Assembly: GCA_017408025.1 (NCBI GenBank)
Contig: JAFQVJ010000044.1
Location: 1-64,000 of the forward strand
DNA: 64,000 bases
Source: Lachnospiraceae bacterium
GTDB lineage: Bacteria > Bacillota > Clostridia > Lachnospirales > Lachnospiraceae
Direction: 5' to 3'
The position numbers and the translations under genes are program-made. Position 1 is the first letter of the stretch. Every line of letters starts with the position of its first letter. The notes below the pieces were generated by a model that saw only the letters and a list, made by a program, of their open reading frames with translations, ran no database searches and was not told where the DNA came from. Below, piece after piece: positions 1 to 64,000 of this stretch.

Positions 1-226
1 GGCTATAATAAAGTTTTCTCGGCGAACCTGCAAGAAAATAGCAATTTTTTCAGGTATGTCTTACTATGGCACACAGCTGTAGCTATTGTCTGCCTTCATA
101 AAAGACGAACTACTTATTCAAAAAAGTGCGTTAAGAAAGTTCACGAAACCTCTCAATGCGTGTTTAAAATAAACACAGACAATTCGGTGTACGAGGGTAG
201 TTATAGCTTTCAGAGGGCATAAAAAA
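1..226. other. Unassigned sequence at the window edge
   Basis: No reading frame of useful length and no recognised RNA family. The stretch is moderately AT-rich and lies beyond the terminator of the SpoIID gene. I checked for tRNA, tmRNA, RNase P and SRP signatures and found none. It may be part of a structured RNA or the 3' flank of a gene outside the window. Confidence 0.3.
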
Positions 227-266
227 GGAAGATTAGCAGTCGATGACGACTAAAAACTAATCTTCC
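227..266 (-). terminator. Rho-independent terminator of the SpoIID-domain gene
   Basis: Ten-base arms GGAAGATTAG and CTAATCTTCC enclose an inner AGTCG/CGACT stem. Read on the minus strand the hairpin is followed by TTTTTT, so it ends the transcript of the gene whose stop codon is at 336. Confidence 0.85.
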
Positions 267-335
267 CATAATGTGAATTATACTATGATAGCAAATGCGT
301 TTTGATTCAATCACAGTTGTTTTTGAGCGTGCAAT

Positions 336-2699
336 TTAGTATATCTTAGCCACTGTTGTATTTGTATAGAAGAATTCAAGAATTTCAGTGCTATTCATAC
401 CCAATTTTGCCATGTAATTGGCTCCATTCTGACTGACACCTACTCCATGACCAAAACCACCGCCCACAAAAGTGTATGCAGATAATATATTATCTTTTGA
501 TACTTCATCTATTACAAAGAAGCCACTTGGAAGCATAGTCATTGTTGTTACTTCGTCACCTGTGCCTCTCTTAATAGTTGCCCCCTTTGGTGAGATTACT
601 GTTCGTATGTTGTATTCCTTGTGAACTCTTACTGTACAATCCGTTCCTATGATAGTTATGTACTTTAGTACACCACCGTCGCCTCTCTCACCTACTTCTA
701 TCTTCTTCACAGTTCCCACAGATGAAACTGTCTTATTCTCCCATTGACCTTTCTCCGTCAATACTTGAATATTTTCTGATTTAACCTTACCAATATTACT
801 ATTAATATTGCTTGTTAGTTCTGAAAGACCCATAGTCACATTCCATCTGTACCATGGATATTCACTATCATAAGTCTTATATGATGTTCTTATAAATGCA
901 TCAAACACGCTTTCATCTGTCAAATCCATGCTGACAACCTCATCTGTCAGAAGCTTACCCTTCACATATGGCAAATCACTTCCCCATACAACTGAAGATG
1001 TTGTCGTTCCACATGAGGTTGAAAAGAAATATGCCGATATAATATTCTGGCCATTCATAAGCACCTGACCATAGGTCTCGTCTACAGCTGCATTTGTAAC
1101 TGTCTGCTCCGTAGAATTGTTATACACCTGATAGCTTGTGCTGTCGTCAACATGAGCTCCATATTCACTGTAGCTATTGCCCAAAATGTGAATATATGCA
1201 AAGCTTCTCGCACATATAGCCTGAGCCTTTAGTGCCTCATAATTATAGCTCCATGGCATTTCGCTAGGTACTACACTGTAAAGATATTCTTCGAGAGGCA
1301 ATTCATTTATAACCACTATACCATTCTCATATGACGACAATTCAAAGCTTCCACGGTAATATGGTGTCCCATAGCCCCTTTTAATACTTTTTATGGCTAT
1401 TTTTCCATCCACACCATTGGAGGTTATCTTTACTCTTCCCTGCTTCATTATCTCATCACCAACTGAAAATGTATATTCTGCACCTGGTGCAACTTCAAAT
1501 ATTTTCTCACCATTTCCATAGCTTACCTGACAACCTGTATCCGAGCTAATCGTTACAAATTTGTGATAGACATCTTCAAAGCTGTCTGTTTTAATCAGTA
1601 CTCTTATATTTGAAGCAGTGACATCTCTGTCAATAACAATGGCACTTATCTTATCTTCACTGTTAAGAATAAACTTCTGAGCATCATATCCCACAAGAAC
1701 TTCATTTAATGAACACATCTCTATATTCCCATAGATTTTATATATCTTGCAGTTTTCATCTACCTCATATGTACCCTTGCTCTCCACTTCTATGCCCGAT
1801 GCAGATGATGTGAGAACTTTTCCCGACACTGTATTAGTTTTAAATTCAATACTCTTAAGTTTGCTATTCTCCATCGTGATATCCGCAACAACATTATTGT
1901 AAACAGATGTCTTATCACTGGCGATAAACTCTCTTACAGCACCTTCTATGTATGCTTTTACATTTCCTCCTGCCATAGAGATAATCCAACTATTATAATA
2001 TGTAACACTTTCACTGTATTCATCTGTAATACATATAATTTCATTATCGCGTAACAGAACAGTTACACCTTTATCAATATAATAATCAACAGACATACCT
2101 TCAAAGCCTAGTCTGCCGTATGTAGTTGCCGCCTCCCACTGAGGAATAGTCGGATCATTTGCTATAGTTCCTGATATAATCAGATTGATACTAGATATGT
2201 TCTTTTTCGTATCAAGCTTTTCAACCATAAGCTTATATATGGTCGTCCACTCCTCCAGCCTAATAGGCGAACCCGACTTGTTGTTTTTCACATAAGACAA
2301 CAGTTCCTTATCAACCACTCCTATATTGATAAATAGTTTTTCCAAATCTGAATATGTAAATGAAGACAATGCCTCTGTCTCTGTAGGTGGCACATCTTTA
2401 ATGCCAAAATATGTATCCTTGTACATCATATTCATATACTTTTCATACCAGGCATTCTCGTCTGATAAAAATTTATCGTCCTCATTACCCTCTATCTCAT
2501 CCATTCCGTGAAACAACAACGACACAGCTTTAGCTACCTGTCCCCTGTTTACTACATTTTGGTTTGGATTACCTTCTGACTTTTTACTGACTCCATACCA
2601 TATAAGTGCACCTGCAACAATCACGCATAATGTAATCAGAATAAGATTCTTTTTATTTACAGTTTTTAATGTATATATTATCTTTCTTATAAAATCCAT
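336..2699 (-). CDS. SpoIID/LytB-domain membrane-anchored protein
   Basis: 787 aa. An N-terminal membrane segment at about residues 18-38 suggests a protein anchored with its bulk outside the cytoplasm. The C-terminal third is a SpoIID/LytB domain: ELPLEEYL and VVPSEMP near 463-480, a FFSTSCGTTTS segment near 561, and GGGFGHGVGVSQNGA near 748. SpoIID is the lytic transglycosylase that strips peptidoglycan during forespore engulfment. This protein is more than twice the length of B. subtilis SpoIID because about 400 residues of unrecognised, beta-rich sequence precede the domain, so it is better called a SpoIID-domain protein than SpoIID itself. The ATG at 2699 has a GGGAG ribosome site. It is transcribed alone, ending at the 227-266 terminator. 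Confidence 0.85.
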   Translation of the reverse strand: MDFIRKIIYTLKTVNKKNLILITLCVIVAGALIWYGVSKKSEGNPNQNVVNRGQVAKAVSLLFHGMDEIEGNEDDKFLSDENAWYEKYMNMMYKDTYFGIKDVPPTETEALSSFTYSDLEKLFINIGVVDKELLSYVKNNKSGSPIRLEEWTTIYKLMVEKLDTKKNISSINLIISGTIANDPTIPQWEAATTYGRLGFEGMSVDYYIDKGVTVLLRDNEIICITDEYSESVTYYNSWIISMAGGNVKAYIEGAVREFIASDKTSVYNNVVADITMENSKLKSIEFKTNTVSGKVLTSSASGIEVESKGTYEVDENCKIYKIYGNIEMCSLNEVLVGYDAQKFILNSEDKISAIVIDRDVTASNIRVLIKTDSFEDVYHKFVTISSDTGCQVSYGNGEKIFEVAPGAEYTFSVGDEIMKQGRVKITSNGVDGKIAIKSIKRGYGTPYYRGSFELSSYENGIVVINELPLEEYLYSVVPSEMPWSYNYEALKAQAICARSFAYIHILGNSYSEYGAHVDDSTSYQVYNNSTEQTVTNAAVDETYGQVLMNGQNIISAYFFSTSCGTTTSSVVWGSDLPYVKGKLLTDEVVSMDLTDESVFDAFIRTSYKTYDSEYPWYRWNVTMGLSELTSNINSNIGKVKSENIQVLTEKGQWENKTVSSVGTVKKIEVGERGDGGVLKYITIIGTDCTVRVHKEYNIRTVISPKGATIKRGTGDEVTTMTMLPSGFFVIDEVSKDNILSAYTFVGGGFGHGVGVSQNGANYMAKLGMNSTEILEFFYTNTTVAKIY

Positions 2700-2722
2700 A
2701 AAAACTCCCTACTATATAATAA

Positions 2723-2841
2723 CAAAGTGGACAAGTCCACTTTGTGAGCCGAGCACGGTCTGCTTTAGCTGACATTTTCTTCTCGTGCGAGTGCTCATCT
2801 TATTTTTATTGTATAGGAAAGTTTCGAAGAACTTTCCTATA
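2723..2841 (+). repeat. Composite intergenic repeat, copy A
   Basis: Starts with a perfect palindrome (CAAAGTGGAC, 2-nt loop, GTCCACTTTG; 2723-2744), runs through a module beginning TGAGCCGAGCACGGTC and ending GTGCGAGTGCTCA, and ends in a hairpin with arms TATAGGAAAGTT (2812-2823) and AACTTTCCTATA (2830-2841). The same modules recur in reverse orientation at 39901-40049 and in part at 21804, 28388, 35608 and 56366. Confidence 0.75.
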
Positions 2842-2846
2842 TGATT

Positions 2847-3092
2847 AAAAAGCAGCACTTTCATGCTGCTTTTATTCTTCATATGTACCCCAAAATGCCG
2901 GTTCCTGCGATTCTGAGTCCTAGCGAAGCTAGGTGGGCAACCGCATCATGTTTCTCTGCCGTCCACTTTCTAATAACGAGGCTTGACATATCAAACAGGA
3001 AATATAGGAATCCCTTTACAGAAATGTAGGTTCAAAATATACAGGAGTATCGAGTATTCCAGGAAACATATTCAATTACTTCTCTATCTGTT
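2847..3092 (-). ncRNA. ssrS: Probable 6S RNA
   Basis: A transcription unit of about 245 nt without a convincing reading frame. It has a strong promoter (see 3099-3127) and a terminator with GCAGCA/TGCTGC arms followed by a U-run (2847-2873). The ends pair: ATATGTTTCC near the 5' end matches GGGGTACATAT near the 3' end, and the helix continues for about 15 pairs. An inner tight hairpin CCTAGC-TTC-GCTAGG is present. A long closing stem, open middle and apical stem is the 6S architecture, and the segment containing GCCCACCTAG resembles Firmicute 6S RNA as I remember it. 6S RNA binds housekeeping RNA polymerase holoenzyme. The family call rests on shape and memory, so another structured RNA is possible. 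Confidence 0.55.
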
Positions 3093-3098
3093 ACAGAT

Positions 3099-3127
3099 AG
3101 TATACTCTTTTTCTTATCATTTTACAA
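3099..3127 (-). promoter_or_regulatory. Promoter of the probable 6S RNA
   Basis: On the minus strand TTGTAA (3127-3122) and TATACT (3104-3099) are separated by exactly 17 bp, a near-consensus sigma-A promoter. Predicted start is near 3092. Confidence 0.75.
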
Positions 3128-3136
3128 GTAAAATGA

Positions 3137-3799
3137 TTATTTTTTTTCAATGATTTCACTTGCTTTTTTATAAATGGAATTGGCCGGTACATATCCTCTT
3201 ACCATGGACAGAGGATATACATTGGAATGACTGCCGATGACAGTTCCTGGATTAAGTACGGAATTGCAGCCAACCTCAACTTCATCTCCAAGAATTGCCC
3301 CCATCTTCTTCAAACCTGTCTCTACCCTCTCGTCACCACGTTTGATAGTAACAAGAGTTTTATCCGACTTAACATTTGACGTAATGCTGCCAGCACCCAT
3401 ATGGGACTTATAGCCAAGGATAGAATCTCCCACGTAATTGTAGTGTGGTACTTGAACCTTATCAAATAAAATAACATTCTTAAGTTCTGTAGAGTTACCT
3501 ACCACGGCGCCCTTTCCAACAATTGCGTTACCTCGTATAAACGCACAGTGACGAACCTCTGCATCCTTGTCAATAATAGCTGGGCTTCCAATGAAAGCTG
3601 TAGGCGCAACCTTTGCAGAGTTTGCTACCCACACATTTTCACTTATCATAGTGTATTCATCTTTGGGAAGATTCATTCCAAGTTCAATAATAAAATTACT
3701 AATCTTTGAGAGCACCTCCCATGGATATTCAGCACCCTCGAATATTGGAGCTGCTATAGTATTTGATTCTATGTCTTTGAATAAATTTGCTATTTTCAT
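3137..3799 (-). CDS. Hexapeptide-repeat (left-handed beta-helix) acyltransferase-like protein
   Basis: 220 aa. From about residue 50 to 200 the chain shows the loose six-residue periodicity of left-handed beta-helix proteins (VWVANSAKVAPTAFIG, AIVGKGAVVGNSTEL, VEVGCNSVLNPGTVIGSHS). It resembles the C-terminal half of GlmU-type enzymes, but the N-terminal nucleotidyltransferase domain is absent, so it cannot be a bifunctional GlmU. Proteins of this type are often labelled UDP-GlcNAc diphosphorylase-like. It lies directly downstream of glmS on the same strand with a 115-bp gap, which fits an amino-sugar role, but the acceptor is unknown. The ATG at 3799 is preceded by GAAGAGGAATG. Confidence 0.75.
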   Translation of the reverse strand: MKIANLFKDIESNTIAAPIFEGAEYPWEVLSKISNFIIELGMNLPKDEYTMISENVWVANSAKVAPTAFIGSPAIIDKDAEVRHCAFIRGNAIVGKGAVVGNSTELKNVILFDKVQVPHYNYVGDSILGYKSHMGAGSITSNVKSDKTLVTIKRGDERVETGLKKMGAILGDEVEVGCNSVLNPGTVIGSHSNVYPLSMVRGYVPANSIYKKASEIIEKK

Positions 3800-3914
3800 G
3801 ATTTCATTCCTCTTCTCAACTTTATGATACTGGTTGCTCTATTTCTTCAAGCCTCTCACAACCACAATCTTGGCAATTACAGACTATCACTCTTCCTTGC
3901 TTACCTGTATCCTA

Positions 3915-5741
3915 CTACTCCACTGTAACACTCTTTGCAAGATTTCGTGGTTTATCAACATCACAGCCCTTAAGTACTGATGTGTAATATGCTATAAGCT
4001 GCAATGGTACTACTGTAATCATAGGCATAAGCACATCTCTTACAACTGGCAGCTTCACTACAACATCCGCCACATCTGATGTAACATCAACTGTATTCTT
4101 GGTAACCATAACCACCTTAGCTCCACGAGCCTTTACTTCCTTAATATTACTTACCGTCTTATCAAATAATCTATCCTGTGTAGCTACTGCTATTACTGGC
4201 ATATCCTCGGTCACAAGTGAGATTGTTCCATGCTTAAGCTCACCTGCTGCATATGACTCAGAGTGAATATATGAAATCTCCTTAAGCTTAAGTGAGCCTT
4301 CCATACTGAGTGCATAATCAAGTCCTCTTCCGATGTAGAGAAGACTTTCAGCATTTACAAGAGTAGATGCGGCATACTGACAATCACTTTCAATTCCAAA
4401 GGTTTCCTCTATCTTCGATGGAATATTTTCAAGCTCAGACACCAGTGCCTTGCACTCTTCCTCTGTAATCTTGCCATTGGCATAAGCCAGTTCAAAAGCG
4501 AGAAGATACATAATAGACAGCTGTACCATGTACGCCTTTGTAGATGCCACTGATATCTCTGGACCAGCGTGGGTGTACACTACGAAATCTGATTCTCTGG
4601 CAATTGATGAACCCTTTACATTTACAATTGAAAGAGTTGTTGCCCCCATATCCTTAGCAAGCCTCAGCACCGCTTTAGTGTCAGCTGTCTCACCTGACTG
4701 TGATATAAGGACAACTAAATCTTCAGAGCCTATAATAGGATTTCGATATCTAAATTCTGATGCTATATCCACCACTACTTCGATTCTTGCAAGCTCTTCT
4801 ATAACATACTTTCCCACAAGACCTGCATGCATAGCAGTACCACATGCCACAATATAAATCTTTCTGTATGATTTAAGCATATCCAAGGTTATACCACATT
4901 CCTCAAGGAAAGGCATGCCATCCATAATTCTTGGACTAACTGTTGTCTTTATAGCTGTTGGCTGCTCGTGGATTTCCTTCAACATAAAGTGCGCATAACC
5001 GCCCTTCTCTGCTGACTCAATATCCCATGTAGCATGCTGGACTTCCTTCTTAATCTCTGATCCATGGATATCACAGATTGTCACATTATCTGATGTGATA
5101 GTTGCTATCTCATCACACTCAAGAAGGTAATAGTCTCTTGTATACTTAAGGATAGCCGGTACATCGGAAGCTATGAAATTCTCACCCTCGCCCAAGCCTA
5201 CGATAAGAGGACTATCCTTTCGCACTGAATATATCTTTCCTGGATAATCAGCAAATACTATACCAAGGGCATATGACCCTTCAATCTCTGCTAAAACCCT
5301 TGTAATAGTCTTGATTGGCTCCTTCTCTATATTGTAATAATAATCCAGTAGCTTTGCCACTGTCTCCGTGTCTGTCTGAGACTCAAACTCATATCCCTTA
5401 TCTATAAGAAACGCCTTGAGCCTGATATAATTCTCTATAATACCATTATGAACTATGGATATCTTTGCATTTCCATGCGGATGTGAATTCACATCAGATG
5501 GCTCGCCGTGTGTAGCCCAACGAGTGTGACCAATACCACTTGTACCACTTGGCTTATGCCCCTTTTTCATCTTTTCTGTAAGGTCAGCGAGACGTCCCTT
5601 TGTCTTCTCTGTAACAATCCTGTCTCCCTCAAAAACAGCTATACCAGCTGAATCATAGCCTCTGTATTCAAGCTTTGATAATGCATCAACAAGTATATCT
5701 GCACAATCCTTGCCACCTACATATCCAACGATACCACACAT
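3915..5741 (-). CDS. glmS: Glutamine-fructose-6-phosphate aminotransferase (isomerizing)
   Basis: 608 aa, normal family length. Makes glucosamine-6-phosphate from fructose-6-phosphate and glutamine, the first step to UDP-GlcNAc and the cell wall. The N-terminal class II glutaminase domain begins MCGIVGYVGG, with Cys2 as nucleophile after Met removal, and carries RGYDSAG and HTRWATHG. Two SIS sugar-isomerase domains follow, with SQSGETADT near residue 347, and the chain ends in the typical KSVTVE. Only 52 bp separate it from topB, so there is no room for a glmS ribozyme leader, which many Firmicutes use here. Control must come from the topB side or by another route. Confidence 0.97.
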   Translation of the reverse strand: MCGIVGYVGGKDCADILVDALSKLEYRGYDSAGIAVFEGDRIVTEKTKGRLADLTEKMKKGHKPSGTSGIGHTRWATHGEPSDVNSHPHGNAKISIVHNGIIENYIRLKAFLIDKGYEFESQTDTETVAKLLDYYYNIEKEPIKTITRVLAEIEGSYALGIVFADYPGKIYSVRKDSPLIVGLGEGENFIASDVPAILKYTRDYYLLECDEIATITSDNVTICDIHGSEIKKEVQHATWDIESAEKGGYAHFMLKEIHEQPTAIKTTVSPRIMDGMPFLEECGITLDMLKSYRKIYIVACGTAMHAGLVGKYVIEELARIEVVVDIASEFRYRNPIIGSEDLVVLISQSGETADTKAVLRLAKDMGATTLSIVNVKGSSIARESDFVVYTHAGPEISVASTKAYMVQLSIMYLLAFELAYANGKITEEECKALVSELENIPSKIEETFGIESDCQYAASTLVNAESLLYIGRGLDYALSMEGSLKLKEISYIHSESYAAGELKHGTISLVTEDMPVIAVATQDRLFDKTVSNIKEVKARGAKVVMVTKNTVDVTSDVADVVVKLPVVRDVLMPMITVVPLQLIAYYTSVLKGCDVDKPRNLAKSVTVE

Positions 5742-5793
5742 ATCTCTTCCCTCATTTCTATAATATTATTGCATATTCTCTGAAAAAACTGAT

Positions 5794-7851
5794 TTATGAG
5801 CTCTTAGCACCTTTATAATAAGCTGCCGCTCTGTCAAAGGTGTACCTCAGCTTATTTTGGTTATACAAATTCTTAACTCCATTTACACGCTTAGCTACAA
5901 AGTTACTGAGCTTATCCATATATTCATCACTTGTTATAGTTCCCTCTGCCACATAGGTAAGACCCTTTTCCCAGCTGGCAGTAAGTTCAGGATTTAAAAG
6001 GGATGTGATAGATGCATTAACCACATCATATATGACTTCTCCATACAATGACGGTGTCAATATCTGTGTCTTCTTGTTTAGATTGATATAATCAATATTG
6101 ATAAGCTTCTTTAATATCTCTGCTCGTGTTGCTGATGTCCCTATTCCGCTACCCTTTATCTGCGCTCGCAGCTCCTCATCTTCAATGAGCTGTCCTGCAT
6201 TTTCCATAGCAAGAATAATGGAACCTGAGTTATATCTCTTTGGCGGTGAGGTTTCACCTTCCTTTATATTTAACTGGGCAAGTGAAATTTTATCATCTTT
6301 CTTTAGTTTCTTCAACATGTCTATAACAGAAGCATCTAATTTAATCTCTGTATCCTCTGATGTTTCCTCAGATTTTTCATCCTTATTTTCATCTTTTTGT
6401 TCTTTTTTAACATTATATGAATTGGCTACCTTAAGATATCCTTCATCTATAAGCACTTTAAAGCTTGCATGGAAGTTCTCTTTGCGCTCTGACTCATCAC
6501 CAAATTCAGTGGTCAAAACAAGACTTACCTTCTGATATATAGCAGCAGGATAGAAAATACTCAAAAATCTTCTAACAATCACATCATATACCTTCTCCGT
6601 CAACGGATTAAGTGAATTAAGCGCTCCGAACCCCTGACCAGTAGGTATAATGGCATAATGGTCTGTAATCTGCTTGTCATTGACATATCTTGTTGATGAA
6701 ATCTTTTTATACAAGCCAAGATTCATTGCCTCCTCAGCAAATCCTCTAAACCTTTCTACTTTTGCCAATCCCCCTATGTTTTTGTGGATTTCCTTTGCAA
6801 CAGCTGTAGACAATACTCTTGCATCAGTTCTAGGGTATGTTACCAGCTTCTTTTCATATAATTCCTGAACTATACTAAGCGTCTGGTCCGGACTAATCTT
6901 AAACATTCTTGAACAATCATTCTGAAGCTCAGCAAGATTGTAAAGAAGAGGTGGATTTTTTGTCTCCTTCTTCTTTTCAGCCTGTTCTACAGTAAGATAG
7001 TCTTTTCCCAGCGATTTTATGTCATTTATTAGCTCTTCCGCTTTATCTTTTTCCTTAAAACCATTTTCCTTGTACAGGGCAGGATGATTAAAATACTTTG
7101 ATTTCTCATTGACTCTCCACTCTGCTTCAAACTTAAATTCATCCAGCTTCATAGACGACAACACTCTGTAAAATGGTGTCTTTACAAATTCCCTAATCTC
7201 TCGTTCTCTTCTGACTATCATCCCCAAAACACATGTCATAACACGACCAACAGACACAACTGCTCTGTCTTGCTTAAGATATGCAGCTATACTTCTTCCG
7301 TACTTGAGTGTTAGAATTCTGGAAAAGTTTATGCCCATAAGATAATCTTCTTTAGCACGCAAATAAGCGGCCGCTGAAAGATTATCGTACTCAGACAAAT
7401 CTTTCGCCTCCGCTATTCCTCTATTTATCTCCTCCTCAGTCTGTGAGTCAATCCACACACGTTTGCGCTCTTTGCCTTTCACCCCAGACATCTGCTCCAC
7501 CAGACGGTAAATATATTCTCCTTCACGTCCAGAGTCAGTGCAAACATATATACAACCAACATCCTCTCTATTGAGGAGTCCACTTACGATATCGAACTGC
7601 TTTTTAACAGTCGGGATAACCTCATACAAAAAGTTATCCGGTATAAACGGAAGAGTATCTATGCTCCATTTTTTCAGTTTTTCGTCATATATTTCAGGAT
7701 AGCTCATTGTTACAAGATGTCCGACACACCATGTCACAACATAATCATCTGATTCCAGATAACCATCCTTTTTTCGCATGTTTTGCTTCAAAGCCTTTGC
7801 AAATTCATTGGCAACGCTTGGCTTCTCAGCGATAAAGAGCTTCTTTGACAT
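5794..7851 (-). CDS. topB: DNA topoisomerase III (type IA)
   Basis: 685 aa. Cuts and passes single strands to remove negative supercoils and decatenate replication intermediates. The N-terminal TOPRIM domain shows FIAEKPSVA at the start and the acidic DSGREGEYIYR. The active-site tyrosine is in LVTYPRTD near residue 337. SGIGTSATRAEI, typical of type IA enzymes, lies in the C-terminal half. A Lys/Glu-rich spacer (EQKDENKDEKSEE) near 485-500 is probably an exposed loop. No zinc-ribbon tail is seen, as expected for TopB rather than TopA. A GGAG site precedes the ATG. It may be cotranscribed with glmS, 52 bp downstream. Confidence 0.95.
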   Translation of the reverse strand: MSKKLFIAEKPSVANEFAKALKQNMRKKDGYLESDDYVVTWCVGHLVTMSYPEIYDEKLKKWSIDTLPFIPDNFLYEVIPTVKKQFDIVSGLLNREDVGCIYVCTDSGREGEYIYRLVEQMSGVKGKERKRVWIDSQTEEEINRGIAEAKDLSEYDNLSAAAYLRAKEDYLMGINFSRILTLKYGRSIAAYLKQDRAVVSVGRVMTCVLGMIVRREREIREFVKTPFYRVLSSMKLDEFKFEAEWRVNEKSKYFNHPALYKENGFKEKDKAEELINDIKSLGKDYLTVEQAEKKKETKNPPLLYNLAELQNDCSRMFKISPDQTLSIVQELYEKKLVTYPRTDARVLSTAVAKEIHKNIGGLAKVERFRGFAEEAMNLGLYKKISSTRYVNDKQITDHYAIIPTGQGFGALNSLNPLTEKVYDVIVRRFLSIFYPAAIYQKVSLVLTTEFGDESERKENFHASFKVLIDEGYLKVANSYNVKKEQKDENKDEKSEETSEDTEIKLDASVIDMLKKLKKDDKISLAQLNIKEGETSPPKRYNSGSIILAMENAGQLIEDEELRAQIKGSGIGTSATRAEILKKLINIDYINLNKKTQILTPSLYGEVIYDVVNASITSLLNPELTASWEKGLTYVAEGTITSDEYMDKLSNFVAKRVNGVKNLYNQNKLRYTFDRAAAYYKGAKSS

Positions 7852-7901
7852 ATTTACTCCTTTTACCTACTTTTCTCATGGAAATCCCTGTGGAATTTCA
7901 A

Positions 7902-8492
7902 TCACAGACTCTGCTCATCAAGTGTTAAGCTATAGGCTGGCATGAAATTTTCTAAAAAATAATCTGCCTCTGGCATATTCATGGTTCTTATAGCATCTAT
8001 TGTTGCTCTCTCAGCCTGTTCAAAGTCTTTATTCCCCATGCGTTTTTCTTCCACGCACTTTATAAGTGCTGAAATCTTATCTGCTGCCTTCACATATCTC
8101 CACAATTCTTTTTCTTCCTCATCTTCATGAAGCAGTGGCTGATATACAGGACGCATCTCTCTTGGAAGTGCCATCAACAGCTTTGTACCTGCTGCTGCCT
8201 CAACATTTTTATATGCAACCCTTATCTCTGGAGCAAAATATTTAATAGGTGTAGGTAAATCACCTGTAATAATCTCTGTAGTGTCGTGGAACATAGCCAG
8301 CACTGCTATACGTTCCTCATCAAGGTTTTTTCCAAAATATGTATTTCCAATCACTGCAAGTCCATGAGCTATGATTGCTGTATCCAAGCTATGCTCCGCT
8401 ATATTTTCAGTTATTGTATTTCTCATTAACCCCCATCTGTTAATGTACTTCATTCTTGCTAACATAGCAAAAAAATTCTTTATAGCTGACAT
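7902..8492 (-). CDS. yfbR: HD-domain phosphohydrolase, YfbR-like 5'-deoxynucleotidase
   Basis: 196 aa. HD-superfamily metal ligands are visible: His in the RWGLMR-to-EHSLDTA region, FHDTTEIITGD near residue 68, and AADKISALI near 135. YfbR enzymes dephosphorylate deoxynucleoside 5'-monophosphates. Length and the WGLMRN start match that family well, though substrate choice cannot be read from sequence. GGAG precedes the ATG. It is 50 bp upstream of topB and 11 bp downstream of galM on the same strand, so galM-yfbR-topB-glmS may be one transcript. Confidence 0.85.
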   Translation of the reverse strand: MSAIKNFFAMLARMKYINRWGLMRNTITENIAEHSLDTAIIAHGLAVIGNTYFGKNLDEERIAVLAMFHDTTEIITGDLPTPIKYFAPEIRVAYKNVEAAAGTKLLMALPREMRPVYQPLLHEDEEEKELWRYVKAADKISALIKCVEEKRMGNKDFEQAERATIDAIRTMNMPEADYFLENFMPAYSLTLDEQSL

Positions 8493-8503
8493 CTTTATTC
8501 TCC

Positions 8504-9562
8504 TTATACGGTAATAAACTTATACACTGTGGTTGTACTGAATTCCTCCCCAGCCCTAAGTATAGGTTGTTTAAAGCTTGGAATATTAATGGCATCTGGG
8601 AAATACTGTGTCTCAAAGCAACATCCTGCATGTTTTACATAATGAGCTCCATTCTTTCCTTTTGTCCTTCCATCAAAACCATTACTTGTGTAGAATTGCA
8701 TACCTGGAAGATCTGTATAAACCTCCATGGCTCTTCCACTCTTTTCGTCTACCATCTTAGCCACCAAGGAAACCTCATTTTCCTTAGTTTTAAGAACCCA
8801 ATTGTGATCGTATCCGTTACACCACTTAGTCAGCTCAAAGTCAGCATAAATATCCTGACCTACATTCTTCATCACTCTGAAATCCATTGGGGTTCCTTCT
8901 ACCTTGCACAACTCTCCATTAGGAATAGACTCCTGATTAACGTATGTATAATAGTCAGCATCAATCCATACCTTCTGGTCTAGAATTGATCCCGAATCAT
9001 GTCCAGCCATGTTAAAGTATGAATGATTTGTAAAATTAACAATTGTATCCTTGTCGGACTCTGCCTCATACTCAATTATCAAAGTATTATCGTCTGTAAC
9101 GATATATCTGACAGTCACATCAAGTGTACCAGGGTAACCCTGATCGCCATCCTCACTTGTATATGTAAATGCTACTATCTGTCCCAGTTCATCCTCATAT
9201 GTATCAGCCTCCCAAAGTCTCTTGTGGAAACCATTAAACCCACTATGAAGAGTATTCTGACGGTCATTCTTATCTAGCTCATATCTTGTTCCATTTAATA
9301 CAAATGAAGCACCACTGATACGGTTAGCAAAACGACCAATTGTAGCTCCAAGGCAAAAAAGATTGCCAAGATAATCTTCAAGATTGTCGAAACCTAATAC
9401 AACGTCCTCTGCTTTACCGTCTCTATCCGGTACTTCAAGTGATACAAGTATAGCGCCAAAGTCTGTGAACTTTGCCATCATACCATTATTATTTGTAATT
9501 GTGTAAAGATGTGCTGTCTGTCCATCCTTTGTCTGCCCAAAAATCTCTTTTGAAATTGCCAT
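8504..9562 (-). CDS. galM: Aldose 1-epimerase (galactose mutarotase)
   Basis: 352 aa, usual length. Interconverts alpha and beta anomers of aldoses such as galactose for the Leloir pathway. Catalytic His lies in NFTNHSYFN near 178 and catalytic Glu in FETQYFPDA near 318. The early GRFANRI segment and the LHSGFNGFHKRLW block are typical of GalM. No galK or galT is nearby, so it seems to serve general sugar metabolism. The ATG at 9562 follows AAGGAGAGG. Confidence 0.93.
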   Translation of the reverse strand: MAISKEIFGQTKDGQTAHLYTITNNNGMMAKFTDFGAILVSLEVPDRDGKAEDVVLGFDNLEDYLGNLFCLGATIGRFANRISGASFVLNGTRYELDKNDRQNTLHSGFNGFHKRLWEADTYEDELGQIVAFTYTSEDGDQGYPGTLDVTVRYIVTDDNTLIIEYEAESDKDTIVNFTNHSYFNMAGHDSGSILDQKVWIDADYYTYVNQESIPNGELCKVEGTPMDFRVMKNVGQDIYADFELTKWCNGYDHNWVLKTKENEVSLVAKMVDEKSGRAMEVYTDLPGMQFYTSNGFDGRTKGKNGAHYVKHAGCCFETQYFPDAINIPSFKQPILRAGEEFSTTTVYKFITV

Positions 9563-9684
9563 TCTCTGTCCTCTCCTTGTCTACCATTATACCGGCTATT
9601 TTTCGGTACAAAATCACTACATTAGAATACCATAAAAGAGAGGAAATGGAAAGTAATTCTTGTTAATTATATCATTTATCTTAT

Positions 9685-10371
9685 TTATAACTTCTCAGAC
9701 TGCTCTGGTACCCTGCAAAGCACAATATTTAAATTGCCATTTCTGCATCTAAGTGAATCTATAAACTGCTTCTCGTTTATTCCTGATTTCATATTGATAG
9801 AATATGTAAGCTCGTACAATGTTCCAAGATTTGTTGTTCTTACTCTCTCAAGCTCACATCCGTCCGAATATTCCTTGAATAAGTCATCGAATGCACCCTC
9901 ATAATTAAGATTTTCCGGTATAGTTATCTTAAGTTGCTTTGGAATCACTCTTCTAACGCCAAATTCAAATCTGTTGAGAACAAAGTAAAGTAGTCCAACA
10001 ACGATTGTAACTACAACCGCCATTCCTACATAGCCCATACCTGTTGCAAGTCCTACTGCCATGGCAAAGAATACATTAGTAATATCTTTTGAATTACCTG
10101 GCACGCTTCTGAATCTTACAAGTGCAAATACTCCACCAAGTGAAATAGCTCTCGCAATATCTGAACCTACTATCATAATAACTACACTTACAATAACTGG
10201 CAAAATAGCTAAACTAAACGCAAAATTACCCGAATATTTCTTGTGTGGGTCACTGAATATATATATCAGGCTGATAATAAGACCCAGTACAATGCCTACA
10301 CCTATACAGATAAGCACTGATGTATTGGATATTGCTGCACCTGTTGTTGTCTCAAGAATGTTGGTAAACAT
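9685..10371 (-). CDS. DUF4956 family membrane protein
   Basis: 228 aa. About four hydrophobic segments in the first 140 residues (near 15-37, 48-70, 78-95 and 105-135), then a soluble C-terminal domain of about 90 residues. The RSVPGNSKDITNVFFAMAVGLATGMG block is shortened here to its key parts: RFRSVPG and NVFFAMAVGLATG are hallmarks of DUF4956. The family commonly sits beside VTC-type polyphosphate polymerase genes, as here, suggesting a role in polyphosphate or surface polymer handling; the activity is unknown. AAAGGAG precedes the ATG, which lies inside the 3' end of the upstream gene (70-bp overlap), implying translational coupling. Confidence 0.8.
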   Translation of the reverse strand: MFTNILETTTGAAISNTSVLICIGVGIVLGLIISLIYIFSDPHKKYSGNFAFSLAILPVIVSVVIMIVGSDIARAISLGGVFALVRFRSVPGNSKDITNVFFAMAVGLATGMGYVGMAVVVTIVVGLLYFVLNRFEFGVRRVIPKQLKITIPENLNYEGAFDDLFKEYSDGCELERVRTTNLGTLYELTYSINMKSGINEKQFIDSLRCRNGNLNIVLCRVPEQSEKL

Positions 10372-11107
10372 AATAAATCTTCTCCTTTTAATTGTTTTTC
10401 TCGTATTAAATGTTTTTTATACTCTGTTCCGTATTTTGAAAATGATGTTGCATACACCTTAGCATTAGATAAAATCTCTGTAAACCAAAGTGGCACTGCC
10501 ATAGAGCTTTTAACCTCCATTAGCCACACATCATTTCCTATGAGTAAGTCTCCATGATTGCCCATTTCCAATCTCACATCTGTTCTTCGTGATTTAATAT
10601 TTGTATCAAATGTAACTCTAAAATCAGAATCGTCTGTCGCAAAATAGGCACGACGATCGTATGTAAGATATACCTTAGGTTGTAGCTCGTACATTTTAAA
10701 AAATATTCTATCTCCGACAAAACCTGTGGATTCATATAATCTTGTATCTCTGGATATATCCCATCCATGGTTAAATCATATGCTTCACACAATTTAAGCT
10801 TTGTTCTTCGCTTATTTACCAGACCTTTATACTTTTTCTTTATTTCAAGAAAAACCTTGTCATCAAGCTCTGGTACTCCGTAGCTTCTAAGGCGCAGCTT
10901 TTCTTTATATACAGGCTTTTCTATAGACGCCCTTATAAGCGCATCATCAAGCGTATCGTAATATATGTTGGCAATATTATAAAACTCTCCATTTTTACTG
11001 TATTTATCAGGCACCATATGATCACTTATACTGTCGATGATATATCTGTATGTACTATCATCTATAAGATACTTTTTTTCATATCGACTGAATACCTCTA
11101 TTGCCAT
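10302..11107 (-). CDS. VTC-type polyphosphate polymerase-like protein, split by a -1 frameshift
   Basis: Two overlapping frames together give one VTC-domain protein of about 268 aa. The first (11107 down to about 10694) carries FSRYEKKYLID, NIYYDT, KLRLRSYG and FLEIKKKYKG, the basic tunnel strands of the polyphosphate polymerase fold. The second resumes at the expected place with PKVYLTYDRRAYF, LRVTFD-like and LMEVKSSMAVPLWF, SFSKYGTEYK. The frames join at T TTA AAA (plus-strand 10694-10700) in zero frame, a canonical -1 slippery heptamer; slippage gives a seamless product. One missing A in the A4 run would look identical. Family members polymerise or handle polyphosphate. It sits between a sensor kinase and DUF4956. 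Function of the full product is likely if the frame is restored. Confidence 0.75.
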
Positions 11108-11224
11108 CCTCGCACCTCCCTTTCGTTTTATTTAACATATATTTAACATAATACCCATGTATTGTGACAATTTTTTGAAGATGACAAATTATATTTATGA
11201 AAGTTTTCATATTTTTAGTTAGTT

Positions 11225-12721
11225 CTAATTCAGATTGGTCTTAAGTTCAAACCAGAATGTTGTGCCTACTCCTTCTTCGCTGTTCACACCAAACTGAGCA
11301 TTGTGGAGCTTAAGAATATTCTTTACAATAGACAGACCAAGTCCTGTTCCCATCATGGCACGCTTATGGCTCTTATCTACTTTATAATATCTCTCCCACA
11401 CGTTTTCCAATTCTTCTTTTGCTATTCCCTTCCCAGTATCTGACACTTCTATATGCACAATACTTCCTGTTATTCTCTGACGCACTGTCACACTCTTGTC
11501 ATCACCAGCATAATTAATTGCATTATTAACCAAATTGTAAATAACCTGATAGATTTTAAACTCATCAGCAGACACTACTACATGTCTATCATATTCAAAA
11601 TTGATTGTAAAGCCATTTTGTTCCAAAAACTTTGAATAACGCTCAAGCACTGAATCTATGCTCTCTGTCAGGTCATATTCCTTAAGCTCAAGCTCTGTCA
11701 CACCTGCCTGAAGCTTGGATATATCAAGTAAATCATTAACTAGGTTGGTTAATCTCTTAGCCTCATCTATAACAACCTGAACATTTTCAGGCGTGTTTTC
11801 CCCTGGTAAATCTCTCATAACCTCCGAATACGCTGTTATCATAGTCAATGGAGTTCTAAGGTCATGGGAAACATTTGCTATAAGCTCGCGCTGCAAGCTT
11901 TCCGCTTTAGCAAGCTCATGGGTTGCATGGTTCAATGTATCTGACAACTGTGCTATTTCTTTATAGCTATTTCCTTCAAAGGTTACGCCATAATCACCTC
12001 TGCCAAGTTCCTTTGCCGCATCATTTATCTTTATAATAGGCTTAGATATTTTTAATGAGATAATCATAGCAATTAGAAGCGCCAAAATTATCATTATAAT
12101 TGAAATATATATAAGCTGTATCCTAAGTGTATGAACAGTGGCATCCACAGGAGTAATAACTGAATTAATCATAACTGCTATAGATTGCCCGTCACTTCTC
12201 TCATATATATTCACCTTAAGAATGCTCTCTGCTGTAGTTACATCTGGCATATTGTGAAATCTGTCTGGCTTATAATAATCAAATATATTCTTATTGCCTT
12301 CCATTCCATCTTCATCAGGCTTGTACAGCTCTTCATCTTCCTTTTCTATCTTTTCTGTATAAGTTCCACCATTAGTCTGCGCCATATATATATAGTACTT
12401 TATCTTGTCGAAACGCTGCTTATGTATAGTACACTGCATGTTCTGCTCATAGCTGTAAAGTTCAATACCACTCATATTAGTCACAAGTATACATATGTCA
12501 TAGCTTGTAGCTATAAGTTCAACTGCCTCAGTTAAATCCTCTTCATCAATGACTGATTCTATATTTTCAAAAGCACTTTCTATCTCGCTTGTCTTTATAT
12601 TTTTATAGAATTCATCCAAATAGACTGTCTGAAATATCCATAAAAGAACCAATAAAACTGCGGTGAATCCCAAAAGATAGATAAATATTTTCCATTTTAT
12701 TCCTATTTTCTCATGCTTCAA
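11225..12721 (-). CDS. Two-component sensor histidine kinase, separated from its partner regulator
   Basis: 498 aa. Two membrane helices (about 13-35 and 193-217) flank an extracellular sensor domain, then a HAMP linker, the phospho-acceptor ANVSHDLRTPLT near residue 284, and an HATPase with NLVNNAINYA, DTGKGI and GTGLGLSIV. Translation appears to start at a TTG within the 9-bp repeat ATGCTTCAA (plus strand, 12713-12721). The same repeat covers the stop of the response regulator 6.7 kb upstream (19450-19458). If the intervening DNA is removed, the regulator stop and this start overlap, as in an ordinary regulator-kinase pair. The ribosome site now in front is weak. VTC and DUF4956 genes follow downstream. 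Confidence 0.9.
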   Translation of the reverse strand: MKHEKIGIKWKIFIYLLGFTAVLLVLLWIFQTVYLDEFYKNIKTSEIESAFENIESVIDEEDLTEAVELIATSYDICILVTNMSGIELYSYEQNMQCTIHKQRFDKIKYYIYMAQTNGGTYTEKIEKEDEELYKPDEDGMEGNKNIFDYYKPDRFHNMPDVTTAESILKVNIYERSDGQSIAVMINSVITPVDATVHTLRIQLIYISIIMIILALLIAMIISLKISKPIIKINDAAKELGRGDYGVTFEGNSYKEIAQLSDTLNHATHELAKAESLQRELIANVSHDLRTPLTMITAYSEVMRDLPGENTPENVQVVIDEAKRLTNLVNDLLDISKLQAGVTELELKEYDLTESIDSVLERYSKFLEQNGFTINFEYDRHVVVSADEFKIYQVIYNLVNNAINYAGDDKSVTVRQRITGSIVHIEVSDTGKGIAKEELENVWERYYKVDKSHKRAMMGTGLGLSIVKNILKLHNAQFGVNSEEGVGTTFWFELKTNLN

Positions 12722-12815
12722 TTTTGTTTCACTCTTTCCATTTCTTTCATATTCTCATTTTAATGCTACTCTCGTAATATAGGATTGTGGGAGTACGAAG
12801 CACGTAGCAATCCGT

Positions 12816-12839
12816 ATTAGGGTATTTTGATACCCTAAT
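12816..12839. repeat. Perfect inverted repeat near the island left end
   Basis: ATTAGGGTAT and ATACCCTAAT, ten-base arms with a 4-nt loop, about 100 bp inside the left boundary. No U-run follows on either strand, so a protein-binding or recombination site is more likely than a terminator. Confidence 0.5.
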
Positions 12840-12901
12840 CAATATATATAAGTTTTTTGATGATTTTGTGAAAATCAGTTAAAAAGCATATGATAAGAAA
12901 A

Positions 12902-12930
12902 GGACTCACACTGGAGTGGGGAGTCCTATT
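12902..12930 (-). terminator. Terminator of the three-gene island operon
   Basis: AGGACTC and GAGTCCT arms around a 13-nt loop; on the minus strand the hairpin begins at the stop of the 12926 gene and is followed by a short T-rich run. Confidence 0.6.
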
Positions 12931-13678
12931 TTATAATTGATATTTTCCTGTATTTTCTACTACTATCAATAGGTTCAAGCTTATCAACAATCTTATTAAA
13001 CATATTTACTAATTGTCTATGTATATCCCATATTTCATCTACTGTTAACTGTTTGATATCATCAGTATAACTACCTGCAGGTACACAAGGATATTGAGAA
13101 ATATAATCTATTGCTTTCTGTGTTAATTCGCGAGAAAGACATTTATTATCATTTAATGTATTACATACACAACTCTCCGTGTAATACTCCTGCGTACCAT
13201 TTGTTTTAGCACATTCTTTTACCCATTTCATTGTTACTAATTTACAATATTTCTCAAAATTTTTACAAAACTTAACATCAGAATCCGTCACTTCGTTACT
13301 CTGCAAGATTTCATCATATAAATCAAAGTCAAATGCTATATTTGCCTTGTTTTCGTCCGTAATCATCTCGTTCTTTCTTAGTAATTTCAATATATAAAAT
13401 TCAGCACAAACTATTGGTAGCACTATTATTCTATTATCATGTGCTATAGATTTTTTTCTTAAATCTCTATATATGTCTACAATAGATTTATTAGTAGGAT
13501 AGAAATCCAAAAACACTATTATAGTATCTTGAGTAGTTTCAAGTAGTTCTTTTGCTGTACTTTTTATCCCACCATTACCATTAGTATATATAAACTTATC
13601 CGCAATTTTACTTGGATATGCTTTTCTAAAGAACTCGCTGAGTATATCTTCCTTCATATCTTCAAATATATAAATCAT
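12926..13678 (-). CDS. Unknown protein, possible TOPRIM-like fold, third gene of island operon
   Basis: 250 aa, not recognised. The N-terminal half reads as alternating strands and helices: MIYIFED with acidic residues after the first strand, a glycine turn TNGNGG near 33-38, a strand ending in FLDFYPTNKS near 56-66, and a strand LPIVCAEFYILKLL near 87-100. Acidic residues placed after strands one and three plus a late Glu recall TOPRIM nuclease domains of OLD/DUF4435 type, but this is a weak reading. The C-terminal half is helical, with several cysteines (CVCNTLNDNKC). Its ATG overlaps the stop of the P-loop gene by 4 bp (ATGA), so the two are translated together. A defence or toxin role is possible; nothing proves it. 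Confidence 0.6.
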   Translation of the reverse strand: MIYIFEDMKEDILSEFFRKAYPSKIADKFIYTNGNGGIKSTAKELLETTQDTIIVFLDFYPTNKSIVDIYRDLRKKSIAHDNRIIVLPIVCAEFYILKLLRKNEMITDENKANIAFDFDLYDEILQSNEVTDSDVKFCKNFEKYCKLVTMKWVKECAKTNGTQEYYTESCVCNTLNDNKCLSRELTQKAIDYISQYPCVPAGSYTDDIKQLTVDEIWDIHRQLVNMFNKIVDKLEPIDSSRKYRKISIIK

Positions 13679-14067
13679 TGTGCCACCTCAATTCTATCTT
13701 GAGTCATTTCAATAGTACACCAATCATCATTATTTATATTTTTGACTTCTGATTTACAATCAATAAGCACAACCGCGTCCTTGCTACATTCTATAATAGT
13801 TTCTGCATAATCTCCATTATATAAATCATACCTGTCAAATAAAATCACTTTATAGTTTTTATCTTTTAAAAAATCTGTTATTGATATTCCTCTAAGTTTA
13901 TCATTATAAGTATACGCTATAACAGGTTCTCCATATGCTTGATAATCAGAAAGCAATTTTGCTAACCTTGTCTTTCCTGTAGCTGATTGATTATCAAAAA
14001 CATAAATCCCCGGCTCCAGCTCTATATTAATAGTTACATTATATTTATTTAAGCTATACATGCTCAA
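13675..14067 (-). CDS. Small P-loop NTPase-like protein, second gene of island operon
   Basis: 130 aa. After a beta-rich start (KYNVTINIELEPGIYVF) comes a Walker A-like loop, DNQSATGKTRL near residues 26-36, in which Asn replaces the usual first Gly/Ala. Two candidate Walker B strands follow: YKVILFDRYD and DAVVLIDC. At 130 residues it is little more than the nucleotide-binding core, with no ABC signature and no long insert. It overlaps the upstream gene by 14 bp and the downstream gene by 4 bp, so the three products are probably made in fixed ratio and may form a complex. ATP or GTP binding is likely; the role is unknown. Confidence 0.65.
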   Translation of the reverse strand: MSMYSLNKYNVTINIELEPGIYVFDNQSATGKTRLAKLLSDYQAYGEPVIAYTYNDKLRGISITDFLKDKNYKVILFDRYDLYNGDYAETIIECSKDAVVLIDCKSEVKNINNDDWCTIEMTQDRIEVAQ

Positions 14068-14530
14068 TCCCTCCCTTTCTCATATCTGGTTCAAAAGGTC
14101 TTTCATCTTCTATATAAACATTCAATCTGTTCATATCTGTAAATACATAGTCATCTAACTGTACATCTATTTTGTCATCGTCCCCATATTTTACAAATGT
14201 AACATCATTATAATCAACAAATACATTACCCTCTTTACATAGAGATACTATCACATCTCTGGCATTTAAACCACATTCAATAAGATTGTATATCTTTTTT
14301 GCGTTATTGATAACACACAATGCAGCTTTACACCCAGTACTAAGTTCTGATACATACAGCTTATATCCATATCTATCCAAAAAAGAATGTTCATCAATAA
14401 GCTTTCCTTTTTCAATAAGTTCTACTATTTTTTTTTCCTTTTCTGTACACTTTATCTTTAATGACGAAAATTCTTTTTCAATATCGTTTACCATATTATT
14501 TTGTTCTTCTAAATATAATTTCAAGCTCAT
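14054..14530 (-). CDS. DUF4869-like protein, first gene of island operon
   Basis: 158 aa. The first 45 residues are charged and helical, possibly coiled coil. The rest resembles DUF4869 proteins as I remember them: SELSTGCKAAL near 61-71, then NNAKKIYNLIECGLNARDVI, then beta strands. The LSTGCK element superficially recalls the LSxGE signature of ABC-type ATPases, which is notable because the next gene supplies a bare P-loop domain. Taken together the two could complement each other, but that is inference. A GGATGGTGTAAG stretch precedes the ATG. The strand upstream is intergenic and holds a 13-bp inverted repeat (14627-14661). Confidence 0.65.
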   Translation of the reverse strand: MSLKLYLEEQNNMVNDIEKEFSSLKIKCTEKEKKIVELIEKGKLIDEHSFLDRYGYKLYVSELSTGCKAALCVINNAKKIYNLIECGLNARDVIVSLCKEGNVFVDYNDVTFVKYGDDDKIDVQLDDYVFTDMNRLNVYIEDERPFEPDMRKGGIEHV

Positions 14531-14626
14531 TCTTACACCATCCTTCCATTATTAATTATATCATATTTTAATTGAAAACTCAAATTAGTGCTTGACAAAA
14601 TCAAAATTTTTCTTCTCTTAAACTTT

Positions 14627-14661
14627 CCAAAGGCAATCCGTCGGATTGGGATTGCCTTTGG
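14627..14661. terminator. Terminator-like hairpin after the frameshifted anchored-protein gene
   Basis: CCAAAGGCAATCC and GGATTGCCTTTGG, thirteen-base arms. The core GGCAAT recurs in the hairpins at 15378 and 16638 behind the two neighbouring surface-protein genes. The U-run is weak. Confidence 0.55.
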
Positions 14662-14692
14662 ATATTTTGTATGTTGAACTCATTGTCAAGTG

Positions 14693-15354
14693 TTAGTCTG
14701 CAATGTCTCCTTCAATTTCGCGGTCTGGATCATATCCACTACCGTCCCCTATATTATCTTCGTAATCGCTACTATCATCATAAGTATCATCTTGAGATGA
14801 TGTTGTATTCTGCTCTGTATTATCTTGCTGAGATGATGATTGCTGATTTTGTGAAGTTTGTACTTCATTATCTATTTTTTCTAACATCTTATTGATTACC
14901 CACTGTGGCACTTTGTCAGGGCTGTCTATTTCATAAACTTCTCCATAAACTGGGTCTTTAAATACATATCTTATTGCTCCGTTCTCATATGTTCTTGTAT
15001 ATGTACATAATTCACTGTTTGCAATAGCATCTGTGTAGCTACCAACTGCTGGTAATGTTAATGGGTCAACTTTTGTTTGTTCTTCTGTAGTTGTTTCTAT
15101 TTCTAATTGTTCTACTGTAGTTTCTGTTTCATTTTGATTTGTAGAGGTCTCCTGCTCTGTAGATGTTTCCTTTTTTCTGTTGGCTCTTTTTCTTTATCCT
15201 CTGTTGTAAACTCTTGCTGTTGCTTTGTTGATGTTGTTGTTGAATTTTCTACAGGCTTATCCTCTTTTCCTCCAAACACATATAAACCTATTATGAGTGC
15301 AAGTATTATAACAACTATTGCTGAAATTATTATTATTATCTTCTTTTTGTTCAT
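14693..15354 (-). pseudogene. Membrane-anchored Thr/Glu-rich protein, frameshifted
   Basis: Begins MNKKKIIIIISAIVV with one long membrane helix (about 4-27), then a Thr/Glu/Ser-rich linker. The frame breaks at the A6 run near 15165-15176; adding one A restores a continuous chain through EETSTEQETSTNQNE, a YENGAIRYVFKDPVYG segment and an acidic Asp/Ser/Gln tail to the stop at 14693, about 220 aa in total. The 5' design (basic cap, helix, TTxE linker) matches the next gene upstream, so they look like paralogues. An extracellular role is likely, with no domain recognised. The break may be a real mutation or an assembly error. Confidence 0.6.
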
Positions 15355-15377
15355 ATGCTATTTATCCTCTCATTAAT

Positions 15378-15403
15378 GCAATGGAGATAAACTTAACCAT
15401 TGC
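15378..15403. terminator. Hairpin after the 383-aa anchored-protein gene
   Basis: GCAATGG and CCATTGC arms around a 12-nt loop containing TAAAC; near-identical to the hairpin at 16638-16674. The U-run on the minus strand is poor, so termination may be weak. Confidence 0.5.
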
Positions 15404-15418
15404 CTTTATTTCAGACTT

Positions 15419-16570
15419 TTATTCTTCAATTGGTGTGTCAGTAATCACTACCCATCTATTAGTGTATGATGTGTATTCTCCTCCATTAAAACTAAATGCT
15501 TCTGTTTCTTTACCAATATAAAACCTATTTTCATATTCTGAAATAAATGCTATATATTCTTCAATAGTAAAATACTCTGTCACTTTTTCTTCTGCATCAT
15601 TATATTTTACATCTACTTTTATATAACCATTTCCACGAACTGTTACCGGAATACCTTCCGTTGTCATAAACTCCCAATTAGACAACCAATAATTTGTTTC
15701 TTCACATCCTGCTTTCTTTAAATATTTTTCAGTGTTTTCTTCATAAGTAACATAGTTGTAATTTTCATCATATAGACTATCAGCTCCACCCAAGCCCATA
15801 ACTCCCCATAAACCATTATAATTGCCTGGACAGCCTAGTATTGAACCAACGTATTCCACTGAACATTCACCTAAATCTTTATAAACAGTTACTATCTCTG
15901 ATGTAGTCGCACTTGTCATTTTATGTGCAGTAGTAACTTCATCACAACAATAGAATTTATTTAACTCTTTATTATAAAAATATGTTCTATTATCATAAGT
16001 AAATCTTTCTCCATAATTAGATTTTATCCAATCTAGTATGCTTTCTGGTGGTGTTGTTGCTGGTTCTGTATGTTTTTGTGTTGTGGTTTCCTTTTCTGTT
16101 TCTGCATAAGGGTCTCCTGTTTCTCCATTGATATAGTAATCTGGCTCATAGTCTAAATATGGTATTTCATCTGGTGGTACAACACCAATTGCTGTTGTTT
16201 CCATTCCGAAAAATTCTAAATATTCCCTATAGGTGAAGTAGTACTTTTCAGAGCCATCACTAAATTTCTTTGTGTAGAAATAAGGATTTGACCAAATAAT
16301 CTCATAATCCTTTGATGATTGCTTCTTTGTTGTTTCTACTTCACTTGTTGTTTCTTCCTCTGTTGTTTCTTTATCAGATAAACTCTCAGTTTCTGGCTCT
16401 GTAGTTGATGTTTCTTCTGTGCTTGCAGTAGTATTGTTTGATGTTGTCTTATCTGTGTTATTGTTGTTATCTCCACCTGTAAACACTACCAAACAGATAA
16501 TTGCTATTATCACAACTGCAAGTATTATAGCTGAAATCACTATGATTTTCTTCTTTTTATCCTTGTCCAT
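15419..16570 (-). CDS. Membrane-anchored extracellular protein of unknown function
   Basis: 383 aa from the ATG at 16570, chosen because CGGAGG lies nine bases upstream; a start nine codons earlier lacks such a site. A lysine cap and one membrane helix (about 8-31) are followed by a linker of some 60 residues rich in Thr, Ser and Glu, then a globular part with many Tyr and Trp. Two similar segments occur: FTYREYLEFFG near 115 and FTIEEYIAFIS near 340, suggesting an internal duplication. A second Thr-rich linker (EKETTTQKHTEPATTPP) lies in the middle. Four cysteines could form disulphides outside. Not recognised; it probably presents a domain at the cell surface. Confidence 0.7.
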   Translation of the reverse strand: MDKDKKKKIIVISAIILAVVIIAIICLVVFTGGDNNNNTDKTTSNNTTASTEETSTTEPETESLSDKETTEEETTSEVETTKKQSSKDYEIIWSNPYFYTKKFSDGSEKYYFTYREYLEFFGMETTAIGVVPPDEIPYLDYEPDYYINGETGDPYAETEKETTTQKHTEPATTPPESILDWIKSNYGERFTYDNRTYFYNKELNKFYCCDEVTTAHKMTSATTSEIVTVYKDLGECSVEYVGSILGCPGNYNGLWGVMGLGGADSLYDENYNYVTYEENTEKYLKKAGCEETNYWLSNWEFMTTEGIPVTVRGNGYIKVDVKYNDAEEKVTEYFTIEEYIAFISEYENRFYIGKETEAFSFNGGEYTSYTNRWVVITDTPIEE

Positions 16571-16637
16571 CTTTTCAAATCCTCCGTTGTAATTCAATCA
16601 CCAATAAAACTATATAAATTGTACTATTTTTTATATT

Positions 16638-16674
16638 AAAAGGCAATGGAGTTAAACCCAAAACCATTGCCTTT
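16638..16674 (-). terminator. Terminator of the YD-repeat lipoprotein gene
   Basis: AAAAGGCAATGG and CCATTGCCTTT arms around a 14-nt loop; on the minus strand followed by TTTT. Shares its core with the hairpins at 14627 and 15378. Confidence 0.75.
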
Positions 16675-16689
16675 GTTAATATTGCTTCT

Positions 16690-17703
16690 TTATTCTTCCG
16701 TGAATGTTATGTACTCATACTTCATGTATTTTCCTATTAAACTTTGATTGTCAGAATCTGTTGTTATTTTCTTAATAGCATTTCCATTTGTATCATATTG
16801 GTATTCATAGGTAGTGTGTCGGTCATAAGCATCTGAATATTTGCTACCCTCTGAAAACTGTTTTACATTCTCTTTTATAAGTTTTCCATCTGCATTATAT
16901 TCGTATTCATATGTATGTTCATATACATATTCATAGCCATAACCAAGTGCACTATTCACGGTAACCTCTTCCGACATTTTAATTAAATTTCCATTTGAAT
17001 CATACTCATATTCAACTGTTGCTATATGTTTTCCGCCATCTATTTTCTTAATCATCATAAGCATATTGTGGTTTGAGTCATAAGTATAGTTACTTAAATA
17101 AACTATCTGTTTAAGCGTATTTGCGTCAGTACCATATTCTGTTTTTAACTTTATTTCTCCATTAGCTTCATACTCTGTAATACTTGTTAAATATTCACAA
17201 TTACCTTTATAATATGTCTCCTTACACAAATTTCCATCTTCATCATATTCATACAAAGTTACTGTATTTATTTTTCCATCGTTATCTAAATCATACTCTT
17301 GCTTATATAATTTTCCAGTAGAATCATACTTATAACTATATAACTCCCTAATTTCTCCGTCTGAATATAATGATAGTTGTTTGATTATATTTCCAGCTTC
17401 ATCATATTCATACTGATATTGTACAAACTCACTACCATCTGCATCTCCATTAATCTCTTTTGAGAGCTTGTAAATTATCTTTTCTTGTTCTGTTGTTGGC
17501 TCTTCTGTTGTTTCTTCTGTTTGTGGCTCTTTTATTGTTGATTCTGTACTTGAATTATTTTCCTCTGTAGATATCTCTTCTTGTGGTACAGTTGCAGATT
17601 GTGCTACATTTGCTTTCTTATTATCCTCTTTTTCTCCACAAGCTGTTAACATACAAACCATTAAACCTGTACATAATATAACTGATAAGCCTTTTTTCTT
17701 CAT
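16690..17703 (-). CDS. Lipoprotein with YD/RHS-like repeats
   Basis: 337 aa from the ATG at 17703, which follows GGAGAG; an upstream in-frame start would add 14 basic residues before the signal. The start MKKKGLSVILCTG leads to a lipobox LTAC, so Cys near residue 22 should be lipidated. A Glu/Thr/Ser linker (to about residue 80) precedes a repeat domain in which units such as YEYDEAGNI, YKYDSTGKL, YEYDEDGNL, YEYDSNGNL, YEYNADGKL and YQYDTNGNA recur about every 20-40 residues, like the YD repeats of RHS proteins. Such repeats build beta-rich surface shells. No toxin-like C-terminus is present. It is divergent from the XRE gene, with 136 bp between them. Confidence 0.8.
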   Translation of the reverse strand: MKKKGLSVILCTGLMVCMLTACGEKEDNKKANVAQSATVPQEEISTEENNSSTESTIKEPQTEETTEEPTTEQEKIIYKLSKEINGDADGSEFVQYQYEYDEAGNIIKQLSLYSDGEIRELYSYKYDSTGKLYKQEYDLDNDGKINTVTLYEYDEDGNLCKETYYKGNCEYLTSITEYEANGEIKLKTEYGTDANTLKQIVYLSNYTYDSNHNMLMMIKKIDGGKHIATVEYEYDSNGNLIKMSEEVTVNSALGYGYEYVYEHTYEYEYNADGKLIKENVKQFSEGSKYSDAYDRHTTYEYQYDTNGNAIKKITTDSDNQSLIGKYMKYEYITFTEE

Positions 17704-17839
17704 AGCTCTTTCTCTCCTTTTCTTTGGTTTAACCAAATTATCCACCTTTTATTTTACTACTGTTCGTTGCGTTTTACAACCCATTGTAGCACATAATTTT
17801 ATATGATGATACCAAATACTTTTTAGGAGATATTGATTT

Positions 17840-18145
17840 ATGATATCAAAATTAGGTGAAAGATTATATTCAGCTCGTATGAATTGCAATCTAACAAGAA
17901 AACAAGCTGCTAAACTTCTTCGTGTCTCTGAAAGTTTAATTGGTCTATATGAAAATGGTAATCGTCAACCTTCACTAGATACTCTTATTAAATTAGCCAG
18001 TTTATATAAGGTTAGCACTGATTATCTTCTTGGCTGTGAACCTAATAAATATGCTACTGTAAATTTATCTGGATTATCAGATTCACAAATACAAGCTATA
18101 ACACTTACAGTTAATTGTTTCAGAGAACAGAACACTAAAAAATGA
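17840..18145 (+). CDS. XRE-family transcriptional regulator
   Basis: 101 aa, the only plus-strand gene of the island. A helix-turn-helix occupies residues 5-65 (LGERLYSARMNCNLTRKQAA, then VSESLIGLYENGNRQPSLDTL and YKVSTDYLLG), typical of Cro/CI-like repressors. A short C-terminal tail may dimerise. It faces the YD-repeat lipoprotein gene and so could control it, itself, or the element as a whole. TTAGGAG precedes the ATG. The stop codon lies inside the stem of the downstream terminator. Confidence 0.88.
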   Translation: MISKLGERLYSARMNCNLTRKQAAKLLRVSESLIGLYENGNRQPSLDTLIKLASLYKVSTDYLLGCEPNKYATVNLSGLSDSQIQAITLTVNCFREQNTKK

Positions 18146-18174
18146 GGACTATGTAATTCATAATCCTCATTTTT
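18138..18174. terminator. Bidirectional terminator between the XRE gene and the 18225 gene
   Basis: AAAAATGAGGA and TCCTCATTTTT arms with a 15-nt loop. T-runs are present on both strands, so it can end both converging transcripts. Confidence 0.85.
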
Positions 18175-18224
18175 ATATTGTTGTATTTAGTTAGCTCATT
18201 ACCTATACTTTTTCTAATATAGGA

Positions 18225-18908
18225 TTATTTCTTAGATGCTGTGGTTTTCTTACCAGTCCCCTTAGTGGTCTTCTTAGGTGTCTTGGTCTTATCACTAGTC
18301 TCCTTTTTGTCTACATCTTCTTCATCAGTGTTTACTGGTCCGGTTTTTGTCTCCGACTCTATATCACCGCAAAAGATATCATCCATTGTCTCAATTTTTG
18401 CTTCTACTGCTGTTTCCTTTGCAGATTGTCTTCTATCCTCAAACTCAACACCATCACAAACTTCTACATGATTATCTTCAATAACCACACCTGCTACATT
18501 TGTGATTTTAGCAAGTTCAATCAAGTTTTCTTCTGCAATCTTAACTCTTGCACACTTGTTAGATACTACCTCATAAAGTCTTCCTCTATAATCAGTTTCC
18601 AGAACTCTTACAACTGTATACATCGAATTACTTGCTAAGCCTGTGCCATTATCATTAACCATTGACCTAAACTTACCTACAGCTGTCTTAATTGGAATAT
18701 CTTTCTGATTAAATCCTTCAGTATCTACAATGAACTCTCCACCATCATTATTGTTCTTCCATTTGACACCCTTAATCTGCTTATATTCAATCATATTTCT
18801 AGCAACAGCAGGTGTAATTTCCTCGAACTCCTTTGTTTCTGAGTTGTAAGCAACAAGACCTGAAAGCCTTGTATACCCCAACATCAGCACTGATACTGCA
18901 AAACGCAT
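18225..18908 (-). CDS. Unknown island protein with Lys/Thr-rich tail
   Basis: 227 aa from the ATG at 18908; AAAGGAG lies at proper distance, whereas the ATG three codons earlier abuts the ribosome site. The N-terminal 150 residues look globular and beta-rich (FAVSVLMLGYTRLSGLVAYN, SNSMYTVVRVLETD, NVAGVVIEDNHVEV). The last 60 are low complexity: acidic, then Lys/Thr-rich (KKTTKGTGKKTTASKK), the kind of tail that may bind nucleic acid. No family recognised. A 9-bp hairpin sits in its leader (18947-18966). Confidence 0.55.
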   Translation of the reverse strand: MRFAVSVLMLGYTRLSGLVAYNSETKEFEEITPAVARNMIEYKQIKGVKWKNNNDGGEFIVDTEGFNQKDIPIKTAVGKFRSMVNDNGTGLASNSMYTVVRVLETDYRGRLYEVVSNKCARVKIAEENLIELAKITNVAGVVIEDNHVEVCDGVEFEDRRQSAKETAVEAKIETMDDIFCGDIESETKTGPVNTDEEDVDKKETSDKTKTPKKTTKGTGKKTTASKK

Positions 18909-19449
18909 AGTATGCATCTCCTTTCATTAATTTTTTATTGAAAACTCACTTTCTTTCAAGAAAGTGGGGGTGATTGTATAGCGAAATTCTTGAAATTGCA
19001 ATAGAAAAATTCAATTATTTTTGAAATATTTTCTCCCTATCTTCAAGACAAATAAACTCTCATTTCCACCCCAATTTTTACTTGTTAATGCTAAATACAA
19101 AAAATCAGTAATGCTATATATGATTTTTAACCATATGTAACACTACTGATTGACTATTTGTGTTATTCTTGTTATATAGTTCTTGAAACTCTTGTTTTTA
19201 CAGTGTTCTTTGATGTTATGAATTTGTTATAGACTTGTTATTAAACTGTTATCACCTAATAAAAAATAGACACTTTGCTTCAAATTTCCAAAGTGTCCAT
19301 CAGTTATTTTAAGTCCAAATTGACCATTTAAACTCTATAATCCATAAATTTGGTAGTATTTTTGGTAAGATTTCACCTTTTTATGCTCTACTCCAAATCT
19401 CTGAAAGCCTTATAAATACTACATTTGTAATGCTTTTTGGTAAGTCACT
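18909..19449. other. Gene-free right end of the island
   Basis: About 540 bp of AT-rich sequence without a gene. It contains the leader hairpin CACTTTCTT/AAGAAAGTG (18947-18966), a GACACTTTG/CAAAGTGTC hairpin near 19270-19297 that can act as a terminator on the minus strand, and paired TTTTTGGTAAG repeats at 19359-19369 and 19434-19444 next to the boundary. Confidence 0.5.
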
Positions 19450-20134
19450 ATGCTTCAAAGCGATACCCTAATCCACGCAAAGTCACCAAAAATCTTCTGT
19501 ACTCTCCTAAACTACTTCTAAGCAATTTAATGTGAGTGTCAAGTGTTCTGTCATCACCGTAATAGTCGTAGCCCCAAACCTCAGTTATGAGCTTTTCTCT
19601 GGTGAGGGCTATTCCTCTATTTTTTACCATATAGAATAATAAATCATATTCCTTCGGTGTCATTACCGCTTTTTTACCATCTATAGTAACTACTCTGCTG
19701 GTAAAATCAACCATAAGCCCTTCTGCCACAAACACATCATGACCATCATCCATAGTATTATTCTCAGCTGACTGGCTATGACGAGATACCACAACATTCA
19801 CACGCATCATCAGTTCCTTTGGTGAAAATGGTTTAACAACATAATCATCTACACCTGACTCGAATCCATGTATCTTATCATACTCCTCGCCTCTTGCTGA
19901 CAACATGATAACTGGTATATCCTTGAATTTTTTAATCTCCTTGCAAGTGGAGAATCCATCAAGCTCAGGCATCATCACATCAAGGACAATCAAATCAAAA
20001 TCCTCATTCTTGCATTTTTCTATAGCCTCCATACCGTCAGCTGCCTCGCTTATATCATAGCCTTCAAACTCTGCATACTTCTTAATAATAAGCCGAATCT
20101 TCTCCTCATCATCAACCACAAGAATTTTGCTCAT
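19448..20134 (-). CDS. OmpR/PhoB-family response regulator, likely partner of the 11225-12721 kinase
   Basis: 228 aa. The receiver domain has the acidic pair VVDDEE, phospho-acceptor Asp52 in LIVLDVMMPELDG, the switch residues and Lys in VVKPFSPKEL. The C-terminal winged helix ends VTLRGLGYRFEA. The last codons TTTGAAGCATAG contain the 9-bp repeat also found at the start of the kinase gene 6.7 kb downstream; no kinase follows directly. thrC lies 35 bp upstream on the same strand, so the regulator may be read through from it. The GAGG-type site before the ATG is weak. Confidence 0.93.
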   Translation of the reverse strand: MSKILVVDDEEKIRLIIKKYAEFEGYDISEAADGMEAIEKCKNEDFDLIVLDVMMPELDGFSTCKEIKKFKDIPVIMLSARGEEYDKIHGFESGVDDYVVKPFSPKELMMRVNVVVSRHSQSAENNTMDDGHDVFVAEGLMVDFTSRVVTIDGKKAVMTPKEYDLLFYMVKNRGIALTREKLITEVWGYDYYGDDRTLDTHIKLLRSSLGEYRRFLVTLRGLGYRFEA

Positions 20135-20169
20135 ATGTATATCCCTTTCTACACAATCATGTGTAAAAC

Positions 20170-21654
20170 CTACAGGCCAAGGAACTTCTTCACTGCGTCT
20201 GTCATCTCGTCTACTTCAACTACTGTGTTGTGAAGTACTGGAGCTGTTCTGATTTCTTCGATAGCCTTTGGAACCTTTACATTTCCAATCTTGCTAAGCT
20301 CGTCTACAAGCTGGAAGTCACCCATAGCATCATACTTAGCATCAATGGCGTTCATTACGCTTCTTGTAAACTTAAATGGACTTGCTGTTGAAGCAATAAC
20401 AGACTTTGTTGTATCGCCTGTTGCTTCCTTGTACTTCTTATAAACCTTAGCAGCTACTGCTGTATGGGTATCAATTACATAGCCTGTATCCTCGTAGATA
20501 GACTTAATTACATCAGCTGTCTCTGATTCTGTAGCGTAGTTACCGTAGAAATCCTTAAGCTCAGCCTTCATATCCGCTGTAATCTCATACTTACCTTCTG
20601 TAGTAAGAGCTGTCATAAGCTCCTTATTCTTAACATCATCACAGCCTGCAATCTTATAGATAAGTCTCTCAAGATTACTTGAGATAAGGATATCCATAGA
20701 TGGAGATGTTGTAAGTATGAAATCTCTATTCTTATCATAGCTTCCTGTCTCGAAGAAGTCATACAATACCTTATTATCATTTGAAGCACAGATAAGCTTG
20801 TCAATAGGAAGTCCCATGTTCTTAGCATAGTATGCTGCAAGAATGTTACCAAAATTACCTGTTGGAACTACAACATTAATCTTCTCACCATTCTCTATTT
20901 CACCCTCTGCTAAAAGCTTAGCATAAGAGTACACATAGTAAACTACCTGTGGTACAAGTCTACCGATATTGATTGAGTTTGCTGAAGAGAACTGGAAGCC
21001 TGCTGCATCTAACTCCTTCTCAAGCTCCTTATTTCCAAAAATTGCCTTAACACCACTCTGTGCCTGGTCAAAGTTACCCTTAATACCTACTACATGTGTG
21101 TTTGCACCCTTTTGTGTCACCATCTGCTTCTCCTGGATAGGGCTAACGCCACCCTTTGGATAGAATACAACAATACGTGTATTCTCTACATCTGCAAAGC
21201 CTGCAAGAGCAGCCTTACCTGTATCACCTGATGTAGCTGTAAGGATAACGATTTCGTTCTTTACATTATTCTTCTTAGCTGATGTTGTAAGAAGGTGTGG
21301 CAATATAGAAAGTGCCATATCCTTAAATGCGATTGTTGCACCATGGAAAAGCTCAAGGTAATATGCACCGTCAGCTTTAACGATAGGTGCGATTTCTTCT
21401 GTATCAAACTTTTCATCATATGCCTTATCTATACAATTCTTAAGCTCCTCTTCTGTAAAGTCTGTAAGGAACTCCTTCATAACTATGTAAGCCACTTCCT
21501 TGTATGACATACCCTTTAATTCATCTATGTTTACACTAAGCTTTGGCAATGTAACAGGAACGAATAATCCTCCATCACTTGCAAGACCCTTTAATATTGC
21601 CTGAGAGGCTGTGGCTGTTTCATTGCTTCTAGTACTCTTGTACATTAATTCCAT
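20170..21654 (-). CDS. thrC: Threonine synthase
   Basis: 494 aa from the ATG at 21654, which has AAAGGA/GGAAG upstream. The open frame extends another 46 codons, but that stretch looks non-coding and known enzymes begin near MYKSTRSN. Converts O-phosphohomoserine to threonine with PLP. The cofactor lysine is in FHGATIAFKDMAL; the glycine loop TATSGDTGKAAL and VPTGNFGNILA are also present. Length and the SDGGLFVP start match the bacterial ThrC class with an N-terminal extension. No other threonine genes are adjacent. Confidence 0.95.
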   Translation of the reverse strand: MELMYKSTRSNETATASQAILKGLASDGGLFVPVTLPKLSVNIDELKGMSYKEVAYIVMKEFLTDFTEEELKNCIDKAYDEKFDTEEIAPIVKADGAYYLELFHGATIAFKDMALSILPHLLTTSAKKNNVKNEIVILTATSGDTGKAALAGFADVENTRIVVFYPKGGVSPIQEKQMVTQKGANTHVVGIKGNFDQAQSGVKAIFGNKELEKELDAAGFQFSSANSINIGRLVPQVVYYVYSYAKLLAEGEIENGEKINVVVPTGNFGNILAAYYAKNMGLPIDKLICASNDNKVLYDFFETGSYDKNRDFILTTSPSMDILISSNLERLIYKIAGCDDVKNKELMTALTTEGKYEITADMKAELKDFYGNYATESETADVIKSIYEDTGYVIDTHTAVAAKVYKKYKEATGDTTKSVIASTASPFKFTRSVMNAIDAKYDAMGDFQLVDELSKIGNVKVPKAIEEIRTAPVLHNTVVEVDEMTDAVKKFLGL

Positions 21655-21803
21655 GATATCTTCCATCCTTTCGCATAAAAACGTATAAAAATGCAAATCA
21701 TACGTCAAATCCTTTATTAGATTAAAGTCCTTGTTTACTATAGCACACCTTTTTATTTCTGACAAGATGTTTATGTTCTTCCCAATTTCCAACTACCGCT
21801 CTA

Positions 21804-21859
21804 CATCGCGAAGAGCGTTTTTTGTTGTATAGGAAAGTTTCGAGAACTTTCCTATACAA
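21804..21859 (+). repeat. Composite intergenic repeat, partial copy B
   Basis: GCGAAGAGCGTTTTTT followed by the hairpin TTGTATAGGAAAGTT / AACTTTCCTATACAA (21825-21859). Lacks the first module seen in copy A. Confidence 0.7.
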
Positions 21860-21861
21860 TC

Positions 21862-21906
21862 AAAAAGATGAGTTCGCTGGTGCAAGCCCCACGAACTCAT
21901 CTTTTT
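21862..21906 (-). terminator. Terminator of the SleB-like hydrolase gene
   Basis: Fifteen-base perfect arms AAAAAGATGAGTTCG and CGAACTCATCTTTTT with a 15-nt loop and T-runs on both strands. Confidence 0.9.
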
Positions 21907-21917
21907 CCTCATTATTT

Positions 21918-22754
21918 TTATCTATAGAAGTAGTGATCACCATGCTTGAATAAAAACTCAAGGCATCTGTTAAACCAGCTGTTTGAAGAAGTCTTCATGG
22001 CAAAATATATAGCCCCTTGGGAATAATCCTCACCCTGAAGTGCTCTGTCCACACACTGTATAGTCGCCTCAGTTGGAGTCACTTTATAGTATCTTCCTCC
22101 TGGTCGTGTTGGTGAAAACTGATATGTCTTATTGTTTTTTTGAAATACTACGTCTGTTATGTTATCAGGAAACTTTGTCGATCTGACTCTGTTTAAGATA
22201 ACATTAGCCACAAGTATCTTACCTTTATCATCCTGATCACCAGCCTCTGCCTCAACTATTGTGCAAAGAACCTTATAATCCTCATCTGTAAACTCTATTA
22301 CATATTCAGATTCTGATACTGTCTGATTTTCATTTTCCTGTGTAGATGCTGTCATCTGTTCTGTAGCCTCTTCTGTGTCATTTGTGTTTTCTGTAGCTAC
22401 AGCTCTTTCCTGCGTCTCACCTGTTATAGTCTCTACCCATTCTTCAATTGTATCGTCTAACTCATATTTTAATACAACTGGCTGTACTTGCTCTACATCT
22501 GCATTTTGTCCAGCCAGGTAACGCCCGGGGGCACTGCCATCATCACTGGAAGCTTCTTCAACGTTGCCGGCAGCTTCTGCTTCCGGTACATTAGCATCTA
22601 CGGCTGATGCTACGGCTACAACCATCAATCCACATACAGCTAATGTTGCAGCATTCTTTGCAAATGTGTTTGTTTCTTTTGCTTTTACAGTTTCAGTTTC
22701 AGGATTATCTTTTGTTTTACATAATTTGTTAATCATCTTTTTAATGTAATCCAT
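21918..22754 (-). CDS. Cell wall hydrolase, SleB family
   Basis: 278 aa from the ATG at 22754, preceded by AAAGGAG; the longer frame adds 17 unlikely residues. A hydrophobic segment (TLAVCGLMVVAVASAV, about 40-55) serves as signal or anchor, followed by a long Glu/Thr-rich linker to about residue 165. The C-terminal 120 residues are a SleB hydrolase_2 domain: VLCTIVEAEAGDQDDKG with the likely catalytic Glu, VANVILNRV, FSPT and the YF-rich end. SleB-type enzymes cleave spore cortex or other peptidoglycan. Because the linker is long and no peptidoglycan-binding domain precedes it, it may act on vegetative wall. Promoter at 22804-22833. Confidence 0.88.
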   Translation of the reverse strand: MDYIKKMINKLCKTKDNPETETVKAKETNTFAKNAATLAVCGLMVVAVASAVDANVPEAEAAGNVEEASSDDGSAPGRYLAGQNADVEQVQPVVLKYELDDTIEEWVETITGETQERAVATENTNDTEEATEQMTASTQENENQTVSESEYVIEFTDEDYKVLCTIVEAEAGDQDDKGKILVANVILNRVRSTKFPDNITDVVFQKNNKTYQFSPTRPGGRYYKVTPTEATIQCVDRALQGEDYSQGAIYFAMKTSSNSWFNRCLEFLFKHGDHYFYR

Positions 22755-22803
22755 ATCTTTCTCCTTTCGCTTTCGCAAATGCTTCAAAATTGACACAGCG
22801 CAC

Positions 22804-22833
22804 ATTATATGGCATTTCGCTTTCCAGTGTCAA
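22804..22833 (-). promoter_or_regulatory. Consensus promoter of the SleB-like gene
   Basis: TTGACA (22833-22828) and TATAAT (22809-22804), 18-bp spacer, minus strand. Both hexamers are perfect sigma-A consensus, which argues against sporulation-sigma control. Confidence 0.8.
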
Positions 22834-23088
22834 CACTACCTCTTGATTTTTGGAAGAAATAAACATCCATATTTTACCAAATAAAAGTGGTATATCTGAA
22901 ATCTTTACCAATTTTTCTTTTTTTTATAACCTAACTTTGTATATTTTTACCATTGCCTTTTTCGTGCATTAAAGTGCCATCTATCAACTTTTTTATTCAT
23001 TTTTTCGACTTTTCATGTTAAAATGGAACTTACGATTTGTTTTTTACATTAAATACGAATCATACTAACCAATTATGAGAGAGGTATT

Positions 23089-23889
23089 ATGTATCCAGGA
23101 GTATTCTTAGCAAAGAAAAAAGACGGTACTATTTACTACCGTTCATCATTTACATATAAGAGCAAGCATATCAGTCTTGGCAGCTATGACACTGAGCTTC
23201 TCGCTCACAAAGCATACCTTGAAGCCACAGATATTGTGAATTCTAAGAAAAAAAATCTTATAACAGATTATAATAAGAAGAAACGGGTTTTGACTTTTGA
23301 AAAATGGGTTGTTCTCATTAACCTGAAGGACAACGGCATGTACTTCAAAAACCCCATTTATCTGCATCCAAAGTACTTTGAGTACTATCTGGACAATGAT
23401 CCTTTTGCACCATTAAAGTTTGATGTTGACGATTTATTCTTCTACTCAACTCATAAGATCATGAGAAGAGGTGGGCACCTGTTTGTGGCTGATTACGGTA
23501 TGCAGGTAAACATATTAAACCGCTATGGTATCAAGAATTTTGCGGTTCCAAATAAGGATTATATATTTGTAAACGGTGACAATATGGACTATAGATATCA
23601 GAATATCAAGATAATTAACCGCTACACTGGCGTAACTCTTGAGACAGGTAAAAATGGTCAGCCTATATATCTTTCCAAGATTCATATTAACGGCGATTAT
23701 ATAATAGGAAGATATGCTGATGAAAAGGAGGCTGCCATAGCGTACAACAAAGCTGCTGATACACTTAAAAGCAATGGTTTTACCATCGCATTCCAGACCA
23801 ATTATATTGAATCAATGGACAGTAAACAATATAAGGATTTGTATAATAGTATAAAAATATCAAAGAAGCTTAGGGATTTGCATCCCTAA
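23089..23889 (+). CDS. AP2-like DNA-binding protein with HNH-type homing-endonuclease layout
   Basis: 266 aa. Two AP2-like segments flank a middle part: residues 1-45 (GVFLAKKKDGTIYYRSSF, then SLGSYDTELLAHKAYLEA) and about 193-235 (IHINGDYIIGRYADEKEAAIAYNKAADTL, given here in part). The middle contains VNGDNMDYRYQNIKIINR, reminiscent of the HNH_3 pattern DGDxxNNxxxNL in phage homing endonucleases, but the paired catalytic histidines are not evident. It may therefore be a nuclease-dead descendant working as a DNA-binding protein. It is alone, on the plus strand against its neighbours. GAGAGG precedes the ATG, and the terminator stem overlaps the stop. Confidence 0.65.
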   Translation: MYPGVFLAKKKDGTIYYRSSFTYKSKHISLGSYDTELLAHKAYLEATDIVNSKKKNLITDYNKKKRVLTFEKWVVLINLKDNGMYFKNPIYLHPKYFEYYLDNDPFAPLKFDVDDLFFYSTHKIMRRGGHLFVADYGMQVNILNRYGIKNFAVPNKDYIFVNGDNMDYRYQNIKIINRYTGVTLETGKNGQPIYLSKIHINGDYIIGRYADEKEAAIAYNKAADTLKSNGFTIAFQTNYIESMDSKQYKDLYNSIKISKKLRDLHP

Positions 23890-23891
23890 GC
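23868..23891. terminator. Bidirectional terminator, AP2-like gene and sensor kinase
   Basis: GCTTAGGGAT and ATCCCTAAGC arms with a 4-nt loop. It overlaps the 3' end of the plus-strand gene and lies 34 bp beyond the stop of the minus-strand kinase. Confidence 0.75.
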
Positions 23892-23924
23892 CTCTTCATT
23901 TCTATCATTACTCTTAGTAACATA

Positions 23925-26081
23925 TTATCTTAATCTGATAATAACCATAAAGATATCATCATCAAGCTTCACCTCAAAGCTTCCTCCACAAAGTTCTGTA
24001 AAGCTTTTAGCTATAGATAATCCAAGACCGTTTCCCTCGGAATGTCTCGATTTATCTCCCCTTGTAAATCTGCACATTATCTCTTCAGCCGTATAATTAA
24101 TCTCGAATTCTGAAACGTTTTTCACTGTCACTACAAACTCATCATTGCAACTTTCTGCATTTAGATAAATTCTTGTTCCTGGCATTGAATACTTAAGTGC
24201 ATTATCTATAACATTCTGGAATACTCGGTAAAGCTTCTGTCCGTTTCCTCTTATAGCTACTGTTTCCGCCTGTATCTTTGCTCGTAAATCTTTGCCAGCC
24301 TCCTCGATTCTATCATTCATATCAGACAGCACCTGATTGATAAGTACTACTCCATCTAACTGCTCCATAAGCACCTGCTCCCCACTGGTTGCCTTAGCTA
24401 AATCAAACACATCGGCTACAATTTCCTTAAGTCTTGCCGACTTGTCTACCAATACCTTAACGTAATCCTTAGCAACATCCGACATTTCCTCTTCCTTTAG
24501 CAAATCCACATAGCTTATAATAGAAGTAAGTGGTGTTTTAAGGTCATGAGACACATTTGCCACAAGGTCAATCTGCATCTTCTCAGCTTCAACCTGTTTG
24601 CGAACAGATTCCTCAAATGAATCCGAGAGATTAGCAAGCTTTTTCATAGTTTCACTTGTTTCGTTTTCATCAATCTCCACATTGTTGTAATTCCCCTGGT
24701 ATATTTTGTCTACCGCTTCTGTTATTCTGTTCTCTTTTCTAAGGTGTGCATACTCCATAAAACTTTTAATAAAATAGAATATGACAAATATCCATGCCAA
24801 TACCCACAATGTCCACGCAGCGTCATTGCTATCTAATGTAAGAACAAAGATAAGCATTATAAATGCAGATAGTCCTACAACTATATCAGCTGTTACCTTC
24901 ATTATATATGTTCGCTTAAGTTCTGGCAAAGCAGCATATGCACTGGCATTATAATTAGCCCTAAGCGTCCCTGTTATACCTTTTACTTTCTTTACAATCC
25001 ATCTCTTTATCTTAATAATCATTCTCACTATAAGCCAATCCTTGATGAATCGCTTATTGATAAGCTTCTTTATTATGATACCAAGTTCATAATATAACCA
25101 TACTACACCGAGGAGTACTAATGCCACGAAGCCTTTATCAATTAGCTTCAACTCTGTTGACCCTATTTCAAATGGACTTTGATGATATTGTATATAAAAC
25201 GCAAACACACCCAAACATAAACTAAATAGTAACGCTCCAGCTATTGATACATGAATCTCACTATATCCTCTCTCATAATAATTTAATTCCTTTTTCTCTT
25301 CCGGCTTCCTTCCACATGATATAATAAGCAATACAGATGCTATCATTATAGCCACACCACATCCTACAATTGTTGGAATACTTTCTAAAATTTGATCCTC
25401 AATGTCTCCAAAGTTCATTTCATCAACTTTATCATAGTATTTTGACCAATATTGGGCTTCTATTTCACTTGCATAACTATAACTGCTGCACAAGAATAAA
25501 TGTAACTCATAATCAATACTCTTCAAATATTCTCTGGAACTTTCGCTTAATACTTCATTAAAATCAACCGTATCACCTGAATATTCATTATTATCAAATA
25601 AATAACCAGTAACCTTATCATCAACGAGTATATTACAGCCAGCAGAATTAAAATAATACATTTCTTTTTCTACATCATAATATGCTTGCGTAATTCTATC
25701 CTCTTCAGATACATAATAATACCAGTCATTTATTGCACGTGGTTCAATTCCCTTATTATAGTACATTATTGAATCAGCAGCTGTTACATGTATCTTTTCC
25801 CACTTTTCATTATCATAAGCCACCTCATCTGCTAATCCCTGCATTCCACCATCTTTATATGCTGATATGAGTTCGTCCACATACGGAGCAATTTCTTCGT
25901 ACATTATCATACTCATTTCAGAATAATCCATAACCTCGTCAAAGATTTTGTCGCAGGCATCATCTCTTTCTTTGTGCCAATGCGCCAGCTCTATACCTTC
26001 ACATAGTAGAATACCCACTGCCACGATGATGCATAGCATTTCAAACAATTTGGTAAATTTGTTATAAACCACCTTCTTCAT
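23925..26081 (-). CDS. Multi-pass sensor histidine kinase
   Basis: 718 aa. An N-terminal membrane helix (about 13-33), an extracellular domain of about 200 residues, then five or six further helices (near 235-255, 280-300, 315-335, 400-420, 425-445) before the kinase core. The core has NVSHDLKTPLTS with the phospho-acceptor His near 512, NVIDNALKYS, and GNGLGLSIAKS. The many helices and large extracytoplasmic part suggest sensing of envelope stress or a peptide. Its ATG lies one base after the stop of the response regulator 26083-26811, so the pair is cotranslated. Confidence 0.92.
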   Translation of the reverse strand: MKKVVYNKFTKLFEMLCIIVAVGILLCEGIELAHWHKERDDACDKIFDEVMDYSEMSMIMYEEIAPYVDELISAYKDGGMQGLADEVAYDNEKWEKIHVTAADSIMYYNKGIEPRAINDWYYYVSEEDRITQAYYDVEKEMYYFNSAGCNILVDDKVTGYLFDNNEYSGDTVDFNEVLSESSREYLKSIDYELHLFLCSSYSYASEIEAQYWSKYYDKVDEMNFGDIEDQILESIPTIVGCGVAIMIASVLLIISCGRKPEEKKELNYYERGYSEIHVSIAGALLFSLCLGVFAFYIQYHQSPFEIGSTELKLIDKGFVALVLLGVVWLYYELGIIIKKLINKRFIKDWLIVRMIIKIKRWIVKKVKGITGTLRANYNASAYAALPELKRTYIMKVTADIVVGLSAFIMLIFVLTLDSNDAAWTLWVLAWIFVIFYFIKSFMEYAHLRKENRITEAVDKIYQGNYNNVEIDENETSETMKKLANLSDSFEESVRKQVEAEKMQIDLVANVSHDLKTPLTSIISYVDLLKEEEMSDVAKDYVKVLVDKSARLKEIVADVFDLAKATSGEQVLMEQLDGVVLINQVLSDMNDRIEEAGKDLRAKIQAETVAIRGNGQKLYRVFQNVIDNALKYSMPGTRIYLNAESCNDEFVVTVKNVSEFEINYTAEEIMCRFTRGDKSRHSEGNGLGLSIAKSFTELCGGSFEVKLDDDIFMVIIRLR

Positions 26082-26082
26082 A

Positions 26083-26811
26083 TTAACCCTTAACCTCCTC
26101 TATCTTGTATCCTAATCCCCATACAACCTTGATATATCTTGGTTCCTTTGGATTTATCTCTATCTTTTCCCTGATGTGTCTTATATGAACCATTACCGTA
26201 TTTTCCACAGCATAGCCCTCCTCATTCCAGACACTGCTGTAGATATTTTCTGCTGAAAAGATTTTGCCTGGATTTCTCATAAGCAGCTCCAGAATATTGT
26301 ATTCTGTAGCAGTCAGCTTCACGTTCTCTCCATCGACTGTAAGCTGCTTATTTTCCACATCCAGCTCAAGCCCTCCTATAGTGATAATATTTGCCCTGTT
26401 CGCGCCTACTCCGCCATTAGTGACAGAACCAAGGTGCATGTATCTTCTAAGGCTTGCCTGAATCCTCGCAAGAAGCTCCATTGGATTGTACGGCTTGGAT
26501 ATATAGTCATCTGCTCCCACACTAAGACCAAGTACCTTATCCGTATCCTCGGATTTTGCAGACAACACTATAATAGGGATGTTCTTTGACAGACGTATGC
26601 GCATAATAGCTGACAATCCATCCATTCTCGGCATCATCACATCAATGAGCATAAGCTGTATGTCCTTTTCCATAATAACATCTAGTGCTTCAAGCCCATC
26701 ATATGCTTTATATACGTTATAACCCTCCTTTGCCAACAATGTGGATATAGCTGTCACTATATCCCTGTCATCATCCACTACTAAAATGTTTGTCTTTAAT
26801 CCTGCGTCCAT
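26083..26811 (-). CDS. OmpR/PhoB-family response regulator (VanR-like)
   Basis: 242 aa from the ATG at 26811, preceded by AGGAG; the frame runs 21 codons further without support. Receiver motifs: VVDDDRD, phospho-acceptor Asp57 in LMLIDVMMPRMDG, and Lys in YISKPYNPMELLARI. The winged-helix output domain ends VVWGLGYKIEE. It is paired with the kinase immediately downstream. An 11-bp inverted repeat with a 25-nt loop (26841-26887) flanks its probable promoter and may be an operator. Confidence 0.93.
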   Translation of the reverse strand: MDAGLKTNILVVDDDRDIVTAISTLLAKEGYNVYKAYDGLEALDVIMEKDIQLMLIDVMMPRMDGLSAIMRIRLSKNIPIIVLSAKSEDTDKVLGLSVGADDYISKPYNPMELLARIQASLRRYMHLGSVTNGGVGANRANIITIGGLELDVENKQLTVDGENVKLTATEYNILELLMRNPGKIFSAENIYSSVWNEEGYAVENTVMVHIRHIREKIEINPKEPRYIKVVWGLGYKIEEVKG

Positions 26812-26840
26812 AATATCTCCTGTTGTATGTATAATAGAAA

Positions 26841-26887
26841 AATCATCCGTTTTGCAGTATACACTATACCACATCTAACGGATGATT
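26841..26887. promoter_or_regulatory. Inverted repeat upstream of the response regulator
   Basis: AATCATCCGTT (26841-26851) and AACGGATGATT (26877-26887). A TATACT hexamer lies between the arms on the minus strand. On that strand the second arm is followed by a short T-run, so a terminator for tyrS is the alternative reading. Confidence 0.45.
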
Positions 26888-27087
26888 ATAATATAAAACG
26901 AATTTCTTATGAAAAACTCGATATATTTCTTAAGATTTTCTTAAGAATGAGTAACAGCACGAAAAAATAATTTAACGAAGTCCCTAGATGAATATTTTTC
27001 CGGCGATTTCTCAAATTGCCACCACCATATAACTTTCGGCAGAATATGCATTGCTGTTTCAATATGTTCATTTTTGGTATTAATTTA

Positions 27088-28308
27088 CTAAACAAGTACA
27101 ATCTTTTTAAATGACTTCTTACCCTTCTTAAGAAGCACACCTGCTTTTAACTGTTCCTCTGTAAGAACCGCCTTAACATCTGTAACCTTCTCACCGTCAG
27201 CAGTTACACCGCCCTGCTCGATTGCTCTTCTGCCCTCTCCACGCGAAGCAACCATCTCTGCCTTAACAAGTGCCGAAATAACATCCACAGTTCCATCTGT
27301 AAGGTCTGTTGCTGTTATCTCAACTGTTGGCGCATTGTCACCATTGCCTGCTCCAAAAAGTGAACGTGCCTGCTCCTGTACCTGATTAGCATCCTCCTCG
27401 CCATGTACAAGCTTTGTAAGCTCATATGCAAGAATCTCCTTAGCCTTATTTAACTGACTGCCTTCCCAGCTGTCCATCTCATTAATCTGCTCTAACGGAA
27501 GGAATGTAAGCATTCTGATGCACTTAAGAACGTCTGCATCTGCAACGTTTCTCCAGTACTGGTAAAACTCGTATGGTGTAGTTTTATTTCTGTCAAGCCA
27601 TACTGCACCTGACTGTGTCTTACCCATCTTCTTACCCTCTGAATTGAGAAGAAGTGTAATAGTCATAGCATGTGCATCCTTGCCAAGCTTTCTTCTGATA
27701 AGCTCTGTACCACCAAGCATATTGCTCCACTGGTCATCTCCACCAAACTGCATGTTACAGCCGTACTTCTGGAATAGCATATAGAAATCGTAGCTCTGCA
27801 TAATCATGTAGTTGAACTCAAGGAAGCTTAAGCCCTTCTCCATACGCTGCTTGTAGCACTCTGCCGCAAGCATTCTGTTTACAGAGAAATGAGGTCCAAC
27901 CTCTCTGAGTACATCAATATAATTAAGGTCCATAATCCAGTCTGCATTATTAACAAGAATAGCCTTATCCTCTGAGAAATCAATAAATCTACTCATCTGC
28001 TTTTTGAAGCACTCTACATTATGATTGATTGTCTCATTTGTCATCATCTGACGCATATCACTTCTGCCTGATGGGTCACCAATCTGTGCTGTACCGCCAC
28101 CAATAAGAACGATAGGCTTATTTCCCGCCATCTGAAGTCTCTTCATAAGGCAAAGTGCCATAAAATGACCTACATGTAAGCTGTCTGCTGTAGGGTCAAA
28201 GCCAATGTAAAATGTAGCTTTTCCCTCATTTACCATCTTTCTGATTTCTTCTTCATTTGTTACCTGAGCGATAAGACCACGCTCGATAAGTTCTTCATAG
28301 ATTCCCAT
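27088..28308 (-). CDS. tyrS: Tyrosyl-tRNA synthetase
   Basis: 406 aa, family length. Charges tRNA-Tyr. Class I signatures: HVGHFMALC (HIGH motif) near residue 45 and KKMGKTQSG (KMSKS motif) near 230. An S4-type RNA-binding domain forms the C-terminus (VASRGEGRRAIEQGGVTADG). The GGAG site and ATG at 28308 are clear. It is preceded by a complete T-box leader (28494-28880), so it should be induced when uncharged tRNA-Tyr accumulates. Confidence 0.97.
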   Translation of the reverse strand: MGIYEELIERGLIAQVTNEEEIRKMVNEGKATFYIGFDPTADSLHVGHFMALCLMKRLQMAGNKPIVLIGGGTAQIGDPSGRSDMRQMMTNETINHNVECFKKQMSRFIDFSEDKAILVNNADWIMDLNYIDVLREVGPHFSVNRMLAAECYKQRMEKGLSFLEFNYMIMQSYDFYMLFQKYGCNMQFGGDDQWSNMLGGTELIRRKLGKDAHAMTITLLLNSEGKKMGKTQSGAVWLDRNKTTPYEFYQYWRNVADADVLKCIRMLTFLPLEQINEMDSWEGSQLNKAKEILAYELTKLVHGEEDANQVQEQARSLFGAGNGDNAPTVEITATDLTDGTVDVISALVKAEMVASRGEGRRAIEQGGVTADGEKVTDVKAVLTEEQLKAGVLLKKGKKSFKKIVLV

Positions 28309-28387
28309 GATTAAATTCTCCTTTTATATCTATTTTTTGCATCCAAGAGATATACTTTATATAAATTACAGTTATTTGGCAACTGCA

Positions 28388-28491
28388 CAGTCAGCTTTAG
28401 CTGACATCCTTCTCTTCCTATTCGCCGTAGTGCGATCCTTAGTGGAGCGTTTTTTGTTTAATAGGGAAGTTTGAAGAACTTTCCTATTAAA
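28388..28491 (+). repeat. Composite intergenic repeat, copy C
   Basis: A degraded first module (CAGTCAGCTTTAGCTGACAT), then GTGCGATCCTTAGTGGAGCG, then the hairpin TTTAATAGGGAAGTT / AACTTTCCTATTAA (28457-28491). It lies between the T-box terminator and tyrS, so it is part of the tyrS mRNA leader. Confidence 0.65.
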
Positions 28492-28493
28492 TA

Positions 28494-28880
28494 AAAAGCT
28501 CATCCCTTAGATAAACTAAAGGACGAGCCATAAAACCCGTGTTACCACCTTAATTCACACGATACTCACATATCATGCCTTAGCAGGTACTGACCATGTG
28601 TACTTCACACATTTATCAAGACCCTGACATTATAACGGTTGCCCTCCGTCACAGCCTACTTGGTATATATACTGAACATTCCGACATATCCTTTCGGTGT
28701 GAAGCTCATGGATGTATTCGCATCTAATTAAAGTTATATCACAACTTCAATTAAAATAAATCCCAGTCATAAAATGACAGTGATTATCTAAGTATCACCT
28801 GCGCCTCTCATCAACCAGCTACTTTCTGTAGGTCTTCCTTAGAACTACTTGTTCCAATCATCGCTTTTTTTATTAACATA
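28494..28880 (-). promoter_or_regulatory. T-box riboswitch upstream of tyrS
   Basis: Minus strand carries the T-box core AGGTGGTAACACGGG (28535-28551) followed by the terminator GCTCGTCCTT / AAGGGATGAGC plus a U-run (about 28494-28527). Upstream, about 300 nt contain the GGTTGATGAGAGG region expected of stem I. A TAC in a GCGAATACATC context (plus 28714-28716) is the candidate tyrosine specifier. The antiterminator forms when uncharged tRNA-Tyr pairs with the T-box bulge. Confidence 0.88.
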
Positions 28881-28885
28881 TGGCT

Positions 28886-28913
28886 AGTATAACATTTTAA
28901 TAAATTGTGTCAA
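28886..28913 (-). promoter_or_regulatory. Promoter of the tyrS T-box leader
   Basis: TTGACA (28913-28908) and TATACT (28891-28886) with 16-bp spacing; start near 28879 coincides with the leader 5' end. Confidence 0.8.
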
Positions 28914-28941
28914 GAGGCTTTTTTCATTTGTCTTATTTACA

Positions 28942-28979
28942 AATCAACCACCCCCTGTATAAAGGTGGTGGTTGATTTC
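28942..28979 (-). terminator. Terminator of the ABC exporter operon
   Basis: AAATCAACCACC and GGTGGTTGATTT arms just beyond the permease stop at 28993. Confidence 0.75.
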
Positions 28980-28992
28980 GGTCTAACGAGAG

Positions 28993-31488
28993 TTACTCCA
29001 CAGCCTTTAGTGACTCCGCCATATGTATTTTCCCAATCTGTCTCTTCATAAATATATTTACTATAAGTGCAAAAATCAGAGTGCCTATAAGTGCATATAC
29101 ATAGCTTAATGACTTAATTTCCACCATAAACATAATCAAATCAATCTGTATCATGCTCATAACAACTCTATGGAACAAAATACCCAGTGGTAAACCAACA
29201 AATCCTGCCAATACAGACAAAACTACATTTTCTGTTAAGACATAGCTCTCGGTCTCCTTGGTGCGGAAGCCGAGCACTTCAACCGTAGCCACTTCACGGC
29301 TTCTCTCAGCAAGATTAATGTTGGTAAGATTGTAGATTACTATAAATGCCAACGCCCCTGAAAACAGTACAACCATAAGCACTATATAATCAAGACATGA
29401 AAGTGCACTATCCACAACCGCCCTCGTCACATTGAGCTGTCCTACACTAGCTATTCCATTTATCTCATTTACATTCTTTGCCACATCCTCAGCATCACCA
29501 CTGCTGCCTATAAGCACTGTATTCTCCGACCATTCACCAAATGACTCCTCGTAAGTTTCAGGAGAAAGCATTACATAGCTGTATATATAATTTTCAAATA
29601 CACCCGCAACCCTAAGCTCTGCCCTGTTCATTTCAGCATCCTGTATCACCACCATATCTCCTGCATACAGAGACAGCTTCTCCGACAGCTTTGCACTAAT
29701 AAGCACCTCTCCCTTATTAGGATAAGCCAGCGTTTCTTCTTCACTTCGCAAATCCCAAAAGTCAGCAAGCTTCTCCGTATCATCAAAGCACATCATATGT
29801 ACAGAATCAAATATTTCGCCATGTCCCAATACATCTACATATTGAGTCGAGCAAAATATATATCCCTCTACCCCTTCTATATCATCAAGTCCGCCACTTA
29901 TATTATCCTGCATACCATCTGTAAACGACGCCTCCAAATCATATTTCTGAATATGGTCATACTGTATATCATCAACATAAAACATAGAATCCGCAACGCC
30001 AAAAGCTGTAACCAGTAAGCCGGTACAACAGCTTATGCCCACTATCATCAATATAAGCTTTCTCTTATACCTAAACATATTCCTAAGTGTAATCTTCTGT
30101 AAAAATGACAATCTTTTCCATATAACCGAAAGTCGTTCAAGGAGTATACGTTTTCCGTTTTTTGCAGCTCGTGGTCTTATAAGCTTAGCCGGTACACTAA
30201 AGAGTTCTTTACGGCATGAAAGATATGCACTGCCTAAAATACCAATCAGTGAGACAAGCAATGTAATAGCTGCCAGTTTAGGACTAAACAGATATGTCAA
30301 TGGTGCAAAATCATACAACGAATTATATGCGAACCAGAATATTTTCGGTATACCCCATGTACATATAAAGAATCCCACAGTCCAGCCTATGATGGTTGCA
30401 CTGCCTGCATACAGCAGATACTTAAGCACTATTTTTCCATTGCTAAAGCCCATAGCCTTGAGTACACCTATCTGGGTACGTTCCTCGTCAACCATTCTGG
30501 TCGTGGTAGTCATACATACAAGCATGGCAATCATTATAAAAAATATTGGGAATATGTTCGCTATTCCACTGACAATGGCTGTATCATTTTTAAAGCTCGC
30601 ATAACCTACATTTTCATTTCTCGTAAGTACATACGTTTCAGCTTCAAACACACCATATTGCCCAGCCAGCTCTTCCTTTGTTATGCCTAATGCCCCAGCG
30701 ACATCATCAGATATTCCATTGTCCTTCAGTATCTCTTCATATCTTTCAACAGCTCTCGACTCAAGAAGTGCTGTCACATCAGCCTCATACTTATCTATCA
30801 GTTCTTCGTATTCATCGCTGTATATATATGCGGTTTCCTCTAAAGTTATATTTAATTCGGTATATATATCACCTGTAAATGCTTCCCTTGTAACATATAT
30901 AAAGCCGCTAAGTGAGCCACTTCCAACCGTTGTTGTTCCTCGTTCAAAGCCAAGATAATGTGGTGACTCTGCTATACCCACTATGGTAAATTCAGTATTG
31001 TTAAGCTGTTTATCTATATCTTCACCGTTTTCCGTTGCCAGCTTTACCACTGTTCCTATATCTTCCTCAGTATATTTATCTGCATCTGCCAGGCACTCGT
31101 TTTCATGCTCTGGCATCCTTCCTGCTGTCAACGATACAAGATTAATATACTCTGGTATGGACATCAGCTTAAACTCCTTGTTCGCCTCCTCATACTCTAT
31201 GATAGCATCGACACTCATCATACCTTCCGCATATTCAACTCCTTCCATATCAGAAAATGCTGACACATCTTCTTTAGAAAAGCCCAAGGTCGATAATAGT
31301 CTGAAATCATAAAAATTCTGCTCCGCCAGATATTTATCTCCTGTATTTACCATTGCATCCTTTGTCAACTTGAGACCTGCAAAGAAGCCTGCACTAAGTG
31401 CCACTATAAGCAGTAATGCCATATATCTTCCCAGAGATTTCTTTATACTTCTCCAAGTCATTTTTATAATAGATGTTTTCATAAGCAT
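28993..31488 (-). CDS. ABC transporter permease, FtsX/MacB type
   Basis: About 831 aa. One N-terminal helix, a large extracytoplasmic domain, then two FtsX-like blocks of three to four helices (about 300-440 and 700-825), with a second extracytoplasmic domain between. VDEERTQIGVLKAMGFSNGKI and RSREVATVEVLGFRTKE are the cytoplasmic coupling loops of the FtsX superfamily. Members export peptides or lipoproteins, or sense antimicrobial peptides. The ATG chosen overlaps the stop of the ATPase gene (TAATG); a GTG two codons earlier and an ATG two codons later are alternatives. With 31488-32195 it makes a two-gene exporter. Confidence 0.9.
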   Translation of the reverse strand: MLMKTSIIKMTWRSIKKSLGRYMALLLIVALSAGFFAGLKLTKDAMVNTGDKYLAEQNFYDFRLLSTLGFSKEDVSAFSDMEGVEYAEGMMSVDAIIEYEEANKEFKLMSIPEYINLVSLTAGRMPEHENECLADADKYTEEDIGTVVKLATENGEDIDKQLNNTEFTIVGIAESPHYLGFERGTTTVGSGSLSGFIYVTREAFTGDIYTELNITLEETAYIYSDEYEELIDKYEADVTALLESRAVERYEEILKDNGISDDVAGALGITKEELAGQYGVFEAETYVLTRNENVGYASFKNDTAIVSGIANIFPIFFIMIAMLVCMTTTTRMVDEERTQIGVLKAMGFSNGKIVLKYLLYAGSATIIGWTVGFFICTWGIPKIFWFAYNSLYDFAPLTYLFSPKLAAITLLVSLIGILGSAYLSCRKELFSVPAKLIRPRAAKNGKRILLERLSVIWKRLSFLQKITLRNMFRYKRKLILMIVGISCCTGLLVTAFGVADSMFYVDDIQYDHIQKYDLEASFTDGMQDNISGGLDDIEGVEGYIFCSTQYVDVLGHGEIFDSVHMMCFDDTEKLADFWDLRSEEETLAYPNKGEVLISAKLSEKLSLYAGDMVVIQDAEMNRAELRVAGVFENYIYSYVMLSPETYEESFGEWSENTVLIGSSGDAEDVAKNVNEINGIASVGQLNVTRAVVDSALSCLDYIVLMVVLFSGALAFIVIYNLTNINLAERSREVATVEVLGFRTKETESYVLTENVVLSVLAGFVGLPLGILFHRVVMSMIQIDLIMFMVEIKSLSYVYALIGTLIFALIVNIFMKRQIGKIHMAESLKAVE

Positions 31489-32195
31489 TACCACTCAATC
31501 TCGTCAATAGGTATGACGTTGTTATTCAATTCATTTGACAAAATCTTTCCACTCTTTATCTTAATAATACGATCTGCCATAGGTGCGATGGCCTGATTGT
31601 GGGTAATGATGATAACCGTGGTTCCTCTCTCCCTGCTTAAGTCATATAACAGCTTAAGCACCGCCTTACCTGTAACATAATCGAGAGCTCCTGTAGGCTC
31701 ATCACAAAGAAGAAGTCTTGGATTTTTCGCCAAAGCACGGGCTATGGCAACCCTTTGCTGTTCACCACCTGAGAGCTGTGCTGGAAAATTGTTTTCTCGC
31801 TCTGTAAGACCAACCATAGCCAGAGCCTCCTCAGCCGGAATAGGATTCTTACAAAGCTGTGCCGCTATCTCAACATTCTCTAGAGCTGTAAGATTTGGAA
31901 TCAGATTATAGAACTGAAACACAAAGCCCACATCATGTCGGCGATATTCTATAAGCTCCTTTTTACCAAATGCCGATATTTCCTTACCGTCAAATTCTAT
32001 CCTTCCACTTGTGACAGTATCCATGCCGCCAAGCATATTTAAAAGGGTAGTTTTTCCGGCTCCAGATGAACCCAGAAGAATACAGAATTCTCCCTTTTCT
32101 ATCTCAAAATCAACTCCTGCAAGAGCATTTATCTGCGCTTCACCACTGCCGTAGCTCTTTTTAACATCTTGAAATCTTATGTATCTTTCTGACAT
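31488..32195 (-). CDS. ABC transporter ATP-binding protein (LolD/MacB type)
   Basis: 235 aa. Walker [13 protein letters not shown], signature [16 protein letters not shown], Walker [13 protein letters not shown] and switch His in IIITHN are complete. The [17 protein letters not shown] segment is typical of MacB/LolD-class ATPases that partner FtsX-type permeases. AAGGAG precedes the ATG. It overlaps the permease start by one base, so the two are coupled. Confidence 0.95.
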
Positions 32196-32338
32196 TTTTA
32201 TCTCCTTAAATGTTGTATTTAGTATTGATTATATCATAATAATTCATAAAAGTTAAAGTTTTGCTAAGTCCATGATCAATTATATTCGAAAATACAAAAT
32301 GGCATGATGCATACCACATCATACCATTTAATATGTCA

Positions 32339-33733
32339 TTACAACTGTACAATTCCCTTATCATAAGCAAGGTACTTCTCGTTAATGTCAATAACCTTCT
32401 TCATAGCCTCCATACCCGGTGCTCCGATAGTCATTCTCTTCTCAACGCAAGTCTTAAGGCTGATTGCTTCATAGATATCCTCCTCAAATACAGGGCTGAT
32501 AGCCTTGTACTCTTCAAGAGTCATATCATCAAGAGCGATATCTTTCTCTATACAGAAGAGAACAAGCTGGCCTACGATACCGTGGGCATCTCTGAATGGA
32601 ACACCCTTTCCCACAAGATAATCAGCTGCATCTGTAGCGTTTGTAAAGCCATTCTTTGCGCTTGACTCCATATTATCTTTATTGAAGCTCATAGTGTCTA
32701 CCATACCTGTAAACAATGAGATACATCCCTTTGTAGTGTCGATTGCATCAAATGTCATCTCCTTGTCCTCCTGCATATCCTTGTTGTATGCAAGCGGAAG
32801 TCCCTTCATGGTTGTGAGTAGTGAAATAAGTGCACCATATACACGACCTGTCTTACCTCTTACAAGCTCTGCTATATCAGGGTTCTTCTTCTGTGGCATG
32901 ATGCTACTGCCTGTGCTGTACGCATCATCAAGCTCTACAAATCTATACTCATTACTATTCCAGATGATAATCTCCTCAGAAAATCTGCTTAAGTGCATCA
33001 TTATAGTCGACATTGCACTTAAAAACTCTATGAGATAATCTCTGTCCGATACAGAATCCATACTGTTAAGTGTTGGTCCCTCAAAACCCAAAAGTGATGC
33101 TGTCAAATCTCTGTCAAGTGGATATGTAGTTCCTGCTAGAGCACCTGAGCCTATCGGACAATAATTCATTCTCCTGTATATATCATTCAAACGGTCTCTG
33201 TCTCTCTTAAACATCTCAAAATATGCACCTACATGATGTGCAAGTGTAACAGGCTGTGCCTTTTGAAGATGTGTAAAGCCCGGCATATATGTATCTATAT
33301 TTTCTTTCATTATTCTATGGAGCACCTCTAAAAGCTTCTTTAAAAGGCTGTCAACCTCCACAACCTCATCTCTTGTGTAAAGCTTCATATCAAGAGCAAC
33401 CTGATCATTTCTGCTTCTGCCAGTGTGAAGCTTCTTGCCCGGCTCACCTATTCTTTCGATAAGGTTAGCCTCAACGAATGAATGAATATCTTCACTTTCC
33501 TCTGTTATCTCCAGCTTGCCTGACTCAATGTCTGCAAGTATAGACTTCAAGCCTTCAATAATCTTCTTCATATCCTCAGAAGATATGATACCAACCGTTC
33601 CAAGCTGTGTCACATGAGCTATGCTTCCTTCAATATCCTGCTTGTAGAACTTCTGGTCAAATGATATTGATGCATTAAAATTATGTACTAACTGATTTTC
33701 TTCCTTTGTGAATCGTCCGCCCCAAAGCTTCAT
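32339..33733 (-). CDS. argH: Argininosuccinate lyase
   Basis: 464 aa. Splits argininosuccinate into arginine and fumarate, the last step of arginine synthesis. The superfamily signature [12 protein letters not shown] is intact, as are [15 protein letters not shown] and the HTGRSRNDQ substrate loop. GGAGG precedes the ATG. It stands alone here, whereas argG and argCJB lie 11-15 kb away in the window. No copy of the palindrome found at those promoters was noticed in its upstream region. Confidence 0.97.
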
Positions 33734-33801
33734 GATTAAATCCTCCGTATCTGTTATTTATTTTTTATCTTCAAAACTGATTCCACTATCCTTTTCCTAA
33801 T

Positions 33802-33831
33802 AAAAGCCTTGGCTATAAAACCAAGGCTTTT
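33802..33831 (-). terminator. Terminator of the hydrogenase-like gene
   Basis: AAAAGCCTTGG and CCAAGGCTTTT, perfect arms with an 8-nt loop, T-runs on both strands. It lies between the hydrogenase-like gene (stop at 33907) and argH. Confidence 0.88.
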
Positions 33832-33906
33832 TAAGCTTTCTAGTTTACTTAAATTATAACAATAAAGAATAAATTGTCAATGATTATATTCTTATACTAT
33901 TATCAT

Positions 33907-35421
33907 TTACACCAAATACTGTCCTGTTCCTTCGTCTGGCAGTTTCTTCTCCGCCTCACCTTTGAACTTTTCAACAGCCTTTGCTGCCTGTGGTATAGCA
34001 ATATTTGTACCAGCACCTGCTATACAGCCACCCGGACAAGCCATTCCCTCGATAAGACATCCGTTGAGCTTGCCTGCCTTCGCCTGAAGAAGAACCTTCT
34101 TACATTCCGAAAGACTCTCTGCATGCTCGATATGTACCGGAGTACCCGGATAATCTCTCTCTATACATTCCTTGATAGCGTTTGCAACACCACCTGCCAC
34201 ACCGTAACCTCTGCCGGCTGAGGTTGCATCCTGCATCTGATCCATAGCCTGTATCTCTTCTAAAAGAATACCCTTTGCCTCAAACATACCTGTCAGCTCT
34301 TCAAATGTAATAACAAAATCTACATCTGAACGGACTGTCCTACGGCTGGCTTCAAGCTTCTTAGATGCACATGGTCCGATAAATACAACTGATGCATCAG
34401 GATGCTCTTTCTTGATAATACGAGCCGTAGCAACCATTGGTGTCAGTTCATTGCTTATTTTATCAATAGTCTCAGGGAATAAATGCTTTGCCATAACAGA
34501 CCACGATGGACAACAGGATGTAAGGGCAAATGTCTGATTACCACTTGCTACTTCCTTTACATAATGCTCCGCCTCTGCCATACATCCCATATCTGCACCG
34601 ATAGCTGTCTCGTATACATCTGCAAAGCCAAGCTCTTTAAGAGCTGTCTTGAACATATCTGCTGTCACTTTTGGTCCAAACTGACCTACGAAGGCGGGTG
34701 CAACCTGAGCTATAATTTTTCTTCCTGACTGCATAGCTCTTATAAGCTGGAATACTTGTGACTTATCTGCTATAGCTCCAAACGGACAGCTAACCATACA
34801 CTGACCACAGGATACGCACATATCATTATCTATGATAGCTCTGCCAATTCGGTCTGACTTAATAGCATTTATACCACATGCAGCCTTACATGGACGCTCC
34901 TTGTGACAAACTGCATCGTATGGACATACTGATTTACACTTACCACATTTTATACATTTTTCTTTATCAATTACTGAACGCCCCCTCACCATAGTGATAG
35001 CTCCCTTTGGACATACACTCTGACAAGGGTGAGCCACACAGCCCATACATGAATCGGTTATTTCATATTCATTTTCCGGACATGCATTACATGCAGATGG
35101 AATAACCTGCATAAGTGGTGGCTCATAATATTTTTCATCAATATTACTCTCCTCTAAGCCCTGTGTAAGATGTCCTGGACGCTCTCGATTCTCTGGTCTC
35201 AAACTCATACCCATGGCAAGACGGATACGCTCTCTTATGATAGAACGCTCACGGTATACATTCTCCCGGTACTGTGGCTCATCATAATCTATCATTTTAT
35301 ATGGCAATGCCTCCATATCATCCTTAAGATTCTCAGAGTTGTACGCCAAATTTGCAACTTCCTTAAAAACCTGTCGTCTGATTCTTCTTACTGGTGTATC
35401 AATGCCTCTCATGCTACTCAT
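33907..35421 (-). CDS. [FeFe]-hydrogenase-like protein with variant H-cluster motifs
   Basis: 504 aa if the ATG at 35421 (GAGGT upstream) is used; a GTG at 35439 adds six residues. The N-terminal 110 residues are charged and unrecognised. Next come ferredoxin-type clusters: CNACPENEYE/CMGCVAHPCQSVCP, CIKCGKCKSVCP and CVSCGQCMVSCP. The C-terminal H-cluster domain has TSCCPSW near 303, GPCASKKLEA near 351 in place of canonical MPCxxKxxE, and EGMACPGGCIAGAG near 455. All four H-cluster cysteines are present. The variant second motif fits the less studied group B monomeric enzymes. Role may be hydrogen evolution from ferredoxin or redox sensing. No maturase genes (hydEFG) are nearby. Confidence 0.82.
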   Translation of the reverse strand: MSSMRGIDTPVRRIRRQVFKEVANLAYNSENLKDDMEALPYKMIDYDEPQYRENVYRERSIIRERIRLAMGMSLRPENRERPGHLTQGLEESNIDEKYYEPPLMQVIPSACNACPENEYEITDSCMGCVAHPCQSVCPKGAITMVRGRSVIDKEKCIKCGKCKSVCPYDAVCHKERPCKAACGINAIKSDRIGRAIIDNDMCVSCGQCMVSCPFGAIADKSQVFQLIRAMQSGRKIIAQVAPAFVGQFGPKVTADMFKTALKELGFADVYETAIGADMGCMAEAEHYVKEVASGNQTFALTSCCPSWSVMAKHLFPETIDKISNELTPMVATARIIKKEHPDASVVFIGPCASKKLEASRRTVRSDVDFVITFEELTGMFEAKGILLEEIQAMDQMQDATSAGRGYGVAGGVANAIKECIERDYPGTPVHIEHAESLSECKKVLLQAKAGKLNGCLIEGMACPGGCIAGAGTNIAIPQAAKAVEKFKGEAEKKLPDEGTGQYLV

Positions 35422-35607
35422 ACCAATTCCATACCTCACTTGCTGTATATTGAATGTTAATTTTCTAACAATCCTTAACCTACTTTTACATATATATTAA
35501 ACCCTATATGTTCTATAAAAGCAAGTACAAATTATGATATAATACATTTTCATGCTCAATGACAAAGCCATTCTGTCAATGGTATATTTGGATTATAAAA
35601 AAGAATG

Positions 35608-35669
35608 TGCGATCCTTTTGCGGAGCGTTTTTTGTTTAATAGGGAAGTTTGAAGAAATTTCCTGTTAAA
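35608..35669 (+). repeat. Composite intergenic repeat, partial copy D
   Basis: GTGCGATCCTTTTGCGGAGCG then a hairpin region TTTAATAGGGAAGTT with a mismatched second arm AAATTTCCTGTTAAA. Nearly identical to copy C across the middle module. Confidence 0.65.
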
Positions 35670-35675
35670 TAAGAA

Positions 35676-35713
35676 AGTGCATTGATATGCCTTCCCAAAC
35701 ATATCAATGCACT
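35676..35713 (-). terminator. Terminator of mscS-family gene
   Basis: Fourteen-base perfect arms AGTGCATTGATATG and CATATCAATGCACT, with TTTCTTATTT after the hairpin on the minus strand. Confidence 0.8.
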
Positions 35714-35892
35714 CTCCTTCTTACCGAAAATCGGCTCCTAAATATAGAATATCCTGCGTCAAGCATTTCACGCTCCTCAACGCAGGATAATCATAGCATA
35801 CGCATATTTCATTTTCTCCCCCCTTTTGGGGTGGGATTTAGGATTAAACAACAATATTCTTGTTAAATCGCAGCATCTGCTTTAATACTAGT

Positions 35893-36756
35893 TTATTTCG
35901 TAATATGAACCTGTAACTGATTAAATGGAATCTCAACACCATTTTCATCAAGACTCTTCTTTACATTTTCCATCAGACGTGAATATACGCCCCAGTAATC
36001 TTCTGTCTTACACCACACGCGAAGAGCAATAGTCACTTGACTAGCAGCAAGTTCTGTAACCACTACTGCAATATCCTTGTCTTTAAGAACTGCTTCATCC
36101 TTATTAGCTTCTGCAAGCATAAGCTGTTTTGCTTTCTCAATATCATCTGCATAGCCAATACCAAATGAAAGATCAACTCTTCTCTGGTCGAACTCTGTAA
36201 CATTTGTAATAGCCGAGTTTGACAATGAACCATTAGGAATTGAGATTGCCTTGTTGTCTGTTGTAATAAGTTTCGTGTAAAACAGGTCTATTCTGTCTAC
36301 TGTTCCCTCTCTACCCGTTCCATTGTCTATGATATAATCACCCACTCTAAATGGCTTAAGCAGAAGAATCAGTACACCACCTGCAAAGTTTGAGAGACTT
36401 CCTTGGAGCGCAAGACCCACTGTCACACCTAATGTACCCAGAACAGCTATGAAGGATGCTGTATCGATGCCTACCTTATCACATACAATAATAACAAGTA
36501 CAACATACAATACAATTTTTAACAAAGATGCAAGAAACTTCTGAATACTAAGCTCTATCTTTGCCTTCTCGAAAAACTTCTTACAAAGCTTCAGGATATA
36601 CTTAATAATGAATTTTCCTACAATTAGTAGTACAATAGCAATTACTACATTTACCAAAAAATCAAACACCTTCGGAACATATCCTTCAACTGTTTCCAAA
36701 AGCTTATTTGCTTCCTCAACAGCTGATGTGGACATTAAAAAGTCAACTGTATTCAT
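35893..36756 (-). CDS. Small-conductance mechanosensitive channel, MscS family
   Basis: 287 aa. Three membrane helices (about 30-55, 75-98 and 102-130); the third is rich in Gly and Ala (ALQGSLSNFAGGVLILLLKPF) as in the MscS pore helix. A beta domain (FRVGDYI, GTVDRIDLFYTKL) and an alpha-beta domain follow. Opens on membrane tension to release solutes under hypo-osmotic shock. GGAGG precedes the ATG. It starts 36 bp after the stop of glgB on the same strand, so the two may share a transcript. Confidence 0.93.
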   Translation of the reverse strand: MNTVDFLMSTSAVEEANKLLETVEGYVPKVFDFLVNVVIAIVLLIVGKFIIKYILKLCKKFFEKAKIELSIQKFLASLLKIVLYVVLVIIVCDKVGIDTASFIAVLGTLGVTVGLALQGSLSNFAGGVLILLLKPFRVGDYIIDNGTGREGTVDRIDLFYTKLITTDNKAISIPNGSLSNSAITNVTEFDQRRVDLSFGIGYADDIEKAKQLMLAEANKDEAVLKDKDIAVVVTELAASQVTIALRVWCKTEDYWGVYSRLMENVKKSLDENGVEIPFNQLQVHITK

Positions 36757-36792
36757 CGGTTCCTCCTTAACACTTAGTTACACTTCCATGAA

Positions 36793-39258
36793 CTAAGCCT
36801 TTGTTACTTTCTTCGCAGCATTCTTTGTTTCTGCCTTTCCTGTCTCAGCTTTCTTTGTTTCTGCCTTTCCTGTCTCAACCTTCTTTGCTTCAGTTTTAAC
36901 AGCTACATCTTTCTTTTTTGCCACTTTACTATCTGTAGTCTTCTTTGCTGTAGTCTTTGCTGCAGTGGCTTTAGTTGTAGTTGTCTTCTTAGTAGCAACC
37001 TTTTCTTCTACCTTGGTATACTTAAATACTGCCACTGACAACGGAGCAAGCTTAATAGTAAGTGAATCTGGTCTGCCATCAGCCTTCACCTTTTTCGTCA
37101 CCTTAACTCTAGAATTTGTAAAGCCTGAACCACCAAACTTCACATCATCGCTGTTAAGAATTTCCTTATACTTGCCTTGTGGTACACCTACAACAAACTC
37201 TTCATGATATATAGTATCAAAATTACATACAACCAATACCATATCATCCTTATCCTTGCCTCTTCTGACAAAAGAAACTGTGCTATTCTCCGCATCATTG
37301 CAATTCATCCACTCAAAGCCAGCTGGAACATCATCCTGCTCATAAAATGCTGGGTCTGAGGTGTACATCTTATTCAGAGCTTTCACAAAATCAGCCATCT
37401 GTCTATGCTTATCAGCCTCGAGGCTCTTCCAATCCAGTTCTCTCTCTTCACTCCACTCTCTGTAATGGGCAAATTCCTGACCCATAAACAGAAGCTTCTT
37501 ACCTGGATGAGTCATCATATATCCATAGGTAGCACGAAGATTAGCAAATCTTGTTTCCTCTTTCTCACCTGGCATTTTACCTATCATAGAACCTTTTCCA
37601 TGCACTACTTCGTCGTGGGAGAATACCAATATGTAATCTTCACTGTACTGATATAACATACCAAATGTAAGCTGATTGTAATTATTCTTTCTAAAGTATG
37701 GGTCGCATCTCATATAGCTTGTAAAATCATTCATCCAGCCCATATTCCACTTAAAATCAAATCCCAATCCGTCATTCTCAACACCACCTGTAACGGCTGG
37801 CCATGCTGTTGATTCCTCTGCAATAATCATTGCTCCCTTACACTGTTTCTTCATCTGAGAATTCAAGTGCTTCAAGAATTCAACTGCCTCAAGATTCTCA
37901 TGACCGCCATAGATATTTGCTACCCACTCGCCATGATTCTTACCATAATCGAGGTAAAGCATAGATGCTACAGCATCCATTCTTATTCCGTCCACATGAT
38001 ATTCCTTTACCCAGAACATTGCATTGGCTATGAGGAAGTTTGAAACCTCTGGTCTACCATAATTAAATATGAGAGTTCCCCAATGAGGATGAGAACCCTG
38101 TCTTGGATCTAAATGCTCATAGAGACATGTTCCGTCAAACTGTGCAAGACCAAAGGCATCTCTAGGGAAATGGGCTGGAACCCAGTCAAGAATTACACCG
38201 ATATCATTGTGATGCATGTAATCCACAAAATACATGAAATCCTCTGGTGTTCCATATCTTGCTGTAGGCGCATAATATCCTGTAACCTGATAGCCCCACG
38301 AGCCATCAAACGGATGCTCCATAACTGGCATCAGCTCGATATGAGTATATCCCATATCCTTTACATAATCACAAAGCAAAGGAGCTATCTCTCTATAGTT
38401 ATAAAACAGCTCTCTACTATCTGTCTCCATCTCAACAGCATGTCCATCTTCCTCTGTAATCTCCACTGCTGGCTTCTTCCACGAACCAAGATGAACCTCA
38501 TACACAGACATAGCCATCTCAGCCAAATTTGCCTTTTCTCTCTTTTTAAGCCACTGTGTATCGCTCCATCTGAAACCTTCGATATCGCACACAACCGAAG
38601 CTGTCTCTGGACGTTTCTGAGCCGCATATGCGTACGGATCTGATTTCAAAATGTTCTGACCGTCAGACTTCTTTATCTCATACTTGTAAAGCTCACCGCC
38701 CTTGAGACCTGGTATAAATATCGTAAATACACCAGTATCCTCCACACGATTCATCATATGGCGTCGTCCATCCCAAAGATTGAAATCACCCACTACGCTG
38801 ACTCTCTTCGCCATAGGTGCCCATACTGCAAATGTATATCCCTTAACGCCATCAATATTTGCCGGATGCGCTCCAAGATACTTATATACTTCGTAGTTAA
38901 TACCTGCATTAAACTTCTTCAACTGCTCCAAAGGTATATTAGGAGTAAACTGATAAGGATCATAGTACTCTGCTGTAGAACCATCTTCGTATTTTGCAAT
39001 AATCTTATATACACCTTTAAGCTTTTGCGACATTAAAACTGCAAAGTATCCGCCGTCCTCCATTTCTTCCATCTTGTATTTTGTCTTGGAATTCTCGTAC
39101 TGAACATATGCCTCAACTGCATCTGGAACAAATGCCTGAATAACACAGCCTCCTTTAACATTCTTTGGTCCAAGAACCACACTAGGATTGTCCAAATCTG
39201 CATACAAAATGCCTTCTATATTTCTCCAATCCATATATTTATACAATTTTTCTCTCAT
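36793..39258 (-). CDS. glgB: 1,4-alpha-glucan branching enzyme with Lys/Ala/Thr-rich tail
   Basis: 821 aa. Makes alpha-1,6 branches in glycogen. Two N-terminal carbohydrate-binding (CBM48-like) modules come first (WAPMAKRVSVVGDFNLW near 150-165), then the GH13 barrel: DWVPAHFPRD, nucleophile Asp in GIRMDAVASML, acid Glu in IIAEESTAWP, and VFSHDEVVHGK. The catalytic part ends near residue 755. The final 65 residues (KKTTTTKATAAKTTAKKTT..., KAETKKAETGKAETK) are low complexity, strongly basic and unusual for GlgB. They could bind nucleic acid or anionic polymers, or reflect repeat slippage. No other glg genes are adjacent. Promoter at 39297-39325. Confidence 0.95.
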   Translation of the reverse strand: MREKLYKYMDWRNIEGILYADLDNPSVVLGPKNVKGGCVIQAFVPDAVEAYVQYENSKTKYKMEEMEDGGYFAVLMSQKLKGVYKIIAKYEDGSTAEYYDPYQFTPNIPLEQLKKFNAGINYEVYKYLGAHPANIDGVKGYTFAVWAPMAKRVSVVGDFNLWDGRRHMMNRVEDTGVFTIFIPGLKGGELYKYEIKKSDGQNILKSDPYAYAAQKRPETASVVCDIEGFRWSDTQWLKKREKANLAEMAMSVYEVHLGSWKKPAVEITEEDGHAVEMETDSRELFYNYREIAPLLCDYVKDMGYTHIELMPVMEHPFDGSWGYQVTGYYAPTARYGTPEDFMYFVDYMHHNDIGVILDWVPAHFPRDAFGLAQFDGTCLYEHLDPRQGSHPHWGTLIFNYGRPEVSNFLIANAMFWVKEYHVDGIRMDAVASMLYLDYGKNHGEWVANIYGGHENLEAVEFLKHLNSQMKKQCKGAMIIAEESTAWPAVTGGVENDGLGFDFKWNMGWMNDFTSYMRCDPYFRKNNYNQLTFGMLYQYSEDYILVFSHDEVVHGKGSMIGKMPGEKEETRFANLRATYGYMMTHPGKKLLFMGQEFAHYREWSEERELDWKSLEADKHRQMADFVKALNKMYTSDPAFYEQDDVPAGFEWMNCNDAENSTVSFVRRGKDKDDMVLVVCNFDTIYHEEFVVGVPQGKYKEILNSDDVKFGGSGFTNSRVKVTKKVKADGRPDSLTIKLAPLSVAVFKYTKVEEKVATKKTTTTKATAAKTTAKKTTDSKVAKKKDVAVKTEAKKVETGKAETKKAETGKAETKNAAKKVTKA

Positions 39259-39296
39259 AGTAACACCCTTTCTGCACCTACTTTTAATTGTTTTTC

Positions 39297-39325
39297 ATTG
39301 TATCATAAATCCCAACAATTGTCCA
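39297..39325 (-). promoter_or_regulatory. Promoter of glgB
   Basis: TGGACA (39325-39320) and TACAAT (39302-39297) with 17-bp spacing on the minus strand. Confidence 0.6.
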
Positions 39326-39347
39326 TTAAAGTCTGACTATATTTTTC

Positions 39348-39376
39348 TTGACATTTTTTTCATCTTTCAGTAAAAT
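39348..39376 (+). promoter_or_regulatory. Promoter of rpsT
   Basis: TTGACA (39348-39353) and TAAAAT (39371-39376), 17-bp spacer, start near 39383. It gives a leader of about 180 nt before the rpsT start codon. Confidence 0.8.
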
Positions 39377-39382
39377 AATCAA

Positions 39383-39564
39383 GATGTTTGCATTTTGTCC
39401 GCACAAAGTCTATATGTAAACAATCTGGGTTTTCATCTGGTCGTTAACGGATGGGAACAAAGTGATTACTTACTCTCTCAAAGGAATCACGTGTCAAATC
39501 GCAGTTGGTTGGCAACTACGATTATACTAAAAAACAGATTATACATTTTGTGGAGGTAATGAAA
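39383..39564 (+). promoter_or_regulatory. rpsT mRNA leader with repeated hairpin
   Basis: A 180-nt untranslated leader. It contains the hairpin ATCGCAGTTG / CAACTACGAT (39498-39522). Almost the same hairpin occurs again after rpsT at 39959-39984. Long leaders on r-protein genes often mediate feedback by the protein, but no known S20 leader motif was matched. Confidence 0.4.
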
Positions 39565-39828
39565 ATGGCTAATATTAAGTCAGCAAAGAAGAGAATCGAA
39601 GTTACAAGAATCAGAACAGAAAGAAACAAGTCAATCAAGTCTGGTGTTAAGACAGCTATTAAGAAGGTAGACGCTGCTGTTGCTGCAAATGACAAGGCTG
39701 CTGCTGCTGAAGCTTTAAAGGCTGCTACAAAGGCTATTGATATGGCTACATCTAAGGGCGTATATCACAAGAATACTGCTTCTAGAAAGGTTTCTCGTTT
39801 AGCTGCTTCAGTTAACAAGATGGCTTAG
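39565..39828 (+). CDS. rpsT: 30S ribosomal protein S20
   Basis: 87 aa, full length. Begins [11 protein letters not shown], the S20 hallmark, and is rich in Lys and Ala, forming a helical bundle that binds 16S rRNA. The ATG at 39565 is chosen over one 20 codons earlier because TGGAGG lies at the right distance and homologues begin here. It is convergent with holA, a common Firmicute arrangement (comEA-comEC-holA / rpsT). Confidence 0.97.
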
Positions 39829-39852
39829 TTCAGAACCAGGCAAAAATATAAA

Positions 39853-39897
39853 AGAGGACAGTGTCTGTCGTGCTTGCATGACGAGACCTGTCCTTTT
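39853..39897 (+). terminator. rpsT terminator
   Basis: AGAGGACAG and CTGTCCTTTTTT arms around an inner GTCT/AGAC stem, followed by a T-run. Located 25 bp after the stop codon. Confidence 0.88.
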
Positions 39898-39900
39898 TTA

Positions 39901-40049
39901 TTGTATAGGAAAGTTCTCGAAACTTTCCTATACAATAAATATGCTCCGCTAAGGAATTAATCGCAGTTGCTTTGCAACTACGATTTTTTGAGCACTCGCA
40001 CAAAAAGAAGATGTCAGTTGAAGCTGACCGTGCTCGGCTCACAAAGTGG
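39901..40049 (-). repeat. Composite intergenic repeat, full copy E (reverse)
   Basis: On the minus strand: CCACTTTGTGAGCCGAGCAC onward to GTGCGAGTGCTCA (40049-39988), then the AATCGTAGTTG/CAACTGCGATT hairpin, then TTAGCGGAGC, then the hairpin TTGTATAGGAAAGTT / AACTTTCCTATACAA (39935-39901). The longest copy in the window and the reverse complement of copy A at both ends. Confidence 0.75.
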
Positions 40050-40080
40050 AGCAAGTTCCCATCCTTTAATTAAAAAAACA

Positions 40081-41061
40081 CTAGGAGTATTTAATCAATA
40101 TCATCTCCACTCCTGCTCTGTCATCCACTCGTCCATTCTTAATATCATTCTCTACATTTACACAATCCCTCAACGCTTCTACAAGCAACTTTCCGGTAAA
40201 GCCATTTTTCCCACTTAGCTGTCTTGTTATTTTTCCAACTATAAAAGGCTGAATACCAGCTTTTGAAGCTATCTCACTATTTGCCACCCCACGTTTGGAC
40301 AACTCATACACCTGAAGCATAATGTTAAACTGACGAGCAAGCATAAAAAGGATACGCATTGGTGGCTCCTTAAGTGCCATCATATCATTATAGAGCTCCA
40401 GTGCTCGCGCTCTGTTCTTATTACTCATTGCGTCTATCATATCAAATATTTTTGATGATATCTGAATTGAACACACTGCATCTACATCTGCATCATTCAC
40501 CACATCTCTGCCCATAGCATAACATATAATTTTCTCCAGCTCCTTTGATATATTTTCCATATCAGAACCCACATATGTTAAAAACTTCTCCAGTGTATTC
40601 TTAGTTATCTTCATACCATTCTGATTCAGTAAACCAACTACCCACTGTTCCAGCATTGCCTGATTCTGCTCTGCCATCTCGCAGACATACCCCAGGTCTT
40701 TGACTTTTTTAAAAAGCTTACTTCTCTTATCAACTTCGCTTTCCACAAATACCATACAAGTAGTTTCTGGCACACTATCTATATATTCATTTATAGTATC
40801 GTTTGCTGATTTGAAGAATCCTGAATTTTCCACTATAACAAGACGTTTATCTGCAAAAAAAGGCAGCGTCTCGCAGATACCCTTTATCTCTGTAGCATCA
40901 CAATTCTTACCTTCGAAATAACTATAATTCATTGTATCATCACCACAGATAGCAGCCTTTAGCTTATTCTTGTATTGCTTTTTGAGATAATCCTCCTCAC
41001 CAAACAGTAGATATATTTTTTTATACTCAGCTTTCTTTATATCCTCATTAATATTTCTCAT
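40081..41061 (-). CDS. holA: DNA polymerase III delta subunit
   Basis: 326 aa. The clamp-loader subunit that opens the sliding clamp. YLLFGEEDYLKKQY at the start is the degenerate P-loop region of HolA proteins, and the middle has LEKFLTYVGSDMENISKELEKI (shown in part) and the three-domain length. RILFMLARQFN matches the collar domain. TGGAG precedes the ATG. It follows comEC with 105 bp between, the usual order. Confidence 0.92.
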   Translation of the reverse strand: MRNINEDIKKAEYKKIYLLFGEEDYLKKQYKNKLKAAICGDDTMNYSYFEGKNCDATEIKGICETLPFFADKRLVIVENSGFFKSANDTINEYIDSVPETTCMVFVESEVDKRSKLFKKVKDLGYVCEMAEQNQAMLEQWVVGLLNQNGMKITKNTLEKFLTYVGSDMENISKELEKIICYAMGRDVVNDADVDAVCSIQISSKIFDMIDAMSNKNRARALELYNDMMALKEPPMRILFMLARQFNIMLQVYELSKRGVANSEIASKAGIQPFIVGKITRQLSGKNGFTGKLLVEALRDCVNVENDIKNGRVDDRAGVEMILIKYS

Positions 41062-41166
41062 AGTACGCTCCAGTTATATTTCTTTAGCTCTTTTGTTTTC
41101 TCATAACAATAATATATAAATTTATGTTTTTTCAGTCAAGAGATTAATATCACAGATTCTTCCAAC

Positions 41167-43590
41167 TTATTCCTTGTACTTATATATATTTATGTCATTA
41201 TCATATTTAAATATAACCGCACCATATTCCATTGTTTTCACAATTTCACAGCCACTGCATTTCAACCTTTCTATGGTTTCATCATGTGGATGTCCATAGC
41301 TATTGTCCTCTCCACAGGAAATAACAGCTATATCAGGTTGTAAAGTCTCCAACATCTCCATACTACTAGAATACTGTGACCCGTGATGTGCCACTTTATA
41401 TATAGTTGTTATCTTTCCCTCAGCTCTATTCTTTGTTTCTGTCATAAAGCCACTGATGTCATCCAATAACTGCTTCTCCGTGTCAACTCCGATATCACCG
41501 GCAAAAAATACTTGAAGATTATCATTCCTAACTAACATTGTCATAGATGCTTCATTTATATCTGCATAGCTTATGTCTACATCTGGACTAATGCATAAGA
41601 ATTCCAACTCTCCATCTTTCAAATTGCTTTCCTTTCCAAAATACTTCACTTCTACACCATAACTAGTTGCCAATTCCACAAGCTTAGCACCGTTATCACT
41701 AGCATTAACCCGCTCCGTCTCTGGAAGTACAAGATTCTTTATAACCACATTTTCTCTCTCTATTAGTTCTAAGATGCCTGATATATGATCCGTGTCACAA
41801 TGAGATACAAACACATACTCTAAATCGTCCACATCCTTATATTCAAGAAAGCTTTCGATTTTATACTTTCCCACATTTTCCTCATCGGTACTTCCACTAT
41901 CTATCAGATAATCATTTCCGTTAACACTATGTATATAGGCTCCGTCCCCTTGACCAACATCAAGAAAGCATATTTCAAATTCATCTGACTTAGGGCTATA
42001 AACTATATAGCTCATAAACACTATCAACATTAACAGCACTATTTTATGCACACTTTTTCTCCACATTATAAATAGAGCTGCAATAAGTGCACAATAGTAC
42101 AAAATCACACTTTTATCATCAATATATCCTGTTACAACAGATGAACAAGGCAGGCTCTCTGTAAAGCCAGAGAGCATTTCATACAACCTCAATATGTATA
42201 CTGCACACCCTATACACAGAGCTCCAATTGTTTCAAAAAATGCGGATACCATTATGCCCACAATAGTCATAGCCAACATCAAGCCCATGAACGGCACAAC
42301 CACAAGATTTAGCAATATAGAATATGTAGGAATTCTGTAAAAGAGACAACTATTAATAGGCAGAGATGTAAAAGTTAAAGATACATTAAACAAAATCGTC
42401 TTAACAATGCTATTTTCCCCCTCAACGAATCCTATAACTATTGGAGCTGTCACTGATACTGCTATCATTGCCGCAAACGACAATATGAATGATGCATTCG
42501 TTATATAAAAAGGGTTATCCAGCAACAAAATTAACGCTGAGAGGGATATAGCTGATAACATGTCATATTTTCTTCCCAACACATCTGCAACCACATGCAT
42601 AAGAAACATAATAACAGCCCTGACAGCAGATACAGAATTGCCTGTCATCATGGAGAACAACACCATAATGAACGCACTGACAGTTGCAGAAGATAAATAG
42701 CGCATTTTTCTTCGCATAAGCCCATATAACCCCATACCTACAACTGAAATATGTAATCCTGATATAGCTAATACATGAGCAATCCCCTGTGAAGAGTACA
42801 ATTCCTTTACATCCTCGTCCATATACGACTTTTCACCCAGAATTATAGCTGATAAAAGCCCCATTTCTTTTTCTGTACATTGAGCTGCAAGTATAGCTAT
42901 AGCTTTCTGCTTTATCCTGTACAATCCATCCTCAATATATGAGTAATCATCCACATCGCCTATAATAACACAATCATTCCATGCTACCTTAAGCTTCAAC
43001 AAAACTCCATTACCTCGCAGATAGCTTTTCTCATTATAATTACCAGGGTTATCTGCTGTTTTCATTGGATTGACAATTCCTGTCACAGATAATGTTGCTC
43101 CATACCTTATATCTTCTATACCAATGTTCAATTTATCAGCTTCATCGCCAACCAAGCCTGATTCTTCAATATTATTCATACCATCTAATTGCAATAATAT
43201 TATTCCATCATCAACAGTTAATTCTATGGTATAACCATAATCATTCAGTTGGATTTTAGACACCTCACCAGTAATCTTCAGCGATCTATTCTCTGTCTCA
43301 TATTGCAGTTTATCATAATACTCAAAGGTATCTTTCTGTTTTGAGTAACTAAAATATCCCACTACAACTGTCAAAAAGCACACCACAATTATCACAGTGT
43401 ATTGTGTTTTTATAGTAAATCCCACCAAAACAAAACCATAACATAAAGCCATAGTCAGTAAAATTCCTAATGAATATACAACAGGGACAGCTCCTCCATC
43501 TAATCCCACCAGAGCTGCCAACTCTCCGATTATAAAAGCAACAACCACATACAACAACGATCTTATGGTTTGTCCTCCTAATTTGTACAT
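41167..43590 (-). CDS. comEC: DNA uptake channel protein ComEC/Rec2
   Basis: 807 aa. About ten membrane helices in the N-terminal two thirds enclose the competence domain (ALLSAIILGEKSYMDEDVKELY, VLAISGLHISVVGMGLYG, given in part). The C-terminal third is a metallo-beta-lactamase-like domain: FLDVGQGDGAYI, LIDSGS, SHCDTDHISG and VAHHGSQYSSS. Forms the transmembrane channel for single-stranded DNA in transformation. The start is uncertain: the frame opens at ATG 43590, 13 bp inside comEA, but AGGAGG lies just after it, in front of ATA and later TTG codons. Whether the host is naturally competent is not known from this. Confidence 0.93.
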   Translation of the reverse strand: MYKLGGQTIRSLLYVVVAFIIGELAALVGLDGGAVPVVYSLGILLTMALCYGFVLVGFTIKTQYTVIIVVCFLTVVVGYFSYSKQKDTFEYYDKLQYETENRSLKITGEVSKIQLNDYGYTIELTVDDGIILLQLDGMNNIEESGLVGDEADKLNIGIEDIRYGATLSVTGIVNPMKTADNPGNYNEKSYLRGNGVLLKLKVAWNDCVIIGDVDDYSYIEDGLYRIKQKAIAILAAQCTEKEMGLLSAIILGEKSYMDEDVKELYSSQGIAHVLAISGLHISVVGMGLYGLMRRKMRYLSSATVSAFIMVLFSMMTGNSVSAVRAVIMFLMHVVADVLGRKYDMLSAISLSALILLLDNPFYITNASFILSFAAMIAVSVTAPIVIGFVEGENSIVKTILFNVSLTFTSLPINSCLFYRIPTYSILLNLVVVPFMGLMLAMTIVGIMVSAFFETIGALCIGCAVYILRLYEMLSGFTESLPCSSVVTGYIDDKSVILYYCALIAALFIMWRKSVHKIVLLMLIVFMSYIVYSPKSDEFEICFLDVGQGDGAYIHSVNGNDYLIDSGSTDEENVGKYKIESFLEYKDVDDLEYVFVSHCDTDHISGILELIERENVVIKNLVLPETERVNASDNGAKLVELATSYGVEVKYFGKESNLKDGELEFLCISPDVDISYADINEASMTMLVRNDNLQVFFAGDIGVDTEKQLLDDISGFMTETKNRAEGKITTIYKVAHHGSQYSSSMEMLETLQPDIAVISCGEDNSYGHPHDETIERLKCSGCEIVKTMEYGAVIFKYDNDINIYKYKE

Positions 43591-44174
43591 ATATAATTCT
43601 TTATTTTGCTAAAGGCTGCATCCTTTATACCTGATATCTTCATAATATCTTCAATGGTTTTAAATCCGCCATTCTCTTGCCTATAGGCAATTATGCTTTC
43701 TGCCTTGGATTCTCCAATCCCAGGTAAAGTCATCAATTCTTCTTTTGTCGCAGTATTTATATTTACTAGTTTGTTGGGATTTTGTTCTGCTCCACTATCC
43801 GATATGGACTGATTAGCTGTGGCAGCTTCTTCTTTAGAGTATATATGTAATTTTTGGCCATCATTCAAAATAACAGCCTGATTGAGATAATCTTTGTCAG
43901 CTGTATCCAAAAATCCACCAGCTAACTCAATTACCTCAAACACCCTGCTACCCTCTGGAACATAATACACTCCAGGATTTACTACATATCCTGTCACATG
44001 AACACATATTTTCTCCACTGCTTCAGATGCGGTAGTCATAGTGATGATTGTGTCCGATGTCTCATCAACAGAATATGCAACTTCCACATTATTTTGTTGA
44101 CGTTCGCAACTGTACAATATTCCTAATATTATCGTTATTACACATGTAAAAATATATCGTATGTATTTTTTCAT
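43578..44174 (-). CDS. comEA: Competence protein ComEA
   Basis: 198 aa. N-terminal membrane helix (about 7-22, ending in a Cys), a SLBB-type domain (VHVTGYVVNPGVYYVPEGSR and the YLNQAVILNDGQKLHIY region), a linker, then the helix-hairpin-helix DNA-binding domain VNINTATKEELMTLPGIGESKAESII. Binds incoming double-stranded DNA at the surface and hands it to ComEC. AAGGAGG precedes the ATG. It overlaps comEC by 13 bp. Confidence 0.93.
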   Translation of the reverse strand: MKKYIRYIFTCVITIILGILYSCERQQNNVEVAYSVDETSDTIITMTTASEAVEKICVHVTGYVVNPGVYYVPEGSRVFEVIELAGGFLDTADKDYLNQAVILNDGQKLHIYSKEEAATANQSISDSGAEQNPNKLVNINTATKEELMTLPGIGESKAESIIAYRQENGGFKTIEDIMKISGIKDAAFSKIKNYICTN

Positions 44175-44303
44175 ATTTGCCTCCTTATGATATTTTCACA
44201 AGAAGACCACATCAATTAAATCAATATCTATTTTAACTAATTTCTCACTATAATACAAGCTATTTCAATAGGTTATTTGTATCAATTATTTTATAGTAAT
44301 AAT

Positions 44304-45203
44304 TTATTCATGATAAAATTTTACATCTTGATCGTTCAATATAGCTGTCCCAATCCCCTTATTTGTAAAAATTTCAAGAAGCAGGCAGTGAAGAATACGT
44401 CCATCAAGGATATGCACTCTGGAAACACCATTTTCAATGGCATCTATACAGTTGTTGAGCTTTGGAAGCATACCACCACCGATATTGCCTCCACCTATGA
44501 GCTCCTGTGCCTCACTTACTCTAAGCTCAGATATAAGTGTTGAAGGGTCCTTAGGGTCCTTGTACACACCTTCAATATCTGTGAGAAAAGCGAGTTTCTC
44601 AGCCTTTACAGCTCTTGCAATTGCACAGGCGGCATCATCAGCGTTAATATTATATGAATGATATGTGTCATCAAGACCAATTGGGCTTACAATCGGAAGA
44701 TAATCCTTCTCAAGTAAATCAAATAAAATCTTAGGGTCAACCTTTTCAACTTCACCTACATAACCAATATCTTCACCGTTTGAATACTTCTTTGTACATG
44801 TGAGCATCTTACCATCCTTACCGCTGATAGAGATAGCCTTTACACCAAGCTCCTCAACTAAAGATACAAGCTGCTTACCAACCTTGCCGAGAACCATCTC
44901 AGCTATCTCCATTGTAGCCTCATCAGTTACACGAAGGCCATTGATAAACTTAGGCTCCATTCCAGAACGCTCTACCCATTTGCTGATTTCCTTGCCACCG
45001 CCATGAACGATGATAGGCTTAAAGCCCACAAGCTTTAAGAGTGTGACATCCTTTATAACATTTCTCTTTAACTCTTCATCAACCATGGCACTGCCGCCGT
45101 ACTTAACTACTATAATCTTTCTATTAAAACGCTGTATGTATGGCAATGCCTCTATTAAGACATTTGCTTTTTCCTTTAACGCTTCCATTTCCTTATCTGT
45201 CAT
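44304..45203 (-). CDS. argB: Acetylglutamate kinase
   Basis: 299 aa. Second step of the arginine pathway. VVKYGGSAM and VHGGGKEIS are the phosphate and substrate loops, and [14 protein letters not shown] and [14 protein letters not shown] are typical. The N-terminal helix ([10 protein letters not shown]) is characteristic of the arginine-inhibitable hexameric class. AAGGAG precedes the ATG. It is the last gene of argC-argJ-argB, 18 bp after argJ. Confidence 0.97.
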
Positions 45204-45221
45204 TTTCTTTATCTCCTTTTC

Positions 45222-46448
45222 TTATGAACGGTAGTCCGCATTTATACTGATGTATTCGTGTGTCAAATCACAGCCCCATGCTGTAGCCTCGGCATTCCCC
45301 ATCTTGATATCGATAAGTGCTGTAATCTCAGGCTGTGATAAAATCTCTGTCGCTTTCTCTTCACTGTATCCTGTAGTCACACTATTCTCAGCAATCTTAA
45401 GTTCTCCTGCCTTGCTGATAAAGTATAAATCCACCTTTTCTGGGTCAAACTGTGCACCAGAGTAACCCATGGCACAACATATTCTTCCCCAGTTTGCATC
45501 ATGTCCTGCGATTGCGGTCTTTACAAGGCTTGAGGACACAACTGACTTAGCAATTGTAACAGCCTGCTCCTTTGACTCAGCTCCAACAACCTTTACCTCA
45601 AAAAGTGCAGTTGCACCTTCTCCATCGCCTGCCATCTGCTTAGCAAGATATGTATTTACTGCAAGAAGCGCATCTGAAAACTTCTTGAAATCCTCATTTT
45701 CCTCTGTTATCTCTTCATTGCCAGCAAGACCATTAGCCATAACGAGCATGGTATCATTTGTAGATGTATCTCCATCAACAGATACCATATTAAATGTATC
45801 CTCTACATTTGCCTTAACAGCTTTAGTAAGCATTTCCTTGGAAATATTTGCATCTGTTGTAACAAACGCAAGCATTGTGCACATATTTGGATGAATCATA
45901 CCTGAGCCCTTGCACATACCACCAATAGTAACAGTCTTTCCACCAATTTCAACCTCATAAGCTATCTCCTTAGAGTGCGTATCAGTAGTCATGATAGCTT
46001 CTGCTGCCAATGTTCCGTCATTTTCTGAAGTTCCAAGAAGTGGTGTCATAAGCTTAACACCCTCTGCAATTCTGTCAATTGGAAGCTGCACACCGATAAC
46101 ACCTGTAGATGCTACAAGCACTGAGCTTGCTGGAATATTAAGACTCTCTGAAGCTGCCTTGGCAGTAGCCTCACAGTATTCATATCCCTGCTTGCCTGTA
46201 CAGGCATTAGCTATACCACTATTTACAACAACTGCCTGTGCATATGGACTGTTTTCTACAACATTCATATCATACTTAACACATGCTGCCTTAACCACAT
46301 TCTTTGTAAATGTTCCGGCAACCTTACATGGCTCCTCGCTATATACAAGTGCCATATCCTTCTTTTCACTTTTCTTCTTTATACCAACTGCAAGACCTGT
46401 TGCCTTAAAGCCCTGTGCAGCTGTAACGCCACCCGATATCTGTTTCAT
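45222..46448 (-). CDS. argJ: Bifunctional glutamate N-acetyltransferase/ornithine acetyltransferase
   Basis: 408 aa. Recycles the acetyl group from acetylornithine to glutamate. A precursor cut before the nucleophilic Thr: the junction here reads KGSGMIHPNMCTMLAF, with Cys where Ala is more usual before the Thr. TSTNDTMLVMANG and the DANWGRI motif are present. Because ArgJ closes the acetyl cycle, no argA or argE is required. AAGGAG precedes the ATG. It lies between argC and argB. Confidence 0.96.
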   Translation of the reverse strand: MKQISGGVTAAQGFKATGLAVGIKKKSEKKDMALVYSEEPCKVAGTFTKNVVKAACVKYDMNVVENSPYAQAVVVNSGIANACTGKQGYEYCEATAKAASESLNIPASSVLVASTGVIGVQLPIDRIAEGVKLMTPLLGTSENDGTLAAEAIMTTDTHSKEIAYEVEIGGKTVTIGGMCKGSGMIHPNMCTMLAFVTTDANISKEMLTKAVKANVEDTFNMVSVDGDTSTNDTMLVMANGLAGNEEITEENEDFKKFSDALLAVNTYLAKQMAGDGEGATALFEVKVVGAESKEQAVTIAKSVVSSSLVKTAIAGHDANWGRICCAMGYSGAQFDPEKVDLYFISKAGELKIAENSVTTGYSEEKATEILSQPEITALIDIKMGNAEATAWGCDLTHEYISINADYRS

Positions 46449-46530
46449 GATAATTCTCCTTTTTTCATTTTTCTATCCGCTTTAAATCAATATCTACATA
46501 TTTGTGTATCATATTTATCCAATGAAGTGA

Positions 46531-47478
46531 TTACAACTCAAGTCCCTTAGCTGGATCGCAGCCAAGAACAAGATTCATACACTCAACCGCTGCTCCTGAT
46601 GCACCCTTACCTAAGTTGTCAAACTGTGATGCTATAACGATTCTGTCTTCATTACCAGTTACATATATTTTAAGTCCGTCCCAGCCGGATAAACCATTTC
46701 CCACGATAAATCCACTGGCAACCTCTTCATCATCAGCTGCTGCAACCTTGATAAATGGCTGATTCTTGTAATATTCTGTATAGTAGTTAATAAGACTCTC
46801 TACTGTCTCCTTTTTCTCTAACATGTCTGCGTAGAGCTGAACTGAAACAACCATACCACTGTAATAATCATCTATAATAGGTGAGAATAATGGTGTTCTT
46901 TCTAAGCCTGTAATCTTCTGCATTTCCTTTAAGTGCTTATGCTGCTGTGTAAGTGCATACACTCTGCCAGAATTGTGACCCTCTGGTTTCTCATCACCTT
47001 CATATACAGCGATTGCCTTCTTACCAGCTCCACTATAGCCAGAGAGACCAAAACATGTTACTGGATAATCCTTCGGAAGGATTCCACCTGCAACTAATGG
47101 ATATACTAATGAAATAAATCCTGTGGCGTAGCAACCAGGTACTGCTATTCTCTTTCCACTTATAATCTTCTCTTTATGTTTAGCAGATAACTCTGGGAAA
47201 CCATATGCCCAACCCTCTTCCGTTCTATGTGCTGTAGATGTGTCAATGATAACCACATTATCATTCTCTACTAATGATACAGACTCCTTAGCTGCTGCAT
47301 CTGGCAAACATAAAAATGTAATATCCGAAGAGTTGATTAATCTCTTTCTCTCCTCCGGATCTTTTCTTAACTCCGGGTCAATCTTTAATAATTCTATGTC
47401 ATCGCGTCCCTGAAAACGCTCATATATACGAAGTCCTGTTGTTCCTTCACTACCGTCAATAAAAATCTTTGTTTTCAT
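46531..47478 (-). CDS. argC: N-acetyl-gamma-glutamyl-phosphate reductase (type 2)
   Basis: 315 aa from the ATG at 47478, with AGGAGG seven bases upstream; the frame could open nine codons earlier without a site. Reduces acetylglutamyl phosphate with NADPH. FIDGSEGTTGLRI is the dinucleotide loop of the shorter type 2 ArgC, and VPGCYATGF carries the catalytic Cys. HKHLKEM and GMVVSVQL are also present. First gene of argCJB, transcribed from the promoter at 47591-47619. Confidence 0.95.
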   Translation of the reverse strand: MKTKIFIDGSEGTTGLRIYERFQGRDDIELLKIDPELRKDPEERKRLINSSDITFLCLPDAAAKESVSLVENDNVVIIDTSTAHRTEEGWAYGFPELSAKHKEKIISGKRIAVPGCYATGFISLVYPLVAGGILPKDYPVTCFGLSGYSGAGKKAIAVYEGDEKPEGHNSGRVYALTQQHKHLKEMQKITGLERTPLFSPIIDDYYSGMVVSVQLYADMLEKKETVESLINYYTEYYKNQPFIKVAAADDEEVASGFIVGNGLSGWDGLKIYVTGNEDRIVIASQFDNLGKGASGAAVECMNLVLGCDPAKGLEL

Positions 47479-47590
47479 GTAGGTACCTCCTATTTCATCT
47501 AACATTTAAGTGATAATTAGACATGATTGCTTCGTTTCTTCTGACATACAATCATGCTGATTCTTATATGTTTTGCTTGTTCGTCACACT

Positions 47591-47619
47591 AGTATACATC
47601 CGTCATGCATATTATGCAA
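47591..47619 (-). promoter_or_regulatory. argC promoter with overlapping palindromic operator
   Basis: TTGCAT (47619-47614) and TATACT (47596-47591), 17-bp spacer. The -35 is one half of the palindrome ATGCATATTATGCAA (47605-47619). The same palindrome covers the -35 of the divergent argG promoter, so it is a candidate ArgR site. Confidence 0.7.
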
Positions 47620-47753
47620 CCTTTTTTTATAAAAATTCAAGAATAATTTTGTTATTTCTTCCTTATTATTCTAATATAGCTCTTAAGACATTTTAGTTTA
47701 CACCTACATTTCTATTATATTCTCTTTTCTTTTGTAATTAAGTAAAAAAACAC

Positions 47754-47782
47754 TTGCATAATATGCAAATGTGGAGTATATT
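47754..47782 (+). promoter_or_regulatory. argG promoter with overlapping palindromic operator
   Basis: TTGCAT (47754-47759) and TATATT (47777-47782), 17-bp spacer. The -35 is the first half of TTGCATAATATGCAA (47754-47768), a mirror of the argC layout. A partial copy (TTGCATAAAATCATA) lies near 47843 in the leader, and a GTTCAGA/TCTGAAC hairpin lies just before the ribosome site (47867-47883). Confidence 0.7.
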
Positions 47783-47906
47783 TATCCTAGTTTTCACAAC
47801 AAATGCATTTTATACACGATTTTGAATTTTTATACACAAATCTTGCATAAAATCATATAATCCCAGTTCAGAATATCTGAACCAATTTATTTAGGAGGAA
47901 TATATC

Positions 47907-49133
47907 ATGAAAGAAAAAGTTGTTTTAGCTTACTCAGGTGGTCTTGATACTACTGCCATTATTCCATGGTTAAAGGAAAATTTTGATTATGAAGTTATCT
48001 GCTGCTGCGTTGACTGCGGTCAGGGAAATGAGCTTGATGGTCTTGATGAGAGAGCAAAGCTTTCAGGTGCTTCTAAGTTATACATAGAGAATATCGTAGA
48101 TGAATTCTGTGACGAGTACATCATGCCATGTGTACAGGCTGGTGCTGTATATGAAAACAAGTACTTACTCGGTACTTCTATGGCTCGTCCAGTTATTGCA
48201 AAGAGACTTGTTGAAATCGCTCGTAAGGAAGGCGCTGTTGCTATCTGCCACGGTGCTACAGGTAAGGGAAACGACCAGATTCGTTTCGAGCTTGCTATCA
48301 AAGCTTTAGCTCCAGATATTAAGATTATCGCTCCTTGGAGAATGAATGACCTCTGGAAGATGGATTCACGTGAAGCTGAAATCGAGTACTGCGAAAAGCA
48401 CGGCATTAACCTTCCATTCGGTACAGATTCAAGCTACAGCCGCGACCGTAACTTATGGCATATAAGCCACGAAGGACTTGAGCTTGAGGACCCAGCAAAT
48501 GAGCCAAACTATGACCATTTATTAGTTCTTGGTGTTAGACCAGAGAAGGCTCCAGACGAGGGCGAATATGTTACAATGAAGTTCGAGAAAGGTGTTCCTA
48601 CATCATTAAACGGTAAAGAAATGAAGGTTTCTGAGATTATCACAGAGTTAAATAAGCTCGGTGGCAAGCATGGTATCGGTATCATCGATATCGTTGAAAA
48701 CCGCGTAGTTGGTATGAAGTCTCGTGGTGTATACGAAACTCCAGGTGGAACAATCCTTATGGAGGCTCACAAGCAGCTTGAGGAGCTTGTTCTCGACAGA
48801 GCTACAATGGAAACAAAGAAAGATATGGGAAATAAGTTCTCTCAGATCGTTTACGAAGGTAAGTGGTTTACACCATTACGTGAAGCAGTTCAGGCTTTTG
48901 TTGAGTCTACACAGCAGTATGTAACAGGTGAGGTTAAGTTCAAGCTTTACAAGGGTAACATCATCAAAGCTGGTACTACCTCTCCATACTCACTTTACAA
49001 TGAGTCACTTGCAAGCTTCACAACTGGTGATTTATATGACCACAATGATGCTTCAGGCTTCATCACATTATTCGGACTTCCACTTAAGGTTCGTGCTATG
49101 AAGTTACAGGAAGTAGAGGCTAAGAAGAACTAA
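47907..49133 (+). CDS. argG: Argininosuccinate synthase
   Basis: 408 aa. Joins citrulline and aspartate with [18 protein letters not shown] is the PP-loop, with [22 protein letters not shown] and [13 protein letters not shown] following. The AGGAGG site is strong. Base use is visibly skewed to preferred codons, suggesting high expression. It is divergent from argCJB with a 428-bp shared control region. A strong terminator follows at 49149. Confidence 0.98.
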
Positions 49134-49148
49134 ATTTTAGTTTTGCAT

Positions 49149-49187
49149 AAATTGGACGATTGGTATGTCACACCAATCGTCCAATTT
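49149..49187 (+). terminator. argG terminator
   Basis: AAATTGGACGATTGG and CCAATCGTCCAATTT, fifteen-base perfect arms, 9-nt loop. Confidence 0.9.
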
Positions 49188-49285
49188 ACGCTGTAGAAGA
49201 ATTTACAAGCGTATATCATATTGTTTCTACTAGAATGACATGCTTATTTTTAGGTCCGCATGTATATAATAATAATAAATATAGA

Positions 49286-49360
49286 ATTACCAACTGAAAT
49301 AGTGTTAAGACTTGCTAGTAGGTAAAGCTAGCATGTGAATTATAAAGTCTTACCAACTAG
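49286..49360. repeat. Isolated unit of the 63-bp phased repeat
   Basis: TTACCAACT at 49287 and again at 49350 (63 bp apart), with AGTAGGTAA between (GGTAA at 49321). Spacings 34 then 29 are identical to those of the array at 60700-61055. The last arm lies within the 3' end of the flavin split-barrel gene. Confidence 0.65.
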
Positions 49361-49801
49361 ATTAACTTTTGAGCTCTCTGCATTACACAACAGCACTGGT
49401 TCCTTCTCTGCAAAGTTTGTTTCCATAGTCCATGTAACTGCTTCACAATTTTTCATTCTGAATATTTGCAACAGATGGTCAATACCGTTTGCCTTCCATG
49501 CCTGTAAAAACTTTCTTGATGGGTGATTGAATATTTCTTCTTTTAATTCATCATCTATAACATGCTCCAAAACACCTGTTACTCTTATCTGTGTACCATT
49601 GCCAAAGAAACACATTTCAGCCTTTGGATTGCTCATTATCTGTGAATACACATCCTTAGTAGATGCTGTATGGAATATCAATCCATTATCATCTGCGCGA
49701 AATAACAACATGCCTCTTACTCTTGGCTGGTCTCCTTCTACTGTTGCAAGATGAAATCCTGGGTTTGCATTCATAAAATCATACATTTCTTTTTCATTCA
49801 T
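49340..49801 (-). CDS. Pyridoxamine 5'-phosphate oxidase-like FMN-binding protein
   Basis: 153 aa from the ATG at 49801, with GGAGG upstream; the frame starts 13 codons earlier without support. The split-barrel flavin fold shows in FHLATVEGDQPRVRGMLLF, LIFHTASTKDVYSQIMSNPKAEMCF (in part) and IRVTGVLE. Proteins of this class bind FMN, F420 or heme; the exact cofactor cannot be told. The final codons (NLVGKTL) lie in a 63-bp repeat arm. It stands alone between argG and an AraC regulator. Confidence 0.85.
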   Translation of the reverse strand: MNEKEMYDFMNANPGFHLATVEGDQPRVRGMLLFRADDNGLIFHTASTKDVYSQIMSNPKAEMCFFGNGTQIRVTGVLEHVIDDELKEEIFNHPSRKFLQAWKANGIDHLLQIFRMKNCEAVTWTMETNFAEKEPVLLCNAESSKVNLVGKTL

Positions 49802-49892
49802 ATGTATCATCCTCCTATATAATTTTCGGTAATTATACAAGAAGCTGATATCATAGTCTTTTAAGATCCATCCAATCTTTTATGATATAATG

Positions 49893-50738
49893 CTAATCTG
49901 CATGCCATCCTGCATATTTCTCACGATATTCTGATGGTGTAAGTCCTGCATATTTTAAGAAGCATGATGAAAAGTAAGCACTGCTGCCAAATCCGCATCT
50001 CATAGCAACATCTGTCAGCTTATTGTCCTTTCTCTTAAGCATAAGCTTTGCCATCTTGATTCGAACTTCAATCAGATACTCTATCGGTGTAATTCCTATC
50101 TCACTCTTAAATCGTCTGTTAAATGTAGTTTTTGACATATAACCAAGATTGGCCAATTTCTCAACAGTAATATTTTCCATATAATGTTGTTCAATATAAT
50201 GCTGAGCTCTTGCCAACGAATAATCATCAGATACAACTCTCATATCCAATGTTTCACCAAACAGACTTCTTATAAGCCAATGGGTTATTATCTCCGTTTG
50301 TGCATCTAGGGTTATATCTGAATTCATCATAGACTTGCTGTATTCAAACACAAACGTATTTAGTGCCTTCAATATATCCGAACAAAACTCAAAGCTCTTT
50401 CCCTTGAATACAGGTATATCTGGTTCATACATCTTAAAACGGCTTTCAAAATATACCTTCTCAATAAATAAAGAATAACAATGCATGCACTGATTTCTGT
50501 CATGAATCACATTAGGCGAAGTTATCTCCGCCCAGTAATGTCTCGGCTTATCCGAATCCTTTTCAAAATTAATAACAATCTCATAAGCTGGATGCCTGTG
50601 CACAACTGATTGATTGGCTGCATTCTCAAAAACCGGAATAAATATTCCAAATTTCTCTCTAACGTAGCAATCAAACATAGATGAACTAAATTCGGATGCA
50701 TCACCAACTAAATTCTCGATTAAAATACTATTATCCAT
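49893..50738 (-). CDS. AraC-family transcriptional regulator
   Basis: 281 aa from the ATG at 50738, preceded by AAAGGAG; 27 codons upstream in frame are not supported. The N-terminal part is an unrecognised ligand-binding or dimerisation domain with several His and Cys. Two helix-turn-helices at the C-terminus: ITVEKLANLGYMSKTTFNRRFK and LTDVAMRCGFGSSAYFSSCF (in part), ending LTPSEYREKYAG, all typical. It may control the adjacent flavin protein, though the two are separated by about 90 bp and read the same way. Confidence 0.9.
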   Translation of the reverse strand: MDNSILIENLVGDASEFSSSMFDCYVREKFGIFIPVFENAANQSVVHRHPAYEIVINFEKDSDKPRHYWAEITSPNVIHDRNQCMHCYSLFIEKVYFESRFKMYEPDIPVFKGKSFEFCSDILKALNTFVFEYSKSMMNSDITLDAQTEIITHWLIRSLFGETLDMRVVSDDYSLARAQHYIEQHYMENITVEKLANLGYMSKTTFNRRFKSEIGITPIEYLIEVRIKMAKLMLKRKDNKLTDVAMRCGFGSSAYFSSCFLKYAGLTPSEYREKYAGWHAD

Positions 50739-50933
50739 ATAATTCTCCTTTCTAGCCGTATAAAACACAAACACATTCCTATAATCCATTATAAAGTACT
50801 CCCTTATCTTCCACAACATATTTCATCACTTTTTGTCCAATTTTTTGCACTCACAAAGCTTATCTTCACACAGATTCCACTAGCATATATACCCTAGCTA
50901 GTGTTATAATATAGATATCCAAGGAGGTGCAAC

Positions 50934-51218
50934 ATGACTATTGAAAATAAATTAGGTATCGAAACTTCTGCCGAGCTTGCTCGTGAAGAAGAACGAATCA
51001 GCAAGAAAAAAGCTGTCGAATAATTTGAAAGTGGTTTACTTAACCGCTTAGAAGCCGGTACATTTTCAACATAAAAAACTATCCATAGATATCTCTTTGA
51101 AGATATTTACGATTTTGCTGGTGAATTACGTAAAGTAAATATATCAAAAGGAAACTTCCGTTTTGCACCTCTTATGTACTTAGAAGTTGCCCTTGAAAAT
51201 ATTGACAAAATGCCACAA
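50934..51218 (+). pseudogene. Fic/DOC-family protein, decayed and truncated
   Basis: In one frame the sequence reads KLGIETSAELAREEERISKKKAVE, stop, FESGLLNRLEAGTF, stop, [21 protein letters not shown] and [21 protein letters not shown] (each shown in part), which is the N-terminal half of a Fic protein. Two in-frame TAA codons (51021 and 51072) interrupt it, and it ends before the catalytic HPFxxGNGR motif. Fic enzymes add AMP to target proteins, often as toxins. GGAGG before the ATG remains. The 3' end abuts the truncated 3' end of the opposite-strand kinase remnant. Confidence 0.85.
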
Positions 51219-51653
51219 TTAATGCGCATTTCCAGACTCTGTCTATGTCCAAAGTGGCGTATCATATCTTCAAAGGTACTACATCCGTACTTTTCGCCAT
51301 ATGGCCAATGTTTTAGATATTCAAGCATCATTGGATACCACAATTCATTACCTTGATTGTCACTGCGCTCCTTCTTAATAGCATTGATGTACTCTTCCAA
51401 TTTATCACTATATAAATACAATAATAAGAAATGTTCTTTGTCAATATTGCTATACAATTCGCGATAAAAGTCAACAATATCTCTCTAGCACCTTGTCATA
51501 GTCATCCTTCGTCATCCAAGTGCACCATGCCAAATCTACAGGACAATAGTCTCCTTCTCTACAAACACTATATTCAGGAACAGCCTTTGAAATACTGTTT
51601 ATCAAGGCGGATTTTCCCATGCCTTGAATGCCTTCTACAAAAATATTCTTCAT
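51219..51653 (-). pseudogene. P-loop nucleotide kinase-like protein, frameshifted and truncated
   Basis: The start IFVEGIQGMGKSALI is a Walker A loop, with GGAG before the ATG at 51653. The frame breaks near 51490 in GAGAGA; one extra GA joins KVLERDIVDFYREL to the rest ([33 protein letters not shown]). The end is lost at about 51219, exactly where the Fic remnant begins. It may have been a small-molecule kinase. Confidence 0.7.
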
Positions 51654-51752
51654 ATTCTGCATCTCCTTTTCTTTTATAGTTCGATTTCTATTCTGTAGCC
51701 AGCTTTTCTATGGCTCATTTTTTTAGCTGACTTTTTTACTTCACTTTACCTT

Positions 51753-53279
51753 CTACAGCTCAATTCTCTTGTTTGCAATCTTTTCGCAAAATCTAACATC
51801 ATGCTCCACAAATAACATCGTCGGCTCATATGTAAGCAATAGCTTTTCTATCTGCATTCTTGAAAACACGTCTATGTAGTTTAGTGGTTCGTCCCAAATA
51901 TAGAGATGAGCTGGTTTCAACAAACTTGTTGCTATCAATACTTTCTTCTTCTGCCCTTCCGAATACTCATCCATATTCTTTAGAAACTGCACTCGTTCAA
52001 AATCAAGCTGTCTAAGTATGGAACAAAATAAGCTCTTGTTCAAATCATGTTCCTTACAATATGTGTCGATGTCACCCTTTAAATTAGTGGCAGCCTGACC
52101 AACATATGAAATCTTAAGACCAGAAACTGTTTCACACACACCATTTTCTAAAACAGATATGTTATTACCGGTTAAACCACTCTTTTGCAAAATCATTTTA
52201 ATAAAAGTTGATTTACCACAGCCATTTTTCCCTATTAAAGCAATTCTATCGCCTTTATTAATTCCAAATGTCAAACCAGTAAATACTGGATATTCTGCAT
52301 CTGCATATCTTAAGCCATAGTCCTTGATATTTACAAGAGTACTCTTGTGATGTGAAAGCTGAACCAGTTTCAAATCAACAGGATTTTCTATATCTTGTAG
52401 CAGACCTTCCTTCTCCTCGATTTCCCTACTGATTCTCTTTTCCATCTGCTTAACTCTACTCTGCATCTTTTTTGTTTTTGCACCGATGTATGCCCTTGTA
52501 TCCAAGAATCTATCATGCTCCTTTATCGGATCATATCCTATCTTAGTTCGCTCATTCTGATCTGCCCACTGAGATGTTCGTGCTGCTGCCTGCCTTAACT
52601 TTTGAATTTCCTTCTGATGCTTCTCATTTTCAGCTTGTACGAACTGATCCTTGCGTTGCTTATTCTCCCACCAAACCGAAAAGTTTCCACTCTGTACTTC
52701 AATAGTACTACGATTAAGAACTAAACAATGATCAGTACACGCATCCAGCAAATCTCTGTCATGTGACACTAATATAAAACCTTTCTTTGATGCAAGATAC
52801 TTTTTCACTATTTCCCTTGCTTCCTTATCAAGATGATTAGTAGGTTCATCTATCAGTAAAAAATCATTATCTCCCGAAAAAAGCACTGCCAGCAACACCT
52901 TGGTACGTTCACCATGACTCAATGTCTGGTAAGGCCTGTAAAGAATTTGTGCATCCTCTCCCAGCTCTGTTAATTCGCATATTACTCGCCATAACTCGCA
53001 TCCAGTCTTAAGTTCTTCTATAAATTCCGATGCAGGCAGCTGCATTTGATATTCCATAATCTGATAAGGAAAATAATCAAACACTGTAGATGTGTCTATG
53101 GAACCTTTGTATTCATATTTCCCTAATAATAAGTTCAGAAAAGTTGTTTTTCCCTTGCCATTTCTACCTATAAAACCTAATCTCCAATTAGTGTCTATAG
53201 AAAATGAAACATTTTCAAATATATCATCAAAGCTGCCTTCATAATTAAAAGTAAGATTATTTACGCTAATCTGTGCCAT
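51753..53279 (-). CDS. ABC-F ATPase, Lsa/Vga-type ribosomal protection protein
   Basis: 508 aa from the ATG at 53279, preceded by GGAGGG. Two ABC domains without membrane helices: Walker A GRNGKGKTT and GKNGCGKST, signatures TLSHGERTKVLLA and YSEGQKKKVLIA, and DEPTNHLD and DEPLNYID. The interdomain linker (QKEIQKLRQAAARTSQWAD) is the helical hairpin that reaches into the ribosome. Length and motifs fit antibiotic-resistance ABC-F proteins of the Lsa group, which dislodge lincosamides, streptogramin A and pleuromutilins. The resistance spectrum cannot be read directly. A uORF-terminator leader precedes it (53280-53560), consistent with drug induction. Confidence 0.88.
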   Translation of the reverse strand: MAQISVNNLTFNYEGSFDDIFENVSFSIDTNWRLGFIGRNGKGKTTFLNLLLGKYEYKGSIDTSTVFDYFPYQIMEYQMQLPASEFIEELKTGCELWRVICELTELGEDAQILYRPYQTLSHGERTKVLLAVLFSGDNDFLLIDEPTNHLDKEAREIVKKYLASKKGFILVSHDRDLLDACTDHCLVLNRSTIEVQSGNFSVWWENKQRKDQFVQAENEKHQKEIQKLRQAAARTSQWADQNERTKIGYDPIKEHDRFLDTRAYIGAKTKKMQSRVKQMEKRISREIEEKEGLLQDIENPVDLKLVQLSHHKSTLVNIKDYGLRYADAEYPVFTGLTFGINKGDRIALIGKNGCGKSTFIKMILQKSGLTGNNISVLENGVCETVSGLKISYVGQAATNLKGDIDTYCKEHDLNKSLFCSILRQLDFERVQFLKNMDEYSEGQKKKVLIATSLLKPAHLYIWDEPLNYIDVFSRMQIEKLLLTYEPTMLFVEHDVRFCEKIANKRIEL

Positions 53280-53560
53280 ATATATCCCTCCAATCGAACA
53301 TTCCATTATTCAAAAATGGAACTATTCGTTGCCAAACAGTTCCATTACATACTATAACCTCATAAGCTTGAAAAGATATATGCTGTCTATCTCATTAAAA
53401 CATTTATGTACAACAAAAGAGAGGTTATGAGAACATAATCCACTTTTGGCAACATGATTAACAGTATGAATAATCAATCATACTGTATATAAACTTCATG
53501 TAATCAAAAGCAAATTATATTCTCATCCTTTCACCTCTCTCCTTTAAGATGAAGTTATTA
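53280..53560 (-). promoter_or_regulatory. Ribosome-sensing attenuator of the ABC-F gene
   Basis: Minus strand, in order: a strong ribosome site and three-codon uORF (53526-53515); CAGTATGA/TCATACTG hairpin; GTTGCCAAA (53453-53445); CATAACCTCTC, which can pair with the GAGAGG of the uORF ribosome site; and a terminator AATGGAACT / AGTTCCATT plus U-run (53346-53315). The terminator loop holds TTTGGCAAC (53336-53328), an exact complement of GTTGCCAAA, giving an alternative antiterminator. Stalling on the uORF could switch the fold. Confidence 0.65.
53515..53526 (-). CDS. Three-codon leader peptide MRI upstream of the ABC-F gene
   Basis: ATG AGA ATA TAA, preceded by a long purine-rich ribosome site containing GGAGAGAGGTG and AAAGG. 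The ribosome site is far stronger than needed by chance, and the uORF lies about 235 nt before the ABC-F start. Very short uORFs have been described upstream of other Firmicute resistance ABC-F genes. Confidence 0.5.
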   Translation of the reverse strand: MRI

Positions 53561-53600
53561 TAACACGCATATATTTTTATGTCAACAAATAACATATATG

Positions 53601-53631
53601 AAAGGCGCCGCATTTCTGCGACGCCTTTGCT
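53601..53631 (-). terminator. Terminator of the GntR-ABC operon
   Basis: AAAGGCG-CGCA and TGCG-CGCCTTT arms with a TTTC loop, one mismatch. The 5' part AAAGGCGCCGCA is repeated directly at 55571-55582. Confidence 0.75.
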
Positions 53632-53632
53632 A

Positions 53633-54262
53633 TTATTGTATTTCCCTCTTCCTAAAGAACATAACAGACAAATACCAAGAAAGAATATATACGCCGATTC
53701 CAACAATGGCAAGCAACGCTAAAATTAGGTTAGGCTGTATCTCGCTCATAAATTTTCCTCTTAGAATGCTTGATGCCAAAACACTTGCTCCGCAGACGAA
53801 GCCAATCATGATATAGTATGCCGTGCGTCCCTTTTCCACGCCAAGTTTGAAAACAAACGGCAGACAAATAGAAGATGTAAACGTCGATACTATCAGCATC
53901 AACAACATAAGTACGACAAAATCTCCAGACACAAAATTATGTACAATGATCATCTTTACGGCCTGAACAACTCCCGTAGTAACTAAAATTGTGAGTTGGG
54001 TAAGCAATCCAATCAAATATTTCCCACACACGATCTGCGCTTTCGTATATGGCAACGTTCCGCTGTATTGCATCCAACGACTGCGCTCATCATATCCGAG
54101 TAAATTTACCGGAATCATACCGCAGAGCAAGCAGGGGTAAAATACAAAGAACATATTATCATTACTAAAAAGCGATACTGCAATGAAAACAATGACAATC
54201 AAGAGATACGATCTGCAGTATTTCTTCATCATATACCAATCTTTTAAGAGAAGTCCCTTCAT
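53633..54262 (-). CDS. ABC-2 type transporter permease
   Basis: 209 aa with about six hydrophobic helices (near 18-36, 40-55, 85-105, 112-135, 145-165 and 178-200). The YDERSRWMQYSGTLPYTKAQIV segment (shown in part) is common in YtrC/D-like permeases. It starts one base after the stop of the ATPase, so the two are translated together. It probably forms the membrane part of a drug, peptide or bacitracin-type exporter, but substrate is unknown. Confidence 0.85.
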   Translation of the reverse strand: MKGLLLKDWYMMKKYCRSYLLIVIVFIAVSLFSNDNMFFVFYPCLLCGMIPVNLLGYDERSRWMQYSGTLPYTKAQIVCGKYLIGLLTQLTILVTTGVVQAVKMIIVHNFVSGDFVVLMLLMLIVSTFTSSICLPFVFKLGVEKGRTAYYIMIGFVCGASVLASSILRGKFMSEIQPNLILALLAIVGIGVYILSWYLSVMFFRKREIQ

Positions 54263-54263
54263 A

Positions 54264-55109
54264 TCATCTCGCCTCCTTTACCATAAACACGAACAGTTCC
54301 TCAATACTGATAGGACTGACATTAACACATGTAGGCACAGCGCCTCTCAGCACCATTGCTTCAATGCCATATGGATTTTCCTTCTTATACTTAATCGCCT
54401 CTGCCGGAAGATTTTGCAGTTCTTCTGAAGTGCAATGTATCAAACCGTACTCGGCAAGCAGCTGATCCTTCTCCTCGCAAAGCAGGAGCTTTCCTTTATG
54501 GATGAAGGCAATGTAGTCACACAGCTTCTCAAGGTCACTAACGATGTGCGAAGAAATAAGGATGGAGTGGTTTTCATCCCTCGTAAAGTCGCTAAACATC
54601 TCAACCACTTCATCACGTACAACTGGATCAAGTCCTGACGTCGCTTCGTCCAGGATAAGCAACTTTGCATTATGAGATAATGCGATGGCAATACCCAACT
54701 TCATCTTCATACCACGGGAAAACTCTTTGAATTGCTTTTTGTCCGGCAGTGCAAGTTTCTGTACCAGACGAGCATATTCCGCATCATCCCAATTACGAAA
54801 AGTGTGCCGCATCACATTTCCAACTTGTTTAACAGTGAAGCATTCCGGGATGCCGACCTCATCCATTACAACGCCGATGTCCTCTTTGGTGAGTTCTATG
54901 CCGTCCGCATTGTCTTTTCCGAGGATTGTAATGCTCCCGCTATCCTTGTGGATCATATCAAGAATGAGCTTTATGGTGGTGCTTTTACCGGCACCGTTTT
55001 CACCAATAAGACCCATAATACATCCGCTTGGCAGGGTAAGATTCAAATTATCCAGCGTAAAGCCGAGATATGTTTTTGTTAGGTTTCTAATTTCAAGTGC
55101 ATTCATCAT
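54264..55109 (-). CDS. ABC transporter ATP-binding protein (YtrB-like)
   Basis: 281 aa. Walker A GENGAGKST, signature EFSRGMKMKLGIA, Walker B LLILDEATSGLD and switch ISSHIV are intact. The C-terminal 70 residues lack a known domain. It overlaps the GntR stop by 4 bp (ATGA). The G+C content of this gene is visibly above that of its surroundings, suggesting recent acquisition. Confidence 0.93.
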   Translation of the reverse strand: MMNALEIRNLTKTYLGFTLDNLNLTLPSGCIMGLIGENGAGKSTTIKLILDMIHKDSGSITILGKDNADGIELTKEDIGVVMDEVGIPECFTVKQVGNVMRHTFRNWDDAEYARLVQKLALPDKKQFKEFSRGMKMKLGIAIALSHNAKLLILDEATSGLDPVVRDEVVEMFSDFTRDENHSILISSHIVSDLEKLCDYIAFIHKGKLLLCEEKDQLLAEYGLIHCTSEELQNLPAEAIKYKKENPYGIEAMVLRGAVPTCVNVSPISIEELFVFMVKEAR

Positions 55110-55480
55110 TGTTCCTCCAAACTAAAATTAACCATTTCAATAATTTCTTTTTTGCTCAAATTACAGGAAGCGGCAAGTCTTACGATCTCGTCAATATGTT
55201 CTTCAATCTTTTTCAGATTCTCTTCCCGAAACAGTTCCACATTCTTCGGGGCAACATAGCACCCCTTGCCGGGAAGCGTGTAGATAAAGCCGTCCTTTTC
55301 AAGTTCCTCATATGCACGCTTGGTGGTAATAAAGCTGATACGAAGGTCTTTCGCCAAACCACGAATGGACGGCAACATTTCATCTTCCTGGAGTGCTCCG
55401 CTGATGATTTGACTTTTGATTTGGGAATAAATCTGGTCGTAGATCGGAGCACCGCTTTTATTATCAATCAGTATGTTCAT
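55106..55480 (-). CDS. GntR-family regulator, YtrA type
   Basis: 124 aa from the ATG at 55480 (AGAGGTG upstream). The N-terminal winged helix reads APIYDQIYSQIKSQIISG, LPSIRGLAKDLRISFITTKRAYEEL and GKGCYV (in part). Short length with only a small C-terminal helix is typical of YtrA. It is the first gene of the operon GntR-ATPase-permease and probably represses it through the palindrome at 55499-55523. Confidence 0.92.
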   Translation of the reverse strand: MNILIDNKSGAPIYDQIYSQIKSQIISGALQEDEMLPSIRGLAKDLRISFITTKRAYEELEKDGFIYTLPGKGCYVAPKNVELFREENLKKIEEHIDEIVRLAASCNLSKKEIIEMVNFSLEEQ

Positions 55481-55498
55481 GCTATCACCTCTGTTTAT

Positions 55499-55523
55499 AC
55501 TGTATATATCTATTATATACAGT
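55499..55523. promoter_or_regulatory. Palindromic operator of the GntR-ABC operon
   Basis: ACTGTATATA, 5-bp spacer, TATATACAGT. Perfect ten-base arms 19 bp before the GntR start codon, where an autorepressor would bind. Confidence 0.7.
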
Positions 55524-55570
55524 TGATATATGAATGTCAATAGGTTCTGAAGAAGTTCACAGAAAAGTTA

Positions 55571-55582
55571 AAAGGCGCCGCA
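55571..55582 (+). repeat. 12-bp direct repeat flanking the GntR-ABC operon
   Basis: AAAGGCGCCGCA, identical to 53601-53612. The two copies enclose the three-gene operon. Confidence 0.55.
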
Positions 55583-55695
55583 GAAACGGCGGTTGCAATT
55601 AGCATTAGGGTATATGTTCTTCCATAGCGTTTCATCTTTATAATTTCTGTTTCTTTGATCTCTTTTTTTATTATTTCAATATCTCCTTTCACTAA

Positions 55696-56067
55696 TTGGT
55701 TGAAAACAACTCCTTTGTTAGAAAGATCATTCCTGCATTAGACTTTATAAAGTTACTCATTCAGCACATACCTGAAAAGAACTTTAAAATGACTCGCTAC
55801 TATGGTATCTATGCCAGACATCGTGAACAGGATAAAAAACTTTTTAAAGTTATACCAAAGTCAAAACATCAACTTCTCCTCAGCTTTAATAAGTGGAGAA
55901 ATTTATATCTTTCATCAAAAGAATATGACCCGTTGAAATATAGCAAATGTCAACACATGATGGAGTTTATGGAACTCTACCATAGACACGAATCCGTTTC
56001 CCTAACTAAACTATACGAAAGGACAATGGCAAAATTCCATTGCCGTTCTCGTGGTTCTTTCGCTTGA
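55696..56067 (+). pseudogene. IS91-type transposase remnant (C-terminal part)
   Basis: 123 codons with only a TTG at the start. FIKLLIQHIPEKNFKMTRYYGIYARHR, LLSFNKWRN and DPLKYSKCQHMMEFMELY (in part) match the end of the Y2-type transposases of the IS91 family as I know them. The catalytic HUH and tyrosine part is missing. The zinc-binding Cys set is degraded to a single CQH. A small ORF that often follows this transposase is present at 56123. Confidence 0.7.
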
Positions 56068-56122
56068 TTTTCTTTCCCATCTGTTTCATACTATAAACAT
56101 CAATAGATTGGAGGCACCTATA

Positions 56123-56302
56123 ATGGATTCAAATCAGTTAGCGGAACTTAGAGAACAATATATCCAAAATCCTCCAGAAGGTATGACACCCGAATTAGTC
56201 AGAGGCATGACCGATTCCGACTTACTTGATATGCATTTCTTCATGATTGAGGATGATGACCTTGATGATGACGAATTCGAAGAAGGTTTCTATATCTTCT
56301 AG
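56123..56302 (+). CDS. Small acidic protein associated with IS91-type transposase
   Basis: 59 aa. MDSNQLAELREQYIQNPPEG, then DSDLLDMHFFMIEDDDLDDDEFEEGF (in part): a helical start and a strongly acidic end. TTGGAGG precedes the ATG. Similar small acidic frames occur next to IS91-type transposases in clostridia as far as I recall. Role unknown; it may be an accessory of the transposon. Confidence 0.6.
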   Translation: MDSNQLAELREQYIQNPPEGMTPELVRGMTDSDLLDMHFFMIEDDDLDDDEFEEGFYIF

Positions 56303-56365
56303 TAATCCGTCTGCTTCGCATGCCTGCTCCCGCGGGCTTTTCTTTTTTCAAGAGTTCTCCGTAAG

Positions 56366-56384
56366 GAGAACTTTCCTATTAAAC
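56366..56384 (+). repeat. Composite intergenic repeat, fragment F
   Basis: GGAGAACTTTCCTATTAAAC, the right arm of the hairpin module only. Confidence 0.45.
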
Positions 56385-56432
56385 AAAAAAGAGCTAACAG
56401 ACTTTGTAACAAAAATCTGTTAGCTCTTTTTT
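56385..56432. terminator. Strong bidirectional terminator
   Basis: Seventeen-base perfect arms AAAAAAGAGCTAACAGA and TCTGTTAGCTCTTTTTT with a 14-nt loop. It separates the plus-strand transposon genes from the minus-strand XRE gene. Confidence 0.9.
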
Positions 56433-56527
56433 CATGAATAATCTGAAATTGTTGTCAAAACGTTGTCACGAGGACTTTTCAATCCTCAAAAACCTATTAT
56501 TTATGCGGATTTTCAGCGTTTTTGGTA

Positions 56528-56922
56528 TTATTCCCATTCACTTGTATTATATTCTATCAAATCTTCCACACTACATCCAAGTGTTTGTGCAAGAGCTACT
56601 AAGTTAATACCTGTTGCCTTATTAATATCCTTCGTCTCTGCTCATATTGTTGAATCATACGAAGACTAACACCAGATTTTTCTGCCAATATTCTTTGTGA
56701 ATACCCTAAAGCTCTGCGCAGAAACTGTAAATTAGTTGGCGGATTACTTCTATCTATAATCACATTGATCGTATCTACAAATTTATCCTCACTAGCCTCA
56801 TGCAACGTAGGATAAAGCTTCAATACCTCATTTACAGATATATGCCGGTCAATACTTTTAAAGCTGCGACCAGTATACCACTGATAATACGCTAATGCCC
56901 ATCCACATTTGCAAATTTCCAT
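56528..56922 (-). pseudogene. XRE-family HTH protein, frameshifted near the 3' end
   Basis: An N-terminal domain (YYQWYTGRSFKSIDRHIS, KLYPTLHEASEDKFVD) precedes an HTH: FLRRALGYSQRILAEKSGVSLRMIQQYEQRR (in part). At CGAAGG near 56629 one extra A would restore DINKATGINLVALAQTLGC and SVEDLIEYN through to the stop at 56528, about 131 aa. As written the chain stops early at 56599. The loss affects the last two helices of the HTH domain. The break may be real or an assembly error. Confidence 0.75.
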
Positions 56923-56970
56923 CTTTACATTTTAATATTGTATCTGTATATCAATAGTTTATCTTCTACT

Positions 56971-58269
56971 CTATGCTTCAAAATATGCCTGAACCAGTTT
57001 CTCCATATACGCCTGGTCCTTCACACCCATAAGCTCTCTTGATGAATGCATCGCAAGAATCGGCACACCTACATCCACTGCTCTCATAGGAATATATTTA
57101 TTTGCTATTGTTCCAAGTGTACTACCTGTAGTGCCATCGGAGCGACAAGCGTACTTCTGATAAGGAATACCATTATTCTGACATATCATCTCAAGCATAG
57201 CTATAGTCTCACAATCAGTAACGTATGTCTGAGAGCTTGCGCGCTTAATGACGATACCATCATTCATCATATTTGTATTCGTAGGATCTGACTTTTCAGC
57301 CTTATTTGGATGAAGCGCATGAGCCACATCAATTGACAATAAAAATCCCTCAAGTAATGCCTGAATATAATCCTCTCTATCATATCCCAATGCGTTGTAC
57401 AGCTTCTCCATGACAAAGCCGAATAGATTGGAATCTGCACCCTGCTTTGTTCTGCTGCCAATTTCCTCATTATCATACAGAGCTATAACGTTTATGCCAT
57501 CCTCTCTCGAAGACTTTATGATGCCCTGTACACAAGCAACAACCGAAGTAATGTTATCAAGACGTGGTGCTGAGATAAATTCCTCATTCATACCAACTCT
57601 CTCGCCCTTGTCTGTATTGTATACATACAGTTCAAAATCAAGAATATCCTCCAGCTCCACCTGCAAATGCTTTGCCAGATATTCCATAAAGAAATTATCC
57701 TTGTTCATCTCTTCTTCAAATATAGTTGCAAGAGGTGCCATATCATTCTGACGGTTAAGCTCCACACCCTTATTAACCTCTCTATTCATATGAATGGCAA
57801 GGTTTGGAATAGTAAATATAGGCTTCTTGATGTCAATTATCTTCACTATAGGTTTAAAGCAGTTGTCACTCTTTAATGCTACTCTTCCTGCCACTGAAAG
57901 TGGTCTGTCAAGCCAGGTATTAAGTATCGGTCCACCATATACTTCAACATTTATTTTGCCATATCCCTTAGTAGACATTTCGGGATTCGGCTTTATATAC
58001 ATGCATGGATGGTCTGTGTGTGCTGCTGCCACACGAAGCATTCCCCTGTCGAACTCCCTGCCTATTTTAAACGCAAATACTGTTGAATCATATATATTCA
58101 GGAAATATCCATTTCCCCTTTCAACAAACCACTCATCAGAAAGCTTAAGCTCTGTAAAACCTGCCTGCTCCAGCTGTCGCATAGCCTCGTCCGCCGCTGT
58201 AAATGCACACGTTGAAATATTCGTGGCTACAATAAGTCGTTTTGCTGTATCGTCAAAATTGTAACTCAT
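56971..58269 (-). CDS. M18-family aminopeptidase
   Basis: 432 aa. Metal-binding motifs: AAAHTDHPCMYIKP near 83, RLDNITSVVACVQGI near 240, DNEEIGSRTKQGADS near 270, SIDVAHALHP near 315 and the late AMHSSRELMG. This is the aspartyl-aminopeptidase-like M18 family that trims peptides in the cytoplasm. Length is normal. GGGAGGAG precedes the ATG. Separate transcript, divergent from the F420-ligase-like gene. Confidence 0.94.
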   Translation of the reverse strand: MSYNFDDTAKRLIVATNISTCAFTAADEAMRQLEQAGFTELKLSDEWFVERGNGYFLNIYDSTVFAFKIGREFDRGMLRVAAAHTDHPCMYIKPNPEMSTKGYGKINVEVYGGPILNTWLDRPLSVAGRVALKSDNCFKPIVKIIDIKKPIFTIPNLAIHMNREVNKGVELNRQNDMAPLATIFEEEMNKDNFFMEYLAKHLQVELEDILDFELYVYNTDKGERVGMNEEFISAPRLDNITSVVACVQGIIKSSREDGINVIALYDNEEIGSRTKQGADSNLFGFVMEKLYNALGYDREDYIQALLEGFLLSIDVAHALHPNKAEKSDPTNTNMMNDGIVIKRASSQTYVTDCETIAMLEMICQNNGIPYQKYACRSDGTTGSTLGTIANKYIPMRAVDVGVPILAMHSSRELMGVKDQAYMEKLVQAYFEA

Positions 58270-58468
58270 AATCTCCTCCCGTTGTTTATATCCATATATC
58301 TCTTAGTTATCCTTTATTCCATTTCATATTTGACAACCATTGAAATTGTACCACAAAACTCTGTACAAAAAAACTCATTTCACAACATCATTTTTATATT
58401 ATTTTATATTAAATATCAAAAGAATAGTAATCTGTCCACTTTATCATATTAAATTCATAAATTTACTA

Positions 58469-58497
58469 TTGCCTTATTACTAATTTATATATATAAT
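58469..58497 (+). promoter_or_regulatory. Promoter of the F420-ligase-like gene
   Basis: TTGCCT (58469-58474) and TATAAT (58492-58497), 17-bp spacer; start near 58504. The rest of the 58270-58584 interval holds no gene. Confidence 0.7.
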
Positions 58498-58584
58498 ATT
58501 CGGTGGTGGAAAATGTGTAAATCCATATCAGGGATTTTATTATTTTAACTATTATTTATGCCTGAGAAAGGAAAGAAAAATACT

Positions 58585-59775
58585 ATGGAAAGAAAAGTAG
58601 GTACAGTTTCAAGAGGAATTCGTGGTCCAATCATCAGAGAAGGGGACAATCTGGTTGATATCGCAGTTACAAGTGTATTAGAGGCTGCTGAAAGTGAAGG
58701 CTTTAGCTTAGGGGACAGAGATGTTATAGCTCTTACAGAGTCTATCGTTGCTAGAGCTCAAGGCAATTACGCATCTGTTCAGAATATTGCAGATGATGTA
58801 AAAGCTAAGTTAGGCGGTGGCACTATCGGTGTTATCTTCCCTATTCTCTCTCGTAACCGTTTTGCAATCTGCCTTAAGGGTATTGCAATGGGCGCAAAGA
58901 AGGTTGTTTTAATGCTAAGCTACCCAAGTGACGAGGTTGGTAATGCATTATTGACATACGATCAGCTTGATGAGGCAGGCATCAACCCATACTCTGATGT
59001 ATTGACATTAGAGAAATATCGTGAATTATTCGGAGAGAATAAGCATGAGTTCACCGGTGTTGATTATGTTGAGTACTATTCAAATATTATAAAGGAAGCT
59101 GGTGCTGAGGTTGAAGTTATCTTCGCAAATCAGGCAAAAACTATTCTCGATTATACAGATTGCGTTCTTACATGTGATATTCACACAAGAGTAAGAACAA
59201 AGAGACTCTTAAAGGCTGCTGGTGCCAAGGCTGTATGTGGTCTTGATGACATCCTTACAAGCTCTGTAAATGGTAGTGGATACAATGAGAAGTACGGTCT
59301 TCTCGGTTCAAATAAATCAACCGAGGATAAGATTAAGCTTTTCCCTAAGGAGTGTACAGACCTTGTTGAGGCTATTCAGGCTGAAATCCTTGCTAAGACA
59401 GGCAAGCACGTAGAGGTTATGGTATATGGTGACGGTGCTTTCAAGGATCCTCAGGGTAAGATTTGGGAGTTAGCTGACCCAGTTGTCTCTCCTGCTTTCA
59501 CAAGCGGACTTGTAGGTACTCCAAACGAATTGAAGCTTAAGTACCTTGCAGATAATGATTTCAAGAACCTTAGCGGATCAGAATTGCAGGAAGCTATCAA
59601 GAACAGCATTAAGACAAAGGATTCTAACTTAGTTGGAAACATGGCTTCTCAAGGTACAACACCTAGACAGCTTACAGACTTAATAGGTTCACTTTGTGAC
59701 CTTACAAGTGGTTCAGGTGATAAAGGTACTCCTATCATCCTCATCCAGGGTTACTTTGATAACTTTACAGACTAA
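58585..59775 (+). CDS. Coenzyme F420-0:L-glutamate ligase-like (CofE-like) protein
   Basis: 396 aa from the ATG at 58585, with AAAGGAAAG upstream; another ATG nine codons earlier has no site. RGIRGPIIREGDNLVDI, LGDRDVIALTESIVARAQGN, FPILSRNRFAICLKGIA and MVYGDGAFKDPQGKIWEL (in part) match the PF01996 fold. In archaea and actinobacteria CofE adds glutamates to F420-0. Clostridia generally lack F420, and no cofC, cofD or cofGH is in the window, so a gamma-glutamyl ligase with another substrate is likelier. It is longer than archaeal CofE, with a C-terminal extension of about 130 residues. Codon choice suggests good expression. Confidence 0.82.
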   Translation: MERKVGTVSRGIRGPIIREGDNLVDIAVTSVLEAAESEGFSLGDRDVIALTESIVARAQGNYASVQNIADDVKAKLGGGTIGVIFPILSRNRFAICLKGIAMGAKKVVLMLSYPSDEVGNALLTYDQLDEAGINPYSDVLTLEKYRELFGENKHEFTGVDYVEYYSNIIKEAGAEVEVIFANQAKTILDYTDCVLTCDIHTRVRTKRLLKAAGAKAVCGLDDILTSSVNGSGYNEKYGLLGSNKSTEDKIKLFPKECTDLVEAIQAEILAKTGKHVEVMVYGDGAFKDPQGKIWELADPVVSPAFTSGLVGTPNELKLKYLADNDFKNLSGSELQEAIKNSIKTKDSNLVGNMASQGTTPRQLTDLIGSLCDLTSGSGDKGTPIILIQGYFDNFTD

Positions 59776-59797
59776 ATGCAGAAAATAGAACACATTC

Positions 59798-59830
59798 AAT
59801 CTCCTTGGAACTATTCTCCAAGGAGATTTT
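59798..59830 (+). terminator. Terminator of the F420-ligase-like gene
   Basis: AATCTCCTTGGA and TCCAAGGAGATT arms with a 7-nt loop, followed by TT. Located 23 bp after the stop codon. Confidence 0.85.
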
Positions 59831-59945
59831 CTATATATAGAATTAAAAAAATCTAATGATAGGCTACTCTACCTCTATTATTATCTGCCCTTTATCATAA
59901 GGCAGTTGTTTGGTGCGAAACGTAGGCAAAAACAATAAGTGAAAA

Positions 59946-59981
59946 GCGTCCAAGGTATTTTTATATTCTTACCTTGGACGC
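59946..59981 (-). terminator. Terminator-like hairpin after the GH18 remnant
   Basis: GCGTCCAAGGTA and TACCTTGGACGC arms, 12-nt loop, with TTTT on the minus strand. Confidence 0.7.
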
Positions 59982-60023
59982 GAGTAATATTATTCTTTAG
60001 TTCTCTTTCTCTACGTTCTGTCT

Positions 60024-60242
60024 TCATCGCTCAATCTCAAAATTTCCCTCCAACAGTATCCAGTTCGCCCTAAACAGCTGCATTATTTGCCAATACCCTG
60101 ATCCTCGCAGTCCAAACTCCTTGATTAAATCAAATTTCCCCTGCAAGCTTCTCACATCCTCAAACCAGACTTCATGCAACACGCCATTACTCTCATAATT
60201 AAAGTACGGGGTCTGCGCCACTTCATCAAACTGTAGCTTTTA
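60024..60242 (-). pseudogene. GH18 / YaaH-type glycosidase, C-terminal remnant
   Basis: About 72 codons: LQFDEVAQTPYFNYES, HEVWFEDVRSL, GLRGSGYWQIMQLFRANW (each a part). This is the end of the GH18 barrel as in spore germination protein YaaH: the WFED-type strand and the GSGYW...W end. A TAA lies directly upstream in frame, so the rest of the gene is gone. The terminator at 59946 survives. Confidence 0.7.
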
Positions 60243-60258
60243 ATCTTCTTTTGTAGCA

Positions 60259-60501
60259 TTAATCCATAAATGCATCTATTAATCTAACTCCTGCTGCCAT
60301 TTTCTTAAGCTGTCTTAACTCACTTCTCATATAAATTTCTAACATTTCCACTTCTTCCTGTGTAAAACCCTTGTTAGATATGATGGTGCAGTCTGGTATC
60401 CTACCTTCTGCCATACGCTGTCCATCAGAAAATGACACAAAGGCATACTTTTCTCCATCCTTCATGCATACAGCCGATACCGTCATATTCAGTTCATCCA
60501 T
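60259..60501 (-). CDS. Small conserved protein of unknown function
   Basis: 80 aa from the ATG at 60501, with GGGAGG upstream; the frame could begin five codons earlier. The first half is beta-rich (LNMTVSAVCMKDGEKYAFVSF, EGRIPDCTII) and the second half helical (FTQEEVEMLEIYMRSELRQL, then KKMAAGVRLIDAFM). Similar short proteins occur in other Lachnospiraceae to my recollection, without function. It ends just before the GH18 remnant, 16 bp away. Confidence 0.65.
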   Translation of the reverse strand: MDELNMTVSAVCMKDGEKYAFVSFSDGQRMAEGRIPDCTIISNKGFTQEEVEMLEIYMRSELRQLKKMAAGVRLIDAFMD

Positions 60502-60699
60502 TTCATTGCCTCCCACACTTTTTTATTATTATATTTCATTGTTATCCTAGGCGCAACCATTTTTAAATTCTAATTTATGCGCGAAGCAAGTCCACATCAT
60601 ATCTATCGTCCTATGTACGCTTTAGAACAAACCTCTTGGGCGTACATATATAACGTAGCTATCTTGATTATTTCTTAAGCAATCATAACATATTATATA

Positions 60700-61055
60700 T
60701 TACCCACTATAATCATAAGAGTTAATTCCAGTTGGTAATTATGCGTATGCAAGAAATTAACATTACCAACTACATGGAGAATAGTTGATTTCAGTAGGTA
60801 ATTCTACGGATACAAGAAATATTGATTACCAGCTGCATGGATAAAAATTTATTCCAGTGGGTAATTTTGCGTACACAAGAAATTAACGTTACCAACTGAA
60901 AGGATGAAAATTGTTTCCAGTAGGTAATTTTGTGCATACATAAAACTAACATTACCTACTACATGAATAAAAGTTGTTTCCAGCAGGTTATTTCGCAGAT
61001 ACATGAAGCTATTATTACCTACTGTAAGGATGCTAGTTTACTTCAGTAGGTAAAA
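60700..61055. repeat. Phased 63-bp array of alternating inverted arms
   Basis: TTACC arms start at 60700, 60763, 60826, 60889, 60952 and 61015. GGTAA-type arms (CAGtxGGTAA) start at 60729, 60792, 60855, 60918, 60981 and 61044. Every step is exactly 63 bp, with 29 and 34 bp between alternate arm cores. Arm bases covary in some units: TTGG with CCAA in unit 1, TAGG with CCTA in unit 4. All frames contain stops, so it is not coding. Sequence between arms is also similar from unit to unit, so it is not a CRISPR. Confidence 0.85.
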
Positions 61056-61071
61056 GACAGACGACGAAAAC

Positions 61072-61123
61072 AAGAGAGTATATATCTTTCGTAACTAATA
61101 ATCAGAAAAATATATACTCTCTT
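61072..61123 (-). terminator. Terminator of the MacB-like exporter gene
   Basis: AAGAGAGTATATAT and ATATATACTCTCTT, fourteen-base arms, 24-nt loop; the gene's stop is at 61162. The U-run is interrupted (TTGTTTTC). Confidence 0.6.
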
Positions 61124-61161
61124 ATTGTATAGTCGCCGTTTTTAGCACTCCAAATAAAAAT

Positions 61162-64000
61162 TTACTCTGTTCTGAGGGCTACTACTGGATCCTTCTTTGC
61201 CGCACTTCTTGAAGGTATAATACCTGAAATAAGTGTAAGTATAACACTGATTCCTACAAGAATAGCTGCTGCTGGTACTGGTAACATGGCACTTAAGTTA
61301 CCTATACCTGTTACCTCATGAAGAATCATGTTAATAGGTATACAAAGGATATATGTTACCACTACGCCTAAAAGTCCAGCTGAAAATCCAACTATCATAG
61401 TCTCTGCATTGAACATTCTCGATACATTCTTCTTTGAAGCACCAATAGCACGAAGAATACCGATTTCCTTTGTACGCTCCTGCACAGATATCAGTGTGAT
61501 AACACCAATCATGATAGAAGAAACAACAAGTGAAATAGCAACAAATGCAATCAACACATATGTTATAGCATCAATGATTGTTGTTATAGATGACATCATA
61601 ATGCCCACATAATCTGTATATTTTATCTGTTTGATATCCTCTACATTCTTATTGTAATCAGCAATTGCATCTGTGATTATATCTTTATTCTCAAATGATG
61701 ATGCATAAATGTTTATGGCTGCTGGCGACTCCATATCAATATATCCCATAGCAAGGAGATTATCCTCGTATGTTGACTCAGAGAACACTAATACTTCATC
61801 ATAGTATGCTGCACACTCTTCAGTCTTATATGTCTCCATTTCCATTGTAAGTGCACCGACAAGCTGTTCCGGAGTCATAGCTGCCATCTGTCCTGCAACC
61901 TCTGCTGCATACTGAGCCTTAACCTGCTCTGTTATAGCAGTTGCAATGAGCTCTTTTAACTCCTCGTCAGTCATATTCGCAAGATATGCCGCTATTTCCT
62001 CTGCGTTTACGCTCATCTGCTCGCCCATAGCCTGTGCCATCTGCGCTTCAATCTGCTCTCTTGTCATAGTTCCAAGTACAGCATCTACCTGTTGCTGCAC
62101 AAGTTCATTTGAAGGTATACTCTTGATAGCAATATACGTAGCTGCTTTCTCTGAATCAGAAAGACTTGCAATATATTCTCTGAAAGCCTTCTCCTTTTCT
62201 GCATCACTTAAAGAACCTGTTGAAGAATCAAATGGAAGTCCAGTCAACACATCCTTTGTAGGATTGGCAAGCTGTGCCTCTATTACAGCTGTTCCCTCAG
62301 CCTTCTCTATAAGATACTCTGTAAGCATCTTTGTATAGCCGATATTTCCTGTAAGCATTGTAACACCAGCATCCTCATTTGGACGGATAATACCTGTCAC
62401 CTTAAGAGTTAAAGCATTATCATAGAGATAACGAAGTCCTGCCTCTGTCTCTCTCAAATCTGTGTATAAACCAGTTGCTTCATCATAGGCATAGCAATCT
62501 GCGTTAAGCACTGTCTTAAATTCCATATTACATATTTCTTCATATGACCACTTAGTTTCTTCAACATCAAGCTGTGTGCCATTCATCGCAGCATCCATCA
62601 GACTTTCAATGCTCTCCTCTGGCAATAATCCCAATGCATATAATGTAATATCATCTAACTCATTATTTTCGTCTACAACAAGTACTATCTCATCATAGCT
62701 GTTTGGCCATGAACCATAGATTACATCATACTGCTCCTTAAGCAAATCATTGATAGGATCACCATCATTTCCTGTAAGCATTTCCTGCCAAAGCTTTACC
62801 TGCATTGTATTCATTGATGATGACATACTGCTCATAACACCCATGCTCTCCATAGATGACTGCATTGCTGCCATGTCAATATTCATATACTTAAGAATAA
62901 GCTCATGAAGTATTTCTTCTGTATTAGATGGAATGATTGCTCCATCCACATTCTTAGTATATATCTGCATATCAAGGTTATATGCATATCCTATGCCATT
63001 GATTGCCTCTGAAAGCTTTGAATCCTTCTTAGCCATCTCTGTCTCTAAAAACTCCTTAAATGATTTAAGGTCATTCTCCTGCTGCTCAAGATTATTCAAT
63101 GCATTCATCATATCGTACAGCGCTGATTTCTTGTAAACTGCTTCCGTATCATGAGACTTTTCTTCTGATGTAAGATTCATAAATGTTTCCATCAATGTAG
63201 AAAGCTCTACTGTTGTAGCCTCAAGTGTCAATGGATATGATGACAATGTATTCTCCTGAACTGTATCAATATATGTTGTCATACCTGTTGAGACAGCTAA
63301 AATAAGTGCAATACCTATAATACCTATGGATCCTGCAAATGCTGTGAGGGTTGTACGTCCCTTCTTTGTAAAGAGATTCTTAAGCGAAAGCATAAATGAT
63401 GTTGCAAATGACATAGATGGCTTCTTAACCTTCTTTGAAGAAACCTTTTCCTTCTCACAAAGCTCTCTCTCCCTCTTTATCTCTTCATCTGTAAGTGGTT
63501 GTGAATCGCCTGTAATCTTACCATCCAGCATACGAATAATTCTTGATGAATACTGCTCTGCAAGCTCTGGGTTATGTGTAACCATAACGATGAGACGGTC
63601 CTTAGAAATATTTTTTAATATCTCCATAACCTGTACACTTGTCTCTGTATCAAGAGCTCCTGTTGGCTCATCCGCAAGAATGATATCTGGATTATTTACC
63701 AACGCTCTGGCAATGGCAACTCTCTGCATCTGACCACCAGACATAGCATTTGGCTTCTTATAAAGCTGATCACCAAGTCCCACTTCCTCAAGAGCCTTCT
63801 TTGCTCTCTCTTTACGCTCCGCCTTAGACACACCTGAAAGTGTAAGTGCGATTTCTACATTCTGTAGCACAGTCTGATGAGGTATAAGATTATAGCTCTG
63901 GAATACGAAACCTACCGAATGATTACGATATGAATCCCAGTCTCGATCCTTATATTCCTTTGTAGATGTGCCATTGATAATCAAATCACCCTCTGTGTAT
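61162..64000 (-). CDS. MacB-like ABC exporter, ATPase fused to FtsX permease (5' end outside window)
   Basis: At least 945 aa; the frame runs off the right edge, so Walker A is not visible. Visible ATPase parts: [40 protein letters not shown] and MVTHNPELA. After a linker (near 185-200) comes the first permease helix, then a very large extracytoplasmic domain of about 550 residues rich in Met, Ala and Glu helices, and three C-terminal FtsX helices (SSIMIGVITLISVQERTKEIGILRAIG as the coupling loop, in part). The fusion and the repeated MTxEQ/MTDEEL segments suggest an elongated helical stalk. Likely exports peptides or proteins; substrate unknown. Confidence 0.92.
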   Translation of the reverse strand, partial: YTEGDLIINGTSTKEYKDRDWDSYRNHSVGFVFQSYNLIPHQTVLQNVEIALTLSGVSKAERKERAKKALEEVGLGDQLYKKPNAMSGGQMQRVAIARALVNNPDIILADEPTGALDTETSVQVMEILKNISKDRLIVMVTHNPELAEQYSSRIIRMLDGKITGDSQPLTDEEIKRERELCEKEKVSSKKVKKPSMSFATSFMLSLKNLFTKKGRTTLTAFAGSIGIIGIALILAVSTGMTTYIDTVQENTLSSYPLTLEATTVELSTLMETFMNLTSEEKSHDTEAVYKKSALYDMMNALNNLEQQENDLKSFKEFLETEMAKKDSKLSEAINGIGYAYNLDMQIYTKNVDGAIIPSNTEEILHELILKYMNIDMAAMQSSMESMGVMSSMSSSMNTMQVKLWQEMLTGNDGDPINDLLKEQYDVIYGSWPNSYDEIVLVVDENNELDDITLYALGLLPEESIESLMDAAMNGTQLDVEETKWSYEEICNMEFKTVLNADCYAYDEATGLYTDLRETEAGLRYLYDNALTLKVTGIIRPNEDAGVTMLTGNIGYTKMLTEYLIEKAEGTAVIEAQLANPTKDVLTGLPFDSSTGSLSDAEKEKAFREYIASLSDSEKAATYIAIKSIPSNELVQQQVDAVLGTMTREQIEAQMAQAMGEQMSVNAEEIAAYLANMTDEELKELIATAITEQVKAQYAAEVAGQMAAMTPEQLVGALTMEMETYKTEECAAYYDEVLVFSESTYEDNLLAMGYIDMESPAAINIYASSFENKDIITDAIADYNKNVEDIKQIKYTDYVGIMMSSITTIIDAITYVLIAFVAISLVVSSIMIGVITLISVQERTKEIGILRAIGASKKNVSRMFNAETMIVGFSAGLLGVVVTYILCIPINMILHEVTGIGNLSAMLPVPAAAILVGISVILTLISGIIPSRSAAKKDPVVALRTE

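Follow-up and report, generated by a model that had tools for sequence, protein, structure and literature searches.

Positions 60700–61053 of this window (the whole stretch of 64,000 nucleotides analysed here) raise the question of why short inverted arms should keep an exact spacing while the sequence between them drifts. The array is real. It comprises twelve alternating 9-bp arms in six 63-bp units, the last of them partial (60700..61053, no strand assigned; arm parsing, Tandem Repeats Finder and shuffles). Two arm types alternate, a T-type (TTACCNACT) and a G-type (AGTNGGTAA), with starts at 60700, 60730, 60763, 60793, 60826, 60856, 60889, 60919, 60952, 60982, 61015 and 61045. The start-to-start distances are 30 and 33 bp throughout, with a sum of 63; the original prediction, counting on TTACC and GGTAA, had given the twelve arms a constant 34/29 spacing, which is the same arrangement. 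Exact TTACC or GGTAA cores are present in 11 of the 12 arms (the exception reads GGTTA), and these 11 cores in register compare with 2 in the best of 300 dinucleotide-preserving shuffles. Tandem Repeats Finder reported a period of 63 with 74% matches and a score of 280, the top of 15 rows in the window. Identity among the five full units was 85.6% for the arms versus 66.2% for the inter-arm bases, in agreement with the proposed drift of the sequence between arms.

The array was also predicted to be non-coding, and each of the six frames contains 3–14 stop codons across it, so that none is open. A coding repeat, for which 63 bp would be 21 codons, was ruled out for this array by these interruptions. 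No listed open reading frame of at least 60 amino acids touches 60517–61161, the 645-bp gene-free interval reported at the outset. Open frames do run across some arrays elsewhere (200 and 123 codons in the related genome G001, 87 codons in G416, both described below), but in arrays with 30/33 spacing the matching frame runs into a TAG within the arm. Rfam models compared with positions 58000–62000 gave no match in the array and two sub-threshold matches, both outside it.

Arms and spacing recur with unrelated inter-arm DNA

The array belongs to a family that is dispersed and extragenic. The window's own genome (G000; 2.35 Mb, 71 contigs) contains ten other places that match the array stretch. 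In nine of these, one to three arm pairs come after the same leader, which is present whole or in part, and the remaining one, on C25, has the unit without the leader; unit number differs among the copies, and the leader is common to them. Four arrays, on C3, C13, C16 and C40, have the arms and the spacing with other inter-arm sequence, the steps being 31/32 on C3, 31/33 (sum 64) on C13 and 30/33 on C16, and array places found in this genome number 15. The C16 array, located behind argG, is the second array of the window (49287..49358, no strand assigned; arm parsing), with three arms at 49287, 49317 and 49350. It is preceded by a diverged leader (49180..49286, plus strand; leader comparison) that includes, by eye, the pairs ACGCT..AGCGT and CATGC..GCATG and is laid out similarly to the leader of the 60700 array. 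Near 34.3 kb on C40 (L050, about 1500–1605), reading by eye showed another array, of four arms spaced 30/33.

The spacing also recurs in other species and genera. A nucleotide search of 40 related genomes with the array stretch gave 0 matches at E 0.001. A three-arm pattern scan of the named genome contigs identified the Lachnospiraceae MAG SIG305 (G001), together with one match of other spacing in a Tannerella MAG. G001 is a second species in the genus of the window's organism and carries at least eight arrays, nearly all with 63-bp units. Seven of them were parsed (two on C4, one each on C11, C24, C27 and C33, and L067, by its coordinates C3 at 11.25 kb), with steps of 31/32 apart from a single opening step of 30 and a single closing step of 31; the eighth lies on C3 at 21.0 kb. 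A relaxed pattern, among 195 relatives, matched G000, G001 and G066 and was absent from six other searched members of the genus. Four other genera carry like arrays, with units of 63 bp in G416, 63 bp in G066, 62 bp in G355 and 64–65 bp in G320. The two long arrays of G416 came from a pattern scan of 397 genomes of the family; the relaxed pattern over 397 family genomes added G066, G355 and G320, and, as it matched 6 of the 397 genomes versus 5 of 397 for its control, these three rest on the reading of their arrays. In G320, the distance from TTACC to GGTA is 34 in 6 of 6 pairs, the linker is varying and longer, and the arms are degenerate. The arm centre is genome-specific (TA, GC or AC), and both arms follow it in G066 and in one of the two G355 pairs.

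Several candidates were set aside. G229 was dropped from the relaxed-pattern matches. For the single matches in G161 and G458, reversed-pattern controls were positive in 10 of 397 and 15 of 391 genomes. The three matches in G502, from another family of the class, were not counted as an array, being isolated 39-bp palindromes (TTACCTACYAAA..TTTAGTAGGTAA; L104, L105) about 180 bp apart. Separately, short direct repeats (ACAATAAAGCTCAAATGC) adjoin the 63-bp array of G416 at about 2170–2290 of L099, and G001 contains tandem arrays of short hairpins with periods of 57 and 58 bp at C27:6683–6807 and C23:22324–22516 (L413, L425).

With gaps of 8–38 bp allowed, distinct TTACC..GGTAA pairs had gaps of 21 (13 pairs, four of them single palindromes from G161 and G502), 22 (22 pairs) and 38 bp (one pair), and distinct GGTAA..TTACC pairs had gaps of 23 (17 pairs) and 24 bp (11 pairs); viral loci were left out of these counts, and some loci were fetched with narrower ranges. 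Unit length was exactly 63 bp in 68 of the 70 full units of seven array sets, a count that does not cover three G000 arrays (C3, C13 and the one at 49 kb) and that was made with a parser taking steps of 29–34 bp only, larger breaks ending a chain uncounted. The two off-length units (61 and 62 bp) are both first or last in their array. Over the same 70 units, a spanning tree required 473 substitutions, which may be up to twice the true minimum. When the inter-arm DNA of 11 array families was compared without gaps, one unit per family, 53 of the 55 comparisons were without similarity at p ≤ 0.01. The inter-arm DNA is alike in the pairs G416 C26/C36 and G000 C3/main family, so the families are not all mutually independent. 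Because length was kept against about 470 substitutions and similarity between families was almost always lost, the spacing is conserved and not simply the legacy of one young duplication.

The original prediction of selection on geometry is supported by a spacing that stays identical or almost so across arrays that differ in inter-arm DNA, species and genus. It had named variable unit length in relatives, or a young duplication with its spacing shared nowhere else, as evidence to the contrary; the outcome was mostly in its favor, since the related species has 63-bp units and other arrays share the spacing. The units are, however, 64 bp in one G000 array (C13), 62 bp in G355 and 64–65 bp in G320, so that a length of exactly six helical turns is not universal. 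By arithmetic, steps of 30–33 bp correspond to 2.86–3.14 turns at 10.5 bp per turn, so that the arms deviate from one face by no more than about 50 degrees.

When 796 kb of G001 were scanned for cores alone, with 24–40 bp allowed, five chains emerged, all within arrays, and the reversed sequence gave none; Tandem Repeats Finder over the same 796 kb listed no other tandem repeat of period 63. The isolated consensus arm TTACCTACT occurs 6 times in G001 versus 5.3 expected, and other isolated arm-like 9-mers occur at up to twice expectation. Because isolated consensus arms are at chance level, the functional unit would be the array and not a lone site.

The carrier element and its gene context

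The array lies within a mosaic, MITE-like element of 601 bp (60564..61164, no strand assigned; copy comparison and end search) that holds the leader, the array and a right hairpin. The leader, or left domain (60581..60699, plus strand; copy comparison), stands beside the array in other copies, whole or in part, and contains a 9-bp inverted repeat (TATGTACGC at 60612–60620, GCGTACATA at 60640–60648) and, by eye, TGATT..AATCA. The right hairpin module (61069..61126, no strand assigned; repeat search) has 22-bp arms that are 91% complementary, and parts of it are dispersed in the genome; a weak sub-threshold Rfam match to mir-329 over the hairpin module at 61060–61137 is taken as chance. At the left end, the terminal repeat TAAATTCTAATTT (60564..60576, plus strand; end search) has two mismatches to TAAATTCTTGTTT, and no long reading frame abuts it. 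At the right end, the first three bases of the terminal repeat TAAATTTTTATTT (61152..61164, minus strand; end search and ORF list) double as the stop codon for the ABC transporter gene at 61162–63984.

This coincidence extends to the other copies. Both terminal ends were found in 7 of the 11 copies in G000, one with a left end of three mismatches, and these seven mosaic elements measure 522–771 bp with both ends taken, the ends being like TAAATTCTTGTTT. At 19 of 21 ends (15 of 17 plus 4 of 4), an open frame of at least 220 codons stops exactly at the first codon of the end; the ends were picked by likeness and two have three mismatches (C48b right, and C61 left, which was chosen from two candidates), without which the count is 17 of 19. 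The end motif itself starts with TAA, so what matters is that the frame agrees and that a long gene precedes the end; one coinciding stop is TGA instead of TAA. The elements concerned are the one at 60564–61164 and those of loci L002–L008, L011, L012, L028 and L069; between convergent genes, such elements span from stop to stop. Elsewhere in the window, no listed gene end carries the motif, apart from a weak form at argG. In the third of G001 examined, two orthologues at 45% identity or more were found (64% and 79%), both of which stop at the corresponding codon; no array lies in the 700 bases behind the ABC gene of G001, and the neighbor gene is on another contig, so the site is not syntenic. 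A terminal-repeat match by a gene end in L050 was dropped as an element end on rereading, and no target-site duplication was clearly seen at the element ends.

Among the 19 arrays with both flanks in the ORF lists, and with short ORFs ignored, 8 lie between convergent genes, 10 between tandem genes and 1 between divergent genes. The flanking genes are ordinary and differing, and in these lists no shared gene or linked enzyme gene was seen beside the arrays. A survey of 11 genomes, which are incomplete, for the Y1 transposase domain PF01797 found none in G001, G066, G002 and G120, one each in G000 and G416, and examples in G003–G007, in which no array pattern turned up. As far as incomplete genomes allow, a REPIN driven by a RAYT was rejected, since array-rich G001 is without PF01797.

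A phage origin was likewise rejected. A strict viral scan for the array pattern found nothing; among the at least 120 stretches listed by a looser scan the gap was 14 in 47 pairs and 22 in 1, and among the matches listed the period was 60 in at least 53 and 63 in at least 8. All 47 listed matches of the commonest viral class lie in open frames of at least 100 codons. Locus L202 looks like an intragenic repeat, and on five contigs the four alternating cores stand at different, irregular steps.

Arm pairing and candidate explanations

Some arm pairs were suggested to change in a compensating way, which is not borne out in G000. The variable sixth bases of the arms match in 20% of 30 TTACC..GGTAA pairs (24 of the 30 mismatch) and in 35% of 20 GGTAA..TTACC pairs, versus 24% in a random reference of 95 within-array pairs, and pairing of the bases that adjoin the arms is, when pooled, 35% and 31% versus a background of 30%. 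A row of hairpins, either in RNA (as a 3' UTR stabilizer or a processing site) or in single-stranded DNA, is an explanation to which we therefore give a low probability: loops of 21–24 nt would not require an exact length, and a search of 60400–61300 found no terminator-like site. The arrays do lie mostly downstream of genes, and folding of either strand is more stable than in 100 shuffles (z of −3.8 and −4.3), but any inverted repeat folds well. Arm centres agree in the G066 pair, in one of the two G355 pairs and, at the sixth base, in 15 of 17 G416 pairs (88% versus 55%), and G416 contains whole units with GC arms. Of the two roles first proposed, protein binding or a hairpin, the hairpin is thus weakened by the absent covariation in G000. 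We prefer a protein that reads each arm because the G000 arm pairs do not covary, flank pairing is near background and low folding energy is generic.

The reading that we favor, tentatively and with chances somewhat short of even, is of an interspersed, BIME/BOX-like repeat in which each arm would serve a putative DNA-binding protein as a half-site on one helix face. Its conserved content is an inverted-repeat site of 39–40 bp, TTACCTACT, 21–22 bp and AGTAGGTAA, repeated with a linker of mostly 23–24 bp, which sets consecutive arms roughly three helical turns apart and on the same side. A putative sequence-specific protein would bind the arms, neighboring copies may touch along that face, and selection would act on the phase of the arms and their sequence but spare the inter-arm DNA. 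Copies would expand by duplication of 63-bp units and, in G000, would travel inside the mosaic MITE-like elements. Several points count against this reading: the G320 linker steps of 34–35 bp arm to arm (3.2–3.3 turns) put its arms off one face, G000 C13 sums to 64, no gene is shared beside the arrays, and some arm-like 9-mers exceed expectation in G001. Tandem duplication alone, moreover, preserves length within an array.

Another rival is a neutral satellite, in which one old palindromic array would have been spread by mobile elements and kept uniform by unequal crossing-over and gene conversion, its length being inherited and not selected. Units are indeed alike within an array and vary in number by copy, the G000 copies share a leader, and periods of 62, 64 and 65 exist. 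We nevertheless regard such a satellite as unlikely, because arms and spacing were kept in the family pairs that lost inter-arm similarity, and because length changed in only the two terminal units mentioned above, versus 4 of 10 leaders (C21, C31, C61, C65) that vary by 2–4 bp, in slip-prone TA runs. The other tandem repeats of G001, with their other periods, also argue against it. It is very improbable that the spacing is instead the measure of a fixed-reach recombinase or nuclease that adds or cuts units at intervals of about 31 bp, and not a property of the array's use: some boundaries do fall at an arm (by eye, in the G001 arrays on C24 and C27), but in any one array the inter-arm stretches nearly copy each other and are not new sequence, and no linked enzyme gene was seen in the flanks.

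A bolder form of the favored protein-binding reading is that the arrays are a new kind of platform, scattered in Lachnospiraceae, for a sequence-specific protein that assembles along DNA at a three-helical-turn step, with only arm sequence and helical phase selected; this we consider rather unlikely. Sequence is the usual basis for defining interspersed repeats in bacteria, and in these arrays geometry outlasts sequence, which makes what such repeats bind directly testable. The protein, if identified, would be a factor that organizes bacterial DNA or binds partners and that obeys a clear rule of spacing.

Comparison with known repeats

The open-access literature that we searched held no description of such arrays. 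As originally stated, they are not CRISPRs: they share regular repeats and fixed spacing with CRISPRs, but their inter-arm sequence is repeated and not made of unique spacers, and their arms are 9 bp. The G000 carriers resemble MITEs in being dispersed and in having terminal inverted repeats, but their ends coincide with stop codons and no target duplication was recognised; other arrays were seen without these carrier ends.

The BIME/REP arrays of enterobacteria, Pseudomonas and Xanthomonas are described as extragenic, palindromic, regularly spaced, alternating and mostly downstream of genes (PMC2817692, PMC3733652), and a REP unit as a hairpin of 20–40 bp with an unpaired GTAG or CGTC tag (PMC3733652). 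The arrays are similar in their short, extragenic, palindromic and alternating arms and their regular spacing. They differ in that an arm appears to be one half-site, with no stem-loop of its own seen; in that GTAG sits inside the arm and is variable (AGTTGG, AGGCGG and AGGTGG arms), with little pairing beyond the arms; in the lack of a match to a RAYT-type transposase in G001; and in their array places in G000, which do not amount to hundreds of copies. The BOX element of Streptococcus pneumoniae, as far as the accessible text of its description goes, has fixed ends and a variable number of a middle module, is over-represented between convergent genes, and has a boxB that is not described as an alternating-arm array (PMC3049150). 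The G000 copies have a leader, a variable unit number and shared ends, and may parallel the boxA-(boxB)n-boxC layout. Because the tag, the unit structure and the transposase of REP/REPIN do not fit them, we do not file the arrays as REP; by analogy, they are probably best placed as an interspersed repeat that resembles BIME and BOX in layout and gene context.
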